Positions 1-64,000 of a stretch of 64,000 bases of DNA are shown one piece after another (position 1 is the stretch's first letter; every line of letters starts with the position of its first letter). Location: the NCBI GenBank assembly GCA_012845835.1, contig JABAKD010000002.1, forward strand, positions 26,006,210 through 26,070,209, given 5' to 3'. Source of the DNA: Undaria pinnatifida. Its lineage: Eukaryota > Sar > Phaeophyceae > Laminariales > Alariaceae. The translations under genes were made by a program, and so were the position numbers. The notes below the pieces were generated by a model. That model ran no database searches, was not told the DNA's origin, and saw only the letters and a program-made list of their open reading frames with translations.

Positions 1-443
1 AACTCAGTACTGCTGCCACCAAACAGGCCACCCTGCACTCGTATGTCGGCACCCAAGACGAAGAAATGCTTCACCTCCCACAGCAGTTATACGTTGTTGT
101 CCTCGATTGCAAAATGGTACTGCTGTCGTGTCCATTTTTTTTGAGCGCCACCGAAAGTCGAAACTCCACCCTCACTAAAGTTGAAACTGATGGGCTCATG
201 ACTCATGGCTCATGACTCATGGCTAAAACTGCTCACATGACAATTCATCATAACGGCAAAAAAGTAACCCACCTTCCCCCTTTGTACCGTCTCATGACCT
301 GGTACGTACGTAGCCCATGTACGTGGTACTGCTGTACGTACGAGATTGCAACCTCAACCACTACTGTATCTCCGACAACATTGCTGCTGTTCCCTTGTTC
401 CGGTAACTGCTTGCTCTTCGCAATATCGCAACAATAGCGAACG
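1..443. other. Left edge, no gene seen
   Basis: No convincing coding exon. The stretch holds short direct repeats of 'actcatggctcatg' near 199-221 and scattered GTAC-rich segments such as 'gtacgtacgt' at 303-312. The open frames here lack family features. Confidence 0.4.
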
Positions 444-628
444 ATGTCACCGAAGAAACTACTCGTCCTAGGCCCAGCGCTGTTATCGTTAGCTCCATGC
501 GCTGGCGCCGAGGCAGGAATGCATTCTGCAGGCCTTGGTGTTGGGGCTACGGCGCGGACTGTCAACCGCTGCGGAGCTCTCTCGTCCCAGGCGTTGTGCG
601 TACGAGCGAGGGGGGGCGCAATTGCTGA
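444..628 (+). CDS. Possible first exon with signal peptide
   Basis: An ATG at 444 opens a frame that starts MSPKKLLVLGPALLSLAPCA, a lysine-rich n-region followed by a hydrophobic core and small residues, as in a secretory signal peptide. The frame reaches a plausible donor, GCTGAG|GTATGG, at 628/629 in phase 0. No downstream exon could be matched: the next 1.5 kb is repeat DNA. It may be the start of a real gene or a chance frame. No family is recognised. Confidence 0.22.
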
Positions 629-825
629 GGTATGGTACGTTTCAAGAGTGCAACTGCGATCGATTTTGTGTCTCCTGTTGACACGAGTGAAACGGTCCGT
701 GCTCTCCCGTGATGCGTGCCGCGTACGACCCCGCTGCTGTTGTTGTATACCTGTACGGTAGGTATCACAGATCATATTCTTATTGCAATGCTATTAATAC
801 GTATATATAGTCTATTCTATATATT

Positions 826-1285
826 TTCTTCCCAAAACCGTCAGATTTATCCCCTTGAAGGATTTATAGCTTCCACGCACAAATTGCCCCCCCCCCCCCC
901 CCTCCCCCCCCCCACCCTCACCCCCCCTCCAACCCCGCTCGCTTTTGATCAAAACCAGGCCCCCACGTCCTTCAAAACTCCGCCCCCCCCTCACCGGTTA
1001 TTCGACTTACAGGATTCACTTGATAAACGGATACATTTCCCTCCACAGCTGTCAGATTTTGTCCCCCTCAGAAACGGGTTTTATAGTTTCCGCGAACAGA
1101 CTGACTAACATCACCCTGTTGACCCTGATAGGTACACTGTAGTTGTAAGGGGAGTCGCCGACCTATATCCTTAATGAGGACACACAACCCGTAATACGCG
1201 CGATCGGAGTATCACACAGCTTGCAAAGATGAGTTTCGACAAAATCTTCATCTCACAGCTGGAGTGTATTTTCATTTTTTGTAAT
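826..1285 (+). repeat. Dispersed repeat family A, copy 1
   Basis: First of four long copies in this window (others near 42795, 51230 and 53998). Shared parts are a homopolymeric C tract, 'ctccacagctgtcag', 'acatcaccctgttgaccctg', 'ggggagtcgccgacctatat' and an end with 'gcttgcaaagatgagtttcg'. From about 920 to 1260 it is nearly identical to 42835-43190, which suggests recent spread or copying. No coding capacity is seen. Confidence 0.8.
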
Positions 1286-1307
1286 ATTTTTTTTCGTTTT
1301 TTTTCCT

Positions 1308-1618
1308 CTACTTTCCAGCTTCTGGACAAGCTGTGGTGACGGGTGTCGTCCCTTCTGTCCCCCGGTTCCTGCCTTCAATTTTTATCGCGTAGATCTATAC
1401 TTGTAGGGTTCTGCAATCCCACTGCTCGTCGATTTTTCATCGAGTGTTGCTAACTCACGCTCTCGTGCTTTCCGCAAATCAATTTGTGCACAAGAAAAAG
1501 TCCCCTCGAATTTATACGAGTACGAGTGAGTATGCACTCGGGGGGATTCGAACTCACGAAACTGACCTATACCAGGCTCGAGGATAACGTGATACGCCAC
1601 CGGGGCGACCGTTGGACC
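1308..1618 (-). mobile_element. tRNA-derived SINE, copy 1
   Basis: Read on the minus strand, the element begins with a tRNA-like head. An A-box-like segment TGGCGTATCACG lies near 1590 and a B box GAGTTCGAATCC near 1543-1556. A unique body follows, ending in an A-rich tail (the T-rich run at 1270-1310 on the plus strand). A polymerase III internal promoter and an A tail are hallmarks of SINEs moved by LINE machinery. Other copies lie at 22822-23110, 42252-42540 and 50795-51003 (all minus) and 56925-57260 (plus). Confidence 0.75.
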
Positions 1619-1631
1619 TACATACTAAACA

Positions 1632-1715
1632 GGTCTGTCTAGGTAAAGTTGCATTACCCGTAATATAACGAACTCTTGGAGAGAAGTGCGCCAACCACTC
1701 CTAACCTGGTCCGTC
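1632..1715 (+). repeat. Direct repeat, left copy, beside Fanzor-like relic
   Basis: Shares 'taatataacgaactc'-like text, 'ccactcctaac' and 'cctggtcc' in the same order with 2122-2216. The two diverged copies bracket the nuclease remnant in direct orientation. They could be ends of the element that carried it, or an older repeat into which it inserted. Confidence 0.6.
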
Positions 1716-1773
1716 TGGTTATTCGAGCATTTCCTCCACACGCGTGTCTGCAGACAGACAACCATGTGTCATG

Positions 1774-2103
1774 CTACGACCGAATTTGTCTAATGCGCAG
1801 TGTGTCCTGCTGGTAGGTCCGCGTGAACTTCTCGGGTCTCTGACCCCCGTGCGAGTTGTCATTGGAGACAACGAAAATGTTGCGAGCAAGCGTTGACATC
1901 CCGATGTCACGCATACACAGCTCGTTGTGAGATAACGGCGTGCCGCGTCGATCGGTTTCGTTGTGCTTGCCCCGTATCGGCTCGAGCACCTCGTTGCACT
2001 TCGAGCACAACTTGGAGGTGTAGTCCTCGTTCACCTCCCTGAACTCTACACTGCGTTCTTGGTTTGTAAAAGTGAGTATTACAATGCTACACACTATGCA
2101 CAT
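1774..2103 (-). pseudogene. Fanzor/TnpB-like nuclease C-terminal remnant
   Basis: The frame encodes the end of a RuvC-type nuclease of the TnpB/Fanzor group. Visible features are VNEDYTSKLCSKCNEVL, matching the 'EYxTSxxCxxC' zinc-ribbon entry of these proteins, and further on RDIGMSTLARNIF, matching the 'RDxNAAxNI' block that carries the last RuvC acidic residue. In intact members these proteins are guided by a transposon-encoded RNA to cut DNA. Only about 90 of the several hundred expected residues are present. The second Cys pair of the ribbon appears lost or shortened, with only LCMRD left. The first ~16 residues look like intron or junk, so the true fragment probably starts near 2070. Direct repeats flank it. 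The assignment rests on motif recognition; a distant IS605-type relic is the alternative. Confidence 0.6.
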
Positions 2104-2121
2104 TCGAATAGAGGTGTGAGA

Positions 2122-2216
2122 GGACCTGTTTAGTAAAGCTGCACTAACTCTGCAATATAACGAACTCGAACTCTTTGTGGAAATAAGTGGATAACCACTC
2201 CTAACAACCTGGTCCT
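2122..2216 (+). repeat. Direct repeat, right copy, beside Fanzor-like relic
   Basis: Partner of 1632-1715 (see there). It is slightly longer, with an insertion around 'gaactctttgtgg'. Confidence 0.6.
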
Positions 2217-3459
2217 TTTGAAACGTGCAACATGCAGTTTTTGATGAAATTTCGGTGTTTTACCGAAATCAACGAGGGTTGAATCTTAACTGTACGAGCG
2301 TCCGTTGGCTCGCGTAACAATCGTCCACCCAGCTCGGAACGGTTACTACAGCAGCAACGCCCGCGGAAGCCACCCGCGTGGTTGTCCCTCTGGAGTCGGC
2401 CTTACTCGTAGGCAGGTGTCGGTGCCTTGGAGAGTGAAATCCATCACCAACTCGTCGCTCTGCATTGCCCAACGTGACAAATCTCAGCCACTGCCCTCAG
2501 CGAGCTCGTTCGGTCCGCTACCTTGGTGCGGTCACTTTGTCAACTCGACGAAGCGAGCTCAGGCACTCAGTGCGCCTTCTGCAATCAGTCATGAACTGCC
2601 GATCACCTTGGGAACGACCTTGCTCAGTCTCGTTCGCTCGCGAGTGGTGAAACAGCTCGAGCAATGCGGCTGCGTAATCCTCTACACCCTTGTACCTAAT
2701 TTTCAGCTTTTTTTTTCACAAAAAACTGAAAAAATTAGGGGCCAGTTTTTTCGGGATAAGTTGTAGTTTTTTTCCGAATAATTCGGGAAAAACCCGAGAA
2801 TTTCGGGAGAAATCAAAACCTTCGGCAAAAAACTAAAAATCTCTTCGTTAAGAACGACCCTATTCTGTAAGGGCGCGTACAAACGGGGAAAACAAAACCT
2901 AAAAACCGAACAGACTTTGGTGTTTGGGGGGGGAAAGAAGAGGGTGTCCAAACGCAGTAAGCACCTGAAACACATGAGCTAAAATCAAAAACCGAAAAGA
3001 CAACGGTCGAGGTGGGGCGCCAGCACTGATGCACCATCCAGCTGCGGTAGAGGCGACGCCCAGCCCTCAAAAAAGAATGGAGTGTGCCCACACAACTAGC
3101 GGACCAGACCCTGCTGCTGCAATGGCACCGGTGTCCTGAATCAGGAGATTGGGCTGGATAAATTACAGGTGCTGGCCAAACAGCATAATCGTGTAGTTTG
3201 CTAGCACACACGATTTCAGGTTGTACAGCAGCGTTCAATTCGATCAGGGACGACGCCACGGGCCACAGTTTGGACTTCTGTGATGGAAGCTGCATTGGCT
3301 GGCACGAGCAGCATGTTGTCCATGTATCATCTGCTCTCTACCTTCTGTGTGTCTCGTCTACTGGGCGTGTGTGGCTGGTGGCTGTGGTTCTCGGCACGGT
3401 GTAGGCCCTCGCTCGGGTGCGGAAAATCGTTTTTTGGGCTATGCGATTTTAGCTTTTAA
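2217..3459. other. Unassigned region with faint coding signal
   Basis: No family is recognised. On the minus strand between about 3295 and 2990 a frame reads smoothly (it contains KLWPVASSLIELNAAVQP and, further on, DSGHRCHC). It could be a decayed transposon protein, but there is no catalytic motif to name one. The stretch 2700-2830 is rich in short A and T runs with the repeated word 'cgggaaaaacc'-like text. Confidence 0.3.
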
Positions 3460-3850
3460 CAGAGTTTTCTGAAAAATGGGAACGGAGCCTAAAATGAGAA
3501 CGGACGTTTTTTTTTAGAAAGCACACCAATTATGTACAACTAAAAAAAAAAAAAATGACAGTCCTGTGGGGCTGTACAGCAGCCTTCGAATGAGCTGTCG
3601 CTCAGGCTGGAAGTCCTCGGCATCGCCTCGGTAGCCAGCATCTAGAGAAATCACCATAGAGCCAGCGTATATCGCTTTTTGCGCCGACCCGAAGGCATGA
3701 GATGGAGCATGACCGTTCTGACAAGCTCCTCTCACAGGGCTGGCCAAGGGGTTTCGCAGGATCATTTCGGTTCTCTGATACACCACATGGTTCTGGAGAT
3801 AACGCTTGGTTCTCATTTTAGGCTCCGTTCCCATTTTTCAGAAAATTCTG
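3460..3850. mobile_element. Foldback/MITE-like element with 42-bp inverted ends
   Basis: The sequence at 3460-3501 (starts 'cagagttttctgaaaaatgg') reappears as its reverse complement at 3809-3850 with one mismatch in 42, around a core of about 307 bp. This is the shape of a small non-autonomous inverted-repeat transposon. The core holds a minus-strand frame (about 3790-3545) that reads like protein but matches no family I know. The near-identity of the arms suggests the insertion is young. Confidence 0.7.
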
Positions 3851-6010
3851 TTTTTTGCTTTCTCGAAAAATGTAATCCTCAAAACAACAGAGTGTCTGCG
3901 CTTAAGCATTTTTTCAAGGGAAATGGTCCACGGGGGTCCCCCCCCTGGTTTTTCGGTCATTTGGGGGTATAGGGAAAGCACGCCCGCGGAACGTGCCCGC
4001 GCTTGCCCCAAACTGCCTAAAATTCAATTATGACGCACTGGAAGACATCCGCAGCCTACGCCGAGCGCGCACATCGTTTTTTTTTTTCGGCCACCGTGTT
4101 GGGGCTGACGAGGCCGCGGCGAAAGAGGAGGCAAAAAAATCTCCCCGTTTGACTACAACGTGGGGGGGTATACCGCTCATAATCTACTAAATTTATCTAC
4201 TACCCCCTGTTGACCACGTTTCTCCCCGTTTTGACTGAAAACCATGCCAGGTACTCCCTTTCGACCGTTCCTGACACCCTCAAAACTGAGGACAGCGAGG
4301 ACAGCTACACGTCACCGCCCAACAGCCTGAAGAGACCACGAGCGAAACATGCAGTAGTTGCGAGTAGCTGCGATCATATATCTCCGAAAAAACGATGGAA
4401 CAGGAAACAAACTAAACCAAACATTTAGAACGAAAACAAATGGCAAGTGTATTTGCTTTTTGGGAAGGAATGGAATGGGAGAACCAGAACACATATCCTA
4501 CTATTAAGGGCAGGTCGTGGGTGTACGTGCTGCTCGGTCGGGATGCTGTGCGCGGTGCCTCGTTGTCTGACCGGAGGGAACACAGGCACATACCGAAGAA
4601 CAACAAAGACAATAACCAACGCTAAAGCAAGCCTGTGCCCATGGTTGTCGAAGGTCAAATCAAGTGCATCCTCTCATCCATCATCGAGAACGCTACGAAT
4701 GTTACATGCTATGATATGAAATGGTACGATATGATAATATACATATCATACTACAACAGCAGTAGATGTCCCCCTACAGTGCCGGTTGCCCGCTTCAATG
4801 CCTCTGAAATAGTCAAGCACAGATGTGTATGTACAACCGGTACTAGAAGTATAGGGAGTAGTGCCGGTTGTCGCGACAATAGTGCCGGTATTTACGGCTG
4901 GCACATACCGGGACTGTTGAGGGACCAGTACAGAACTGGTGTATACGAGCACTGGTACTGCTGCTTGCGGCCTCTGTTTGTTCCTCCGCTCTCGTGCCCC
5001 CTGGCCCGCGAACCCATGGCAAGGAAAACCAGCATAATAAAAACAGTACAAGACGTAGGTATTACCGCACCAAGTTATCGGTGCTATGGCGGCAACCGGC
5101 ACTACTCTGCCCACTGACACTACCGACGGTTCCCGTCTTTGCCAAGCGATTTAGCGGGCACTCTAATAGAGGGACGACGACTGGATATTTGTTACGGGAG
5201 AAAAAATTCGTCATCGAAGTACGAATACCTGTCGGTTTTACGAATGTCTGCACTGAGTGAAATTTCGTATTCGTGGTACGAATATACGTCGCGGTTACGA
5301 GTATCTAGTGGATGAAGCTGCGTAGTATCATGTGGTCACAGACTGTGAAGCAGAGAAACCCAAAACAAATAGTCGCAAACGAATACATAGAAAAGCAAAA
5401 ATTGAACACCAGACTACCGATAGCCAGCACGCAGACGCTCGGTATGAGCCAAACCCCACCTGCTGGCGAGCGGTTTGTGTCGCTGCTGACTGGTCTCTGT
5501 GATCACTCTCACCAACTCGAACTACTTAGTACCCTCACAAAAAATACACACAAACAAACTTGGAACAGCGCTCGAATGTATTCCCTCGCGGGCAATAACA
5601 ATCGTATGGTACGATGGGAAGAGGAAAGTTGACCCAATACCTGAGATGGTGTGCTGCGGTACTACGTAATTGTAACATGGTGTCGTCGCACGGCTGTAGA
5701 TGTGATCGAAGTATTATTATTATTATTATGTATGATACGATGATGCGATGCAGGGATTACAATAGGCTGGATATGCGGCCTTGTGACGCGTGCACACCTC
5801 GCGCGCAAGCAGACACGAGGGCTGCATGTACGCCTGCGCCAGCGTTAAACATCCGCGAACGAGTATATTAATTGCGCAACAACTCCCAACCACCCACGAG
5901 GTTACACGACAACAACAAATAGTGCCAGCATGATACTCGTAAATAGGCGTCCTATATTCGGATACATGCGGCGTCCTCCGGTACAGTAGAAGTACACGTG
6001 GTAGCACTCG
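3851..6010. other. Repeat-rich intergenic region
   Basis: No supported gene. At 4765-4930 and 5095-5160 there are pieces of a dispersed element with 'agtgccggttg', 'gggaccagtac' and 'gccaagcgattta'; the same element recurs near 9200-9460 and 57310-57830. An (ATT)n stretch lies at 5711-5729. Confidence 0.4.
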
Positions 6011-6163
6011 ATGTCACAACAAGCTTCTCACCCACGCAGGCAACGTCTTTCGTTTTTCGTTTTATTGCGGTTGGTCGTGCTGCTGGGCGTTGGGGCGCGC
6101 TGCTTCGTTGTGCAGGAGCTGCAAGACCGGAGTCAGCCACGGTGGATGCAGCTCAAAGAAATG
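6011..6163 (+). CDS. Candidate leader exon for the TspO-like gene
   Basis: ATG at 6011 starts a 51-codon frame ending in phase 0 at ATG|GTAAGC. It has a basic start (HPRRQRLS), then a hydrophobic run (FFVLLRLVVLLGVGARC) followed by Phe. A signal peptide ending just before Phe resembles the bipartite plastid-targeting leader of secondary-plastid algae. It can be joined in frame to 6893-7141 and then to the TspO-like exons, but neither join is forced. It may instead belong to a separate short transcript. Confidence 0.3.
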
Positions 6164-6892
6164 GTAAGCACCGGGGCGTGGAAAAGGCGGGGCGGCGGAA
6201 ACATCGCACCCGCCGCACACAGCACCCAAAAGCTCTTAGTGAACGCACGGTTACCCTTAGAGCGTAGTGTAGCATACCGTTGTCGTGCAGTGCAGTAAAG
6301 TGTAATGCAGCGTGTCTATGTGAGACCTTGCCTTGCCTTTCATGGCCTTTACTCGTCAGTTCCGATTCTCGAATTGACCCTCAAACGAAAATCTGCTGAG
6401 ACCCCCCTGTTATGGAGGCTTTACTTCCGAGAAGCAAAGAAAAAAACGCCCCCCCATTATCCCATTACAAAATGAAACGCACGCCGCAATCATACGTTAG
6501 GAAGTGGCGATGGCGTCACGTAGAAGACGGCGCCCACCTATGAAATAGAAGACAAATTGTGATTGGCCTCAGAATACACGACGGGCCAGAAAAAGCTGAG
6601 AGGGGAAGAGAGACGGGGAGGATTGCGGGGTTCGAAGGGCGCGTCGACGCGAAGGTCTGCTCTTTTGAAGTCGAAACATTTCACGCTTTGCAGACCGGGT
6701 CCGCCAGTATGTTTCCCTGTCGCGGCGCGTTCTTTTTTTTTTTTTGCCCGTTCCCGGTTCCGGAACCCGCCCCAATAACGTGGGTGTAGTTTTCAAGGAG
6801 TAGTTCTCGTTGCCGCGATTTATTTATGTCGCCGCTGTTTGCCGTTGCACCTCGGCGTATGACCCCACCCCCCCCCCCCCCCCCGACTGGAG

Positions 6893-7141
6893 GCGAAGAA
6901 AAGCAGAGGCTTCCTCACGGGGAGTGGGAATTCGGCGACGGGCAGCGGCAGCAGCAGCAGCAGCAGCCACGTATCAGGCGAGGCCACGCTTAAGCGCGCC
7001 GGGAAGCGGGCGCCGTTGGGGTGGGAGGAGGGCGCGACGGTGACGTGCACGTTGCGGGCTACTACCGTCGCGACCGTCACCCGCGGAGGGGCGGTCAGCA
7101 GCGAAGAGGGCCCTCCCACTCACCGGCTGGTTCCCGACAAC
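6893..7141 (+). CDS. Candidate second exon upstream of the TspO-like gene
   Basis: An 83-codon frame bounded by ...GACTGGAG| after a run of 17 C and by GACAAC|GTGAGT, both phase 0. It starts AKKSRGFLTGSGNSATG, then a polyserine run, then a non-repetitive part (GWEEGATVTCTLRATTVATV, ending HRLVPDN). The final donor is strong. The frame cannot start here because there is no ATG after the stop at 6860, so if real it is internal. No domain is recognised. Confidence 0.27.
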
Positions 7142-7945
7142 GTGAGTTGCCAAATGCCCGCTTTTTGTGTATAATTTCTGCTGTTGCTGCTGTGCAGATT
7201 TTCTGCTGGGTGTGTTTGCTGGACGATTTTTTCGTTTTCGTTGTTGTCTGCTGCTGTCTGTACATCGAAAATGGAGGAAGGATATTTGACTTTGCAATGA
7301 AGGCATGGAGCAGCGGTGTCGAGCGGAGTCATCTAACAGCGTGGGTCTGGCGGTTGTCCGGAGGGTTGTGGCGATAACGTAACGATTCGGGTCTCGTGGG
7401 CGGCCTCGACTTATAATACGACAGGACGAGCCTCGTATTCGATGCCTTTTGTTTTTGTTACACGCTGTCGCAATCAAGCGCCATGAAACTAGGTGGTCTT
7501 TGTTTTGTGTAGTCATACCCCGTCTCAATCAAACGACGTAGGACTGGTGTAGTCGTTAATAGGAGTAGCGCGCAGCGAACTATTCTCGATCGCTTTTCGA
7601 ACAAACGTGCAATCTACTCTCTTGTCGATGCGGTAAGTTTCTTCTCCCTCGACTTTTGCGTGGGTGCTGGGCCCACCGGTTGGCCTGGCGTTCTTGCTGA
7701 TTCCCGTGCTGCTGCTATTTCTGCAGCTGTTTCTGCTGCTGCGGCTGCGGCTGCTCCTTTGGATGTTTTTTTTCTGCAGCTACTGCTGCTGTTCCTGCTG
7801 CGGTTGTTGCTGCTGATTTCGCCGGTACTGGCTTGTTTGCTGCTGTTGCTACTGGTTTTGACGGGTATTAGCTTGCTGATATGGCCGCTGGATTCGTTGC
7901 TATTGCTTTGGTCGCTGTTGCTGTTGTTGCGGTTTGCTGCTGCTG

Positions 7946-10900
7946 ATGCCGGGTGTTGCAACCCAACAGCCCCAACTGCGGGGTGCGGGCGTTTTGGCTC
8001 TGGCGGGTCTCGGGAGTGGCGTCCTCTACGCGCTCGCTTCCAACAACCTCCTGCGGGCGGACTGGCCCATCCCCTTCGTACAGCCGTGGCAGGTAAAGCA
8101 CGTCACATAGTTCGCTTTAACAGACTATTTGCATGTGTCGAAGCACATTGGCTCAAGTTGCACCGCACTTGGCTCAGGTTGCACAGCGTTTGGCTCAGTT
8201 TGCGTCGCATTTATTTTCGCAACGTATTCGTTGCGTGCCCTTCCTGCTGCCACACCGTCTGGAAACGGTGGGATATTGCTGTTGCTGTGATGCGCGCTCG
8301 GGTGCTACTGTACCGTAGCTCATGCACGTCCACTACAGCGGAGTGGAGGTTGAAGCGTTTTTTGTTTTAGGGCGCAGGCGTTAGGTGGCTTTTTTTCCTG
8401 GTCGCCCACTCTTCCTAGACGCAGGCAGGTCGTGTATGCCACCTCCTGCGCGTCGTTTGCTTGCACCGCACAGTCAACAGGCCTCGTTTCTCGATCCCTA
8501 GTGCTGTACACGCTGCTGCCCGTAACGCTTGAGGTTGTCGAGCAACCGCCTTCGTTTTTTTCTGGCTGGTAGTCATTTTCCCCACGGCGTTGAGAAAGGG
8601 GCAAGCGGTGCATAAAAAAATATGGTGCTGGCGGCGCTTCTGGATGACATAACTGCGTAGCTCATGGTTAGTTTCCGTCCAGCCTCTTAAAGTGCGTCGT
8701 GCTTTGTGCATGTTTACCCCAGCGTGTCTTGCGTCCCACTGGACACATGCAAGAAAAAAAAAGCAGTGGCGCGGCCCGCGACGGTTTGCGTCCATGAATG
8801 TATAGCGCTTTCGGAGATGAAAAAAAAACGAGGAATTTCCGAACGAATGTTTTTGTTTTTTCGTGCTTCGAAAACCGACCCAAGGACGTTTTTTTTGTTC
8901 GCGCTTCCAAGCACGAAAAAAACTGACGAGAGCTATACACCACCAAAAACGAGCAGGTCCTCACCGCTGCAACATGGTGGGCGAACATGGCTGCGAATCG
9001 CTCTACGGGTCGTCTCGACGGCAACAGCGTCAGAAACAGCAGCAACGGCGGCGGCGGCAAGAATAAGAAGACGCCGGTGCCCCCACCAATCAGGTTTTTC
9101 ACTCCCGCCGGCTGGGCGTTCGCGATTTGGGGACCGATCTTCTTGGGTGAGTCGCGTGATGCGATAGGGGTACCGTGAGGGTCTCTCCATAGTGCCCGTT
9201 GAACAGTGCCTATTCCCGGTATAGTGCCGGTTGAACATTGCCTATTTCCGGTATATTGCTGGTTGAACAGTGCCTATTTCCTGTATAGCGCCGGTTGCAA
9301 CAGTGCCTATTCCTGTATAGCGTCGGTGAAAGCGCTTGTCACGATTGGAACCCGCTTAAACCGGTACCAGTATCGATATACTGTTCCTCATAATGCCGGT
9401 ATCCGGTATGCTGCCGGTATCGTTGGCTGGTACACACCGGAATTCTTGGGAGACCACCACTGCTGTTATATCGCTTTTGGGCCCAAATGCTTCGGACTGA
9501 AGGGGGCTCCCAAACTGAAAACTACCCAATGGTTCTAAAGTTTTACAGAGTTGTGTTCTTTAGATGCCTAGGCAATTGGAACGTTCATCGGGTTTCTACC
9601 CTTTATGGGACCCATTTGATACAGACCCAAAAGCAACCTTGCGCGATCTAAGCAAGCGTCTAGGAAGACCTCGAGGCAATTCGAGCATCATCATGCCTCG
9701 CGCTTGCCTCACAGAATCCTGTTGTGTTGCAGTGGGAACACAACTATCTCCTACACCAGCAGGTCCGATTGCTTCATGTGGCCGACGCTGTAACCGTCGG
9801 TTTTTCTGATCCGTTTATTGCGCGCCTGGAGTCCCACCGGGATTAAAGTAAGTTTTTCGGGGTGAGCGAGTTTTAGGGCGAGATGTAAAGCTAGGTCAGG
9901 TGAGGAGCCCCAGAAAAGTTGAGGTGCACTTTTCTAGCGTAGCATGCGTCCGGCCATCCATGCCAGAATAGGGGGTCGGGGGGATGTCGTTTCGTGTTCT
10001 ACGGTAGTAGTTTGAAAAACGTCTTCCAAGCACGTCGGCCGTGAGTTCGATACATTTGGGGTCGATACTCATGTTTGCAAGCTGCGTGACACACCTGCCG
10101 CTCGTTTGTCCTACGGATTGTTGTCAGGGTGAACATCGAGAACCAATTGTAATGAGGTAATCTTGCGAATACAATGCAGTATTCGTCGTACGCCTAGTAA
10201 TAATAGTTCAATAATAGGTACCTACGTAGGCCACGGGATTGGTCACCGGGTTGTTGCAGTTTCATTTTTTTTTTTTTGCAAGTGGTTGTTGTGTGAGGTA
10301 TAGAGTATAGAGGACTCCCCCAGGGAGAAAAGCCTCAGAAAAACTAGAAGGTGCAGGTGTCCCCCTACCGTAGCACGCCTTCCGGTGAGGTATAGAGCTC
10401 CCCCCGGTGAGAAAAGCCTCAGAAAAGTCAGGTGCGCCTCTCGCGTAGCATGAGCCGCAAGCAATAATCGGTGGGAGTTCAAATGTGTCGGTTTTACGGT
10501 TGTCCCGTCCTTGGCGGCTGTCCCGTCTGTCAAGACGCAGCATTGCCGTCAACCAACGTATTTGATGGGGTCGGAGTTCGTGACGTGTTGGCGGGGTTCT
10601 CCGGCGGTATTTTTGTTTTCTAAGCAGAGACCATGGGGGGGGACGGGGGTCTCCCGGCCTTGCCAAAGAGTACGTGCAGTGGCGCTGGTGTGGCTGGCGT
10701 TTAAGGTCTGCGCTACGAATGCGTTGATTGTTTTGATGCGTGTGCGTCTTCGATGGAAGACGCTGTTATATGGACTCGTATGTAAGAGTTGAGTGCTCGC
10801 CGGCGAGGTTATCCTACACTACTGGGACCGTCTATGTGTTGATTCTGCGCCTCGCGTAGATTGGGGTTTGCGATGGTGGCAATGGTGGTAGTGGTCGTAA

Positions 10901-13704
10901 TGGTGGTGGTGGCGGTGGTGGTGGTAGCGTTGGCGGTGACAGTGTTTGCGGGGTCAAGTCTAGTTTTGTCTCTGCAGAGGCATGTGAACCAGAACTGCGA
11001 TGCAGCCCCGCCCCTGGCTGTAGTGCTGACGGAAACAAGCGTCAGGTCACTGGGTCATCCTCGGCCATTTCCCGATTGGTAATGATGGCGCCGTCTTTTA
11101 GTGATGAAGCAGGCCTGCCGGTGGAAAACGAACCCTGCCGCTCTGCTTCAAAATATTCGCGGCTGCCCGTAGTTCAATGGAAAGGCTGCTGCAAGCGGAA
11201 ATGAAATGTTTTGGCGCCGCTTACGAATCACGGCGGTGGAGGAGGAGGGTTTGGAGGCCCCGTCTTGCGACGTTTTAACGCCTTTGTCTGTGAACAAACC
11301 CGATTTGTTTGGCCCCTTGGCATTTATACATGATCAACAATTTTTGGTTGCCCCTGCTCCCGCCCACCCTCGCCACCCCCGCCACATACCCCACTCAGGC
11401 GAGTTTCTCTTCGTGTTGCTCCAGCTACTGCCGGTGGATTACGTTCGCGAGTCCTGGTGGCTTTCCGACATCAGCCCGTGGTTTGCCGGCGCGATGCTCT
11501 TCCAGGTAAGACCCCAGACGAGCATTTTGCCCAATGTCACGATAGCCCCTCCCCCGCTGCTCCGTCTCGAAAGGGAAGCGTGGTCAATGATCAAATTACT
11601 AAGGAAAGCAACAAATGAGTAAGCCCTCCCCCCCGCCTCCCCCCCGCGCGCTCCCCGAAAGTGTCAGTACTAACTCATGATAGCGTCGAAATAACATTCG
11701 CCCCCTCCGAAGCAAACCTCCCTCCCTCCCTCCCTCCCTCCCATCCTGGGAATTTCCGATGGCGTGCTTGTGACAGAGCCTCTGGTGTGCCTCGTTCCGC
11801 CCATGGGCGAGAGACGCTGGGCTGCTCTGGGTGCCTACGCTGATGCTGGGCAGCGTAGCGGTAGCCCTCGGAGGCGTGCACGGCATCCTCAGGACGGCGT
11901 GGTTCGACGAAGACATGGATGTTCTGCAGTACCTCGTGGCTCACGTACCCATCAGGTGTGTGTTGCAGACTGTACACTGTGGTCGAGTACATGTACAGTA
12001 GCGATGGACTTACGCCCCAAGTTTTCCCGTGGCTCCTCGCTTCTCTAGTGTCGAACCAGCATCTCGGTTGAGCCTTACTGCCTGGCAGTTTCTCCCCACC
12101 GTCTGTAAAAAGAAGGGCAGTGCCCGAGCCCAGCGAGCCTTACCACCCCCACCCCCCCCCTCCCCCATTGGCAACGTTGACTTTTTTTCTACAATGCATG
12201 GCTGCTACGACAAAAACATAACCCCAAACACGCCGGCGGGCCGTTTTAACGCGTTTTTTCACACTTGCAGCGATTGATTGTTAAAACTAGTTTGCCTCTC
12301 ACGGCCCCTCTACCCCCCCTCCCCGCCCCCTTCCTCAGGAAAGGGGCTAAGACAATAAAAACACCCCGTAAGTTATGGAAAAAATGTAGTGGGCATCCAA
12401 GTGTTGGAGGTTTCCCGATTAGGAGTAGGAACGGTGCTCCGTCTCGAAAGAGATTCGTGGCCAATGATCAAGAGACTAACAATATGTCCATACGCCCTCG
12501 CCTCCGTCCTCACTGATGCACACAATGTCTGCCTAGTCGGTGAAAATCCGACGTGCTCGGTTCCGGTATTGTAGGGATGCGAGGGTCTATGGTTTTAAGA
12601 CGACGGCCATGCGTGATACTGAGTACCCCCCCCCCCCCCCCCTCCTTCCACCCACGCCTCCTTGTCAGCCTCCATTTCGGCTGGATATCATGCGCGTCGC
12701 TGGTGAATCTTAACGGCTACTTCGCATCAATCCCGAGGCTGACGAATCGGTTTAAGCTCGTCGCGTCGGTGTTGACCATCATCGCGGCAACCGTGCTCGG
12801 GGCCGTGATCACACGCATCCGCGAGGACCCACTGTATGTGGCCGTCTTGGCGTGGGCCCTCTGGGCTGTGGGGAGCCCCGCCGGCTGGAGCGGACTTGAG
12901 GTGCGCTATTTTTCTTGCATTGGGATGCTGTTTTTTTTTTGCCGTTCTTTAGTGACCGCAGGCTATACTTCAGGGAAATGATCTACGATATGTGATAACG
13001 TCAAAATCACAATCGTTATCATCATCATCATCATCATCATCATCATCGTCATCATTTTCATCATCGTAATCAATACCGTTCTCATAATCATAATCGTCAT
13101 CACCATCACCATCACCATCAGCAGCAGCATCAGCATCATCACCATCGTCATCCTCAGCTTCGTCAGCATCGTCATCATATGCAAGCGATGCTGCTGCAGC
13201 GATCATTTTTATGTGGCTTCGTGAAGTGCCACGGGGGCAGGTTACTCCGGGGAGTATCCGCAGCGAGCACGAAATACTTTTCATGTCTTGCCGGGGGCCT
13301 AAGACTAGCTTCAGCTGTGTGTATTTTCTTTTGCTTCATTATTTCCTAAGAGATACTCTTCGACTCCAGAGTGTTTGGAGCCTGTCCTGTGACCACCGAC
13401 TCTTGATAGATTACGGCGATGATGAGTTAATGTAACAACATCAACAACGAACGCGAGGGAAAACGTCTCAAATATGTTCACCCTCTTTCCTTCTCCCTTT
13501 CTGTGCCTTGTTCTCGCCAATATTTTTGCGTGATTCTGTGCGCTATGTATGCGATTCTGTGTTTTCCAGGGACGCATTGACCCGGGCGATATCCGCCTGC
13601 AGGAGCTGACGGCCAAGGGCGGCTCCATTCTCGCCATGGCGGCCGTCTGTCTGCTCCTGGGAGCCTCCGTGAAGGACAAAATAATATTGGGGAACGAGGA
13701 GTAA
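7946..13704 (+). CDS. TspO/MBR-like tryptophan-rich sensory membrane protein, 6 exons
   Basis: Exons 7946-8092, 8957-9146, 11399-11505, 11777-11955, 12669-12900 and 13570-13704 total 990 nt (329 residues plus TAA). All introns are GT-AG and every phase agrees (0,1,0,2,0). It is a multi-pass protein of the long tryptophan-rich sensory/TspO-related family: WWANMAANRSTGRL, then the hallmark TPAGWAFAIWGPIFL split by the 2.25 kb intron 2, then a Trp-rich part (ESWWLSDISPWF, SLWCASFRPWA), LHFGWISCASLVNLNGYF in exon 5, and a last helix (SILAMAAVCLLLGASV). Relatives bind porphyrins or act as sensors in membranes; the ligand here is unknown. The start is uncertain. ATG 7946 is the first in-frame ATG after a stop at 7877-7879 and no AG lies between them. 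Alternatively exon 1 begins at 7970 after 'acccaacag' and is fed by 6011-6163 and 6893-7141, giving 455 residues. Confidence 0.8.
9188..9328 (+). repeat. 32-bp minisatellite in TspO-like intron 2
   Basis: About four units of 'gtgccggttgaacagtgcct' plus 'atttccggtata', starting near 9191, 9223, 9255 and 9287, with small changes. It shares words with the dispersed 'agtgccggttg' element elsewhere in the window. Confidence 0.7.
9880..10470 (+). repeat. MITE family fragments in TspO-like intron 2
   Basis: Three right-hand ends of the inverted-repeat MITE family ('gcctcagaaaa...' then 'cctctcgcgtagcatg' or 'ccctaccgtagcacgc') end near 9950, 10375 and 10455. The middle segment 'gtaggccacgggattggtca' lies at 10229-10248. 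The pieces are nested or stacked, as expected from repeated insertion into the same intron. Confidence 0.55.
11714..11743 (+). repeat. (CCCT)n tract before exon 4 of the TspO-like gene
   Basis: Seven near-perfect CCCT units end about 35 nt before the acceptor gtgacag|AGC. The tract is the only pyrimidine-rich stretch there, so it probably serves as the polypyrimidine tract. Confidence 0.6.
13018..13195 (+). repeat. (ATC)n microsatellite in TspO-like intron 5
   Basis: Impure ATC/CAT triplets over about 180 bp between exons 5 and 6. The long Met-rich or Asp-rich frames on the minus strand are artefacts of this repeat. Confidence 0.85.
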
Positions 13705-14294
13705 ATGACCCATCGTGCAGCTACGCGCGGGCGTCGAGAAGGGAACTACGTGCTTTGTTCTATGTCACGTTGCACGTGTAAAACGATGTGTGCAGCCACC
13801 GCCCGCCAGCGCGTGGTTGTGACATTTCTCGAGCCGGGAGTTATCAGCCACGGTAAAAAAAAAGTCCGGTCAAATAACTCCGTTCAAAACAACCGCGATG
13901 AAGAAAATGTTGTTGTCTGAGGAATAGCCGAAGGAGAAAGTACACCCTAAAAGGTGATTGTGACACCTGTGGCACCTACGGGCGACCCGTGCTACGATAG
14001 AGGGTACAAGGTACCACTTTTTGGCCAAAACATTACGTACACCTCCCTCCCCCAGCAGCCACCGTTGAGGTTAAGGCACCACAGCGAAGTAGCACGACCC
14101 ATAAACCCTGCCCGGGTTGCCCCCATGAATAAGGTACCGCACATCATGATATAATAAGGAACAAGCAACCTTATATTCCCGTCCATATACGTCCAGATAC
14201 GAAATGCGAACCCAAATTTTTAGAATCGGTGAAGCTACTCAGACGCCGTGACCACAGCCCCAAAGACCTTTCCCAGGCCAACCGATGGCATCTA

Positions 14295-14668
14295 CGGGCG
14301 ACCCGTGCTACGATAGCGAGGCAGCACTTTTTGGCCAAAATATTGCTTGAATGACGAGGCTCCATAACCCCTTTAGAGCCCCAAAACTCCTCCCGATACT
14401 AATTCCACGTAACTTGTCCCCCCCAAAACGGGTTTCCAGTTAGCTGTGAAGGCGTTAACTCAACATCGTCGGAATCTGTCATTCTTGTTTTGCAACATGA
14501 TTTGCTTTGAATATACCTGGGGCCCCACGAGTTTGTTAATCGGATTTTCACTTCAAGTTTGCTCAAAATCATTTTTCGGGTGGAGTATACGGAGCTCTTC
14601 ACATGAGAAGAGCTCCCAGGAGAAAAAACGGCGCGCCTCTGCCATCGCATGTGTCGGGGCGCTGTTTT
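14295..14668 (+). mobile_element. MITE family copy (inverted terminal repeats)
   Basis: Begins 'cgtgctacgatagcgaggca' and ends with a related inverted sequence ('gcgcctctgccatcgcatgt'). Internal family marks are 'gaggctccataacccc', 'catcgtcggaatctgtca' and 'ggagtatacggagctcttca'. A left-end fragment of another copy lies at 13987-14030. It begins about 590 bp downstream of the TspO-like stop codon. Confidence 0.6.
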
Positions 14669-17600
14669 CGACGTCGCGTTGTAGCGCGTGATGGGGAAGA
14701 GGGGCTTTGCTTGGGGTTTTGCCCTTGACCCAGGGCGTTTATATCGACTGGAAGGGATGACGCCTCCTGTGATAGAGGGGGAATACTTTTTGGCGAAATA
14801 TTTCCCACTGCGGAGGGGGCTCCGCAGCTGAGAGGGGCTGCCCTTTCTTGCCGTATGTGTTTCGGTGATAGACCTAGGCCATGGGATGGTGTTATGGTAT
14901 CCCTTTTCTCCCGTTGCGGCGTTGTGATTTATAGCAGTTGTCGCCCTTATAGCTCGCGGGCGTTGTCGCTTGCCCTTACGAACGGCTCCGCGCCCCCTTC
15001 TGTGATGAGGTATCCGGCGGACAGCAAGCAACTAATACAAGAGATGTAACGTCCAAGCAGCCCTCGTGTGTTCATCAGATTGCGTTTATTCTCAACGAAA
15101 GTGTTTGAGCTGAGGTATATAGAGAGCTCACTCAAGTTAAGCAGGCCTCAGAATAATTAGGTTCTACGGTATCCCTCTTTGATGGTGGCATGCGCCTTTT
15201 TTTTTGCATGTGTTGGAAGGTGCGGTTGCTTGGATCTAGGACAACGGCTAGGTGGATCATCGGCGGGGTACTTTGGCGAGGTCACGTTGTGTCCTATGTC
15301 GGTTAAAACAACCCCGCTTGTTGGGCGATTGATGCACCTGGGAGGCGAAACCCCGAGAAGCCTTGTGGTTCCCGCTGCCCCCCCCCCCACCCTTTTTGGT
15401 TCTTGGAAGGATGCAATTCGCCCTTCATGCCATTCGCCGAACACCTCAAGACGCTTCGCGCTTGGTGCAAACAATGTCTATCCGGTTGGTGAAAACCCGA
15501 CGTGCTCCGTCCCGGCATAGTAGGGATGCGAGGGCATATGGCCACACGACTACGGCCATGCACAAACTGAGTATACCCTCCCCCCCCACCCTCATCCCCA
15601 TCCCTCGCGGGCCGGATCATGACCCGTGAAAGCCCTGAAATATACCCAGTCCCTTCCAATTTTGTGCATTAGACTTGTTGGCGCGCTTGTTCTTCGGCGG
15701 CGTGTCGCGTTTGATGCACAACGAGTAGTCTCTGCGGGGCGTGTGGATGCATGTCACGGTCGGGGCGCACCAAATTGTGTTGGTGAGTCTTCTCACGCTA
15801 GAGGTGCAGCGCAGAAGTTTCTTCAGCTCCTAACATGAATGAGAAGCTCAGCATCTCACGCGAAAAAGTGACTTCGAAGACATTCGTTCGCGCAAGGTCG
15901 CTCGACCAACGTTTTCTTTGCGCTAGTCCTAAAACAAGTATGCTCGTGAAAAAGTATCATACTAACCATAGTTCCACACTTGAGCTCAAATGGTCACAAA
16001 CACTAGGCCAAAAAAGTGCAACCCCTAACGTGGGATGACTCTGGTTGGGTGAATCTTCCGTTGAGGAGTCGTGTTGGTTTTTATTTTTTGTTTTTTGTGT
16101 TTTTATCCTCCGGCGGATGGGGGAAAATACCAGGTAAAGCTTAAGCTCACCACACTTCTACGTATTTCGTACACGTCGTGCGTCGATTTAACTCAATTGC
16201 ATTCACAGCCCAACGCTAGCTGGCGTGTCCTTCGGTTCCCACCATAGCGATAGCGCGAGCTGTTCCTATCGGCGGTCCCCGTTACTACTCCGGCACCAAA
16301 GCTGCCGTTGTATACGGATGCGTGAGTGTGTCGACCCGGCCTTGGTTAAAAATGTTTTGGCCAAGAAGTGCTACCCGTTTGTGTTGCACGTTTCTGTGGA
16401 AGAAAGCCGAACAACCGTGCTTGTGCGCGCTTCTAAAATTGCTGGGTATAAGCCGCCCACCCCCCTGCGAAATCGTTGCAGTTTCGAAGCCTTACCACTG
16501 TTACTGTAATGCAGACAGCGGTATGCGTTGCCCTGCTGTTCCTCAGTGTACTGCTAAAAAATCCTTCGGTCGGTCGTTCGACGAGGGTATCGCGTAGCAT
16601 GAAGGAAAAAACACTATTTGCCACAAAACGGTATACCGTGAAAGTTTGTTTCAGTGGATGAAACTATCGTAAAAGTGTTTTCGGGGGACGACGAACAGGT
16701 TTATAACCTTAAGATGGTGTCAAAAACACTGGTATACCGTTTTATGGCATTTAGGTTCCAGTCAGACAGACAGACGAACAGCTCGACGATTAACAGTAGG
16801 TGACAGACAACTTCAATAAACTGAGGAATTAGACCAACCCCCTCGGGACGTCAGAAAGGGAAAATATCGAACGAAAAGTGGCGATCGAGGACCAACACCC
16901 GAATGGGTAGGGTGGACCGGACCGTACCTGGACCAAGTCCTTCGGAAGCCCGTTTTCTCATGACCGAGCGTTCTGTTAGTGGGTAAGCTTGCGCAAGTAT
17001 CACACTACGTACCCGTAGGGATGACTTTCCGAGGGGCTATCTCCACCGCTCCTGACTCCCAGGGATTAAGTCGGGTCTACATACTTACGAATCCGTATAC
17101 CACGGCAGCTTGCGCTGCTCGAGTAGCAACGGTGACCGCCGGTAGGGACAGCTCGCGCTGTCATTACCACGGGAAGTGAAGGATACGGCAGCTAGCGCTA
17201 GATTGCGAATACCATTGAGTTACATTGACACATGTATGAAAACATGTGGACGTGTGGTGAGCTTAAGCTTTATTTTTCCCCATCCGCCCAGAGGATAAAA
17301 AAAGAGGGAAAAAAGGAGAAAAACGTGGCGATTACAACATTGCCCACACAAAGCAACGGGTACTGTTAGGGTAGGGGGTGTGCCCGGACTGCAAGGTAAG
17401 GAGCAACGCGACACGCGGGTACATGGTCATACTTGTATTGCTAAACGCTGTTCCAAGGCATTGATAAGGCGGCCCGAGTCGTTTGTTTAGTCCCTATGCG
17501 TGGGCCCCAGAAATGTTACCAGGTGCTAGGCTACGGAGCCCGCGGCAAAAAAATGGTGCCGTTCCCCTCTTGCTTGCCGTGCGGCCATATCACGTAAGTA

Positions 17601-18792
17601 GTTATTCAGTTTGCTGGGGTTCTCTAAAGCGTTATTAGCGAATACGTCCGTCCGACGCAAATCACCATAAAACAGTAAATCGGCGGTTTCTACGTCAGTT
17701 TATGAGGGAACGAACGCCAGCTCAAGGTGGAAAAACCCCACAACCTTTACGGTACACCGACTCCTATCTGCCCCGATATAGCGAACAGGTGGCCTGCCGT
17801 TTGAGGCAGTGGGGTGCAGTATGGCAGTGGCGCTGCGGATACAGAATGCGGAGCGGTGGATATTTACTAAACTATTCTAACGACGTCAGCTGTGAGTTCG
17901 ACGAATGTAGGGTCGATACTCATCTTCGCTAGCTGCGTACTACATCCATCGCCCGTTTTTTGGAAGTTTCATGAATCAGGACCTAATACTTCGAGTATAA
18001 GATTACATTGTATTACATCACTTGTCATGGATGACCGAGTGATAGATTGGTATATTTGTCCACGGCCCGACAAAAAACCCGTTGCGTGCATTCATAGCAG
18101 CGTTTATTGGTACATTGACTCGTCACCATAACCAGTTGATCGTAATCTAGGCGACGGTCACAAGACCAGCTCCAAAATTATAGCAGGAACAAAGGGAGGG
18201 AGAATAGGAGGAAAAAACAAGCAAACACACACAAAAGTAACTAACACCATGCCTTTGCTTCCGAGGCTGGCCAGTCTCGTGAAGATCGGAACAGCAAGGA
18301 CATGCAAGCAAGGGCACGGCAACCAAACACCTTGAGGACGTAAATCCACACATGTGCGGATGTACGTGTCCTTCATTTAGCTACGAGTACATAAATCTTT
18401 AGCTGTACGTGTCCCAAAAACGTTCCTTCAGAACCTCGGAAATAACACACAAAATCTGAATAAACTGTTTAAACGCAGTCCAAACCCAACTACGCAGAGT
18501 AGCAACTAGCAAGAAAGAGCCTCTGGGTAACGCCTCGGTCAAAGGTTTCACTCCTGGGAATAAACCCCGGCTCGTGTACTTCGAAGGCTACAACCAGGGA
18601 AAACATAATATGAGCTGTCGCAGGGAACCCGCACAGCGGGATGCTCGTAACTGCCAATAACTTGTGTGCGTTGGCGGTTGGAAGACGCTTCAGGAAATTG
18701 AGTATTTTTTTCGGCGCCGTCACCCTTAACTTGGCCCTAACCCAAAAATTAGAAGCTCGCACTATCTAATCAGGAGACCATCCGCAACAAAT
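14669..18792. other. Intergenic repeat DNA between the TspO-like and GTPase genes
   Basis: No exon can be supported. MITE right-end fragments lie at 15105-15185. A reverse-oriented piece of family A ('gtgagttcgacgaatgta', then 'atactcatcttcgc') lies at 17885-17945. Two similar runs, 'cctagtcggtgaaaatccga'-like at 12530-12620 and 15475-15560, are a further diverged dispersed repeat. Confidence 0.4.
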
Positions 18793-19120
18793 TCAGAAGA
18801 GAGGCAGGCGCGGCACGTCCCTCTCCCGCCTCTCCGAGGCCCTCTTCGCCCTTCTCATGTGCTGCGTCGCCTGCAAGTAGTTGAAGTACATCGCCGCCCC
18901 TCGGAGGAGCAGCCTGCGCGTCGAAACCAGGCAAGGTGCCCCGGTGCAAGGCGCGGGACAGCGAGAGGTGAGGGCAGTAGGCAGACCGGGGGCATGGAAA
19001 AGTAAAATGGACGCCTCTTAGCCGAGTCTGAGGTTGTTCCGTGCTCCAGTACGAACCATCTATAACAGAAGAATAGTAGGAACGGCTTACCGCAAGTCGT
19101 GAAATCAAAACTGGCGCGCA

Positions 19121-19151
<31 letters not shown>

Positions 19152-22100
19152 CGAAGGGAGGCGGAGGGGTCCACACAGCTGGAGTCTGCGTGCCAAAAAA
19201 ACAAAAACACAGACGGCCTTTGGTCCGTTTTCTTAGTGGCACCGATCGATGGTAACAGTTTGGGACGAATGGATGCTTTGCTCACCCTTTCCACCACGGC
19301 ATCTTCTTCTGCGCCTCCGCAGCAGCTTGCTCGGCCGGGTCTGGTGGTAGCATCCACGTCCCCTCCGATAGGCGGTCCTGCTCCCGGCTCTGAGACAATA
19401 GCGCGCGCGGTCGTATTTGTTGGTCATAACATGCGCTACGCACTAGACCCGTGCTACGATGGTGTAGTGGATAGCGGAAGCACTCTTAGGCCAAACTACT
19501 CCAGCCTGATCGGGCTCCCAAAGTCAGCAACTACCTAATATTGTTCGAATGCCATCAATGTTCTTACAATGCCACTACCTAGGGCATGGGATTGTGCCCC
19601 GGGACGCACGATTGTGTTTTTCTCACAGTCGGGTTTTCGGTCAGGCATGGAGCGCCTCAGAAACAGGCTAGGACCAAGGCGACGGTAGTGGCGGGTTACC
19701 CTCCTCTTCACTGCCAAGTTTGGGCCACTCGCCGTAGTGACTCTGTACCTCCGCGCCGGGAAAATAAAATCAGGCAATTGTGTCGGCGCAGCATAGCTAA
19801 CGCTTCCATGGCGGTTTCGTTTGGCAAACCAAAAAGCACACAGAAAAGCTCAAGACCGAAAAGTAGCAGAGGGACATCAAATCGCTTCGTTAGAGCGCCG
19901 TCTTTGGAGGCGGCTCCAACGCCCCTCGCCCTGCCTTGTCCGTCCCCCACCTGGCCGTGATCGGGTACGGGGGCTGAGCGAGACGAGCGAGAAGTTGCCC
20001 AAATTTTGTATTTTGAGGAGGTACTCTCGAGCCTTTGGTTGGATCTTGACGTCTGCAGAGCTTAGAGCGAATAAATCACGAGAAAACATTTCCAAATTGG
20101 CAAAATTTCCAAATTGGCATATAGGTTTCTTCAACCCGAGCCACTGACGTAAGAGGCCCCACAAGTGCACCCCCTACTGTATCCTTGGCCCTAGTGAGTG
20201 CTCCTAATGCTACACAACTAACACATTTGTGTGTAAACGAGTTTTCATTTTTTAATAAAAGCCAGAAAATACACCTACGCTGTGAAATCAAGGATCTCGA
20301 AACCCACATTTGCAAGCTGCGTGTGATACTTCGATCGCGCGCGAATCGAGCTCTTCGTCGAAACTCGTGTCTGCAAGCTTGCGAGCGATGCTTCGATCGC
20401 GCGTGCTACGGGCTGTGAGTGCGAGCATATCCTCGTGACGGGCATAAGCCGGGTGTTCGTGGGTTTGAGTCTACTGACGAATAAGGCGACAAGCTATCGT
20501 CGCGAGGAAACGCACAAAAAAATTAGCCCCCGTCTAAGTAAATCTCCCTACGCCATGTCAACTCCTTCCGCTGGTATATACTTCTTTCACCTTTTGGCTA
20601 GGTGTTCCTGACCAAAACAAAATACGACGGCCTTCAGTCCTCAACGGGATACTGCTACCACATCGACGGGGACGAAAGCTAACATTTTTTTCCTTCCACC
20701 GCAAAAATACGACTCTTATGTCCAACTTGCTTGTCCCCCAAAAACGTGGGCAGAGTTTCTACGCGGGTTAAAGCCAAGATCTAGAGCTGTGAGTCGGCAG
20801 GATCTCACGACTAACAAGTAAGGTGCCGTTAACTAACTGAGTTTCTTTAGTCGGCAAGTCGGTTGGCGAAAACCAGATCATGGCCAGCCGACTTGCGGAC
20901 TCAAGTCAGGCGAGCAAAGCGGGCCACATCAACCACCGCCCGCCCAGGGAACCTCGACCAAAACAAGGGAACATGTATCCCGCGTTTGTCACGTCCTACA
21001 ATAAAGGTAGCACTTTTTTTCCTTTTTTTTGTTTCTGAATGATAAGTGCTCCTTAACCCAAAATCGTCGGATTTTTTTCAGTTTTTTTTTTTTAGTTTTT
21101 TTTTTTTTAGTTTTTTTTTGGGGGGGGGGGGTACCTAAGTCATGGGATTGTCCGTCCATCGGGTTGCACCTTTAGTTTTTCTCCAAAATCAGTTTTTGGT
21201 TGGGGGAATAAATATCCTGAAACTAGGAGCCTCAGCGAAAAAAGGACACATCTCTACCGCAACATGAGTCATTTAACATTTATTCTTACAAGTATGGAAA
21301 TCCAATAAGTTGGATAGTCGGCACCTCCAGGACCAACTATTAACCCGACTAATAACTAGTTGGCAACTCAAGTCGTGCAGACTCACAGGTCTACGAAATA
21401 TCATTATTTTTTCGTCAAAACCGGGAAGCTCTACAGCAAAACGCTCGTTGTACACGGAAAAGTACAAAATGGCGCAGCAAACGCAAGAACAGCACAACAC
21501 CGGGTATCACCGCTCAAAGAGGCAACCCGATCGCGACAACTCGACCAACATGCAAGCACATAAGTGGGCATCATCGCCCAAAGGGCGAACGTATCATGAC
21601 GACGCAAACATATCAGGGAGGGGAGGTCAAGGGGGGGAGGTCTTCGGCCGGCCTTCACCTCCATATCCTCGTTGAGCTTGACCAGTTCCGCCTCCCAGTG
21701 CAGGCGCAACACGTCCGCCACCCCCGCCATGTCGGGAACCGCAAGCTGCAGGGATCGGCGACGGTAGGCACAGCGGCATACAGGAGCGTCAGTCGTTTAC
21801 AAGAGTATCCAGCAACCCACGGCAGCACCAGAGGGGTGCCCTCCTCGCACACCTTCCCTCGGGGTGACACGACACAGCCGCGGCCGCAAGACGGCGTCAA
21901 ATTATCCTGTGCAATGCGGGCGGTCAAATCAGCAGCACGCTCCTGATGGGCGAGCTGCAGCGTGGCTACCGGACAATACCATCTACGTATTTACCACTGG
22001 AAACCTGCTTTTTTTTGCAGATTACATGGGCTTATTGTAGGCAATGTTTTTTCGGGTTCCAAGAGGGGTTGAGTGAGGAGATGGAGCACAAGAAACAAAT

Positions 22101-25100
22101 AGCTGCACACCCACCGCAGCATTCCTCAACGTTTCCTACGTTGCCACAGACGTCCATGTCCACCATGTTGGCGGTGTGGTGGTGGCAGATAGGGCAGAGG
22201 AGCTAACACACCGACCGCGCTTACAGCTCGCGCCATCCATCACAATCTACAATTCCAGAGGGCCTTCCTACCCCTCCCCCTCCAAACCTCGCCCTCTCCT
22301 CGAGTCTTGAGTCTTTTGCTACTAGGCCTGCACTTATTTGAAATCTCAATCCGGACGGAAACATATAAGGACCGCTTGGATATTCACATTCACACTCCAA
22401 CGGTCCTCACGTTTCCGTTCAGAGTGACAACTCTTTGTTTCGATGGTTTTTAGTTGCGGGCAATGCCACGATGGAGGGTGGGGGTACTGCCAGGCTCAGA
22501 CAGTTACGACTGCCGGGGACCCTCCTCATCTGAGGCAACCTCCCATACATCCTCTGGAATCTCATTTTTGGTAGCTGAGGAACTTTACCACAAGATCTGG
22601 CGCGTGCTACGACGCTACGACCGAGATAGCACTTTTCGGCAAAAACGATTTTCGAAGGAATGACGGGGCTCCTTGACCCAAAATCGTTGGAGTCTGACAT
22701 TCTTGCTTTGCAATACGTATGACGTTTTTGTACACCTAGGCCATGAGTTTGGTCCTCGGGTTGCACTTGTCAGTTTTACTTGAAATAACTTTTTTCTCGG
22801 AAGACATTTTTTTTTTTTTTTTGTAAGACACATCTACTTTCCAGCTTCTGGACAAGCCATGGTCACAGGTGTCATCCCTTCTTCCCCCCGGTTCTTGCCT
22901 TTATCGCGCATAGGGTTCAGCAATCCCACTACTCGTCGATTTTCATCGAGTGACGCTAACTCACGCTCTCGCCCTTTCCTCAAGTCAATTTGTGCACAAG
23001 AAAAAGTCCCCACGAATTTATACGAGTATGCATTCGGGGGAATTCGAACTCACGAAATTGACCTATACCAGGCTCGAGGATAACCTGATACGCAACCGGG
23101 GCGACCGGCATAGACCTCCTCAAGTAAGTAAGGAGCCTTGAAAAAAAAAATGCAAAAATTCTGCAGTAAGCATGTGCCATCGCTGGAATCTCCTTCGTGT
23201 TTTTCCAACAGTCTTACAAGCGAAACTCAAGTCAAGTCTCCGAATTTTGACGATGCCAAAAAAAAAAAGGACCCCTTTCGAGTTTTCTGAAAGAGTCCGC
23301 AGACCGGCAATACACACAACTTGATCACTGTCACAAAACATCCTGCTGCGCGAGTTCCTAGCGAGCGCGAAGTCGTTCTGCGGTAGCTCCTCAATTTTTT
23401 CTTCCACGAAATCGGCCGGTTTTGAAACCATTTCCCGGCTGTATCTTCCGAAACACGTTGTCCCTTGCCACCCCGATGTCACCTTTTTGATAGTCCTTTG
23501 CAAACAAGAAAAATATATTACGACAGCATCCTTCCTCGTGTCGAGGAGCGAGCCATGAAATATTCGTTAAACAAAATCGCTCGTTTTTGGGGGGGGGCTG
23601 TAGTATAATCAATCCGCGATACTACATTTCGAAGGCATCCCACGGTAAGGGTCGCACTTTTTGGGGCCAAGCGTTTCTGACCGATCTGACCGATTTGACC
23701 GATCTGACCGATCTGACCGGTTGACCTCCTAAAGTGTGGACCTATCGGTTAGTACGACAATTGTACGAGTGTACGTGCTTCAGGACTACTAGCGCACGTA
23801 AATGCCCGTCCGGTTGTTAGCGCGAACGCATGCCTTCGAAAGTCATGTTTCGGGTGAAGTATATCGAGCTCCTCATTTTCGGAGTTCAGAAATTTCTTGG
23901 AATATGCTGCACCCCTACCTAGCGCGGAATGACTCTTCGTCCGCTGTACTACAAGTCAACTGCTGTGGCGATTATCTTGCCTTGGTAGCATCGAGGAAGT
24001 TTTTTCTGACGCTCCTGGCCATCCGCTTCGAAGACTCTTCGAAGTCAGGCGCCCCCCCTAGAACGCACGAGAACGCCTCCTCGAACTCTTCCTGAAAGTG
24101 ACCCCTGGTATATTTTTAGTCGTTTTCGCGTGAACGCAGCAGGTGCCAACAAGTAAAACAGCAAATGTTAGATAAGGGAGGGGGGAGTTTTCTACAATTA
24201 TTTTCCTACCTTCGAAAGGATACGACATGGTGCGGCAGCAAAGATCGAGAGGGGAGCAGGGGAAAAGAGAAGAGAAAAAACGAACAAAATAGTGAGGAGA
24301 GGGCGGAGAACAAAAGCGACCAACAAATAAAACGAAAACACACATCAAAGCCTGCGGTAAACAAGCCTCTTGCGCCCCCCACACCCATGACCGAAGCGTC
24401 AAAACGTGGCCGTGAAGGGAGGGCAGGTAACACTGGGGCTGGCCAGGCCAGGCCTGGTCTGGCCGACCAAGGATGAAACCGACAAACAGGCACCCAGCGT
24501 GATGACGACGACGCTCTTCACCGTATTCAAGGCATACTAGAACCAATCGACTCGCGCGTCCGATTCGCTCAACCACCAAAGCGCACGCACGACCCTAGAG
24601 ACCCACCTAAGGTGGCGCACGTGCGCCCTAAACGCCGGCTCCAGCTCCCTCGCGACGGAAGCAATCAACCACTCGCGCTTCTCCTTGAGCGCCGCCGGCG
24701 AGGCATCGATCGGGGGCTGCGACGGAACGGCGAGCGCGGGGGGGGGGGGGGGGGGGGCAGACGAGAAAAACAACATCATCGAGGGGCGGCAATCTGCCAA
24801 ATAAAGCTTTCTAGGGTGTGTTGCCCCTTTCAGAACCGGGTCTACATTTTTAGTGAAAAGGGCTTTAAATTAGTACGAGGTCTTTTTTGCAGCTCTAAAA
24901 TGGCCAAGTAGGGTGCGTACCCGGCGGTACCCGAGAGCCAAACCCGGATACCCTGGTAGGTTGATTCGTACCCGGGTAGATACCCGGATACATCGAGAGT
25001 TTCATACCTTGCTAAACACGCCCTTGAAAGGTTTAGAGCTTTCTGTACGGCGACAAGCGGTCGAGCGGGTCGGAGCTGGGGCGGCACGTCCGGAGGAACG

Positions 25101-28100
25101 GTGGGGTCGGCCGGCGACTGCCAGAACGAAACCAACTACAACAGCGAAACCAACTAAAAATAAAGAGGTTTCCTTCCGACTCGGGGGACGTCGTTTTTTT
25201 TCACCTCCTCTCCTATTAGTAGACAGTGGGGGGGAGGGGGGGGAGGGGGGATCCCTTTACAAGAGACAACCGCCGACAACATCAGGGCACTGTGCCCGTC
25301 TTGACAGCCTCGGGAAACTATCCCCCCAGATCGCGATCGCCGCCAGACAAAAAGGCGCGCGCGCCCAAACGCCTTCGAACATGGCGGTGGGGGCATCAGC
25401 CAATCAATCGGCAACAATAACGACGACAACAAACGGCTCCTGCCATGCACCCCAACCTCCGCGCTTCTCCCATCCACAATCCCCTCCTAGATTCTGCCGC
25501 GCACTCCCCACCCCCATGGCTTCTGCAGTGCATCCCCCCCCCGACAGCCGGGCGGCAAGGATCAATAGAGCAGCAGACAGCAGTGCTCCGCCCTCACCTG
25601 CGATCTTGAAGCTTTTGCGTGGTACGACAGTAGAGCCCCGTCCACGATGCCTGGGACACCAACACATAGGACACCAGCACAGCGAAAGCGGGGACGGGGA
25701 TTGGAACGAACGACCACCGAAAAAGGGGGGAACGCAAGCCTTTTCATGATGCTTTCTCTTTGCCGTCCATCATAAAAAATAAGTTCTCAATTTTCCATTC
25801 AGGGGTACTCCGCAGGCGGTACGCGCGCAGGCAAGCGGATTTGCCTTTGCCCCTGGTAGTCGTTCTGCCGCACGGTTGTTTGAGCACACACACAAATTAC
25901 ACAACACACCACCACGTGCTGCCGTTGCTACGGCAGCCGGAGGGCGCGCCAGCTAGCGCTGTGTCGTGAATGCAAGAGAGATAAATGGACACAACTTATA
26001 TGAAAATACATGGAAGTACGGTGAGCTAAAGATGTGTTGTTACCCATCCGCCGGAGGAAAACAAAAACAAAAAACATCAACACAGCCACCCTCTCAGGTC
26101 CGACACTCCATCGGCACCTCCTTCCCTAGCATCAACACTCGACATCCGGATAATGAACACCTACGCCTTGACCTCTTCTACCCCCCTCTCCCTCGCCGCC
26201 TTCCTACCTCGTAGCTTGCAACCACAGAGCTCGTATTTCCATATTAATAGGGGGAACAATCTGCACGGACCTTGGATGAGCTGGACATCGATAGGTAGAA
26301 ACCAGAAATCACGGTACATGTGAAGAACACACCCACTCCGACACCTGGCTATGGAATCGCGGTTTAACGTGAAGAACACAACCACCCCTACACCTGGCTA
26401 CGTTAAAGGTACACCATTGTTTTCCCCGAGGCTCCTAACGTATTGAGGAGCCCTTTGCCTTCTGAGGCTCGAAACCTATTGAGAAGCCCCGTGCCTTCCG
26501 AGTAACCTTTTGAGCTCTCTTTTTTTCCGAGGCTCTTAACCTATTGGGGAGCTCTTTTGCCTTCTGAGGTTCTTAACGTATTGAGGAGCCCTTTGCCTTC
26601 TGAGGCTCCCAAGGTATTGAGGAGCTCTTTGCCTTCTGAGGCAAAACCTTGTTTTGTAAGTAAAACTGAAAGCGCAATCCGATTACCAAACCCATGAACA
26701 AGGTACAAGAACAGTTTTCGAAACGAGAATGACACTCCGACGATGTTGGGTTGACACTTTCACTACTTATCACTATATAAATACGTATCCCATACTATTT
26801 CCAAGTAGGCTGTCTGCAAAAAGGCAGGGGCAGTTCAAAAGGGGTTAAAGAGCCCCGTCATTCGGAAAGTATGCTTGCCCAAAAGTGCTACCGCTGTCGT
26901 AGATAGCATGCGTCCCCTTACCCATAAAACGCCTCTGCCACCCTGGTTCCCACCCTTTCTCCACACAACCCACAACCAGCCCGTCGGCAACGCCAAGATT
27001 GTCACGCCGCAGGCGCTATATCCACTCACCCTTCGCGTCTGATCCGAACTGCAGCAGCGGCATCGCCCCCGATGTTGCCTCCTCGACGTCTGCCAGCAGC
27101 CGGGCGCACTTCGGCCGGACCTCCAACAGGCACGACTCGGCGAGCGCCGCGGCCGCAACGGTTCCCTCTTGCTCACTGCGGCGAGGAGCCTACCCAGCAA
27201 ATAAAAACAGTGGAGCATGCAACAGCAGAAAAGGATAAAGTAAAACAACGACAATCCATATGCAATCAAAACATCAACAGCACAACGCGTAACAATCAAT
27301 GACAAGCATGATCGACATTAAAAAAACAGCATACCAGGAAGGCATCAACAATACCAACAACAATACCGCTAACAGCAACAACACCAACAACAACATCACC
27401 GCCAATACCACCACTAACATTAACACCAAAACCACCACCAACGCCAACACCAATACCGACACCAGTAACACCAACACCATTACCGCCACTACTGCCACCA
27501 TCACCGCCGCCAACACCACCAACGCTATCACCAACATCAACATCAACACCAAACACCACCAACACCACCCCCATCGCTTTTCACCGCGCGTCTTCCTCAC
27601 CTCGGAAAGACGTTCGTTAGTGCTCGCCGACGACCAGATCCCTTCCAGCCGTTGCCGCAGCATTGACAGAGGCACCGCCGCCTGTCGCCCCTCTCCCCCG
27701 GCCCCAGCTTCGACGCGCTGCCCGTCCCTCGCCACCCCTTCCCGCCGCTGAGATTTCGAGAAAACGAAGCCTTCCGTGAAGAACAAGAACATCGCCCGGG
27801 CGAAGCAGGGAGTTACAAATAGAGGTGATCGGGGACGGGGGGGCTACCGGAGACGGGGGTGAGGATAAAGCGAAATACCGCGGAACAAGTCCCCCGTAAC
27901 AGGGAGTTACAAATAGAGGCGACGGAGGCGGTCGGAGACGGGGAACGGGAGGGTGGCGTGAAAAGACTGCGGACCAAGTCTACGATTCTAACTACTGATG
28001 TTGTGACACTTGAAGCAGTAGACCATTAATAGTTCTGCGCGAGCGGTGTCGAGACAAAAAAACTGTCGCGGAAGGAGCGACCACAAGGAGGAGAATGAGC

Positions 28101-31100
28101 CGATCGGTCTGCCCAAACAAGTAACACCACCCACGCGCGCGTCCTCGGCGTGCTCTGTTCGGAGATCGACGAAGCAACAGCAGCAGCAGGGGCGCCCCCG
28201 GATTTGGCCAGGCCCGGCTAGGTAGGGTGGGGTGGGGTGGGGTGGGGATTGGTCTTGCGGGAAAAAAGAGCGCCCGCGATTCGGCCACGCCCGGCTCGGC
28301 GGGCTGGGGGGGGATGGGGGGGGGGGGCGTTGATGTCGCAGGAGAGAAGAGGGGAAAAAAACAAAAACAAAAAACTAAAACAACAAGATGTCTTTCTTAT
28401 TGGCTGTCATGCTTCTTGAAAAAGCAAAGAAGCAGGGCTTGTCATAGGCCGATAGTCCGGGCCAACATTAAGACTATGATTGTCCGGGCCAGGCCGGGCC
28501 TACACTTTCGAAAAATTGATGGGCCGGCCCGGGCCGGCCCGGGCCGTGAGAATGAAACGCGATGGGCCGGGCCGGGCCGGGCCGCGGCCCAGCATCCAAG
28601 ATTTTGACGGAGCGGGCCGGGCCGCGGCCCATAATCTAAAAAATTGATAGGCCGGGCCGGGCCGCCGCCCATCATCTCGAAATCTGATGGACCGGGCCGG
28701 TCCGCGGTCAATAAGGTGTGGGCATTTACATGGTTCGCCCCCCCCACCCCATGACGCGGCCCACGTGTTTTCACGAGTGGCCCGGGCCACGGCCCATGAA
28801 ATGTGGTGTGCTGCTGCTACTATTAATTTTAAGAAAGCAATACAGCGTCCACCCTGCCCACGAGGCGGCCCACGTGTTTTCACGGGCCGGCGCGGGCCGC
28901 GGTCCACGAGATGTGCAGAATGGGACACACCCAGCAGTAACATGGTAATGAACCAACACGCAGCCCGAGTGCGATCTGTGTCGAGGATAGGGGTTTTAGA
29001 CTACCACCTATCGAGGCAATGTTCAGTAGCATTGATTGGTTCATTGCTGTACTCGTAGTCGTGGCAGAGCTAGAAATAAACATACGAGTTGAACCGGAAC
29101 TTTCTCAGGGGATGTGTTCAAGAAAATCGGCGGGACTACCACCTGTTCGACTACTGCTATGTATTGTTCGAGAAGATCGTATCGTACCAGGTGGTCCAGT
29201 TTTCGGGGTCAGAGGCTTCTGGAAGGAGTAGTGCTCTGGACGTTGAGACGGACGACGTGGGTGGCCCCACCCTCATCACTCTTCTCTCATCCTTCTATCC
29301 TGCCTCGTCAATTTTCAGAATCCCTTAACCTATGGACACAACAGTCTATTGTTGCCAAGTTTTTTTTTCTTGGCCGAAAGCACCCTTTAAAACATCAATA
29401 TCTCTCTGCCTCGTGCATCTTGAACGCTCCTCCGGTGAGCTCAATTGCTGCCAGCGCCGGCCTCTGCGACCACGCCTGATCGTATCATCACAAATGCCAA
29501 TAGGTTAAGAGCCATCGTCTACAGCGCGGCGCGCATATCAGGAGTCTTCGAGGAGACGTCTTCGACGGCAAGCAGTAATCTGTCGCATTGCAGCAACGGG
29601 ACTACCATCAATCACGGGACTGTCAACTTTGGAGTTTGAAAAAGTGAGTCGAGTCAGGATTTTCGACAGTGGCTTGGATTTAGATTGATAATCTAGATTC
29701 AAGATACTAAACACTGGTGGCCGAGTCCGTCTCGGTCGTGTACTGCTGTCAAAAAGGATAGCATCGTATCTACGCGCCGACATCGATATCGGGGCATCGC
29801 ATTTTTCGTTTGCTTTTCTTGCACGGGTTGAGAATAGTGCGGCGTAATTTTTAGTACTTCTTGAGGCATCGCAGATTGCATTGCGTCCGCTTGAGCCTGC
29901 ACTAGCTGCAGCATCGACCGCATAGTTAGTGCACGTCAGTCATTCCAACACGGGTCGTGAAAGGACTCGAGACGTTCAGTTGAGCCTGCACAAGCTGCCG
30001 CATCGACGGCACAGGAAGTGCACGCCAGTCTTTCAAACACGGGTCGTGAAATGACTCGAGACGTTCAGTTGCGCCTGCCCCAGCTGTAGCATCGACGGCA
30101 CACGCAGAGTGCGGCAGTCATTGGAACACGGGTCGAGAACGGACTCGAGGCGTTCAGTTGAGCCTGCACCAGCCGCAGCATCGACGGCACAGGTAGTGCA
30201 CGCCACAGGACCGCGCTGCACCAGCTGCAGCAACGACAGCACAGGTAGTGCACGTCAGAGGACCGCGCTTCATCAGCTGTAGCATAGACCGCACAGATAG
30301 TGTACGTCAGTACAAGAGGGCACAGGCCGAGCTTCGCAAACTCTGGTCGTGTTTTTCTAGAAGCCTGCATGAGGATTGCAGCAAGACATTTACAAACCCT
30401 TTGCTACTGAGCGGGAGGATCCATCATCATGGACGGCACAACAAACAACTTTCACGTTGTCTTGAAACAAATATAAATAATTCGATGGCAAAAAGGCTGA
30501 CGACTTTCTTGAATGGAGCTCCAAGCTTCGTGCCAGTCTCAGCATCTACAACAGAGCCATCTTCAACATACAAGGGCAAGAGCGACCGTCGGAGACCGAT
30601 GACAGTCAGGCCACGGCCCGTGCGGCGTGGGGTGCCGCCAACCAGGGGCTATTCAGCATACTGTTATTTTCGACGGGCGGCTCAGCCTTCCTCGTCGTAC
30701 GGCGATTCGTGAGCATGACACTCGAGGACGAAGCAGGACATGGACAGCAAGCGTGCGCTGCTCGAGAAGTTAAAAGGGAGTTCGCGCGAAGCGATTCACG
30801 CAGAGCGTTCCAGAACGAACGACACTTGAATGCGATCACAACAGGACCCGGACGAGTACCTTTACATCATGGATACCTGCCGTGACCGCCTTAACGCGTG
30901 CGACCCACCAGAGGGTCCAACAGATCGTCAGTATGAGGATATTTTACTGCAAGCTCTACCGCCCGAATACAAGGCCATTCGCCAAGTCCACCTAGAGAGA
31001 GGGGACTTCGGGCTTGCCGATATCCGGCGTATGATGGCGGCCATTTACGCGGATAACCCGGCCCGCTCACGTTCTGATTCATTCAGGGGTATCGCGGGAC

Positions 31101-34100
31101 ATGGTGCCGCCATACAGGCAATGACCCGCGATCGCAACATCACGTGCCACTTTTGTGGTCGTATTGGCCACTTCGTTGCCCTTGTGCAAATGTCTGATAA
31201 AAACCTTGGTGCCGTTGTGAGCGGACAAAGGACAATCTTTGGCGTCTCCGTGACCCAGGCAGCACATTTTTTTATGCTTCTGCCGTGGTTTGGTCCGGGA
31301 CGGAACCGCCGGTGAAACCTTCGTGGCAGGAGGCATCTTCCGACCGAGCGGTGCAGCGACGGTCACCTTCGTGCGTGTCGTTGTAGAACCGGGAGCAAGG
31401 ACTGCTGCTGTAGCATGGGAAGCCCTCGCCAAAAGATCAGTGGCGTTGTATTTGCTCTCTTCGGATGACAGATAGATATCAAGCAGGTAGGGTATTGCAG
31501 CAGCAGATGTTGTTGCAGTAGCAGGTAGGTGCTTGGTACTGCTGCTGTTGTTGGTACTGCCAGCAGGAGGAGGAAGTGGTCCACCAATCGAGATAGAAGC
31601 CATCGGACCCGGCCGTTAGTGGAGCATTGTGCGGATACGAGTGGGTATGTATGCCTCGTGGGTCGGATGCAGCTGGCCCACGGAACCCAGAAGGAAAAAT
31701 AAAACGAAAAACAAACACCGTAAAAATATTGAAAATACGCGTCAGCACACACGTTTGTGTACGGGCAGCACACGGGGCCGGCCCGTCAAATCCACGGGCC
31801 GGCCAGCAAAAATAGAGCCCGGGTCTCATGGGTCTCGCTGCCAATACCATGGGCCGGGCCGGACCGGGCCAAGACATTAAATTTGGTGGGCCGGGCCGGG
31901 CTGGGCCGTGAAATGTTGAAAAGAGATGGGTCGGGCCGGGCCGTGGCCCATCCGATCAAAAATGGATGGGCCGGGCCGGGCCGGGCCGGGCCGCGGCCCA
32001 CCAAATGAAAGTTTGATGTGCCGGGCTGGGCCGCGGCCCATTTTACGAACAATTGGTGAGCCGGGCCGGCCTACCAGCGCCGGCCCATGACAAGCCCTAC
32101 AAATAACCCAAGAGGGAAAGGCAAAGAGAGACCTTTCTGGTTGTTGCTCACCGTTGTGGTCAGGGTCGAGGAATTTTCGGCTGAGGCCCGCCGCCTTGGC
32201 CGCGAACTCGCGTCGTTGGTAGTTAGGATGCGGGAGCCCCACAGTCCTGAGGTCAAATATCTCGGACAAGCCAGCATCGCGCAAGCTGCGCGGGAGCGGC
32301 AAGTAGGGAGACGGGACCTGAGAGGCTTCTAGCAAGCGCTTCGATGCGACTAGTAATGTAAAAACAGAACTAAGTCAAGGGATACAAATATTAGCCTGAA
32401 TCTCCTCCACCCTTGGCGTTAGAAGAACAAATTACTAGAACCAAGCAAACATTTACTCGTTACTCGAACTCTTGAGTAAATAAGAGGTAACGAAGGCTTA
32501 CCGGGTGAGGGCGAGGGATCGGCAAAACGTCGAGCACGGGCTACGAGTACAAATAAATAACTTCGAGGCTCCCAAGAGAACAAAACGACAAAAAACGACG
32601 GAGGCGGACACAGTCACGCGCCTGTCTCGGGACATTGAACGGACGATTCTGAATAAGGCCTTGGCAGCGGCAACTCCCTTTCCCTCCTCTCTCTCTCCCC
32701 CCCCACAACGTCGGAGGTCCGGCTGTATCAGAAACACGGCTATGATTCTTTCTTGCCTGGGCGGTTTGTTCACGTCCCGCCACAGCGCTTCCATGTTCTC
32801 CCTCGCCGCGCTCTGCAGGGCCTCGAAATGCTCGTGTTCTTCCACGTCTCGGAGAACCACCATCAGCACCTATGTACGCAAAATATGTGGCAGGAAGGAT
32901 CGCAAAATGTACAGTACGGCCAGATGTTGCAGGATGGGCCGTGAAAGGTATGATCCGGTACGGCCAGGTCGTAGCGGGGAATTTAACGTACACCAGGTGC
33001 CTGAACACAGCTTTCGATCTGCGGCTACGCTTTGAAAACACGGGGTACGGTCAGGTCGGCTGGTAGGATACTGATGACTTTATACCAGGTGCCTTAGTAC
33101 AAGATTTTTGGCTTTGCGACCACGCGTTGCAAGCACAAGATATGCCGCTCCGTCCGGTGGCACGCGAAAGAGAACGCCATAAAAGCGTTACGCCAGCCTG
33201 GATGCTACGATCGAAGAGTGGCCGCGGCGAAGCAAAAAAGGCCTTTGCATCTGTCTTTGGCCAACCATGCCAATAACGTCACGAGTCGGACGTCTCTCGA
33301 TGCAGAAGGAAGCATGGGAAACAAAATATCGTCAAAGTTCAGGAGTCTTCAGCGACTGTATCAAGTTGGTTGTCCGACATCGCACTTCAGCCAAGCGGTG
33401 AAAACAATAGTTCCAACACAAACATCGGATGCCGTTCCACAACAGCGAAGAAGTGCGTCACGCCGCCGCCAAACAGGCAACGCAAGAAACAGCGAACACT
33501 CTTTCGCCCCTTCCCCCCAACCCACCCCGCGGCCGCGACCGCGGCCTTGACTACACGCACGCACGACACCAAGAAAGCACGCCCTCGGTCCCACCCTTTC
33601 CTTCCACAACCTACAAGCCGCCAAGCGCGAGAGCGCGAGCGGGACCCCAATCTCTCATCGATCTCGCCTTGGGAAATCGTTCGGCCCCGCCCACAGGCGC
33701 CCCCCCTCCTTCTTGCAAGACGCCTGTTCTGGTGGTGTCGCCGCCGTCCTGCCCCTGGTACAGCCGCACCGCCTCCTCGAAAACGGATCGTAAGACGGAG
33801 TAGGCTTGACCGTCAGCTCGTCCCACGTCGTGCGCCCACATATTGAGCATGATGACGTCGGCAGCCATCACGGCAAATAGGGTGGTTCTACGGAAGGAGG
33901 GGAGCGAAGGAGGAAAAGCGGACGCCAAACACGCCGGGGGCCGGAATAAAGCTCGTTATCCCTTTTAGCACTGCACTCCCGATATGGGGACAAAACACAT
34001 GGAACTATACTAGGTAGGCTTGGGAGTTGGGAAAGGGGTGAAAGGCGAGCAGCGAGCAAAGGCGGCGACCGAGGTGCAGAATGATCCGCGGAACGGTCCG

Positions 34101-36891
34101 CGTGACACCAAGCGAACACACAACCAAATCCTTCCGTTCAGGAGGACTCCTCGGGATGTCTGTTCTCGGGGGTCACAAACCAAGAAGAGAAAAATATGCG
34201 GAACACGCTACTCGTACGCCGAGAGCGCTCCTATCTGCGGTCTGTGGTCTGCGGCTCACCGGCGTACGAGGCCTGGCATGCCTCACTCACCAGCTCTGGC
34301 CAGATACGGCGACTACGGCGAGAGACCCGACCCCCCGCCCCCGAAAGGGGGGCCCGAAAGGAGCCCCCTACCAGGCCTTCCGACACAAGACTGCACCAGG
34401 TGACACCGTTAGCACCATCACGGTAGGAGCCTTCGTCAGGAGTTTCCGATAGAACGCTGCCCCACGTGACAACACCGACAGAGTTCCGCGATGAATATTA
34501 TACTTCTATTATCCGTCCACGCACCTGCTGTCGAACTCCATCCCTTCGGCACCGCCACGACCTCGGCTTTGCGTGCCCTCCACATCGACCAGCACGAACG
34601 TTGTCGAGGTCACCGCCTCTACCTCCGCCGCCTCCGCCGGCGCCGAAGCTGCCGCGGAAGCTACGGCCGCGCCCTTTGCATCGCCCTCTTTCGGCACATC
34701 GTCGCCGCCGTTGCGACCGGGAATCACCGCCCGCGTTGAGTCATCCCCCCTGTCCTCCTCGCGCGCAGACGGATTTGTGATAGCTCCGGACTTTCTTTTT
34801 GTGCGAGTTTTTTTCGTTGAGGATCGCGTCGCCGCTAGGCGCCTACTATTGCCGCTGCTGCCGCTGCTGGCCCTGGTGGCACTGCGACTGTTTCTGCTGC
34901 TGCTGCTGCTGCCATCGTTGCTGCTGTTGCCTTGAGGGTTCCCCGTCATCGACGGTTTTCTCTTTCTTCGTCGCGGGAGGGAGCACAGCTGGAGGTCCAC
35001 CCACGCTCCGATGGTTGTTCTTCGAGGCAAGCTGTCTTCCGCCTGTTCCAGCACGGGGAATCTGCCATACGACACGATTATCATGGCGTTTTCGGCGCGA
35101 GGTTTCGTTACGTATGTGCGCCGAAATGCTGCCGTGGTATCCTCCATTTCGACGAAAACAGCGGCCATCTGGATAGGAAGTGTAAGCTTCCTATGCGGTC
35201 CTACTTCGAGCTTCAGATCCATATTTTCTCGAAAAATGAAAGTACTCGCTTGTGCAGTCTAAATGTGCAAAAATTGGACCGGAAAAAACTGATTCGATAA
35301 TCCAATGGCCCAAGTCGTCAGATTTTGCCCCAAAATCGAAGCCCAAAATCCGACGACTTGGGTCATCTGATGTTCAAATAAAAAGATGGCATGGTATCTA
35401 AATTCACGATGTTATCCACACAGCACGCAGCAGCAGAACGGTATCGATGAGTTGGATAAGGACACAGCGACGTTGCCCCACGCTTGACGCGTAGTCGGCG
35501 GTTGGCGCGTCTCTTTGCGGCCAGACTAGAGTCGGCTGGCGCGGGCTCGGGCGTGAGACCGAGAGAAGCACACTCGGCGTTAGCCTCTCCGTGGACACGT
35601 CCGCGTATCATAGACTAAACCAGGGCCGCAGCTGTAATCACGTGTTGTGGCTCGGATGTTTTATACCTTGTAGTAAAAAAAGAAAAACTAAGACAGGTTG
35701 GGCGCACTCGACACGTCGCTTCGCGCTGCACTTGAGGCAGTCAGCGTGGGCTCGGACGCTTGGGTCCCACGCCCAGTGCAGCACATTCGGCGCGTCTCTT
35801 CGCGGCGCCAAACCACAACAAATGGTTGGCTTCGGCTCCAATCTCTGGGCGCACGCTCTCACTCAACTTCAAACATATCCGAATTCTTCGCGCAACAAGA
35901 CCCTTCTGGTTTCCTACACTGCTGAAAATCTGATTTAGTCCAAATCTGAAGCTCAAAATCTGGACCGCTCCTGTACCGGTACGTAGGAAGCAGCCTTGCG
36001 CTCACGAATTATACAAAAAATGCGTCTACATGTGTCGCATGTCGCGCCTGCTATTATTATCGTCCTTGTTGTCCTCCGGAATGGTACTCGTACGTACGTA
36101 CTCATATTTGCACAATCGATTTCATAGCTCTGTTGGGGCGACAGAGCAGCAGCAGCGGCGGCGGCGGCGGCGGTTGGGGATTAATCCAAAGAATTGGGCT
36201 GCGAGCGAGACACGACGCGACCCCCCCTTCTTGTGCCCTGGGTTACCGGTATGCAGGAGACGGCTGCTTATTAATATTAATATTAATAGTAGACCTACGA
36301 GTCCTGCAAGCAAAAGGCGCTGATCATCATCCCTCATAAGAAAGGTGGGGATCGCTGGCCACCGTTATGCCAATACAAGCCAGTAACCAACCCTTCCTGC
36401 TTCACGATCGACCGGGTATACACTTAGACCAGGTATACACATGGTGATCTCTGGTGTACCTGGTGCTTACAAGCTCACCCTGTGCCGAACAAAGCATTCA
36501 ACAGCGTGCTCTTCCCACTGCACTGGCAGCCAGTCACGGCCACGACTCGATAGTCGCGCGATCCTGCCAGCTGCTCCGGCAGCGTATCGAAGTCCACGCA
36601 AAACGTCAAGAAGTCGTCCGCTTCCGTGGAAGGAGAAGTAATACTCTCGCCGCCACTGCCGCTGTTGCCGCTGCTGCCTGCCGCAAGAGTTGGAGCATCG
36701 CGACTAGTTCTAGGAAGGACGTGTCTAGGAACCGACAACTTTGGTGCTGCTGCTGCTGTGTCGATGCTGCTCCCGGGAGGTGTAGCGCCCCTGCTACCGA
36801 GCGCCAGAGCCACCAGCAACAGTGATACCCGCAGCACTATTGCTGCATTGCTAAAGCTACACCGTGTGCGTAACCGGTGGCGAGACACCAT
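18793..36891 (-). CDS. Sey1/RHD3-like dynamin-family GTPase with signal-like N-terminus, 14 exons
   Basis: Exons (5' to 3'): 36891-36479, 35061-34525, 33887-33722, 32869-32757, 32285-32152, 27770-27601, 27189-27030, 25650-25598, 24716-24607, 24104-23981, 21954-21853, 21745-21659, 19389-19286, 18913-18793; 2394 nt, 797 residues plus TGA, all phases agreeing. The family hydrolyses GTP to tether and fuse ER membranes. Visible: G1 GCQCSGKSTLLN (Lys127), G2 RRTTIGAW (153-158), G3 DVEGT (297-301), NMWAHDVGR, G4 LRD (378-380), KPPSLRDAGLSEIFDL, LPHPNY, then a helical part with YFNYLQA near the end. Unusual: a signal-like segment (residues ~14-36, VLRVSLLLVALALG), about 120 low-complexity Ser/Arg/Ala-rich residues between G2 and G3, Cys for Ser in G1 (QCSGK, usually QSSGK), and no C-terminal hydrophobic hairpin. 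Introns 4 and 10 use GC donors (AG|GCAAGA). The intron 3 donor (GGC|GTCTTG) is weak and least certain. The real ATG is at 36891-36889. Confidence 0.82.
19124..19151 (+). repeat. Poly-G run (28 nt) in last GTPase intron
   Basis: Uninterrupted G on the plus strand, C on the transcribed-sense strand, between exons 13 and 14. Runs of this length are prone to sequencing error. Confidence 0.8.
20995..21268 (+). mobile_element. MITE family copy in GTPase intron 12
   Basis: Left end 'aaaggtagcacttttttt', middle 'ccttaacccaaaatcgtcgg' and 'catgggattgtccgtccatc', right end 'aggagcctcagcgaaaaaa' then 'acatctctaccgcaacatg'. It also holds long T and G runs (21084-21131). Confidence 0.6.
22035..22203 (-). 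CDS. Cysteine-rich ORF of unknown function
   Basis: Read on the minus strand after a possible acceptor ('gtgtgttag|CTCC'), a 56-codon frame contains LCPICHHHTANMVDMDVCGN and ECCGGCAAICFLC and ends at TAA (22034-22032). The spacing C-x2-C and later paired Cys suggest metal binding, but no named zinc-finger class fits. It lies inside intron 10 of the GTPase gene on the same strand. It could be an alternative exon, a nested relic, or chance. Confidence 0.25.
22595..22821 (+). mobile_element. MITE family copy, right end lost
   Basis: Left end 'gcgtgctacgacgctacgac' then 'gatagcacttttcggc', middle 'acggggctccttgacccaaa' and 'cacctaggccatgagtttgg'. The right half is replaced by the T-rich tail of the SINE at 22822, so the SINE probably inserted into or beside it. 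Confidence 0.6.
22822..23110 (-). mobile_element. tRNA-derived SINE, copy 2
   Basis: Minus-strand copy with B-box segment GAGTTCGAATTCC near 23039-23052 and an A tail (T run at 22808-22823 on the plus strand). Close to copies 1 and 3 over its whole length. It lies in intron 10 of the GTPase gene in sense orientation. Confidence 0.75.
23680..23725 (+). repeat. 9-bp tandem repeat (CTGACCGAT)n
   Basis: About five units of 'ctgaccgat' or 'ttgaccgat' in GTPase intron 10, followed by a diverged MITE-like tail near 23850-23930. Confidence 0.75.
24738..24757 (+). repeat. Poly-G run forming poly-C tract before GTPase exon 9
   Basis: Twenty G on the plus strand. On the gene strand this is C20 ending about 20 nt before the acceptor GTCGCAG|CCC of exon 9, so it most likely acts as the polypyrimidine tract. 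Confidence 0.7.
26428..26645 (+). repeat. 36-bp minisatellite
   Basis: Five to six units of the pattern 'gaggctcctaacgtattgag' plus 'gagccctttgccttct' in GTPase intron 7. The unit contains the short inverted pair GGCTCC/GGAGCC, so each unit could fold. The word 'gaggctcc' also occurs in the MITE family, from which the array may have grown. Confidence 0.8.
27336..27565 (+). repeat. (AAC/ACC)n microsatellite in GTPase intron 6
   Basis: Impure AAC and ACC triplets fill most of the 411-bp intron between exons 6 and 7. The Asn/Thr-rich and Val/Gly-rich frames over it are repeat artefacts. Confidence 0.85.
28450..28925 (+). repeat. GGCCGGGCC palindromic minisatellite, locus 1
   Basis: Roughly 50-bp units, each made of a GC block (gggccgggccgcggccc) and an A/T-rich spacer such as 'atcatctcgaaatctgatgg' that is itself partly palindromic. 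It lies in GTPase intron 5 and is related to the array at 31745-32095 in the same intron. Confidence 0.75.
29891..30310 (+). repeat. 89-bp minisatellite
   Basis: Units start at 29891, 29980, 30069 and 30158, each beginning like 'ttgagcctgcacaagctgcc' and containing 'cgggtcgtgaaaggactcga'. Two shorter units of about 53 bp follow. The constant 89-bp step shows a true tandem array, in GTPase intron 5. Confidence 0.85.
30575..31190 (+). pseudogene. Copia-type gag fragment, frameshifted
   Basis: The clearest part is the frame from about 30830, with DPDEYLYIMDTCRDRLNAC, YEDILLQALPPEYKAIRQ, RGDFGLADIRRMMAAIYADN and a zinc-knuckle start CHFCGRIGHF. The final Cys of the CCHC knuckle is missing. The preceding part (around 30620-30790) carries gag-like text in another frame, so at least one frameshift is present. 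No protease, integrase or reverse transcriptase was found. The fragment lies antisense in intron 5 of the GTPase gene, next to the minisatellites. Confidence 0.65.
31745..32095 (+). repeat. GGCCGGGCC palindromic minisatellite, locus 2
   Basis: Same unit type as 28450-28925: 'gggccgggccgggccg' blocks with A/T-rich spacers of 25-35 bp. It ends about 55 bp from GTPase exon 5 on the downstream (intron) side. Confidence 0.75.
34525..35061 (-). CDS. GTPase exon 2: switch I, low-complexity insert, DxEG switch II
   Basis: This 537-nt exon begins FPVLEQAEDSLPRRTTIGAW, directly continuing the FGTG end of exon 1 across a phase-2 junction. It ends TTFVLVDVEGTQSRGRGGAE before the donor AGCAG|GTGCGT. Between them lie about 120 residues rich in Ser, Arg, Lys and later Ala and Glu, where RHD3 relatives have only about 20. 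The frame stays open through the insert, so it is probably translated, though a retained or alternative intron cannot be excluded. Confidence 0.75.
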
Positions 36892-37284
36892 AGATTTTGC
36901 TGTTGTGATGTTGTGATGTCTCTGTCCCCCTCTGGTGTAGCGTGAAGATTTCAGGTTTTGACATGGCTTGTAAAGGCGTGTTTGAGGAGGGAATACCGTT
37001 CATGATATAAAAAATATTTCAAGGACGTCAGCCGTGAGTTCGACGAATTTTGGGTCAATACTCATCTTTGCAAGCTGTGTTCTTGGTACTTGTAATTTTA
37101 GTCTCGAGATGAGATCCCGAAGGGCGTATCTTAGGAACTTCGCAGCTAATGCAGGTCTGACGCGAACAACAAATCCTACCTTTAGGACATTCAGTATCAC
37201 CTGTTGTGTTTGATCTCTGAAGAATCCCAATTTCAATTACCAGGTACTTCGAAGTAATTATTACCACTAAGTTGACCGGACGGA
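36892..37284. other. Upstream flank of the GTPase gene
   Basis: No coding signal. It contains a reverse-oriented family A fragment at 37020-37090 ('ccgtgagttcgacgaatttt', 'actcatctttgcaagctg'). The GTPase promoter should lie here, but no TATA or other defined element is convincing. Confidence 0.4.
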
Positions 37285-38025
37285 CGCATTATAGGATGTT
37301 CCGCCAAAGAAACCCCCGGTAAACTAGGGGACGATCGGTACGTACAGCCTCAAGCATTTTCGTAAGAGCTTTTCCGACGCTAAAGACCTTCGCCGAGGCG
37401 ATCATCCTCACTGCTTTAGTCTCTGGAATTTTTAGTACTTGTACTACGTTGTACACTGAACTATTAGACTACTGTGCGCAGTGGTTGTACCTGGTATACT
37501 ATAAAACCAAACATTCCTCATCACCGGACGGAGTATTTGACCGACATGGTCGAACATCCAAGATGAAATCTTAAAGCTGAGCGGGCGCACACACTTCGCC
37601 AAAAAGGGGGGAGATACGCGTTCGTGCTGGTGTACTTCCCACCAATGGTGCACGACACATTATAGGACGTTCCGCCAAAGAACCCCCCAGTAAACGGGGG
37701 GACGATCGATACGTACAACCACAAGCATCTTCGCAAGAGCTTTTCCGAGGCTGAAGACCTTTGCCGAGGCGATCATACTCACAGCTTCTTTAGTCTCTGG
37801 AATTTATAGCACTTGTAGTACCTTGTACGCTGAATTATTACTGTGGTTGTACCTGGTATATTACAACCGAAACATTCCTCATCACCGGAGTATTTGACCA
37901 ACATGGTCGAACCTCCAATATGAAATCTTAAAAGCTGAGCGGGTGCACACATTTCGCCAAAAAGGGGGGAGATACGCAGTCACGCTTGCTCGTGCTGGCG
38001 TACTTCCACCAATGATGCACGAGAG
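37285..38025 (+). repeat. Tandem duplication, ~371-bp unit
   Basis: 'ttccgccaaagaa' and all following text (including 'aagagcttttccga', 'cattcctcatcaccgga' and 'gggggagatacgc') occur at 37290 onward and again 371 bp later from 37661, with scattered substitutions and small indels. No gene is recognised inside. Confidence 0.85.
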
Positions 38026-38489
38026 GCAAAATTTAAACCTAAAAAAAACTCCGGAGAGCCCCGACACACTCGTGGTTGGGACACACGCGCTGCAAACGCA
38101 TTTATATCACATCACAAAACATGTTATACGTTCAAAGTTATACGTACAACTGATGTAAAAATTATACGGTGCCGTTTGTTTCTTGGCGTCTAAACCTCGT
38201 GTCACCGCTTACAATACATACAAGCCATGCCATGAGCGATGTCAGTCTACTGCACTGTTATTGTACATACACCACCACCAGCCAAGGGCCAATTCACACC
38301 ACGGCAGAGAACGGCGACCAAAGTCGTCACCCCAATAAAAAAGGTTTAGGGTGGGCTCAACAACATCCAACATATGACGCGGGGACAAGCAAGCCACGTC
38401 CAAGAGCCTATCAAAAAGCCTATCGCCCCGCCCCGATCCTACCTAACCCCCCCGCACACACACCTAACCCCCGCCCTATGATCGCGTTG

Positions 38490-40529
38490 TCATCGCTTCG
38501 TCCATACAAACGTTCCTCGTACCGGCCCGTACGGAACATGCCATGTGAGGAACGACGAGAAATGTTTCAGCGATACCTTCACCGAGCACAAGACAGCCTT
38601 TTGGAACCGGTCGAGATCGTCGGCGTCTCTACAGCGCATTGATCTCGGAAACATGTCCTCGACGGAGGCAGCGCCGCGGACAATCTCCAGCCGGTTCACG
38701 ACGGGGTAGTGTTGCAGGAAGACCTGCAGGTCCCACCTAGCGGAGGGCTTGTCGTGGCTTCTAGTCTTAGCCCAGGCCTGGATATCTTCCTGAGCGCTCA
38801 GTTTATCTGTCGACCCGACGGTCTTACTACCCCCCGACGACGTCGACGGCTTCACCTTGTCCTTCGGAAGCTTGTCATCCTTGTCCGCGTACAGATAAAT
38901 TACCTCCGTTCCGTACGTGGACGCCACTAGCTGAATGGACCTGCTGACCTCTTCCCACCCAATGGCCAGTTCCTCATTCGCCGCGGTGATGTAAATAGGA
39001 GCAAACCCTAGATACGCCAACACCTCCACGCCCATGGCGACTCCCGATGCGCGCGGCAACACCCGGAAATTATCCGACGATCGCTCCGCCGTGTCCGCCC
39101 CCACCACCGCTCCCATCCCAGCGGCACTATAGTCCTCTCTTTCGCTCGCGACCCCCCCCGACCCCGCCACAAACCAGTGCGCGTTTACTCGCTGCCGCAG
39201 GTGTCTCCAGTACTCCACGCCGTCAACGCCACCTCTCAGGACATAAAACGCCGCAAAAACACTCCGGGCAAACTTGTTAGCGTTTTCAACATCCCCGACA
39301 GCGCCTGGGCCCCTGCCCCTGGCACTTGCGCCGCCGCCTCCACCACCGCCGCCACCGGAGGCGCACAGTACAGGATCGACGCACATGTACATAGAAGGAG
39401 CCCAAGTAGTGTACCGCTCCGAGACGCGAAAAAAGTCGTCCATCACGAGCGTGTTCATCTCCTGCAGGAGGTACAGGGGAATTCGGTCTAACGCCGCGCT
39501 CGCACCCACAACCGCCGCCGGCTTCCCGCGGAAAACCCCCCCCATGCGGGCCCACCACCGCCCCGTCTCATCCAATTCCGGCGGGCCATTGATTGGCCAC
39601 TCGCGCTTGAGCAACGACAGCGTCACCAACTGGTGTTTCTCGCGGGAGCCGAGGGGGTGCGTGTGCGTAGGGTACGAGGAGCCCTCGTACACGATGAGGC
39701 AATCCAGCGCGTGCTGCGTGTTTTTGACCACGATGGAAGACGGGGAAAGGGCGCCACGGTCGCTGTAGTCGCACCACATGGACGCCAGCCGCAGGGCGTC
39801 CGTGCGGAAGGACGCTACAACGCTAGTCCCGTTGCTTGCCAGGAACTCTGCCTCTCTGGACAGCACCTGCCGGTCGTCGAGGTACAGGGCATCCGCGCGA
39901 AAGGCGGACACCCAGACCCCGACCATTGCGTCCTCGCTCGCGTACGTCGTGAAGTCGTTCTTGGCGATCTCTTCGGCGAGGCGGCGCGACAAGCCGTACA
40001 TGCCCCCCTCCATGTGCTCCGGCCAGTAAACCCCTCGGTAGTCGAACTCGAAGAGCGCGTCGGTGTTCACCGGCTCGTTCGATTCGAAGTAGGCCGGGTT
40101 CGGGACCCTGTCCAGCGCGTGCCGCTTACCGAAGTACAGCATCTCGTCTGGCCCCACCTCCCGCAGCCAGCCCTTCGTCCCGACCAGGCGCGACAGGAAC
40201 AGCGTGCTGTCGTCGTTGGTCTTGATGAGGACGTCGAAATCGTGGTGTTGCGTGACCCAGTGAATGCAGTGCTTCGTCTTGTCCGAGACGGTGTCCATCG
40301 CCTCCTCTGACGGGGCGATCAAAATGTCCCCGTGCGTCTTGACCTCCTTCGCCAGGAGGGCATTCTCCTCCCGCGTAAAACTCCGGTCCTCGCCTACCAC
40401 GAAGATGTGGGAAACACGCGCGCCCTCCGTGTCGTCTTGGAGCCAGGTCTGCCGCAAGAGGTGGCGCCTCTTCCACCCGCTCCTTCGCGACAAAATGCAT
40501 ATTGCTACTTCTTGTACATGGACCGGCGG
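38490..40529 (-). CDS. Family 31 glycosyltransferase (beta-1,3-galactosyltransferase-like), large terminal exon
   Basis: The exon starts after 'tggctcctctcag' at 40529 in phase 0; upstream exon(s) with the start codon and any membrane anchor were not found. The N-terminal half matches GT31: RRSGWKRRHLLRQTW, HGDILIAPSEEAMDT, then KTNDDS (about residues 103-108 of the exon), in the place of the family's metal-binding DDD motif, and later GGMYGLSRRLAEEIAKN and SEDAMVGVW. Such enzymes transfer galactose or N-acetylhexosamine in the Golgi. The C-terminal half is extra. It begins near GKPAAVVGASAALDRIPLYL and runs through MYMCVDPVLC, a Rossmann-like pattern reminiscent of DUF115 or sialyltransferase-like proteins, and includes a Gly run. 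The last ~25 residues before the stop at 38490 look less protein-like, so the exon may end earlier at a splice donor. Confidence 0.75.
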   Translation of the reverse strand, partial: PPVHVQEVAICILSRRSGWKRRHLLRQTWLQDDTEGARVSHIFVVGEDRSFTREENALLAKEVKTHGDILIAPSEEAMDTVSDKTKHCIHWVTQHHDFDVLIKTNDDSTLFLSRLVGTKGWLREVGPDEMLYFGKRHALDRVPNPAYFESNEPVNTDALFEFDYRGVYWPEHMEGGMYGLSRRLAEEIAKNDFTTYASEDAMVGVWVSAFRADALYLDDRQVLSREAEFLASNGTSVVASFRTDALRLASMWCDYSDRGALSPSSIVVKNTQHALDCLIVYEGSSYPTHTHPLGSREKHQLVTLSLLKREWPINGPPELDETGRWWARMGGVFRGKPAAVVGASAALDRIPLYLLQEMNTLVMDDFFRVSERYTTWAPSMYMCVDPVLCASGGGGGGGGGASARGRGPGAVGDVENANKFARSVFAAFYVLRGGVDGVEYWRHLRQRVNAHWFVAGSGGVASEREDYSAAGMGAVVGADTAERSSDNFRVLPRASGVAMGVEVLAYLGFAPIYITAANEELAIGWEEVSRSIQLVASTYGTEVIYLYADKDDKLPKDKVKPSTSSGGSKTVGSTDKLSAQEDIQAWAKTRSHDKPSARWDLQVFLQHYPVVNRLEIVRGAASVEDMFPRSMRCRDADDLDRFQKAVLCSVKVSLKHFSSFLTWHVPYGPVRGTFVWTKR

Positions 40530-40904
40530 CTGAGAGGAGCCAAGCGAGTCCAGAGACACGGCGACAATCGGTTGTGGGCCAAGAACGTCGGGGGAGGGGG
40601 GGGGGGGGTGCAGTCAAGGATATGGGCCAGCATGGGATGTCTGCGTTGGTTACACCATTGACAACGCATCCTACGGTATCACAGGGGTGCACCCAATCTT
40701 TACTAGGGTCCTCACTTAACCCTGATGGGTCTTAAGAGGCAAAAACTGACGACAAAAACTGACGGTTGCAGCATCCTTTACACGAAGCAACCCGGGCTGC
40801 CAGACTAGGTAACAACGATTTTCCTATCGAACTCCAACCCAAGTACCCGTAAGACACGCATGCAGCTTGCACTGCCGTGTGCCGCACGCTCGCACCATGA
40901 TAAG

Positions 40905-41165
40905 CATGCGATAGACGCCTGCCACGACAGAGGTGTACCACTTTTTTTCTGTGGCTCCTCGATTCAGGAGCTTAAAAGACCTCTCAAAAACTGATGTGGG
41001 AAAGAAATAAAACTGCCACCGGTTGAAAAATCCCATGGCCTAGGTACACACAACGAGAATCTTGCAAAAAAATGGCCCAGTTCCGACGATTTTGAGTTAA
41101 AGAGCTCCGTTGTTCAGAAACCATTTCACACGAAAAGTGCTACCTCTGTCGTAGCACACGTCGAT
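40905..41165 (-). mobile_element. MITE family copy, reverse orientation
   Basis: Minus-strand copy: on the plus strand it ends 'cgaaaagtgctacctctgtc' then 'gtagcacacgtcg' and starts near 'gacgcctgccacgacagagg'. The middle ('cccatggcctaggtac', 'cgacgattttgagttaa') is the reverse complement of the copy at 41325. Confidence 0.65.
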
Positions 41166-41324
41166 AATACTTTTGTTTTATTGCTGTGCATGGAGCCCAA
41201 AACGGGTTAAGAACCTCTACATACCTCACCGGAAATCCTACCCTTGAAGAGAAAAATGAAAGCGCACCCCCGATGAACGATCACACGGCCGAGCTAGACA
41301 TTGCAAGACAAGTAACATAGTAAA

Positions 41325-41692
41325 CGACGCGTGCTACGACAGAGGTAGCACTTTTCGTCTGAAATTATTTCTGAACGACGGGGCTCCTTAATCCAAAATC
41401 GTCGGAAACAGGCCATTTTTTTTTTCATGATTCTCGTTGTGTACCTAGGTAATGGTATTTTTCATCCCGTAGCAGTTTTGTTTTTCTCCAAAATCAGCTT
41501 TTGGGGGAGGTCCCAAGCTCCCAAATTGACGAACCTCAGTAAAAAAGTCGCGCAACTCTATCGTCGTGGCACGCGTCAAACAACCATATATGGTATCCCG
41601 AACGAGCTGTGGGGTAGCTCCTCAATCGAGGAGCCCCGTTAGTCAGACCAGGACCGTAAAAAAACGCCCCCTCTACCGTAGCACGCGTCCGG
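41325..41692 (+). mobile_element. MITE family copy, complete
   Basis: Best example of the family. Left end 'gcgtgctacgacagaggtag' then 'cactttt'; right end 'ccccctctaccgtagcacgc', giving terminal inverted repeats of about 25 bp. Inside are 'acggggctccttaatccaaa', 'gtacctaggtaatgg' and 'ctcctcaatcgaggagccc' (a small hairpin). There is no transposase. It lies head-to-head with the copy at 40905-41165. Confidence 0.7.
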
Positions 41693-42251
41693 GGCATCCC
41701 GCACGTTGCGCGGACAACAGCAGAGCTATGGATACCTGGTATTACCCTCTGTGCGGTGGTATGTTCGGGTCGTTGGGACTTCGAGTTAGTCGGGGTGCCT
41801 ATCTTTTGGCCTACGAACTACTCTTCGCACCGGAACAACCCAACGCACACAGGGTACTACCGGGTATCCCATGAGGGGAAACATAAAAAGTGCGTTATTT
41901 TTTTGCGCGCAATTAAGATGGGTGTTGGGCTCAAGAGTCGCGGCATTCAGTGCATTTTCCCGAGGGTGCGAACCACCCAGCGCCTACCCTCTTGGGTTGG
42001 CATCTCGCGAACGCAAGCGAACGCGTTTTTTCCACGCGCTTTCATATCTTATCTGCTACGCGTTATTTATTAGAAGCCCACGTTTGCCGATATGTCATCC
42101 TCTGCCAGTCAGAGACCCCTCGAGCAAACGGGGACGACAATGTGGACGGCGGCGCTTGACTTCGACAAAATAAAAACTTGAGTAAGTTGTTAGCCTGTTT
42201 GGGCTGGTCACATGGTCCTCATAAACCTGGGTTTCTTTTCTTTTTTTCTTC

Positions 42252-42540
42252 ACACTTTTACTTTTCCAGTTTCTGGACAAGCCATGGTCACAGGTGTTGT
42301 CCCTTCTCCCCCCCGCTTTTTGGCTTTAATTTGTATCGCGCATAGGGTTCAGCAATCCCATTGCTCGTCGATTTTTCATCGAGTGTTGCTCACTCACGCT
42401 CTCGCGCTTTCCGCAAGTCAATTCGTGCACAAGAAAAAGTCCCAACGAATATATACGAGTATGCACTCGGCGGGGGACTCACGAAACTGACCTATAACAG
42501 GCTCGAGGATAACCTGATACGCCACCGGGGCGACCGCCAT
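42252..42540 (-). mobile_element. tRNA-derived SINE, copy 3
   Basis: Minus-strand copy lacking part of the B-box region (short deletion around 42471-42478) but with the body and tRNA-like head ('cgccaccggggcgaccg' on the plus strand). Its 3' tail is the T-rich run at 42228-42262. Confidence 0.7.
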
Positions 42541-42794
42541 GTACACAGCTGGGTGGTGCTAGGTGTTATGATGCGGAACCAACGCATATCTACGGTAAAT
42601 GCGGGTTCCGCTGTAAGCACCATCCAACGCAAGTCGAAACGTAAGGGGGCATGGACCGAACGTGTGAAAAAATGTGTAAGGGAGAGAAAGGGGAAGGCCA
42701 ACAGGGAGCCGCACTGTGAAATCTATACACTACGTGCAGCTGCTCATCACAAGTAGCTCTCATTCTATTACATGTTACATAACATTATTTTCCA

Positions 42795-43200
42795 CGCACA
42801 ATTTTCCCGCCCGTCCGCCCCCCCCCCTTTCCCCCCCCCCTCCAACCCCGCTCGCTTTTGATCAAAACCAGGCCCCCACGTCCTTCAAAACTCCGCCCCC
42901 CCCTCACCGGTTATTCGACTTACAGGATTCACTTGATAAACGGATACATTTCCCTCCACAGCTGTCAGATTTTGTCCCCCTCAGAAACGGGTTTTATAGT
43001 TTCCGCGCACAGACTGACTAACATCACCCTGTTGACCCTGATAGCTACGCTGTAGTTGTAAGGGGAGTCGCCGACCTATATCCTTAATGAGGACACACAA
43101 CCCGTAATACGCGCGATCGGAGTATCACACACAGCTTGCAAAGATGAGTTTCGACAAAATCTTCGATCTCACAGCTGGAGTATATTTTCATTTTTTATAG
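42795..43200 (+). repeat. Dispersed repeat family A, copy 2
   Basis: Nearly identical to copy 1 from the C tract through 'gcttgcaaagatgagtttcg'. A fragment of the 3' end alone recurs at 44072-44175. Confidence 0.8.
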
Positions 43201-46200
43201 TAACATTAATAGTTGATACCAGCACTGCACTTGTAGTTGTCAAGTATGAGTACCAAACCATCCCGGCTAAACTTTAGAATGTTGCGAAGTATTCCTGTAT
43301 TTTACCTAGTGACACCTTGGGTATGGTCATACAAAAAGCGCAGAACTGCACTGCAGCAGCTTTTATCCCTCCACGGGTATGTTGAGGCGGATCGGCAGTG
43401 GGCTATTGGCGTACTCAGGAATAATCGGGTATAATTTCTCATCACACGGGTCGGAGGCAGCTGGAGATGTACCTCGCTGAGTACTCGCGGCCAACAAGCA
43501 TCGTCAAAATGGGGGGAGGGGAAACCCCGGGTACTCGCGAGTACTTTCGGCTATTTTCGCCGGGTATCCAAGTACCCGTCTAACAGCCGGGTACTCGTGT
43601 ACCCGGGACCTTATTCGACCTTGTTTGACCCAGCAAGTTGCAACGAACAGAGGCTTGGCAACGCAACGGATACATTATTCGACAGGATAATTGTCGATCA
43701 ATTGCAACAACGATTTCAATGCTCCGAAACCGACTACGCGGTCTACTGCCGCATCCTATAAACAATATACGAAGTACCTGGTATCTGATGTAAATATGTG
43801 CGTTCGTACGAGCCACGACAAATAAATCGATAAAGAGAAAACTCGATGCGCGCCGCGCGCCATGATATGCGACTTACTAATAGTCATTCCTCTCACGAGT
43901 GCTATACTACTGCAACTGCTCGCTGGTAGGGCATACAAAGTAGTGCTCAGCAACTACTGCTATGACCTCACCTTACCAAACGTTCACGAAAAGGCACCGC
44001 TGTACGATAGAATAATCAACACTGCTGGTGGTATGTTGTATGTTATATGTACGCAGTCAGTAAATAATCCTTAATGAGGATCCACCCAGTAATACCCGCT
44101 GTCGGAGCATCACACACAGCTTGCAAAGATGAGTTTCGACAAAATCTTCGATCTCACAGCTGGAGTGTATTTTTTATTTTTATAACAATACCAGCAGCAA
44201 AAACAGCATACCAGGAAAATGCCAAAAGGATGAAACATCTCCCAACACAAAACTGCAGCTTTCCGCAGGAATGGATGCGGTGTTCGTGGAGGCGTTTCGG
44301 AATTCGAATCCAGACTACTCGTGGTATGATATCTGTGTACTACATCGTATTATCTCAGAAACAAAAAGCAGACAACAACAGCGTACCAGGGAAAGACAAC
44401 AAAGCAGCAATAAAGGGTGGAATCTCCGGTCAGGCACAAACGAAAATGCAGCTGTTTGCACAAATGTGATGTTTCGTGGAGGCGTTTCTAAATTCAAATA
44501 CATATCATCACTGGAAGTATGGAGCATGTTGTGTAAGTGAGCTTATCGTACCAGTAACAAACGCCAGACAAAAACAATGCAATACACCAGGGAAACACAA
44601 AAAGGGCGGAAGCTCTTGCAGGGGGGAAACTTTCCCAAAACGAAAATACAGCAGTCTTCCACAGGAATGTGGTGTTTGTGGAGGCGCTTAAGGGTTTGAT
44701 TTATGGTCGGGGGAGTTTATCATACGCATGGGCCGCCGACGGGCACCCAGGATGCACATAGCCAGACTCTACTCGACAAAAGAGACAAGACTGCAATAAA
44801 CACGGAAAACAATAAACACGGGCGTGTCGGAGTAAACGAAGGAGAGAGCTGGTCCTTCAGTCGCAGCGTGCCTGGGTAAGGAGGTTCTTACGAGAGCATC
44901 GGCGTAGCAGAAGGCAGCGCGACAATTTTAATCGATCGACTTTCCCACCCGCCCGCCCTGTCGCTTAAGAGGGGGGGGGGACCAGGTTGCAACAAATCTG
45001 TCTCATTGTTGGGATGTGAGGTGTGAGTGTGGTTGTGAAAGCTTTACATAGCCCCACAGGCGAAGATGCGGGGCATACTTGTCGGGTTACGATAGCCTGT
45101 CTCACTAACCTTTCATAATGTGAGTGAGAATGAAGGGCAAATCACGGCAGGTTCAGGTGTTGGCCGCTTGCCAACATTACTCGCAGGTTTCGTTAGGAAA
45201 GCAACCAACGTGCTTGCATTAAAACAACTTATACGAGTATAATATGATCCATAATTCTTGAGCTATACTGGTACTTCGTAGTCTAGACTCAAGAAGCACA
45301 CAGAATTCAAGGATGACAAAAACAGAAAGGAACACCAACTTCCAACACCTGACAAACAACGGTGGTGTGATATGTTATAATGTGGGATGGGTATCCTAGA
45401 GATTGTACGAATACCGCGAACATTATTAACGGGGTGATAAGTTGCCAACCCCGGGGTTTCCAAGGTGAAACACCGAGTACCGGGATACTCGGGTAGCCGC
45501 GAATACTCGGGTTTGTACAACAAACGGGTACACCTCTACGTTGTGGAAATACTAGAATCGTCCGACAGGTTCTAAAATGGGTTTCCAGGAGATTTTGTAA
45601 AAATACTGCCCAGGGGTTGCGATATACGGGATGATAACTTGTGATTCCCGCGGTTTCCAGCGTGAAGCAGCGGGAACCCGGGTACTCGGAGCACCCGGAA
45701 CCCAAATTGCCGGCGGGTACTGAGTGCTGCACTGTGACTAATTTTGGCACGACGGGTAACTGGTACACGCTAGCACCCGGGTTTTGGGTTGAAGGGGTAC
45801 ACGCCGCTACTAACAGTGTAACAGTAGTGGCAGCATTGAACAGTGCATTCAGGTACACTACAACAGAGTACCAGTATACCTGGTACCGGCACAAGTATAC
45901 CGGTATCATGATATTGTTCCCTCATCGGCATAATCTAGTCCATGGTCACAGGGCAGCATACCAGGTACGAGTACCTGGTACTTACTTGCTCCTTCGGACC
46001 CCTGGTCCGTGCTACGAGATACGAGCTGGGCCAGCCTAAAAACGGATAATCAATCCGAAGGTCGTATCTCGCGAACCACTGCAAATTAGAAAGAACTAAA
46101 GACACCGCTGTAATCGGCCAATCATCGTGCGTAGGCAGCGCCACGTGGTGACGTCCTTGGGCGTCATTCAACAAAATGATCAGGGGGTCTGAAAATATAC

Positions 46201-46349
46201 TTGTATTTAGTGTGTAATAAACGGGTTTTTGAAACCGTTTATGCGGCGGAACAGCACGTTTTTTTTTCTCCAAGCTGTCAGCTGCAGCTTGTAGCACTCA
46301 GCACTCTGCTGCTGGTAGACACCCTGCGAGTCGCACCACTCGCGACGAC
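43201..46349. other. Repeat-derived intergenic region
   Basis: No gene supported. It contains a family A 3' fragment (44072-44175), then two diverged blocks of about 250 bp (44180-44470 and 44440-44690) sharing 'gtgttcgtggaggcgtttc' and 'ccagggaaa'-type text. 43480-43620 and 45400-45720 are short GTACCCGGGTACTCG-like palindromic clusters. Confidence 0.4.
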
Positions 46350-46463
46350 ATGGCGTCAAGCGCCAGTGGTGCTCCGGACTGGAAGAAGACCTCGGAGCCT
46401 AGGGTCGACTTCGATAGGAGGGCGGGGAAATGGAGGCTGAGGATGAAATACACGGCAAGCTAA
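46350..46463 (+). CDS. Small ORF or first exon, unknown
   Basis: ATG 46350 in good context (gacATGG) opens MASSASGAPDWKKTSEPRVD, then a basic stretch (RRAGKWRLRMKY), ending at TAA 46463. The composition looks like protein rather than repeat. A possible GC donor (ACG|GCAAGC) precedes the stop, so it may be a first exon. No partner exon is proven and no domain is recognised. Confidence 0.3.
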   Translation: MASSASGAPDWKKTSEPRVDFDRRAGKWRLRMKYTAS

Positions 46464-46765
46464 AAAAAAACCACCATCATCGTGAGATCATCGCATGTCA
46501 GCACTCGCGAGGAGGTGGAAGCAATGGCAACTTGGTGGCGGCTGGGTTAGGAACAGGGAAACAAAGGCAAGAAGGTCAACCCACTCACACAGGTCAACCC
46601 ACCCATACCTCCGGACCAACAGCAAAGCTCAGACTCCCCGCCTACAGCAGAAGCCATGGCTACTCGTACGACTCTTCCGCAAGGCAAGTTCCATTCCGTG
46701 CCGTGTGTTTTTTTTTCCAGTATGTGTTTAATTTTAATTGCGCCGCGTGCTGCTTGCGGCTGCTC

Positions 46766-47480
46766 GACGTTGTCCCTGTTGTCTAGTGAAGCTTGCACTG
46801 TCTGGCAAGATGCCTGTGCGTGCAGCTTTGCGTCGGTACGGTAGTGGGGATCCCCGCATACGTTTTATGTTGCTGCTGCACTGCTGTTTTTGAACCTGCG
46901 TCATAATGGTGCCGGTCCTACACTGCTGTTTGTGATACACCTGCGCCCGTGCAAGCATGGGACGCACTCCCTGCGGTTGGCGGTACTCGTACGTCCTGCT
47001 GCAACGAAAACGTGGTTACCGCATGCATGTGCTGGCTGTATTTTTGTCCGCACAAGCGCTACGAGTACGAGTACTGATGGTGGCAACAATGGTACATAGG
47101 CGCACGCGCCGATAGTGCCGTTGGCTTCACTTCTGTTCTCCTGTTTGACGTTGCCCTTGCTGTCTCACGTAGCTTGCATTGTCCGGCCAGATGTCTACGT
47201 TCAGTTTTTGGCCGGTACAGCAGTGCTGACCGCAGATGTTCATGTTGCTCTTCCACTGCTGTTCTACGTACTCGTGTGAGAATGGTACCGATCCTGCTGC
47301 TTTTTGTGTGATACGTCTACGCCCCTGCAAGCGTGGGAGACTTGACCCACTCTGCGATTGACGGTACTTGTTTACGTGGAAACCACGCCTACGTGCCAGC
47401 CGTGTTTTTGTCCTGACCAGAGCCAGTGGCAACACGTGTCTCAGGTGCACACTGACGCTGCCGTTAGTACAGTATCCGCC
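46766..47480 (+). repeat. Diverged tandem duplication, ~378-bp unit
   Basis: 'cttgcactgtctggcaagat' near 46792 matches 'cttgcattgtccggccagat' near 47171, and 'tgatacacctgcgcccgtgc' near 46933 matches 'tgatacgtctacgcccctgc' near 47311, a steady offset of 378-379 bp. Divergence is high, so the duplication is older than the one at 37.3 kb. Confidence 0.7.
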
Positions 47481-47577
47481 TGCATGGCTGTGAGCACGAC
47501 TGCCAGTACGAACAAACGCCTGTACTGTTGATTGACTGTTCCCCGCGTTCTCCCCATCGCTTTCCAACGCGACAGGT

Positions 47578-48222
47578 AAATCTCGCAATAGCTTGCACCG
47601 GCTGAGCGGCGCGCAAGAGAACGAGTTTAAGAGACAACGCCTCGCAGGGGGTAACGTGGCACGTGGGGAATGGATGGCATCGACGGTCCTGAGCGATCGA
47701 GACAAGCGGATCATCTCGCGTGCATGGTTTAGGCGCGACGAGAGTCTGGGGAAGAAGTTCACAGCACGGAGGTTTTATCTCGGGCATCGCATCACCGAGC
47801 TGAAGGCCAGAGTGCAGGCGGACGCGGTACTCATCTTCCGTCTTCGGAAAGGTCTGTTGGGGGACATCACCGAGTTGCTCCATGCCGACGACGAGTGCTC
47901 TGCTGGCGAGAGGGATGGCATGGACGCGGAGGCGGGTGGGCACCTCGCGGGCGCCGACGCACTCCCGCCGGGGGCCAGTGCCACACAGCGCAATCGGTTG
48001 TTCAGTCAAGCGATGTCGGTCATGGAGGTGGTGCAACAACAACGCGACCGGGATCTGCTCCAACTGGGCGAGCTCGAAGATGCCAAGCGAGTCGCCGACA
48101 CCACGGAAGCCACCCCTTCGCTCGCCACCCAGAAAACAGTAGAAGCAAAGGTGTTCAAGCACATGGACGAATCCTCGCGCATTCGGTCCCCTCGCGTGCT
48201 GATACTGCCTTGCGCGCCCTTA
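47578..48222 (+). CDS. Unrecognised coding exon, charged and helical
   Basis: A frame of over 210 codons with convincing protein composition: ENEFKRQRLAGGNVARGEW, DRDKRIISRAWFRRDESLGK, HRITELKARVQADAVLIFRL, then a Gly/Ala-rich linker and AMSVMEVVQQQRDRDLLQLG, probably a coiled coil. There is no ATG at the 5' end. It is therefore likely an internal exon entered after 'acgcgacag' (47576-47577) or 'cgcaatag'. The last few codons before TGA 48225 look non-coding, so a donor may lie earlier. No family is recognised. It could be its own gene or an upstream part of the Tudor-knot gene. Confidence 0.5.
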
Positions 48223-48225
48223 TGA

Positions 48226-50091
48226 TTTCGTACTTGTGTTCTTTCATGGAGACGCTTTTTGACATATATTGTCAAGTACGACCATGGGGTAGATTTCAGG
48301 CAAGTACGTGAGCTAATGTGATAACATCATCATCATCAGTAGCACTCGTGGGAGAAACTCTCGTATTGATGGCACAGCACCGTTGGTACGTACGGAGGGG
48401 TAGAAATGGGAGGAATTGGTAGAAGTGTCGCGCTCTGACACTTTTTTGTTTGTTACGATCCGTGCCGATGTTTGGTGCCCTAGTGTCACTGGAATACTAC
48501 ACGCGTATAATTATGTCGCCATGAATGGCAACACATCATTTTGGGTGGCCTTTTATCGCGAGCAATTGAACCGCATCGCTCGGGACCTTAATATTAATCT
48601 ACGAGGTACAGATGAGTGCTCGCAGCGTCGCAGTACTACGTGCTGCAAAGGTCTTCCGCCCCTCCCTCAGAATACGCCCGAAAAGAAGGACCCGATAAAC
48701 TGCGATGCCCCGCTCAACTTTGTGAAGTTTGATCTGAAATTTTAACGTCGTATTTAAATTGCATGTACACACAAACGACAAGCGTGCCTTTTTTTTCTTT
48801 TTCTTTTGTTCAAAAGTTATGTCTACTTTTGTATTTTTTTGGATATTTATATTGGTAATATCTCTCGGACTAAAGGAAAAAAAAAAAAAAGCTCGCTTCT
48901 CAATTGTTGGTTAATACATTATAAACATCGTGTTGAAACCTCACGTTCCAATTCGTAATATTGAGCGGGGCATAGTCAATCCACTGATCTAGCCGATTTT
49001 AGGCTGGCCCAGCTCGTACTTAATACCTGGTACCCATCAATATGCCCTCGTCCGGGGACTATTGCTGTAACAGATTAATAAGCAGGAGGTTTGCAGCTTG
49101 GCTGGCCTGATATGTTTTGCATCGCTGTGGTACTGTGAAAAAGCACACGGACAGTACACTCCTCGTAATCATACTCGTAGGGTAGGGTACGGATACCAGA
49201 CAGGTACCGAGCACCTGCGGTCCTGGAGATGCTTTCAACCGCTGCTCAAGACAGAAGAACATATGATATGCCTTGCAATATGATGTCTAGTTTTTCCGTT
49301 TCGTCCTATCCGTTCCATTCGTGTTGCAGCAGTATGTCCCTGACATGCAAACGCGATCGGCCTAGCCTGCCAGCCAATAGAGCTTCCCTAACCACCAGAC
49401 ACCACAGCAGCAGTAGTAGCAAATGAACAATGGCGCGCCTCCTTGCTGCCGGTATGATACTCAGTACGCAACCCTTCCAGCCAAACGAGCCCAACCATAC
49501 CTCTCCAGTCCGTGAGGTTTCCACTGGCTCCCGATGGTGTCTGGAATTTTGAAGGGGCGATTCTTCCGAGTGCAATACGCTGACGGTCTTCAGCACGAAA
49601 ACAACAGCAATCGAGCAAATTGTAATAAACGCCAAGGCTTTCTCGCGGCCCATCTGACCATCAGCGTGCTGTCCAGAGATGGTAGATAGATGTTCTGCCA
49701 GCATGCCGTGCCCTACTTGCTTTCCTGGCCCCTGGTCCCGAAGCAAAATCCTTCACAATTTCATATGAAACCCCTGGTTGACAAAGAAAGCGTTCTAGAG
49801 ATTGATTCACTGCTTGTTGCACAATGCACTGCTGACTCCAGGGTACGCAAACGGTGGACCAGGGCACGAGACATACAGATGTCTAGAAGGAGCAAGTAGG
49901 GAAAGTGACGAATAGAGACAGCAAAACAATATATCCTTTTTTTATTGTTTGAAGAGGAAACACCGCCGTGTGGAACATCTCCAAGTTCCCAAACTTGCTG
50001 TCACGGCAGCAGCAGCAGAAGCAGCGCAGCTCTGTTTGAGTTCCTATTTTCTTGTGCGTGCGCTCGCGAGCGAAGCACAGCCCCTGTGCAG
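48226..50091. other. No supported gene
   Basis: A + frame at 48521-48745 (MNGNTSFWVAFYREQLNRIA) reads plausibly for 75 codons but has no donor, acceptor or domain to support it. The rest is AT-rich with T runs around 48780-48880. Confidence 0.35.
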
Positions 50092-50234
50092 CGCGAAGCA
50101 AACGTGGCGCCTCCTCTGCCCGTCGTTCCACCCGCCGGCGATAACGACGCCGGTGGGCAATGGCTAGAGCAGAGAGTCGCCCCTTCAGTCTCGAACCAGG
50201 CAGCGGAAGGAAACAACCAAAATAACCACCAGGC

Positions 50235-50284
<50 letters not shown>

Positions 50285-53200
50285 CTCAAGACGACTGGAA
50301 CGTCAATAACGAAAACGCTCGGCCGACTACAGCGAACATCTCAGGAGCAGCGTGGGGCGATGGAAACATTCGGCAGCAGGGGACCCACCCCACCATCCAG
50401 AACCCAGAAGCAGCAGGCAGCGGCCGGCGGCCTGAGCAGCAGCAGCAGCGCTTGCAGCAGCGTTTGACACAGGCGCCCGCAGTATTAGCTGATCGCCAGC
50501 AGCAGCAAATGCCATCTTCAGGACGAGCGAGTGACGAGAATCGGGAACAGGGTGCCTCGAGGAACAACGCCCCTACCCCCGACATGGGTTGGGGGGGTGT
50601 TGAAGGGGAGGAGGGTGGGGAAGGGTGGAGACGCCGGCTAGGGGTAGGTTCTAAGCTGGATGTGGAGGATACCGTACGGAGGTGGTGCGAGGCTTCGGTG
50701 ATTGCGGTGGATGAGGCAGGGGCGTCTGTGCTCGTGACCTACACCTACTGGGCACAACAGGTGAGAGCAACACAGCAGTATTTATTTATTTTTTTTACAC
50801 ACATCTACTTTCCAGCTTCTGGACAAGCCGTGGTCACAGATGAAGTCCCTTCTTCCCCCCTGTTCTTGCCTTCATTTTTGATCGCGCATAGGGTTCAGCA
50901 ATCTCATTGCTCGTTGATTTTTCATCGAGTGATGCTAACTCACGCTCTCGCGCTTTCCGCGAGTCAATTTGTGCACAAGAAACAGTCCCCACGAATTTAT
51001 ACCAGGTACTAACTACTGCTGGTACGAAGGTATGATACGGCGATACAATACCACGGTGGTACCAAACAGGTAACGAGACATGAAAGCGCGCTACTGCTGT
51101 TGTTTTGGCTCCTCGTTTCATATACAGTAGCAGGTACCTGATATAAGACAGGCTCCAGTCACCCTGGAGCTGAGAAATACCCCCAAAAAAACACAAACCA
51201 AATGTTTTTCTTTTATCTCTCCTCGCTGGCTGTACGACTTACAGGATATAGATGATAAATGGGTGCATTCCTTCCACAACCGTCAGATTTGTCCCCTTGA
51301 AGGATTTATAGTTTCCGCCCCCAGATTAAGTTGCCCCCGCCCGTCCCCCCCCGCACACCCCGCTCCCTCTTGTTCAAACCCCGGCCCCCACGCCCTTAAA
51401 ATGTCCGCCCTCCTCTCACCGGTTATACGACTTACAGGATACATCTGATAAACTGATGCATTTCCTTCCACAGCTGTCAGATTTTGCCCCCCTCAAAAAC
51501 GGGTTTTATAGCTTCCGCACACAGACTGACTAACATCACCCTGTTGACCCTGACAGCTACACTGTAGTTCCAAGGGGAGTCGCCGACCTATATCCTGAAT
51601 GAGGACACACAACCCGTAATACGCGCGATCGGGGTATCACACACAGCTTGCAAAGATGAGTTTCGACAAAATCTTCGATCTCACTGCTGGAGTGTATTTT
51701 TATTTTAATAATATAGTTCTACATGATTGTTCCAAATTTTTATCTTGTATTCATGGTGGTGTTGTTCTCAAATAAACTCGCATAATCAAGTCCGTGGTCA
51801 CAGGGCAGGCTCCAGTCACTCTGGAGCTGAGAAAACCCCCCGAAAAAACACAAACAAACCAAAGGTCGTTCGTATAAATATCCAGGCCTGGTTGTTGGAA
51901 TATACGGGAGATTCCTAAAAGGCCGCTGCCCCCCCCCCCCGCCCCCTCGCCTGACACACGCCAAAAACAGCCCCCCCCTCCCCCTTCCCCCGCCGCCCCA
52001 TCTAAAATCAAATCTGCTAGAATAATAAGCACTACCAGGCAGGTGATATCACCTCATTACCTATCCAACCTCATTACCTATCCAACCACCCATGCCGTAG
52101 CTCCAATTCATTTATTTCCGCCCCCGCCCCCCCGCCCCCTCCTTCCCCACCACCCGCACCATCGCCTAGACCTAGCGCGTATAGTAAAGTTCCTCCCAGG
52201 TATACATTCATGCGACCTAAAGGGGTTTGATTTCCCCGCCCCTGCCCCCCCCCCCCCCCATCGCCCCCCCCCCTGGTTTTGTTCTCTCCCGCCGCCCCAC
52301 CTTAAATCAAAATCTGCCAGAGTAAGAAACACTACCAGACAGTTGATATCACCTGTAGACACGCCTAAGCTAGGCAAGGTCTACTGACCAGAAAGTATTC
52401 CCCCTTGGCCTGAGGGGGGCTGGCTTACGGCATTCGAAATAGGTAACCACCGCGGTAGAGGCCTTATCGGCCGCTCCACCGGCCGATACGCCGGGAAACG
52501 GCTTCGCGGACGACTGCCCGCGCGAATTCACCCGACCAGTACGTGTTTGGTGCCGCTGCTTATCAGCCATCTCCACCGCGCGCCATGCGACCGCCACCTC
52601 CCGCACAAGATAAAAAACTTCCTGTGGTTTGTCCTTCCAGGCCCCTCTCATTTCGAGCTGATGCTCAACCTTAAGTTTGAACTCGGGGGGATTCAACCCA
52701 GCCACCAGCGCTTTACTAATGACGACTGCAGGACCTTTTTTGTAAGCACCCAGCGTGTCACGGAAAACGCGTTTAGCACTGGGGTTTTCAAAGTACTGTT
52801 CAAGGCGGCTATGGACGGCGTATATCCGATCTACAGCAGTAGGTTCGGACCCCATGGTCACCTGACGGCACACCTCAGCCGCTGCAATAGATGGGTCGAC
52901 AGAATCGTCGGTCCAACATTCTGCGTGCTTCGCAAGCGCCTCGCGTGAGTCGTCTTCCTGTAATTCAGTCCCATCAAAATAAGTCCGCGACAGGCACGAA
53001 CGGATGGACTGACGCAGCAGCTGAGCAACCGACAGCACAGGGCGCGAGATAGACTGTACGTTGTTGCTGAGTTCCATCGCCCGCTCGTTCTCAGCGTATT
53101 GGGTATAGAAGCGGAGCGACGCTGCCTGTGAGAAAACCCGTCCATACTGTGGAGCGCCGGGACCATTTCCCAATATGAGGTCATTCAACCCGATGCGAAC

Positions 53201-54837
53201 CTCACGATCAGCAGACGTGGGGCCCTGCGATCCCCCGCCTTCTGCTGCTGCCGCTCCTCCACGCTGGGAGCGACTTTGGGACATATCCTGCGGCGATCCC
53301 TCGTCATCTATATACGTCTCGGCTCTTCTCTCGATCTTGTATTACCGAGACGCGGCGCAATTCGCAGCTACCCGTAGCTGCTGTATCTATCCTTACCGAA
53401 AAGTCCTTGACTAACTTTAGTGTGTTCACCAGAATTATCGACAATTGTAGACACGCCTAAGCTAGGCAAGGTCTACTGACCAGAAAGTATCCCCCCTTGG
53501 CCTGAGGGAGGCTGGTCGGCGCCATTCAGGTGCTAGGAAAGGAGAGAGAAGTTGTTGCATTAGCTCCGAACACAAAAAAGCAAGCGATCTCAACTTCATA
53601 CCCGAATCCCCATATCAGAATCCAGAAGAGGATAAGTAGAAACCCCTACTACAGTTTTCTTCAGATCTAAATAACGTTCACACACCACATCAGATCCTCA
53701 ACCGTCAATCACCACCAAGAAGATCAACTGTCGTGTCTCTCACCAACACTACACACTCTCTGGTGCTCCACTGTCCACACACCTCACTACGTTCTAGCTA
53801 TCCATGCCGTAGCTCCAATTCATCCCCCCCCTCCCCCCCCCAACGCCCCCTCCTTCCCCATCACCCGCACCATCGCCTAGCACCACGCGTATAGCAAGCT
53901 CCAAACAGATATACATTTATTCGACCTAAAGCTGCTGGAAATTCCACTCCCCCCCCCCCCCCCCCCCTCCCCCTTTCGAACACTCCACCCTCTCCTCACT
54001 GGTTGTACGACTTACAGGATATACATGATAAACTGATGCATTCCTTCCACAACCGTCAGATTTGTCCCCTTAAAGGATTTATAGTTTCCGCGCCCAGATT
54101 AAGTTGCCCCGCCCGTCCCCCCCCACACACCCCGCTCCCTCTTGTTCAAACCCCGGCCCCCACGCCCTTAAAATGTCGGCCCTCCCCTCACCGGTTATAC
54201 GACTTACAGGATACATCTGATGAACTGATGCCTTTCCTTCCATAGCTGTCAGATTTCGTCCCCCTCAAAAACGGGTTTTATAGTTTCCGCGCACAGACTG
54301 ATTAACATCACCCTGTTGACCCTGGTACAAGCTACACTGTAGTTCCAAGGGGAGTCGCCGACCTATATCCTGAATGAGGGCACACACCCAGTAATACGCG
54401 CGGTCGGGCTATTACGCACAGCTTGCAAAGATGAGTTTCGACAAAATCTTCGATCTCACTGCTGGGGTGTATTTTTATTTTTATAATATAAACGATGCAA
54501 TGTGAAGACAGCACACACATTGCTATACCTGGTAGCAAAGGGCAAGAAGCAGTGCTACGTGCAGCACCACGAGCAAGGCGCACTCTACTATTTCTTAGCA
54601 GTACGTACTGCTGCAAGTTAAGAGTCTGCTCGTTTGAAAGTCTACCTGGTCATTTGGTAGTCTACTACTGCTGTACTCGTACGCGTAGTGCGGCTGCAAC
54701 CAGAAGTAAGAAGGGGTATCATGTACAAGGTTCCCCTTCGGGATATGGGTTACGTGAAATCCCGGGGGTTTCGCAAGTTGAAAAGGTACACGCAGGGAAC
54801 ACCCTCGTGGCCCATGTTGGAGCAAAAAGGAGTCATA

Positions 54838-54875
<38 letters not shown>

Positions 54876-57800
54876 GCTGCTGCTACTGTTACTGCTGCTA
54901 CTACTACTGCTACTATTACTGCTGCTGCTGCCACTACTACTAGTGATGCTGTAAAAGGATCCTGATATATATGTTGACATTTTAGTTTTTTTCGAAGTTC
55001 ATATCATGCAGCTGCTGTACATACAGCCCACACGGAAGTGCCTGCGGCGAGGCAAAAACAAAACATCACAATTTCATGCGTACAAAAAACGAAAAACAGT
55101 CGTACGACAGGTCGTGCGTGGTGCGTGCTGTGTGTTCCCGTTGTGCGGCGGAGAAAAACACAATCGTCACAATTCATGCGGATGAAAAAACAGTCGCACG
55201 AGAGGTTTTATATGGCAGCCGCGAGGCGGTGTCAAGTCGTGGCAAGTCCAAACGTCTCCCCTTGGTTATTTCCCAGAATTCCCGGCTTTGAAGGCTCAAC
55301 GCACGTCCCACGGACCTCGGCCGGGGCCCGCACTTGCGCTGTGGTGTACATGCGGGTCCCCTGCGGGCCCCGCGGCGGAGAGCACGAGAGAAGAACCCAG
55401 AGGCCGGAAGAGGAAGAAATGCCGAAGTGCGAAAAAATGTCAATTTTATACCTGGTACATAGTATTATACGCAGTACTTGTAGTAGTGCTGCTGACAACA
55501 GAGGGAGAAAGGGTCTACTGGTATACTGTACGGGGAAGTACTGATGGTGATGCTTCGAACAAAGGGATTGTTAGCCTTTTCGCGTTCCTGCGGCAGCGAC
55601 ATCAGAAGGTCACCGGGCAACACGGACGTATTATGCCTATACAGTAAGGGTCCTCCAATAAAGCGGTCTGGGTAAGGTGGTATCCCGATATCCGGCGGTC
55701 AAAATCGCTCGGCGCGGCTTGGGAAGTGCACTCAGAACCTGGAACAAATGAGGGTCGGGTCGGGATAAGTCGGGTCGGGTCTGGTCTGGTGGAGTCGAGT
55801 CGGGTCGGGTCGGGTCGGGTCTGGTCGGGTCAGTCTCCGGTGGGAAGCCCGTCAAGGCGGTCATCTTGCTCTGGCACACCACCGTCTTACTCCGGGGCTC
55901 CTACTGTACGAAAAGCGCGTGCACCTCACCCATACGAATAGCACCATGGTAAGAGATACGAGTGCAGTGCACCGTAGCTGACGGCTATTGTCCTGACCGG
56001 GTGGACTACCACCACACCAGTACCTTTTGTGTGTCCTCCTGTCCTGTCCAGCCCCGCAGATCGTCGTTCGTCATGACCTCCGTGGTGCATTGTCGACTGT
56101 ATCAATACTCGTGCATACAAAAAAGCTCTTTGTGTACTCGTACGAGTACTCGAACAATACTCGAGAGTAGCAGAATGGCTCTCCAATCAAATGTACCAGG
56201 GTATGTATATGGTACCCGGGTACGATATGATGTACCAGGGTATGATGTGATACCCTGGTAGGTGTTGGTTCACACAGTATCAAAGTAGAACCACTCATCG
56301 CTCTAGCTACTGGCAGTGTAAGCGCCCGATTGTTTGCCTGGCCGTGCACGTACTCGTGTATAGCCGGCAGGACTCCGCGCCGGACGATGTATAGCTGGTA
56401 GGACTCCGCGCCGGACGATATCTGAATCCTCGTACTGTTTTCATGGCGTACCAGTATGTGCCAAAGAGCCAGCGCCCGAAGTTGATGCTTAAGATTATTC
56501 CTACAAATTTCTGCCCGCGGCGCCGGAGAAACCGGTGCTTCATGTCAACGCTTTCTTCGACGGCATCAGTACGAGCATCAAGGAGTTTTTGAAGAACCTG
56601 GATCCCGTGTTCAAAACTGCACCAGTAGTACGTGCGGGGCCCGTAACGTACGGTGTTTTTAGTGTGGAAGTTACGAAAAAAACTCATCACATGTGAAGTG
56701 TAACATGGCCATTTTTTCCGATAGTTTTTTTTTTTTTCCGAAATTAATCCCGAGGACAACGTTCATACTGTGCATACAAGTCGGCCAAGGGTTTGGGTTT
56801 ACGGTTCACGCTAGGAAATGGTTTTATGGCGTTTAGTGCACAAATGCCTCATACATAGGCGGCCCGGCTGCGCCCCCTTTTGTACGGACTACCTATTTAG
56901 AATTAGCGTGAGATATATTTTTTAGTGGGAACAGTTAAGCATGGTACGGGGTGTTTGTCGGCGTCCCCGATGGGGTAGTAGGCAAACCTCGTCCCTGTTA
57001 ACTTCAAGGTCGTGGAATCAAGTCTCACCGAGCGCATACTAATGCTCATAGGGAGCTTTTCTTGCGGAAAAATCGACGAGCGGAAAGCGCGAGAGCGTGA
57101 CTTAGCAAAATCGATGAAAATCGGCATTCAACATACAAAAGATGGGAATGTTGAACCCTAAGCGCGATGGTGATGAAGACGAGTACCTGGGGGGAGAAGG
57201 GGAGACACCTGTGACCACAGCCTGCCCAGGAAATTGCTGAGGGTAAAAACCTGTTGAGGGTTGAACTGGAGAGTACGAGTGATGATTGAAAATAGAAGAC
57301 AAAAAAGTAGTGGCCCCTCTCTAGCGCCGGTATATGCCAACCGGAACTACCGGCAGTATAGCAGCAACCCGTACTACCCCGCATACTGCCATTATTAGTT
57401 GTTCCCCATGTGTGCCAAGCGATTTCACAGGCGCTATAGCGGGCAACCGGCACTACAGAGGGACCACTACTGCTGTATGGTAGCGATCAGGGAAGATGTC
57501 TGCGGTGCGAAGAAGGGAGCAACTTGGTCCGACAGTCATGCCCGTTTTTGTTTTGCCCATTGGTGCTGCGAGCTGGGAACTGGGTCCCGAATTTTTTTCC
57601 CTCTTGATGCTCATGAAAAGGTTGCCGTGTGTAGAGAGAGAATCCAGGCACGCGATGGTTTATGGTAGTACCGTAGTGATAGTGCCGGTTGCCCGCTATA
57701 GCGCCTGTAAAATTGCGTGGCACACATGGGGAACAAGCAGCAGTGGCAGCATGGGCAGTAGCGCGGGTTGCCGCTTTAGTGCAGGTAGTTACGGCGGGCA

Positions 57801-60674
57801 CGTACCCGCACCATACAGGGGCTGCTACTATACTAGTATCACAACATCACACCTGGCTTCACACGTGTTCGCTGCCTCTTGACCTCCCTGCCGCGACACG
57901 ATTCGTCTAGTAGTACAATTAACTGTTTTGGGAATTCAGAGAGAACTGTTGTCGACTAAAAATCTTACGGTTACGATATTGGCCACACGAAGCGACCCAG
58001 GCTGCCTAGGTAGGGGACGCGTTCGATGTGCAACGTAGGGACAGACGCACGCTTCGATAGAGGTAGCAGAGTTTGGCTGTTTTTTTTTTCGGAACGACGG
58101 GGCTCCTTAACCCCTTTACAGCCCCCAAATCCCTCCCTATACTAAATTCAAGTAAATTAGTAGAATAGAAGGGTTTCCCGTTGGAAAGGCGTTACCCAAA
58201 AATCGTCGGAATTTTATTCCTCCTTTTTGTGCAGTATTTTTTCGTCGTATAGTAATAGTATAACTCCGTGTAGGCCATGGGATTGTTCATCAGTTGGCTC
58301 TTTTTTTTCCTTCTTTTTACAGTATAACTCCGTATAGGCCCTGGGATTGTTCATCAGGTGGCACTTTTTTTCTAGATCTACTCAGTTGAGAAGCCTCGGG
58401 GTGGGGGAGGGAACGGAGGGGGGGGGGGGGGGGGGGGGGCGATAGCGTAGCATGTGTTGGCATGCATCTATATATAACACGCGCTCGGCATGATAATACT
58501 TGGGCTGCTGTTAAGATGATATCCCTGCAAGTAGACGGTAGATAAGAACCAAAGTTGTCGTCTTTTAGCTTTGAGGTCAATACCTGTCGGTTTCCCGAAG
58601 AGTCAATCTTCCCGAAGGGTTATGCCTCGGCTGGATTCGTGCCTCTCTCGTCGGAGGTGAGGTTGGGTTTGGTTTGGGTTTGGGATGGGTTGGGTTTGAC
58701 TACCCGTTGAGGACACATTCATATCGAACCGAAAAAATCTACGAGCGAGGTAAAATCAAGCGTCCACTGCGGGAGGAGCGGGCAGCAGTACGAGTGGCGT
58801 CATTGCTAAAACGCGTGTCTTTGCAGCTCCCTGCGACGCATCTCGGGCGTACGCCCGATCGAAGTGTCACACGCAGTTTGTAAATTTTGAGTGAAGTTTC
58901 AATGAAAAGGTTTTCGACCTCACAGCTGAAGCGTGTTGCTTTATCAATGGCAAGGTTTTCAATCCCACAGCTGAAGCTTTTTTGTTTTTTTTCATTGTTC
59001 TGGATGTCTGCTACCTACCCCAGCAACTCTCCTTCGCGTGGCCGATGATGTACGTAATTTTCAATTTTGTTGGGCGAATGTTCCCTCTCGGAAGTCCCAA
59101 TGAGGCCAATACTGCTGTACGTACCGCGGTACACTCAATCACTCACGCGTTCGCGCGTTCCACCTTCCTTTTTTGTTATCCAACTTGTGCGCTTCTCGCG
59201 GTTTTTCGCTCACTGCTGACACTCCGTCACATGCATATTTCCCCGCCATGCTTTTTTTTTCTGCTTTTTTTTTCTGCGTACAGTATGACGAGTGGGTGAA
59301 AATCAGCTCTCGTCGTCTGGCCCCTCCCAAGACAAAGACCTACCAAGACGGCGGTCGCCTCTGCGTTGGGCATCGCATCGAAGCGCAGGACGACAATGGC
59401 GAGGTATTACTTGTTAGGAGCCAAGGGGGATTATCAGACTCTACTTGACGCCGTCGTCTTCGTGTGCCTGAGTCTCCATGTCCCGTGCCCCGCCCGGCCA
59501 CCAGGATCTCCCGAAAAAACGATTCTTGATGTTGAACCGTTGTGTGCGTCGTGTACGGTGTGTTCTGCTTCCTCCTACTTGTACCCACGCACATAGTTGA
59601 CGGTAGTGACAAACATCCACTATTAGTAGCCCGAGTTCCCACGAGAGATACAGAGTTGCCACGAGAGGTACAGTATATTAATACCATACGTTTGCTCAAG
59701 AGGCACATCTTTCTGCTCGTACTGTGTAGTATTTGTATGAAATCAGTCCATTAACAAATAAAAGGAATCTCTTTTTGGTGTTAGCGCTGTTTCGGCCCAG
59801 GTACGTAGACGATACAAACAAAAGAAGTGCGATCTTGCCAACTGTCTTGTCCAGCTGAGAGGTAATATGTGAGCGCGGGGTAGTACGAGCAGTGTCGTGC
59901 AATTCCTTGCGCCGTGACTCAGGGACTAAACTTGCCATGACCCTATCCAGCAGTCCGCGTTACTTCGTGTGGCCTATGGTGCACCCAAGACACGTTCGGT
60001 TGACATGTTTTACTCCCAAGGCTCTAAACATCTGCACCACACCCCTGATGCCACCACCCCGCCCCCGCCACTACCACCACCGCCATCAACACCAACGCCA
60101 ACACCAACACCACCAACACCGACACCAACACCACCAACACCAACACCACAACCACAACTACCACCACCACCACCACCCCACCGCCACCACCCCACCGCCA
60201 CCACCCCACCGCCACCACCCCCACTACCTCCACCACCACCACCACCCCTCCTCCCAACCTCCACCCCGCCCCCACCGCTCTTTCCCCCACCCCCCCGCCC
60301 CCCGCCCCCCGCCCCCCGCCCCCGCCCCCGCCCCCCGCCCCCGCCCCCGCCCCCGCCCCCCGCGGCCCCCCCCGCCCCCCCCCGCCCCCCCCGCCCCCCC
60401 CGCCCCCCCCGCCCCCCCCCGCCACTGCCACCACCTACCACTCGGCGTTTTAGTGGATGCAAGCCTTCGTGGCGGATGTACACCCGGATGGCAGGGCCCT
60501 CGTCAAGTTCGTCCGGCGCGACAACAGGCCAGACATTTTGGTGCGGCCAGGCGGGGGAAGGGTTCGGCAGTTTGGACCTTATCGCGCCATGCCGAGGGGG
60601 AAAACGTCCGCGCGACAAGCGTCGCTTGCCCCTGGGCAGCAGCACGTCCGGCAAATCGCCGAGCTGAGCAGCAG
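50092..60674 (+). CDS. Polyglutamine protein with tandem Tudor-knot/chromo-barrel domains, partial
   Basis: Three exons are supported: 50092-50760, 59284-59403 and 60454-60674, joined in phase 0; more exons are expected at both ends. Exon 1 follows 'cccctgtgcag', carries a CAG-encoded polyGln tract and ends with LDVEDTVRRWCEASVIAVDE and VLVTYTYWAQQ. Exon 2 continues YDEWVKISSRRLAPPKTKT, completing a classic '...W..xYDEWV..SxRLAP' Tudor-knot/chromo-barrel fold. It then starts a second one, VGHRIEAQDDNGE, which exon 3 continues as WMQAFVADVHPDGRALVKFV and DILVRPGGGRVRQFG. Such domains bind methylated histone tails or other peptides, often in chromatin or ubiquitin-ligase proteins; the partner here is unknown. 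Intron 1 is 8523 bp and full of mobile DNA, including an antisense gag. The exon 3 donor is taken as AGCAG|GTGGGG. There is no start codon in exon 1. Confidence 0.72.
50236..50290 (+). repeat. (CAG)n coding repeat, polyGln
   Basis: A nearly pure CAG run inside exon 1 of the Tudor-knot gene encodes about 18 consecutive Gln, with further CAG clusters at 50437-50460 and 50500-50507. Length variation between individuals is likely. Confidence 0.85.
50795..51003 (-). mobile_element. tRNA-derived SINE, copy 4, 5'-truncated
   Basis: Body and tail match copies 1-3, but the tRNA-like head with both boxes is missing, as expected for 5' truncation in target-primed insertion. It lies antisense about 35 bp inside intron 1 of the Tudor-knot gene. 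Its reversed A tail plus 'ctactttccag' forms a ready 3' splice site. Confidence 0.7.
51230..51710 (+). repeat. Dispersed repeat family A, copy 3
   Basis: This copy shows the full layout: an internal near-tandem pair of 'gacttacaggata...' segments (51236 and 51428) followed by the common 3' half. It matches copy 4 (53998-54485) in order and orientation 2.77 kb away. Confidence 0.8.
52091..52240 (+). repeat. Local repeat, left copy (also at 53802-53945)
   Basis: 'atgccgtagctccaattcat' and the following C-rich text ('cacccgcaccatcgcctag', 'tatacattcatgcgacctaa') recur at 53802. The two copies bracket the gag element. Confidence 0.75.
52353..52428 (+). repeat. Direct repeat at 3' end of gag element
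   Basis: About 70 bp including 'agacacgcctaagctaggca' and 'ggtctactgaccagaaagta', almost identical to 53447-53514. It overlaps the 3' end of the gag frame, replacing the expected zinc-knuckle end. Confidence 0.85.
52370..53284 (-). CDS. Retrotransposon Gag-like protein, C-terminus truncated
   Basis: Complete frame from ATG 53284 to TAG 52370 (304 residues). It has a Gag-capsid-like helical body (VDRIYAVHSRLEQYFENPSA, then LVAGLNPPEFKLKVEHQLEM and EVFYLVREVAVAWRAVEMAD) and a basic linker. It ends in VVTYFECRKPAPLRPRG, where a CCHC zinc knuckle would be expected but only its first Cys remains. The end coincides with the 70-bp repeat that also precedes the ATG, so the downstream protease and polymerase part has been lost between repeat copies. 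It lies antisense in the large intron of the Tudor-knot gene. The open frame suggests a recent insertion. The superfamily (Gypsy or Copia) is not certain. Confidence 0.6.
   Translation of the reverse strand: MSQSRSQRGGAAAAEGGGSQGPTSADREVRIGLNDLILGNGPGAPQYGRVFSQAASLRFYTQYAENERAMELSNNVQSISRPVLSVAQLLRQSIRSCLSRTYFDGTELQEDDSREALAKHAECWTDDSVDPSIAAAEVCRQVTMGSEPTAVDRIYAVHSRLEQYFENPSAKRVFRDTLGAYKKGPAVVISKALVAGLNPPEFKLKVEHQLEMRGAWKDKPQEVFYLVREVAVAWRAVEMADKQRHQTRTGRVNSRGQSSAKPFPGVSAGGAADKASTAVVTYFECRKPAPLRPRGNTFWSVDLA
53447..53514 (+). repeat. Direct repeat in leader of gag element
   Basis: Second copy of the 70-bp repeat (see 52353-52428), about 160 bp upstream of the gag ATG in the gag direction. It includes the near-palindrome GCCTAAGCTAGGC. 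Confidence 0.85.
53515..53800 (-). mobile_element. Possible 5' LTR and primer-binding site of gag element
   Basis: In the gag direction this stretch precedes the leader repeat and contains 'gaatggcgccgacc' (53511-53524). The TGGCGCC core resembles a tRNA primer-binding site. The DNA before it has no coding signal and could be a solo LTR ending near 53535. No matching second LTR is seen on the other side, so this is tentative. Confidence 0.27.
53998..54485 (+). repeat. Dispersed repeat family A, copy 4
   Basis: Same layout as copy 3, preceded by C runs at 53949-53967. A minor internal insertion gives 'ccctggtacaagctacactg'. Confidence 0.8.
54838..54945 (+). repeat. (CTA/CTG)n microsatellite
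   Basis: About 35 triplets of CTA and CTG. The Leu-, Thr- and Ser-rich frames over it are artefacts. Confidence 0.9.
55748..55835 (+). repeat. (GGGTC)n pentamer array
   Basis: 'gggtcgggtcgggtcgggtc' with variants GGTCT and GAGTC, about 17 units. The Asp/Arg/Pro-rich minus-strand frame here is a repeat artefact. Confidence 0.85.
56925..57260 (+). mobile_element. tRNA-derived SINE, copy 5, plus strand, diverged
   Basis: The only plus-strand copy. The tRNA-like head 'gtccccgatggggtagtagg' (A-box region) is followed by 'gtggaatcaagtctc' (B-box region), then the shared body ('gaaagcgcgagagcgtgact', 'cacctgtgaccaca'). It is clearly older or from another subfamily. Confidence 0.65.
57325..57823. 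repeat. Imperfect inverted repeat, ~140-bp arms
   Basis: 'cacaggcgctatagcgggca' then 'accggcactac' (57426-57458) is the reverse complement of text at 57680-57710. The pairing continues outward with changes to about 57325 and 57823. The arms belong to the dispersed 'agtgccggttg' element, so this is two copies inserted in opposite directions around about 220 bp. Confidence 0.65.
58040..58465 (+). mobile_element. MITE family copy, long form
   Basis: Left end 'cgcttcgatagaggtagcag', middle 'acggggctccttaacccctt' and 'aggccatgggattgttcatc' (present twice, 58265 and 58330), right end 'gcgatagcgtagcatgtgtt'. A run of 22 G (58419-58440) precedes the right end. Confidence 0.6.
59404..60453 (+). other. 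Intron 2 of Tudor-knot gene with (CCA) and (CCCCG) arrays
   Basis: From about 60030 to 60430 the intron is CCA/CCACCACC triplets, then CCCGCCCCC-type arrays, ending about 25 nt before the acceptor GCGTTTTAG|TGG. The long Pro- and His-rich frames across it are not coding: the flanking exons read through precisely when it is removed. The minus strand could form G-quadruplexes. Confidence 0.7.
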
Positions 60675-62099
60675 GTGGGGAGGTGTACTCATGTTTTGCT
60701 TGCTATAGTCTTTTAGCCATTGGCCACGCATCCCTTTTGAGACGGAACGCCGTTCCTACTCCTGTTTAAAGAGAGCTTCAACGTTTGGGAGCTCATCACG
60801 TTTTTTCTCCGTATTACACTAGAGTTTTTTTTGATATCTCATCATCTTATCCTCTTCCTTTCGCCCTCCGTGGCCACTAGACTATAGCCTTATAGAGTAA
60901 AAAACGGGGGTGGTATATGATAGTGATATGTACTCCCCAATAAAACATGACTAAGCTCTGTACGTTGACATATCTAGTCATATAGGTGTCGTGCGCATTA
61001 TTCCATATATCGCCATGATATCTTGTATGTAAGTGATGCATACCCTGATATATCACAAAAATGCCCAATATGTTACCAATAGATAGGACTATACGAGATG
61101 GCAATATAATACGATATGATATATATATCAAATGAAATATATCATATGCAGGCCTAAACACGACTGGGTGTATGGAAATATAATATGGTATAGGGGGTGA
61201 TATATAGGGTAAGGGTATACCGATACCAGGCTCTAGTCCCAAAACTCCGGAGTACCCCAAGCCCCCGTCTGACCTTCGGCGGCCTTCGGCGGCTCGTGAA
61301 CGCGCACTGCTCATTGCATATAAGTCGCAGTAGGGCGGAATGGAATACCCACATGTGTACTTTATGTGTTCCTCCTCTGGGGTGACATCGTTTCTGCGTG
61401 CTGTCCCTCGGAGAGGGCGGTTAATTTTGATACTCGAGATGTCCCCGGGGATACTATTGAGGTAGGGTGGACTTGGTCAAAGTAGATGGAAAAAAATCGT
61501 TCTCCGGCGATAATAGCGTTTTCACCGTATTTCGGCCGTTCGGGGGAGGGGGGGCAACACAAGGGGACTGGGGCATTGACAGAGGACATTACGGTTCTCC
61601 ACATATCGGGAAAATGTGTGGCTTTGTATATTATATAGCGCATATAACATCATATAGGCAGATATATCACTTGATATCGGTCATGATATTTTGTATACCG
61701 TATATCACATCGCAGTGTATCACACTATACTCCTCGTCAGTTCTTGCTTAAACCGCGATATCCTTTCGTATTATATAATACGCTAACGTGGTCGTGGCGT
61801 TTCTTCGGATGTTTGAAAACATGTAACACCCCCCCAAAAAAGCTGCGACTCCCGAGCTCCACTCGGCCACCGGCGGCCTCGCGGTGCCGCCACTTCCCAT
61901 CCGCATAGCAGCACTACGACGTGCCGGCGAAAGAACGGCCGTCGGTGCCCCACCTCGGCGACGGGGAAGCGTGGAAATCGCCCTCCCGGGGACGGCTCGC
62001 TTGCCCCCCCCCCGCTTTTTCTTCGTCGCTGCCCGCTATTTTTTTTTTTCGAACTCCAACTATATTAAGCTTTCGAATTGCGTTTTGGCCACTTGAGCC
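60675..62099. other. AT-rich region, no supported exon
   Basis: Downstream of the last supported Tudor-gene exon. It is rich in 'gatatat'-type words. A repeat end, 'gggggtgatatatagggtaa' at 61193-61212 followed by 'ccaggctctag', recurs at 63085-63280. Further Tudor-gene exons probably lie here or beyond, but none could be fixed. Confidence 0.4.
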
Positions 62100-62261
62100 A
62101 TGGACAGAGCCATGGACACGAGACGACAAGCGCGCCTGCGTCAACAGCAAGCACAACAACACCAGGACCAAACACAGCAGCATCCAGCCGTCGCCGCTCG
62201 CCGTGCGCAGAATCGGCAACGCGAGCGCTTTTCGCTAGGCCTCCGGCGTGGCGGGAAATAG
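62100..62261 (+). CDS. Small Gln/Arg-rich ORF, candidate exon
   Basis: ATG 62100 to TAG 62261, 53 residues: MDRAMDTRRQARLRQQQAQQ, a further Gln/His stretch, then AQNRQRERFSLGL. The CAG/CAA usage resembles the Gln-rich part of the Tudor-knot gene, and it could be a late exon of that gene. No splice join was established. Confidence 0.2.
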   Translation: MDRAMDTRRQARLRQQQAQQHQDQTQQHPAVAARRAQNRQRERFSLGLRRGGK

Positions 62262-63004
62262 TAAACAATTGCCAATCCCGCCCAGCCCGAGAGCATTGTA
62301 ACCAACGAATCGGCTGCTGCTCGCCTGTCAGGTGTATTGCTCTACGTACTGCTGCATTGCTGTACTGCTGTACTGGGTAGGTCCGTGGGTGGATGGTAGG
62401 TGGTGGGTGGGTGGTGGACGGTGGCTCGCTCGCTCCCCGAGATGGCCGAGTATCGTCAAAAACTGAAACTCCCCCCGTATGTTTCCTGTTTCATTCAAGA
62501 TCAAGAACCAACCAACTAACTGCTCCCCGCGTACCAGGTGTACTGCTGTACGTACTGCTGCACTGCTGTACTGCTGTATGTAGTAAAGGTTTGGTCGGTG
62601 GGTGGGCGGAGTGTACACTGCGTCGTCCGTGGTGGGTGCGTGGGCCGTTCTGTACGTGGGAGTCTTATGTCGTCCTGTGGGAGATTAACCTTTTTTTTGT
62701 TTCTAAGATACCGGCCTCTCACTGGTGCTTGGGAGCACCACCGTCCCCACTGCTGCACTCCTCTGTCCTTTACTACCGCAGGTACTGCTGCACTGCCGTA
62801 CTGCTGCCCTGTTATTATTTTGTTTTTTTTGCACTTGCATAGAGAGGATGATACCTTTACTACCGTACGCACTGCTCCACTGCCGTACTGCTGCCCTGTT
62901 ATTATTTTGTTGTTTTGGTACTCACATGCAGAAGATGATACAGCACCAATTTTGTTTTTGTCCGCCTTACCAGCCGGCAACAGGCATACTTCGGGAGTAC
63001 CACT
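62262..63004. other. GTACTGCTGC-rich simple sequence
   Basis: Repeated 'gtactgctgcactgctgtac' words (62344, 62535 and 62784 onward) and a diverged duplicate at 62768-62830/62856-62915 ('tgctgccctgttattatttt'). No gene is seen. Confidence 0.5.
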
Positions 63005-63280
63005 AGTATAGCGATGTAGCACGATATGGTATTTGCATCACATGGGCCTAAAACCTGACGTAAGCTATGGAGATATCATATCGTGTAGGGGGTGATATAT
63101 AGGGTAAGGGTATAGCGATGTAATACGATATGATATTTATATCACATGGGCCTAAAACCTGACGTAAGGTATGGAGATATCATATCGTGTGGGGGGTGAT
63201 ATATAGGGTAAGGGTATACCGCTATCATATTGTATGGGGGGTGATCTATAGGGTAAGAGTATACCGATACCAGGCTCTAG
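63005..63280 (+). repeat. ~107-bp tandem repeat, two and a half units
   Basis: 'cacatgggcctaaaacctga' and 'atatagggtaagggtata' recur at a step of about 107 bp. The last partial unit ends 'ccaggctctag', as does the related block at 61085-61240. Confidence 0.8.
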
Positions 63281-63354
63281 GGATCACCATCTATATCCTG
63301 GGATAGCGGGTGGGAATGCGAAATGCTCGTCTGTGCCACGACGATCCGAAATGC

Positions 63355-63960
63355 GTATATACAAGGTTCCACCCAACGAACAGATCGCAATCTAGATAGT
63401 CTCCATCCCATAGCAGTACTTGTGATATGTTGTGCAAGATCTGTGTCGTGCATGTCCAACCCAGTAAAAATTGTACAAGGCTCCCCACAACAAACAGATC
63501 CCGATCTAGACAATCTCGACCCTTTACCTGTGGTTATGTTATTTTGTGCGGGATCTGTGATTGATACGAGTTTGAAATATTTACAAGATTCCAATCATCT
63601 GGCATATCACGATGTAGATCATTTACATCCCATAGCAGCGGTGACGATATGTTGTGCGGGATCTGTGCACGATTCCGAAATGTTATGTTTTTGCTTTTCT
63701 TCTACCCACCGTGTCTTTATCTCTCCCTGCTGGATGACAGCTCATCTCCACCAACCTCGCTCTCTCATACTCGTATGTATCCCCTGATAAACATGTCTTC
63801 CAAATATATTGGGATCCATTCCCGCTCCACAAACCCCGGTTTTCCTACGTTCTACATCTTACCCAAGGTTTCACATGTCCGACAGATCACGATCTAGATC
63901 ATCTGCTGCAGATTATATATCTACATGTTGTGATACAGTGCGCAGGATCTGTGTTGGATC
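63355..63960 (+). repeat. ~110-bp degenerate tandem repeat
   Basis: Units beginning 'tacaaggttccacccaacga', 'tacaaggctccccacaacaa' and 'tacaagattccaatcatctg' near 63359, 63475 and 63582 share 'gatctagacaatctc'-like and 'tgttgtgcgggatctgtg' segments. A further unit follows near 63868 after unrelated sequence. It runs to the window end. Confidence 0.7.
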
Positions 63961-64000
63961 CAACCCAGGATACTTGTTCTAGTTCGTGCAGATAGTACGG

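What the first reader, a model, noticed from the sequence alone, without database searches (positions are those of the whole stretch)
18793..36891. Sey1/RHD3-like GTPase with signal-like N-terminus and no visible C-terminal hairpin
Fourteen exons rebuild a 797-residue protein with G1, G2, DxEG and RD motifs and the RHD3-type middle part. Known family members are cytosolic-facing GTPases with no N-terminal signal and a C-terminal double membrane pass. Here a signal-like hydrophobic segment precedes the GTPase, and the last three exons are charged with no hairpin-length hydrophobic run. The topology would be inverted: lumenal, secreted or plastid-directed. This may be an undescribed branch of dynamin-like membrane GTPases.
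Basis: partly seen in the sequence, partly recalled or inferred. Interest (0 to 1): 0.8.

Follow-up and report, generated by a model that had tools for sequence, protein, structure and literature searches.

The report
Hairpin-less Sey1-type GTPase, brown alga
A brown alga carries a relative of the GTPase that fuses endoplasmic reticulum membranes in yeast and plants, but this one seems to have lost its membrane anchor at the tail and may instead begin with a signal for entry into the secretory route or the compartment around the plastid.

Summary
The gene is real. It lies on the minus strand, 36891 to 18793; I rebuild 13 exons and 772 residues. Pfam gives RHD3_GTPase at 1.6e-38 and Sey1_3HB just over its cut-off, over profile positions 4-105 of 419. 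G1, G2, DxEG and RD motifs are intact. It is the only copy found in a 511-Mb genome, which a large EsV-1-7 set marks as a brown alga (marker recalled). The same genome holds an atlastin-type gene. A published survey reports both proteins in Ectocarpus (PMC9804665, passages), so the gene itself is not a new branch.

The missing C-terminal hairpin holds up in the window: the last exons are non-hydrophobic, and roughly 200 residues of the Sey1 bundle also lack a counterpart. The signal-like N-terminus is plausible but unproven. Its frame is open against chance, yet its codon usage looks non-coding, and a good acceptor at 36677 could bypass it. No relative was found in viral or prokaryotic collections; no transcripts were available. 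My reading is a retargeted Sey1-type GTPase, probably luminal. The periplastid compartment is the boldest location not excluded.

The parts
36479..36891 (-). exon 1: start ATG, signal-like segment, leader, start of GTPase domain with G1
   Evidence: 5' half not coding-like by codon score
36796..36849 (-). hydrophobic signal-like segment, residues 15-32 (NAAIVLRVSLLLVALALG)
   Evidence: translation not proven
36619..36795 (-). Ser/Ala/Gly/Pro-rich leader, residues 33-91, no F, W or Y; candidate transit-peptide-like region
   Evidence: function inferred
36505..36531 (-). G1 P-loop GCQCSGKST
34525..35061 (-). exon 2: G2 (35021-35007), 119-residue basic/Ser-rich insert (34985-34629), G3 DVEG (34586-34575)
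33695..33887 (-). exon 3: WAHDVGR segment; 3' splice end uncertain
32757..32869 (-). exon 4: G4 VVLRD; GC donor
32152..32285 (-). exon 5: end of GTPase domain (SEIFDLRTVGLPHP)
27601..27770 (-). exon 6: LEGIW segment; 5' splice end uncertain
27030..27189 (-). exon 7: start of helical bundle
25598..25650 (-). exon 8: 18 residues, good splice sites, codon score about zero, inside the Sey1_3HB match
24607..24716 (-). exon 9: helical bundle, inside the Sey1_3HB match
23981..24104 (-). exon 10: helical bundle, inside the Sey1_3HB match; weak acceptor, GC donor
21659..21745 (-). exon 11: charged helix, coding-like; Sey1_3HB match ends in its first residues
19286..19389 (-). exon 12: ends ...AEAQKKMPWWK
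18793..18913 (-). exon 13 with stop: LLLRGAAMYFNYLQATQHMRRAKRASERRERDVPRLPLF, no hairpin
36677..36677 (-). competing acceptor that would splice out the signal-like segment
   Evidence: score 2.5, reached by 19 of 1306 AGs

Best explanation
This is the single Sey1/RHD3-related dynamin-like GTPase found in a brown alga that also has an atlastin-type gene. Shown by sequence: an intact RHD3-type GTPase domain and the first part of a Sey1 helical bundle; in the best gene model there is no distal bundle and no C-terminal hairpin. Inferred: with atlastin available for ER fusion, the Sey1-type protein was freed from that job. It lost its tail anchor and gained an N-terminal signal peptide or signal anchor, so it works inside the secretory route, in the ER lumen or the plastid-surrounding (periplastid) compartment. 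There it would dimerise across GTP binding and hydrolysis, as Sey1 and atlastin do, to tether or remodel membranes through its N-terminal segment or a partner.
For: Family: Pfam RHD3_GTPase 1.6e-38, Sey1_3HB 8.4e-6; yeast Sey1 9.4e-22. Single copy found (1 match of 4 candidates; 6 matches of 7 candidates, each inside this gene). Atlastin-type gene on contig 29: GBP domain 8.1e-34 on unspliced segments strung together and two hydrophobic stretches further 3'. Both proteins reported in Ectocarpus, atlastins in stramenopiles (PMC9804665, passages). No hairpin: hydropathy of the 772-residue model; coding scan 38480 to 9000; last exon scores +15.6 against -20.5 and -5.2 in its other frames and was not in the training set. 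N-terminus: open 107 codons p = 0.006, signal-like hydrophobicity in 9 of 235 open ATG frames; 1 poor start exon for the rival acceptor. A luminal-type HSP70 start of the same genome (L025) has the same layout of hydrophobic start plus Thr/Pro/Ser linker.
Against: The 5' part of exon 1 (71 codons) scores -24.1, like non-coding windows (37% of 436 null windows score at least as much; the lowest of 121 training-gene windows is -1.6). The exon-chaining script spliced this segment out even with the start fixed at 36891, and a free start gained about 10 bits more. Of two HSP70 starts used as controls, L024 scores +12 and L025 about 0. The acceptor at 36677 is among the best in the gene. The ATG has a T at -3 (sequence). 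No relative in two collection scans, whose single-protein queries reach close relatives only. Exons between 21659 and 19389 could still be missing. No transcript.
Confidence: 0.47

Rival explanations
1. Hairpin-less cytosolic Sey1-type GTPase: the tail is truly lost, but translation starts in an upstream exon spliced at 36677, so there is no signal peptide. It would act as a soluble GTPase in the cytosol, somewhat as GBPs do.
For: Non-coding-like codon usage of 36891-36678; acceptor score 2.5 at 36677; exon chaining spliced the segment out with either start rule, and the free start (a 6-residue exon at 37904-37886 joined to 36677) scored about 10 bits more.
Against: Open frame p = 0.006; only one start exon with a donor of 2 or more for this acceptor between 36740 and 38480, and it codes poorly.
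Confidence: 0.24
2. Ordinary Sey1/RHD3 with an incomplete gene model: a distal bundle and hairpin are encoded in exons not recognised here, and it fuses ER membranes like its relatives.
For: 317 of 419 Sey1_3HB positions lie outside the match; the intron between 21659 and 19389 is 2.3 kb; exon 12 ends in MPWWK, which by recall resembles the segment just before the hairpin in RHD3/Sey1.
Against: No believable hairpin exon among the hydrophobic stretches seen; the last exon is coding-like, in phase, and ends the frame. The genome search with Sey1_3HB found nothing, but its control was silent and this gene itself was missed, so it says little.
Confidence: 0.2
3. Mitochondrial intermembrane-space GTPase: the Arg-rich start plus hydrophobic stretch is a presequence with stop-transfer, an analogue of OPA1/Mgm1.
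For: Four Arg and one His in the first 10 residues before the hydrophobic run (sequence).
Against: Only 14 residues precede the hydrophobic run, short for a presequence (general knowledge); a signal peptide with possible cleavage after ALALG fits as well.
Confidence: 0.05
4. Decaying gene copy.
For: Long introns, repeats and gag-like sequence in intron 5 (gag-like by eye only), 119-residue low-complexity insert, weak splice sites at exons 3 and 10.
Against: Four G motifs intact and 13 exons joining into one open frame over 18 kb; only copy found in the genome.
Confidence: 0.04

Closest known systems
Sey1p / RHD3 (ER fusion GTPases of fungi and plants)
   Same: GTPase domain over Pfam cut-off with its motifs; first quarter of the Sey1 helical bundle
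   Different: 119-residue insert between G2 and G3; distal bundle and C-terminal hairpin not found; possible N-terminal signal
Atlastin (the other ER fusion GTPase, the usual one of stramenopiles by PMC9804665)
   Same: Dynamin-like GTPase plus helical bundle; the bundle in our model is shorter than the Sey1 type
   Different: Sequence matches RHD3/Sey1, GBP not listed; the genome has its own atlastin-type gene
Ectocarpus siliculosus Sey1p ortholog listed in PMC9804665
   Same: Probably the orthologue: a Sey1p beside an atlastin in a brown alga (passages read)
   Different: Its sequence and topology could not be seen here
Diatom periplastid dynamin sDrp (Moog et al. 2011, as cited in PMC5756292, passage read)
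   Same: Precedent for a dynamin-family GTPase in the periplastid compartment
OPA1 / Mgm1 (recalled, no call)
   Same: Dynamin-like GTPase with an N-terminal targeting plus hydrophobic segment
   Different: Different GTPase subfamily; mitochondrial

Membership tests
Sey1/RHD3 | RHD3-type GTPase domain with G1-G4 | tested here: met
   132.9 bits vs cut-off 42.4; motifs present
Sey1/RHD3 | Sey1 helical bundle (PF20428) | tested here: inconclusive
   25.3 bits vs cut-off 24, profile 4-105 of 419 only; the last 103 residues searched alone match no family at E 10
Sey1/RHD3 | Two closely spaced C-terminal transmembrane segments | tested here: not met
   Hydropathy of the 772-residue model and frame scan downstream; so filed as a Sey1-related variant, not as a canonical Sey1. 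Rests on the gene model, no transcript
Sey1/RHD3 | Cytosolic N-terminal GTPase without signal peptide | tested here: inconclusive
   Signal-like segment present; translation disputed by codon score and exon chaining
Sey1/RHD3 | GTP-dependent fusion of ER membranes | not testable with these tools
   needs assay
Atlastin | GBP-type GTPase domain (PF02263) | tested here: not met
   Not among matches of the window protein at E 0.01 or of its joined GTPase exons at E 1
Periplastid-targeted proteins | Signal peptide, then transit-peptide-like leader without aromatic residue (or leucine) at +1 | tested here: inconclusive
   Residues 32-91: S12 A9 G8 P7 T6, no F/W/Y; simple -3/-1 rule allows 6 cleavage sites, e.g. 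after ALALG with S at +1, but also two with L at +1; no SignalP/HECTAR/ASAFind run

The most novel reading that the evidence does not exclude
The gene descends from the Sey1 of the red algal endosymbiont. It was kept after the host relied on atlastin, and is retargeted by a bipartite leader into the periplastid compartment. There it tethers or fuses the membranes of the vesicle network or reticulum around the plastid: a relic ER fusogen working in the endosymbiont's former cytosol without its old hairpin.
Probability: 0.15. Interest if true: 0.85.

Novelty: new variant of a known kind. Interest (0 to 1): 0.5.

Why it matters
The survey passage I saw (PMC9804665) describes atlastin and Sey1p as having a cytosolic GTPase domain and holding on by two closely spaced membrane segments near the C-terminus. 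A relative without the hairpin, possibly on the other side of the membrane, would show that this GTPase module can be re-aimed. In a brown alga it would also offer a candidate for the proteins that must maintain the vesicle network of the periplastid compartment.

Tried and rejected
Automatic exon chaining was rejected as a final model: without anchors it chose tiny spurious exons; with anchors it split or bypassed exon 1 and kept a repeat as coding. I then fixed splice sites by hand from listed donors, acceptors and phases; keeping exon 1 whole is my choice against that script.

Hydrophobic stretches considered and rejected as the hairpin: a proline-rich candidate exon in the last intron, 19185-19091 (score -13.5; three-frame view); 27569-27376 next to exon 6, a CAACAC-type tandem repeat behind a strong donor at 27601; 36328-36245, in intron 1 and absent from the coding list. 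Coding-scored but hydrophobic stretches: 27008-26937 and 25701-25630 lie before the bundle match and are single spans, the latter overlapping exon 8 in another frame; 13175-13020 is a Met-rich simple repeat; 9144-9016 is broken by a proline run and lies 9.6 kb beyond the stop. None was tested further.

The Sey1_3HB genome search gave no match, but its control was silent and it missed this gene too, so it is not counted. Viral and prokaryotic collections gave no relative. Searches listed no paper on a periplastid Sey1 or atlastin; I saw listings with opening lines of abstracts (4 to 20 papers shown per search) and passages of four papers, in a limited library. A red algal origin could not be tested: no red algal sequence was at hand.

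On re-check I corrected: the count of Arg in the first 10 residues (four, not five); the score; the result, first told too mildly, for which I lowered the best explanation from 0.50 to 0.47 and raised the cytosolic rival from 0.22 to 0.24 (the mitochondrial rival went from 0.06 to 0.05 with the Arg count).
Full report
WHAT WAS CHECKED. The finding names a minus-strand gene at 18793-36891. I translated both strands and found the GTPase exons. First joined exons already gave RHD3_GTPase at 1e-18 and yeast Sey1 PDB 5ca8 at 2.2e-13.

GENE MODEL. I trained a simple codon-context model on 3033 codons: HSP70 and GBP exon matches from 24 loci of the same genome, the neighbouring galactosyltransferase frame, and seven pieces of this gene. 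Positive scores on those seven pieces are therefore partly circular. The exons at 27747, 24716, 21745, 19389 and 18912 were not used for training and score +9.9, +11.8, +15.8, +6.6 and +15.6; the exon around 24094 scores +14.6. The 53-base exon 8 scores -0.3 in an earlier version of the model and rests on good splice sites and on lying inside the Sey1_3HB match. The final model has 13 exons and 772 residues. Weak points: donor of exon 3, acceptors of exons 6 and 10, GC donors after exons 4 and 10.

FAMILY. The 772-residue model gives RHD3_GTPase 1.6e-38 (132.9 bits, cut-off 42.4) and Sey1_3HB 8.4e-6 (25.3 bits, cut-off 24) over profile positions 4-105 of 419. A version without the insert and uncertain ends gives 3.6e-41 and 4.4e-6 and yeast Sey1 at 9.4e-22. 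G1-G4 are intact. A basic, Ser-rich insert of 119 residues lies between G2 and G3; it is codon-neutral (-0.7) and could contain an unrecognised intron.

COPY NUMBER AND HOST. The genome search with the GTPase-region protein gave 6 matches at E up to 10, each an exon of this gene. The Pfam family gave 1 match, also here, under its cut-off because it is one exon. Both searches work exon by exon and score only the best candidates. The genome is 511 Mb; 150 scored matches out of 2176 candidates to EsV_1_7_cys mark a brown alga by recalled knowledge. A GBP/atlastin-type gene lies on contig 29 (5 GBP matches in the genome, three of them there). Its segments strung together give GBP 8.1e-34. Two hydrophobic stretches lie some kilobases further 3': EYWVVPMVIAFASYVLQMIAGLG, which scores as coding, and TLCVFAMVLTVYLLVDRLIAYLSG, which does not appear in the coding list; other hydrophobic stretches there look like simple repeats. 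I did not splice this gene, so its hairpin is a likely reading, not a result. PMC9804665 (passages read) states that eukaryotes have either atlastin or Sey1p except Ectocarpus siliculosus with both, and that stramenopiles have atlastins. So this gene is most likely the brown algal Sey1p.

C-TERMINUS. The only stretch of membrane length with mean hydropathy above 1.5 in the model is at the N-terminus. The minus-strand frames hold many hydrophobic stretches; those that also score as coding are simple repeats, proline-broken, or single spans before the bundle. Exon 13 is in phase, preceded by a CAG acceptor, coding-like in its own frame only, and ends in a stop. After the bundle match the model has 97 residues where the profile has 314 positions, so some 200 residues are missing besides the hairpin. 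The last 103 residues match no Pfam family at E 10. The tail is strongly basic and its hydrophobic part is not strongly amphipathic.

N-TERMINUS. For translation: the frame is open for 107 codons (31 of 5000 simulated sequences, p = 0.006), and only 9 of 235 ATG-started open frames in the window, this one not excluded, reach its hydrophobicity. Only one start exon with donor score 2 or more could join the rival acceptor 36677, and it codes poorly; other acceptors were not enumerated. Against: the 71 codons upstream of 36678 score -24.1, where 436 non-coding windows average -27.9 (sd 16.6) and the lowest of 121 training-gene windows is -1.6; the synonymous-only score is -19.9 against a coding mean of +21.6 and a null mean of -16.4. 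The surely coding rest of exon 1 also scores slightly negative (-5.1) on that last measure. The rival acceptor at 36677 scores 2.5, reached by 19 of 1306 AGs. The exon-chaining script removed the segment with either start rule. Two HSP70 starts serve as controls: L024 +12, L025 about 0. I put translation of the segment at about 0.6.

WHERE IT MIGHT WORK. In algae with red complex plastids, periplastid proteins carry a signal peptide and a transit-like leader without phenylalanine or similar at +1 (PMC12136025, passages; PMC5756292, passages). A positive net charge is needed to cross the plastid envelope but not the periplastid membrane (PMC3017844, passages incl. abstract). Residues 32-91 here have no F, W or Y and carry K1 R4 H1 against D2 E2. 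The simple rule allows six cleavage sites: some leave S, R, A or I at +1, two leave L. This fits a periplastid or plain luminal destination and does not decide between them. PMC12136025 says that specific proteins must maintain the internal vesicle network of this compartment (passage), and PMC5756292 cites a periplastid dynamin in diatoms (passage).

VERDICT. A real, probably functional Sey1/RHD3-related GTPase with a shortened bundle and no hairpin in the best model. The signal is somewhat more likely than not, but unproven. It is a new variant of a known kind rather than an undescribed branch.

Noticed in passing
38493-40613 (-): Long single open frame, 707 codons, with a Galactosyl_T domain (8.7e-20, residues 48-239); no other Pfam match at E 0.01. 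It lies just upstream on the same strand.
   Followed up: partly
30481-31312 (+): Gag-like frames with a CHFCGRIGH knuckle by eye inside intron 5; no Pfam match at E 0.01.
   Followed up: partly
29891-30310: 89- and 52-base tandem repeats in intron 5.
   Followed up: no
28511-28707 and 31928-32069: Two arrays of similar GGGCCGGGCC-rich 40-50-base units in intron 5, on either side of the gag-like stretch.
   Followed up: no
L025, upstream of the HSP70 match (minus strand): Second luminal-type HSP70 start: hydrophobic signal then Thr/Pro/Ser linker, perhaps the periplastid HSP70.
   Followed up: partly
L003 (C48:9.457 Mb) and L005 (C22:1.798 Mb): Two further GBP-family matches over cut-off.
   Followed up: no
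37776-37714 and 37423-37373 (-): Two near-identical peptides (MIASAKVFS-G) in the intergenic stretch, probably a DNA repeat.
   Followed up: no
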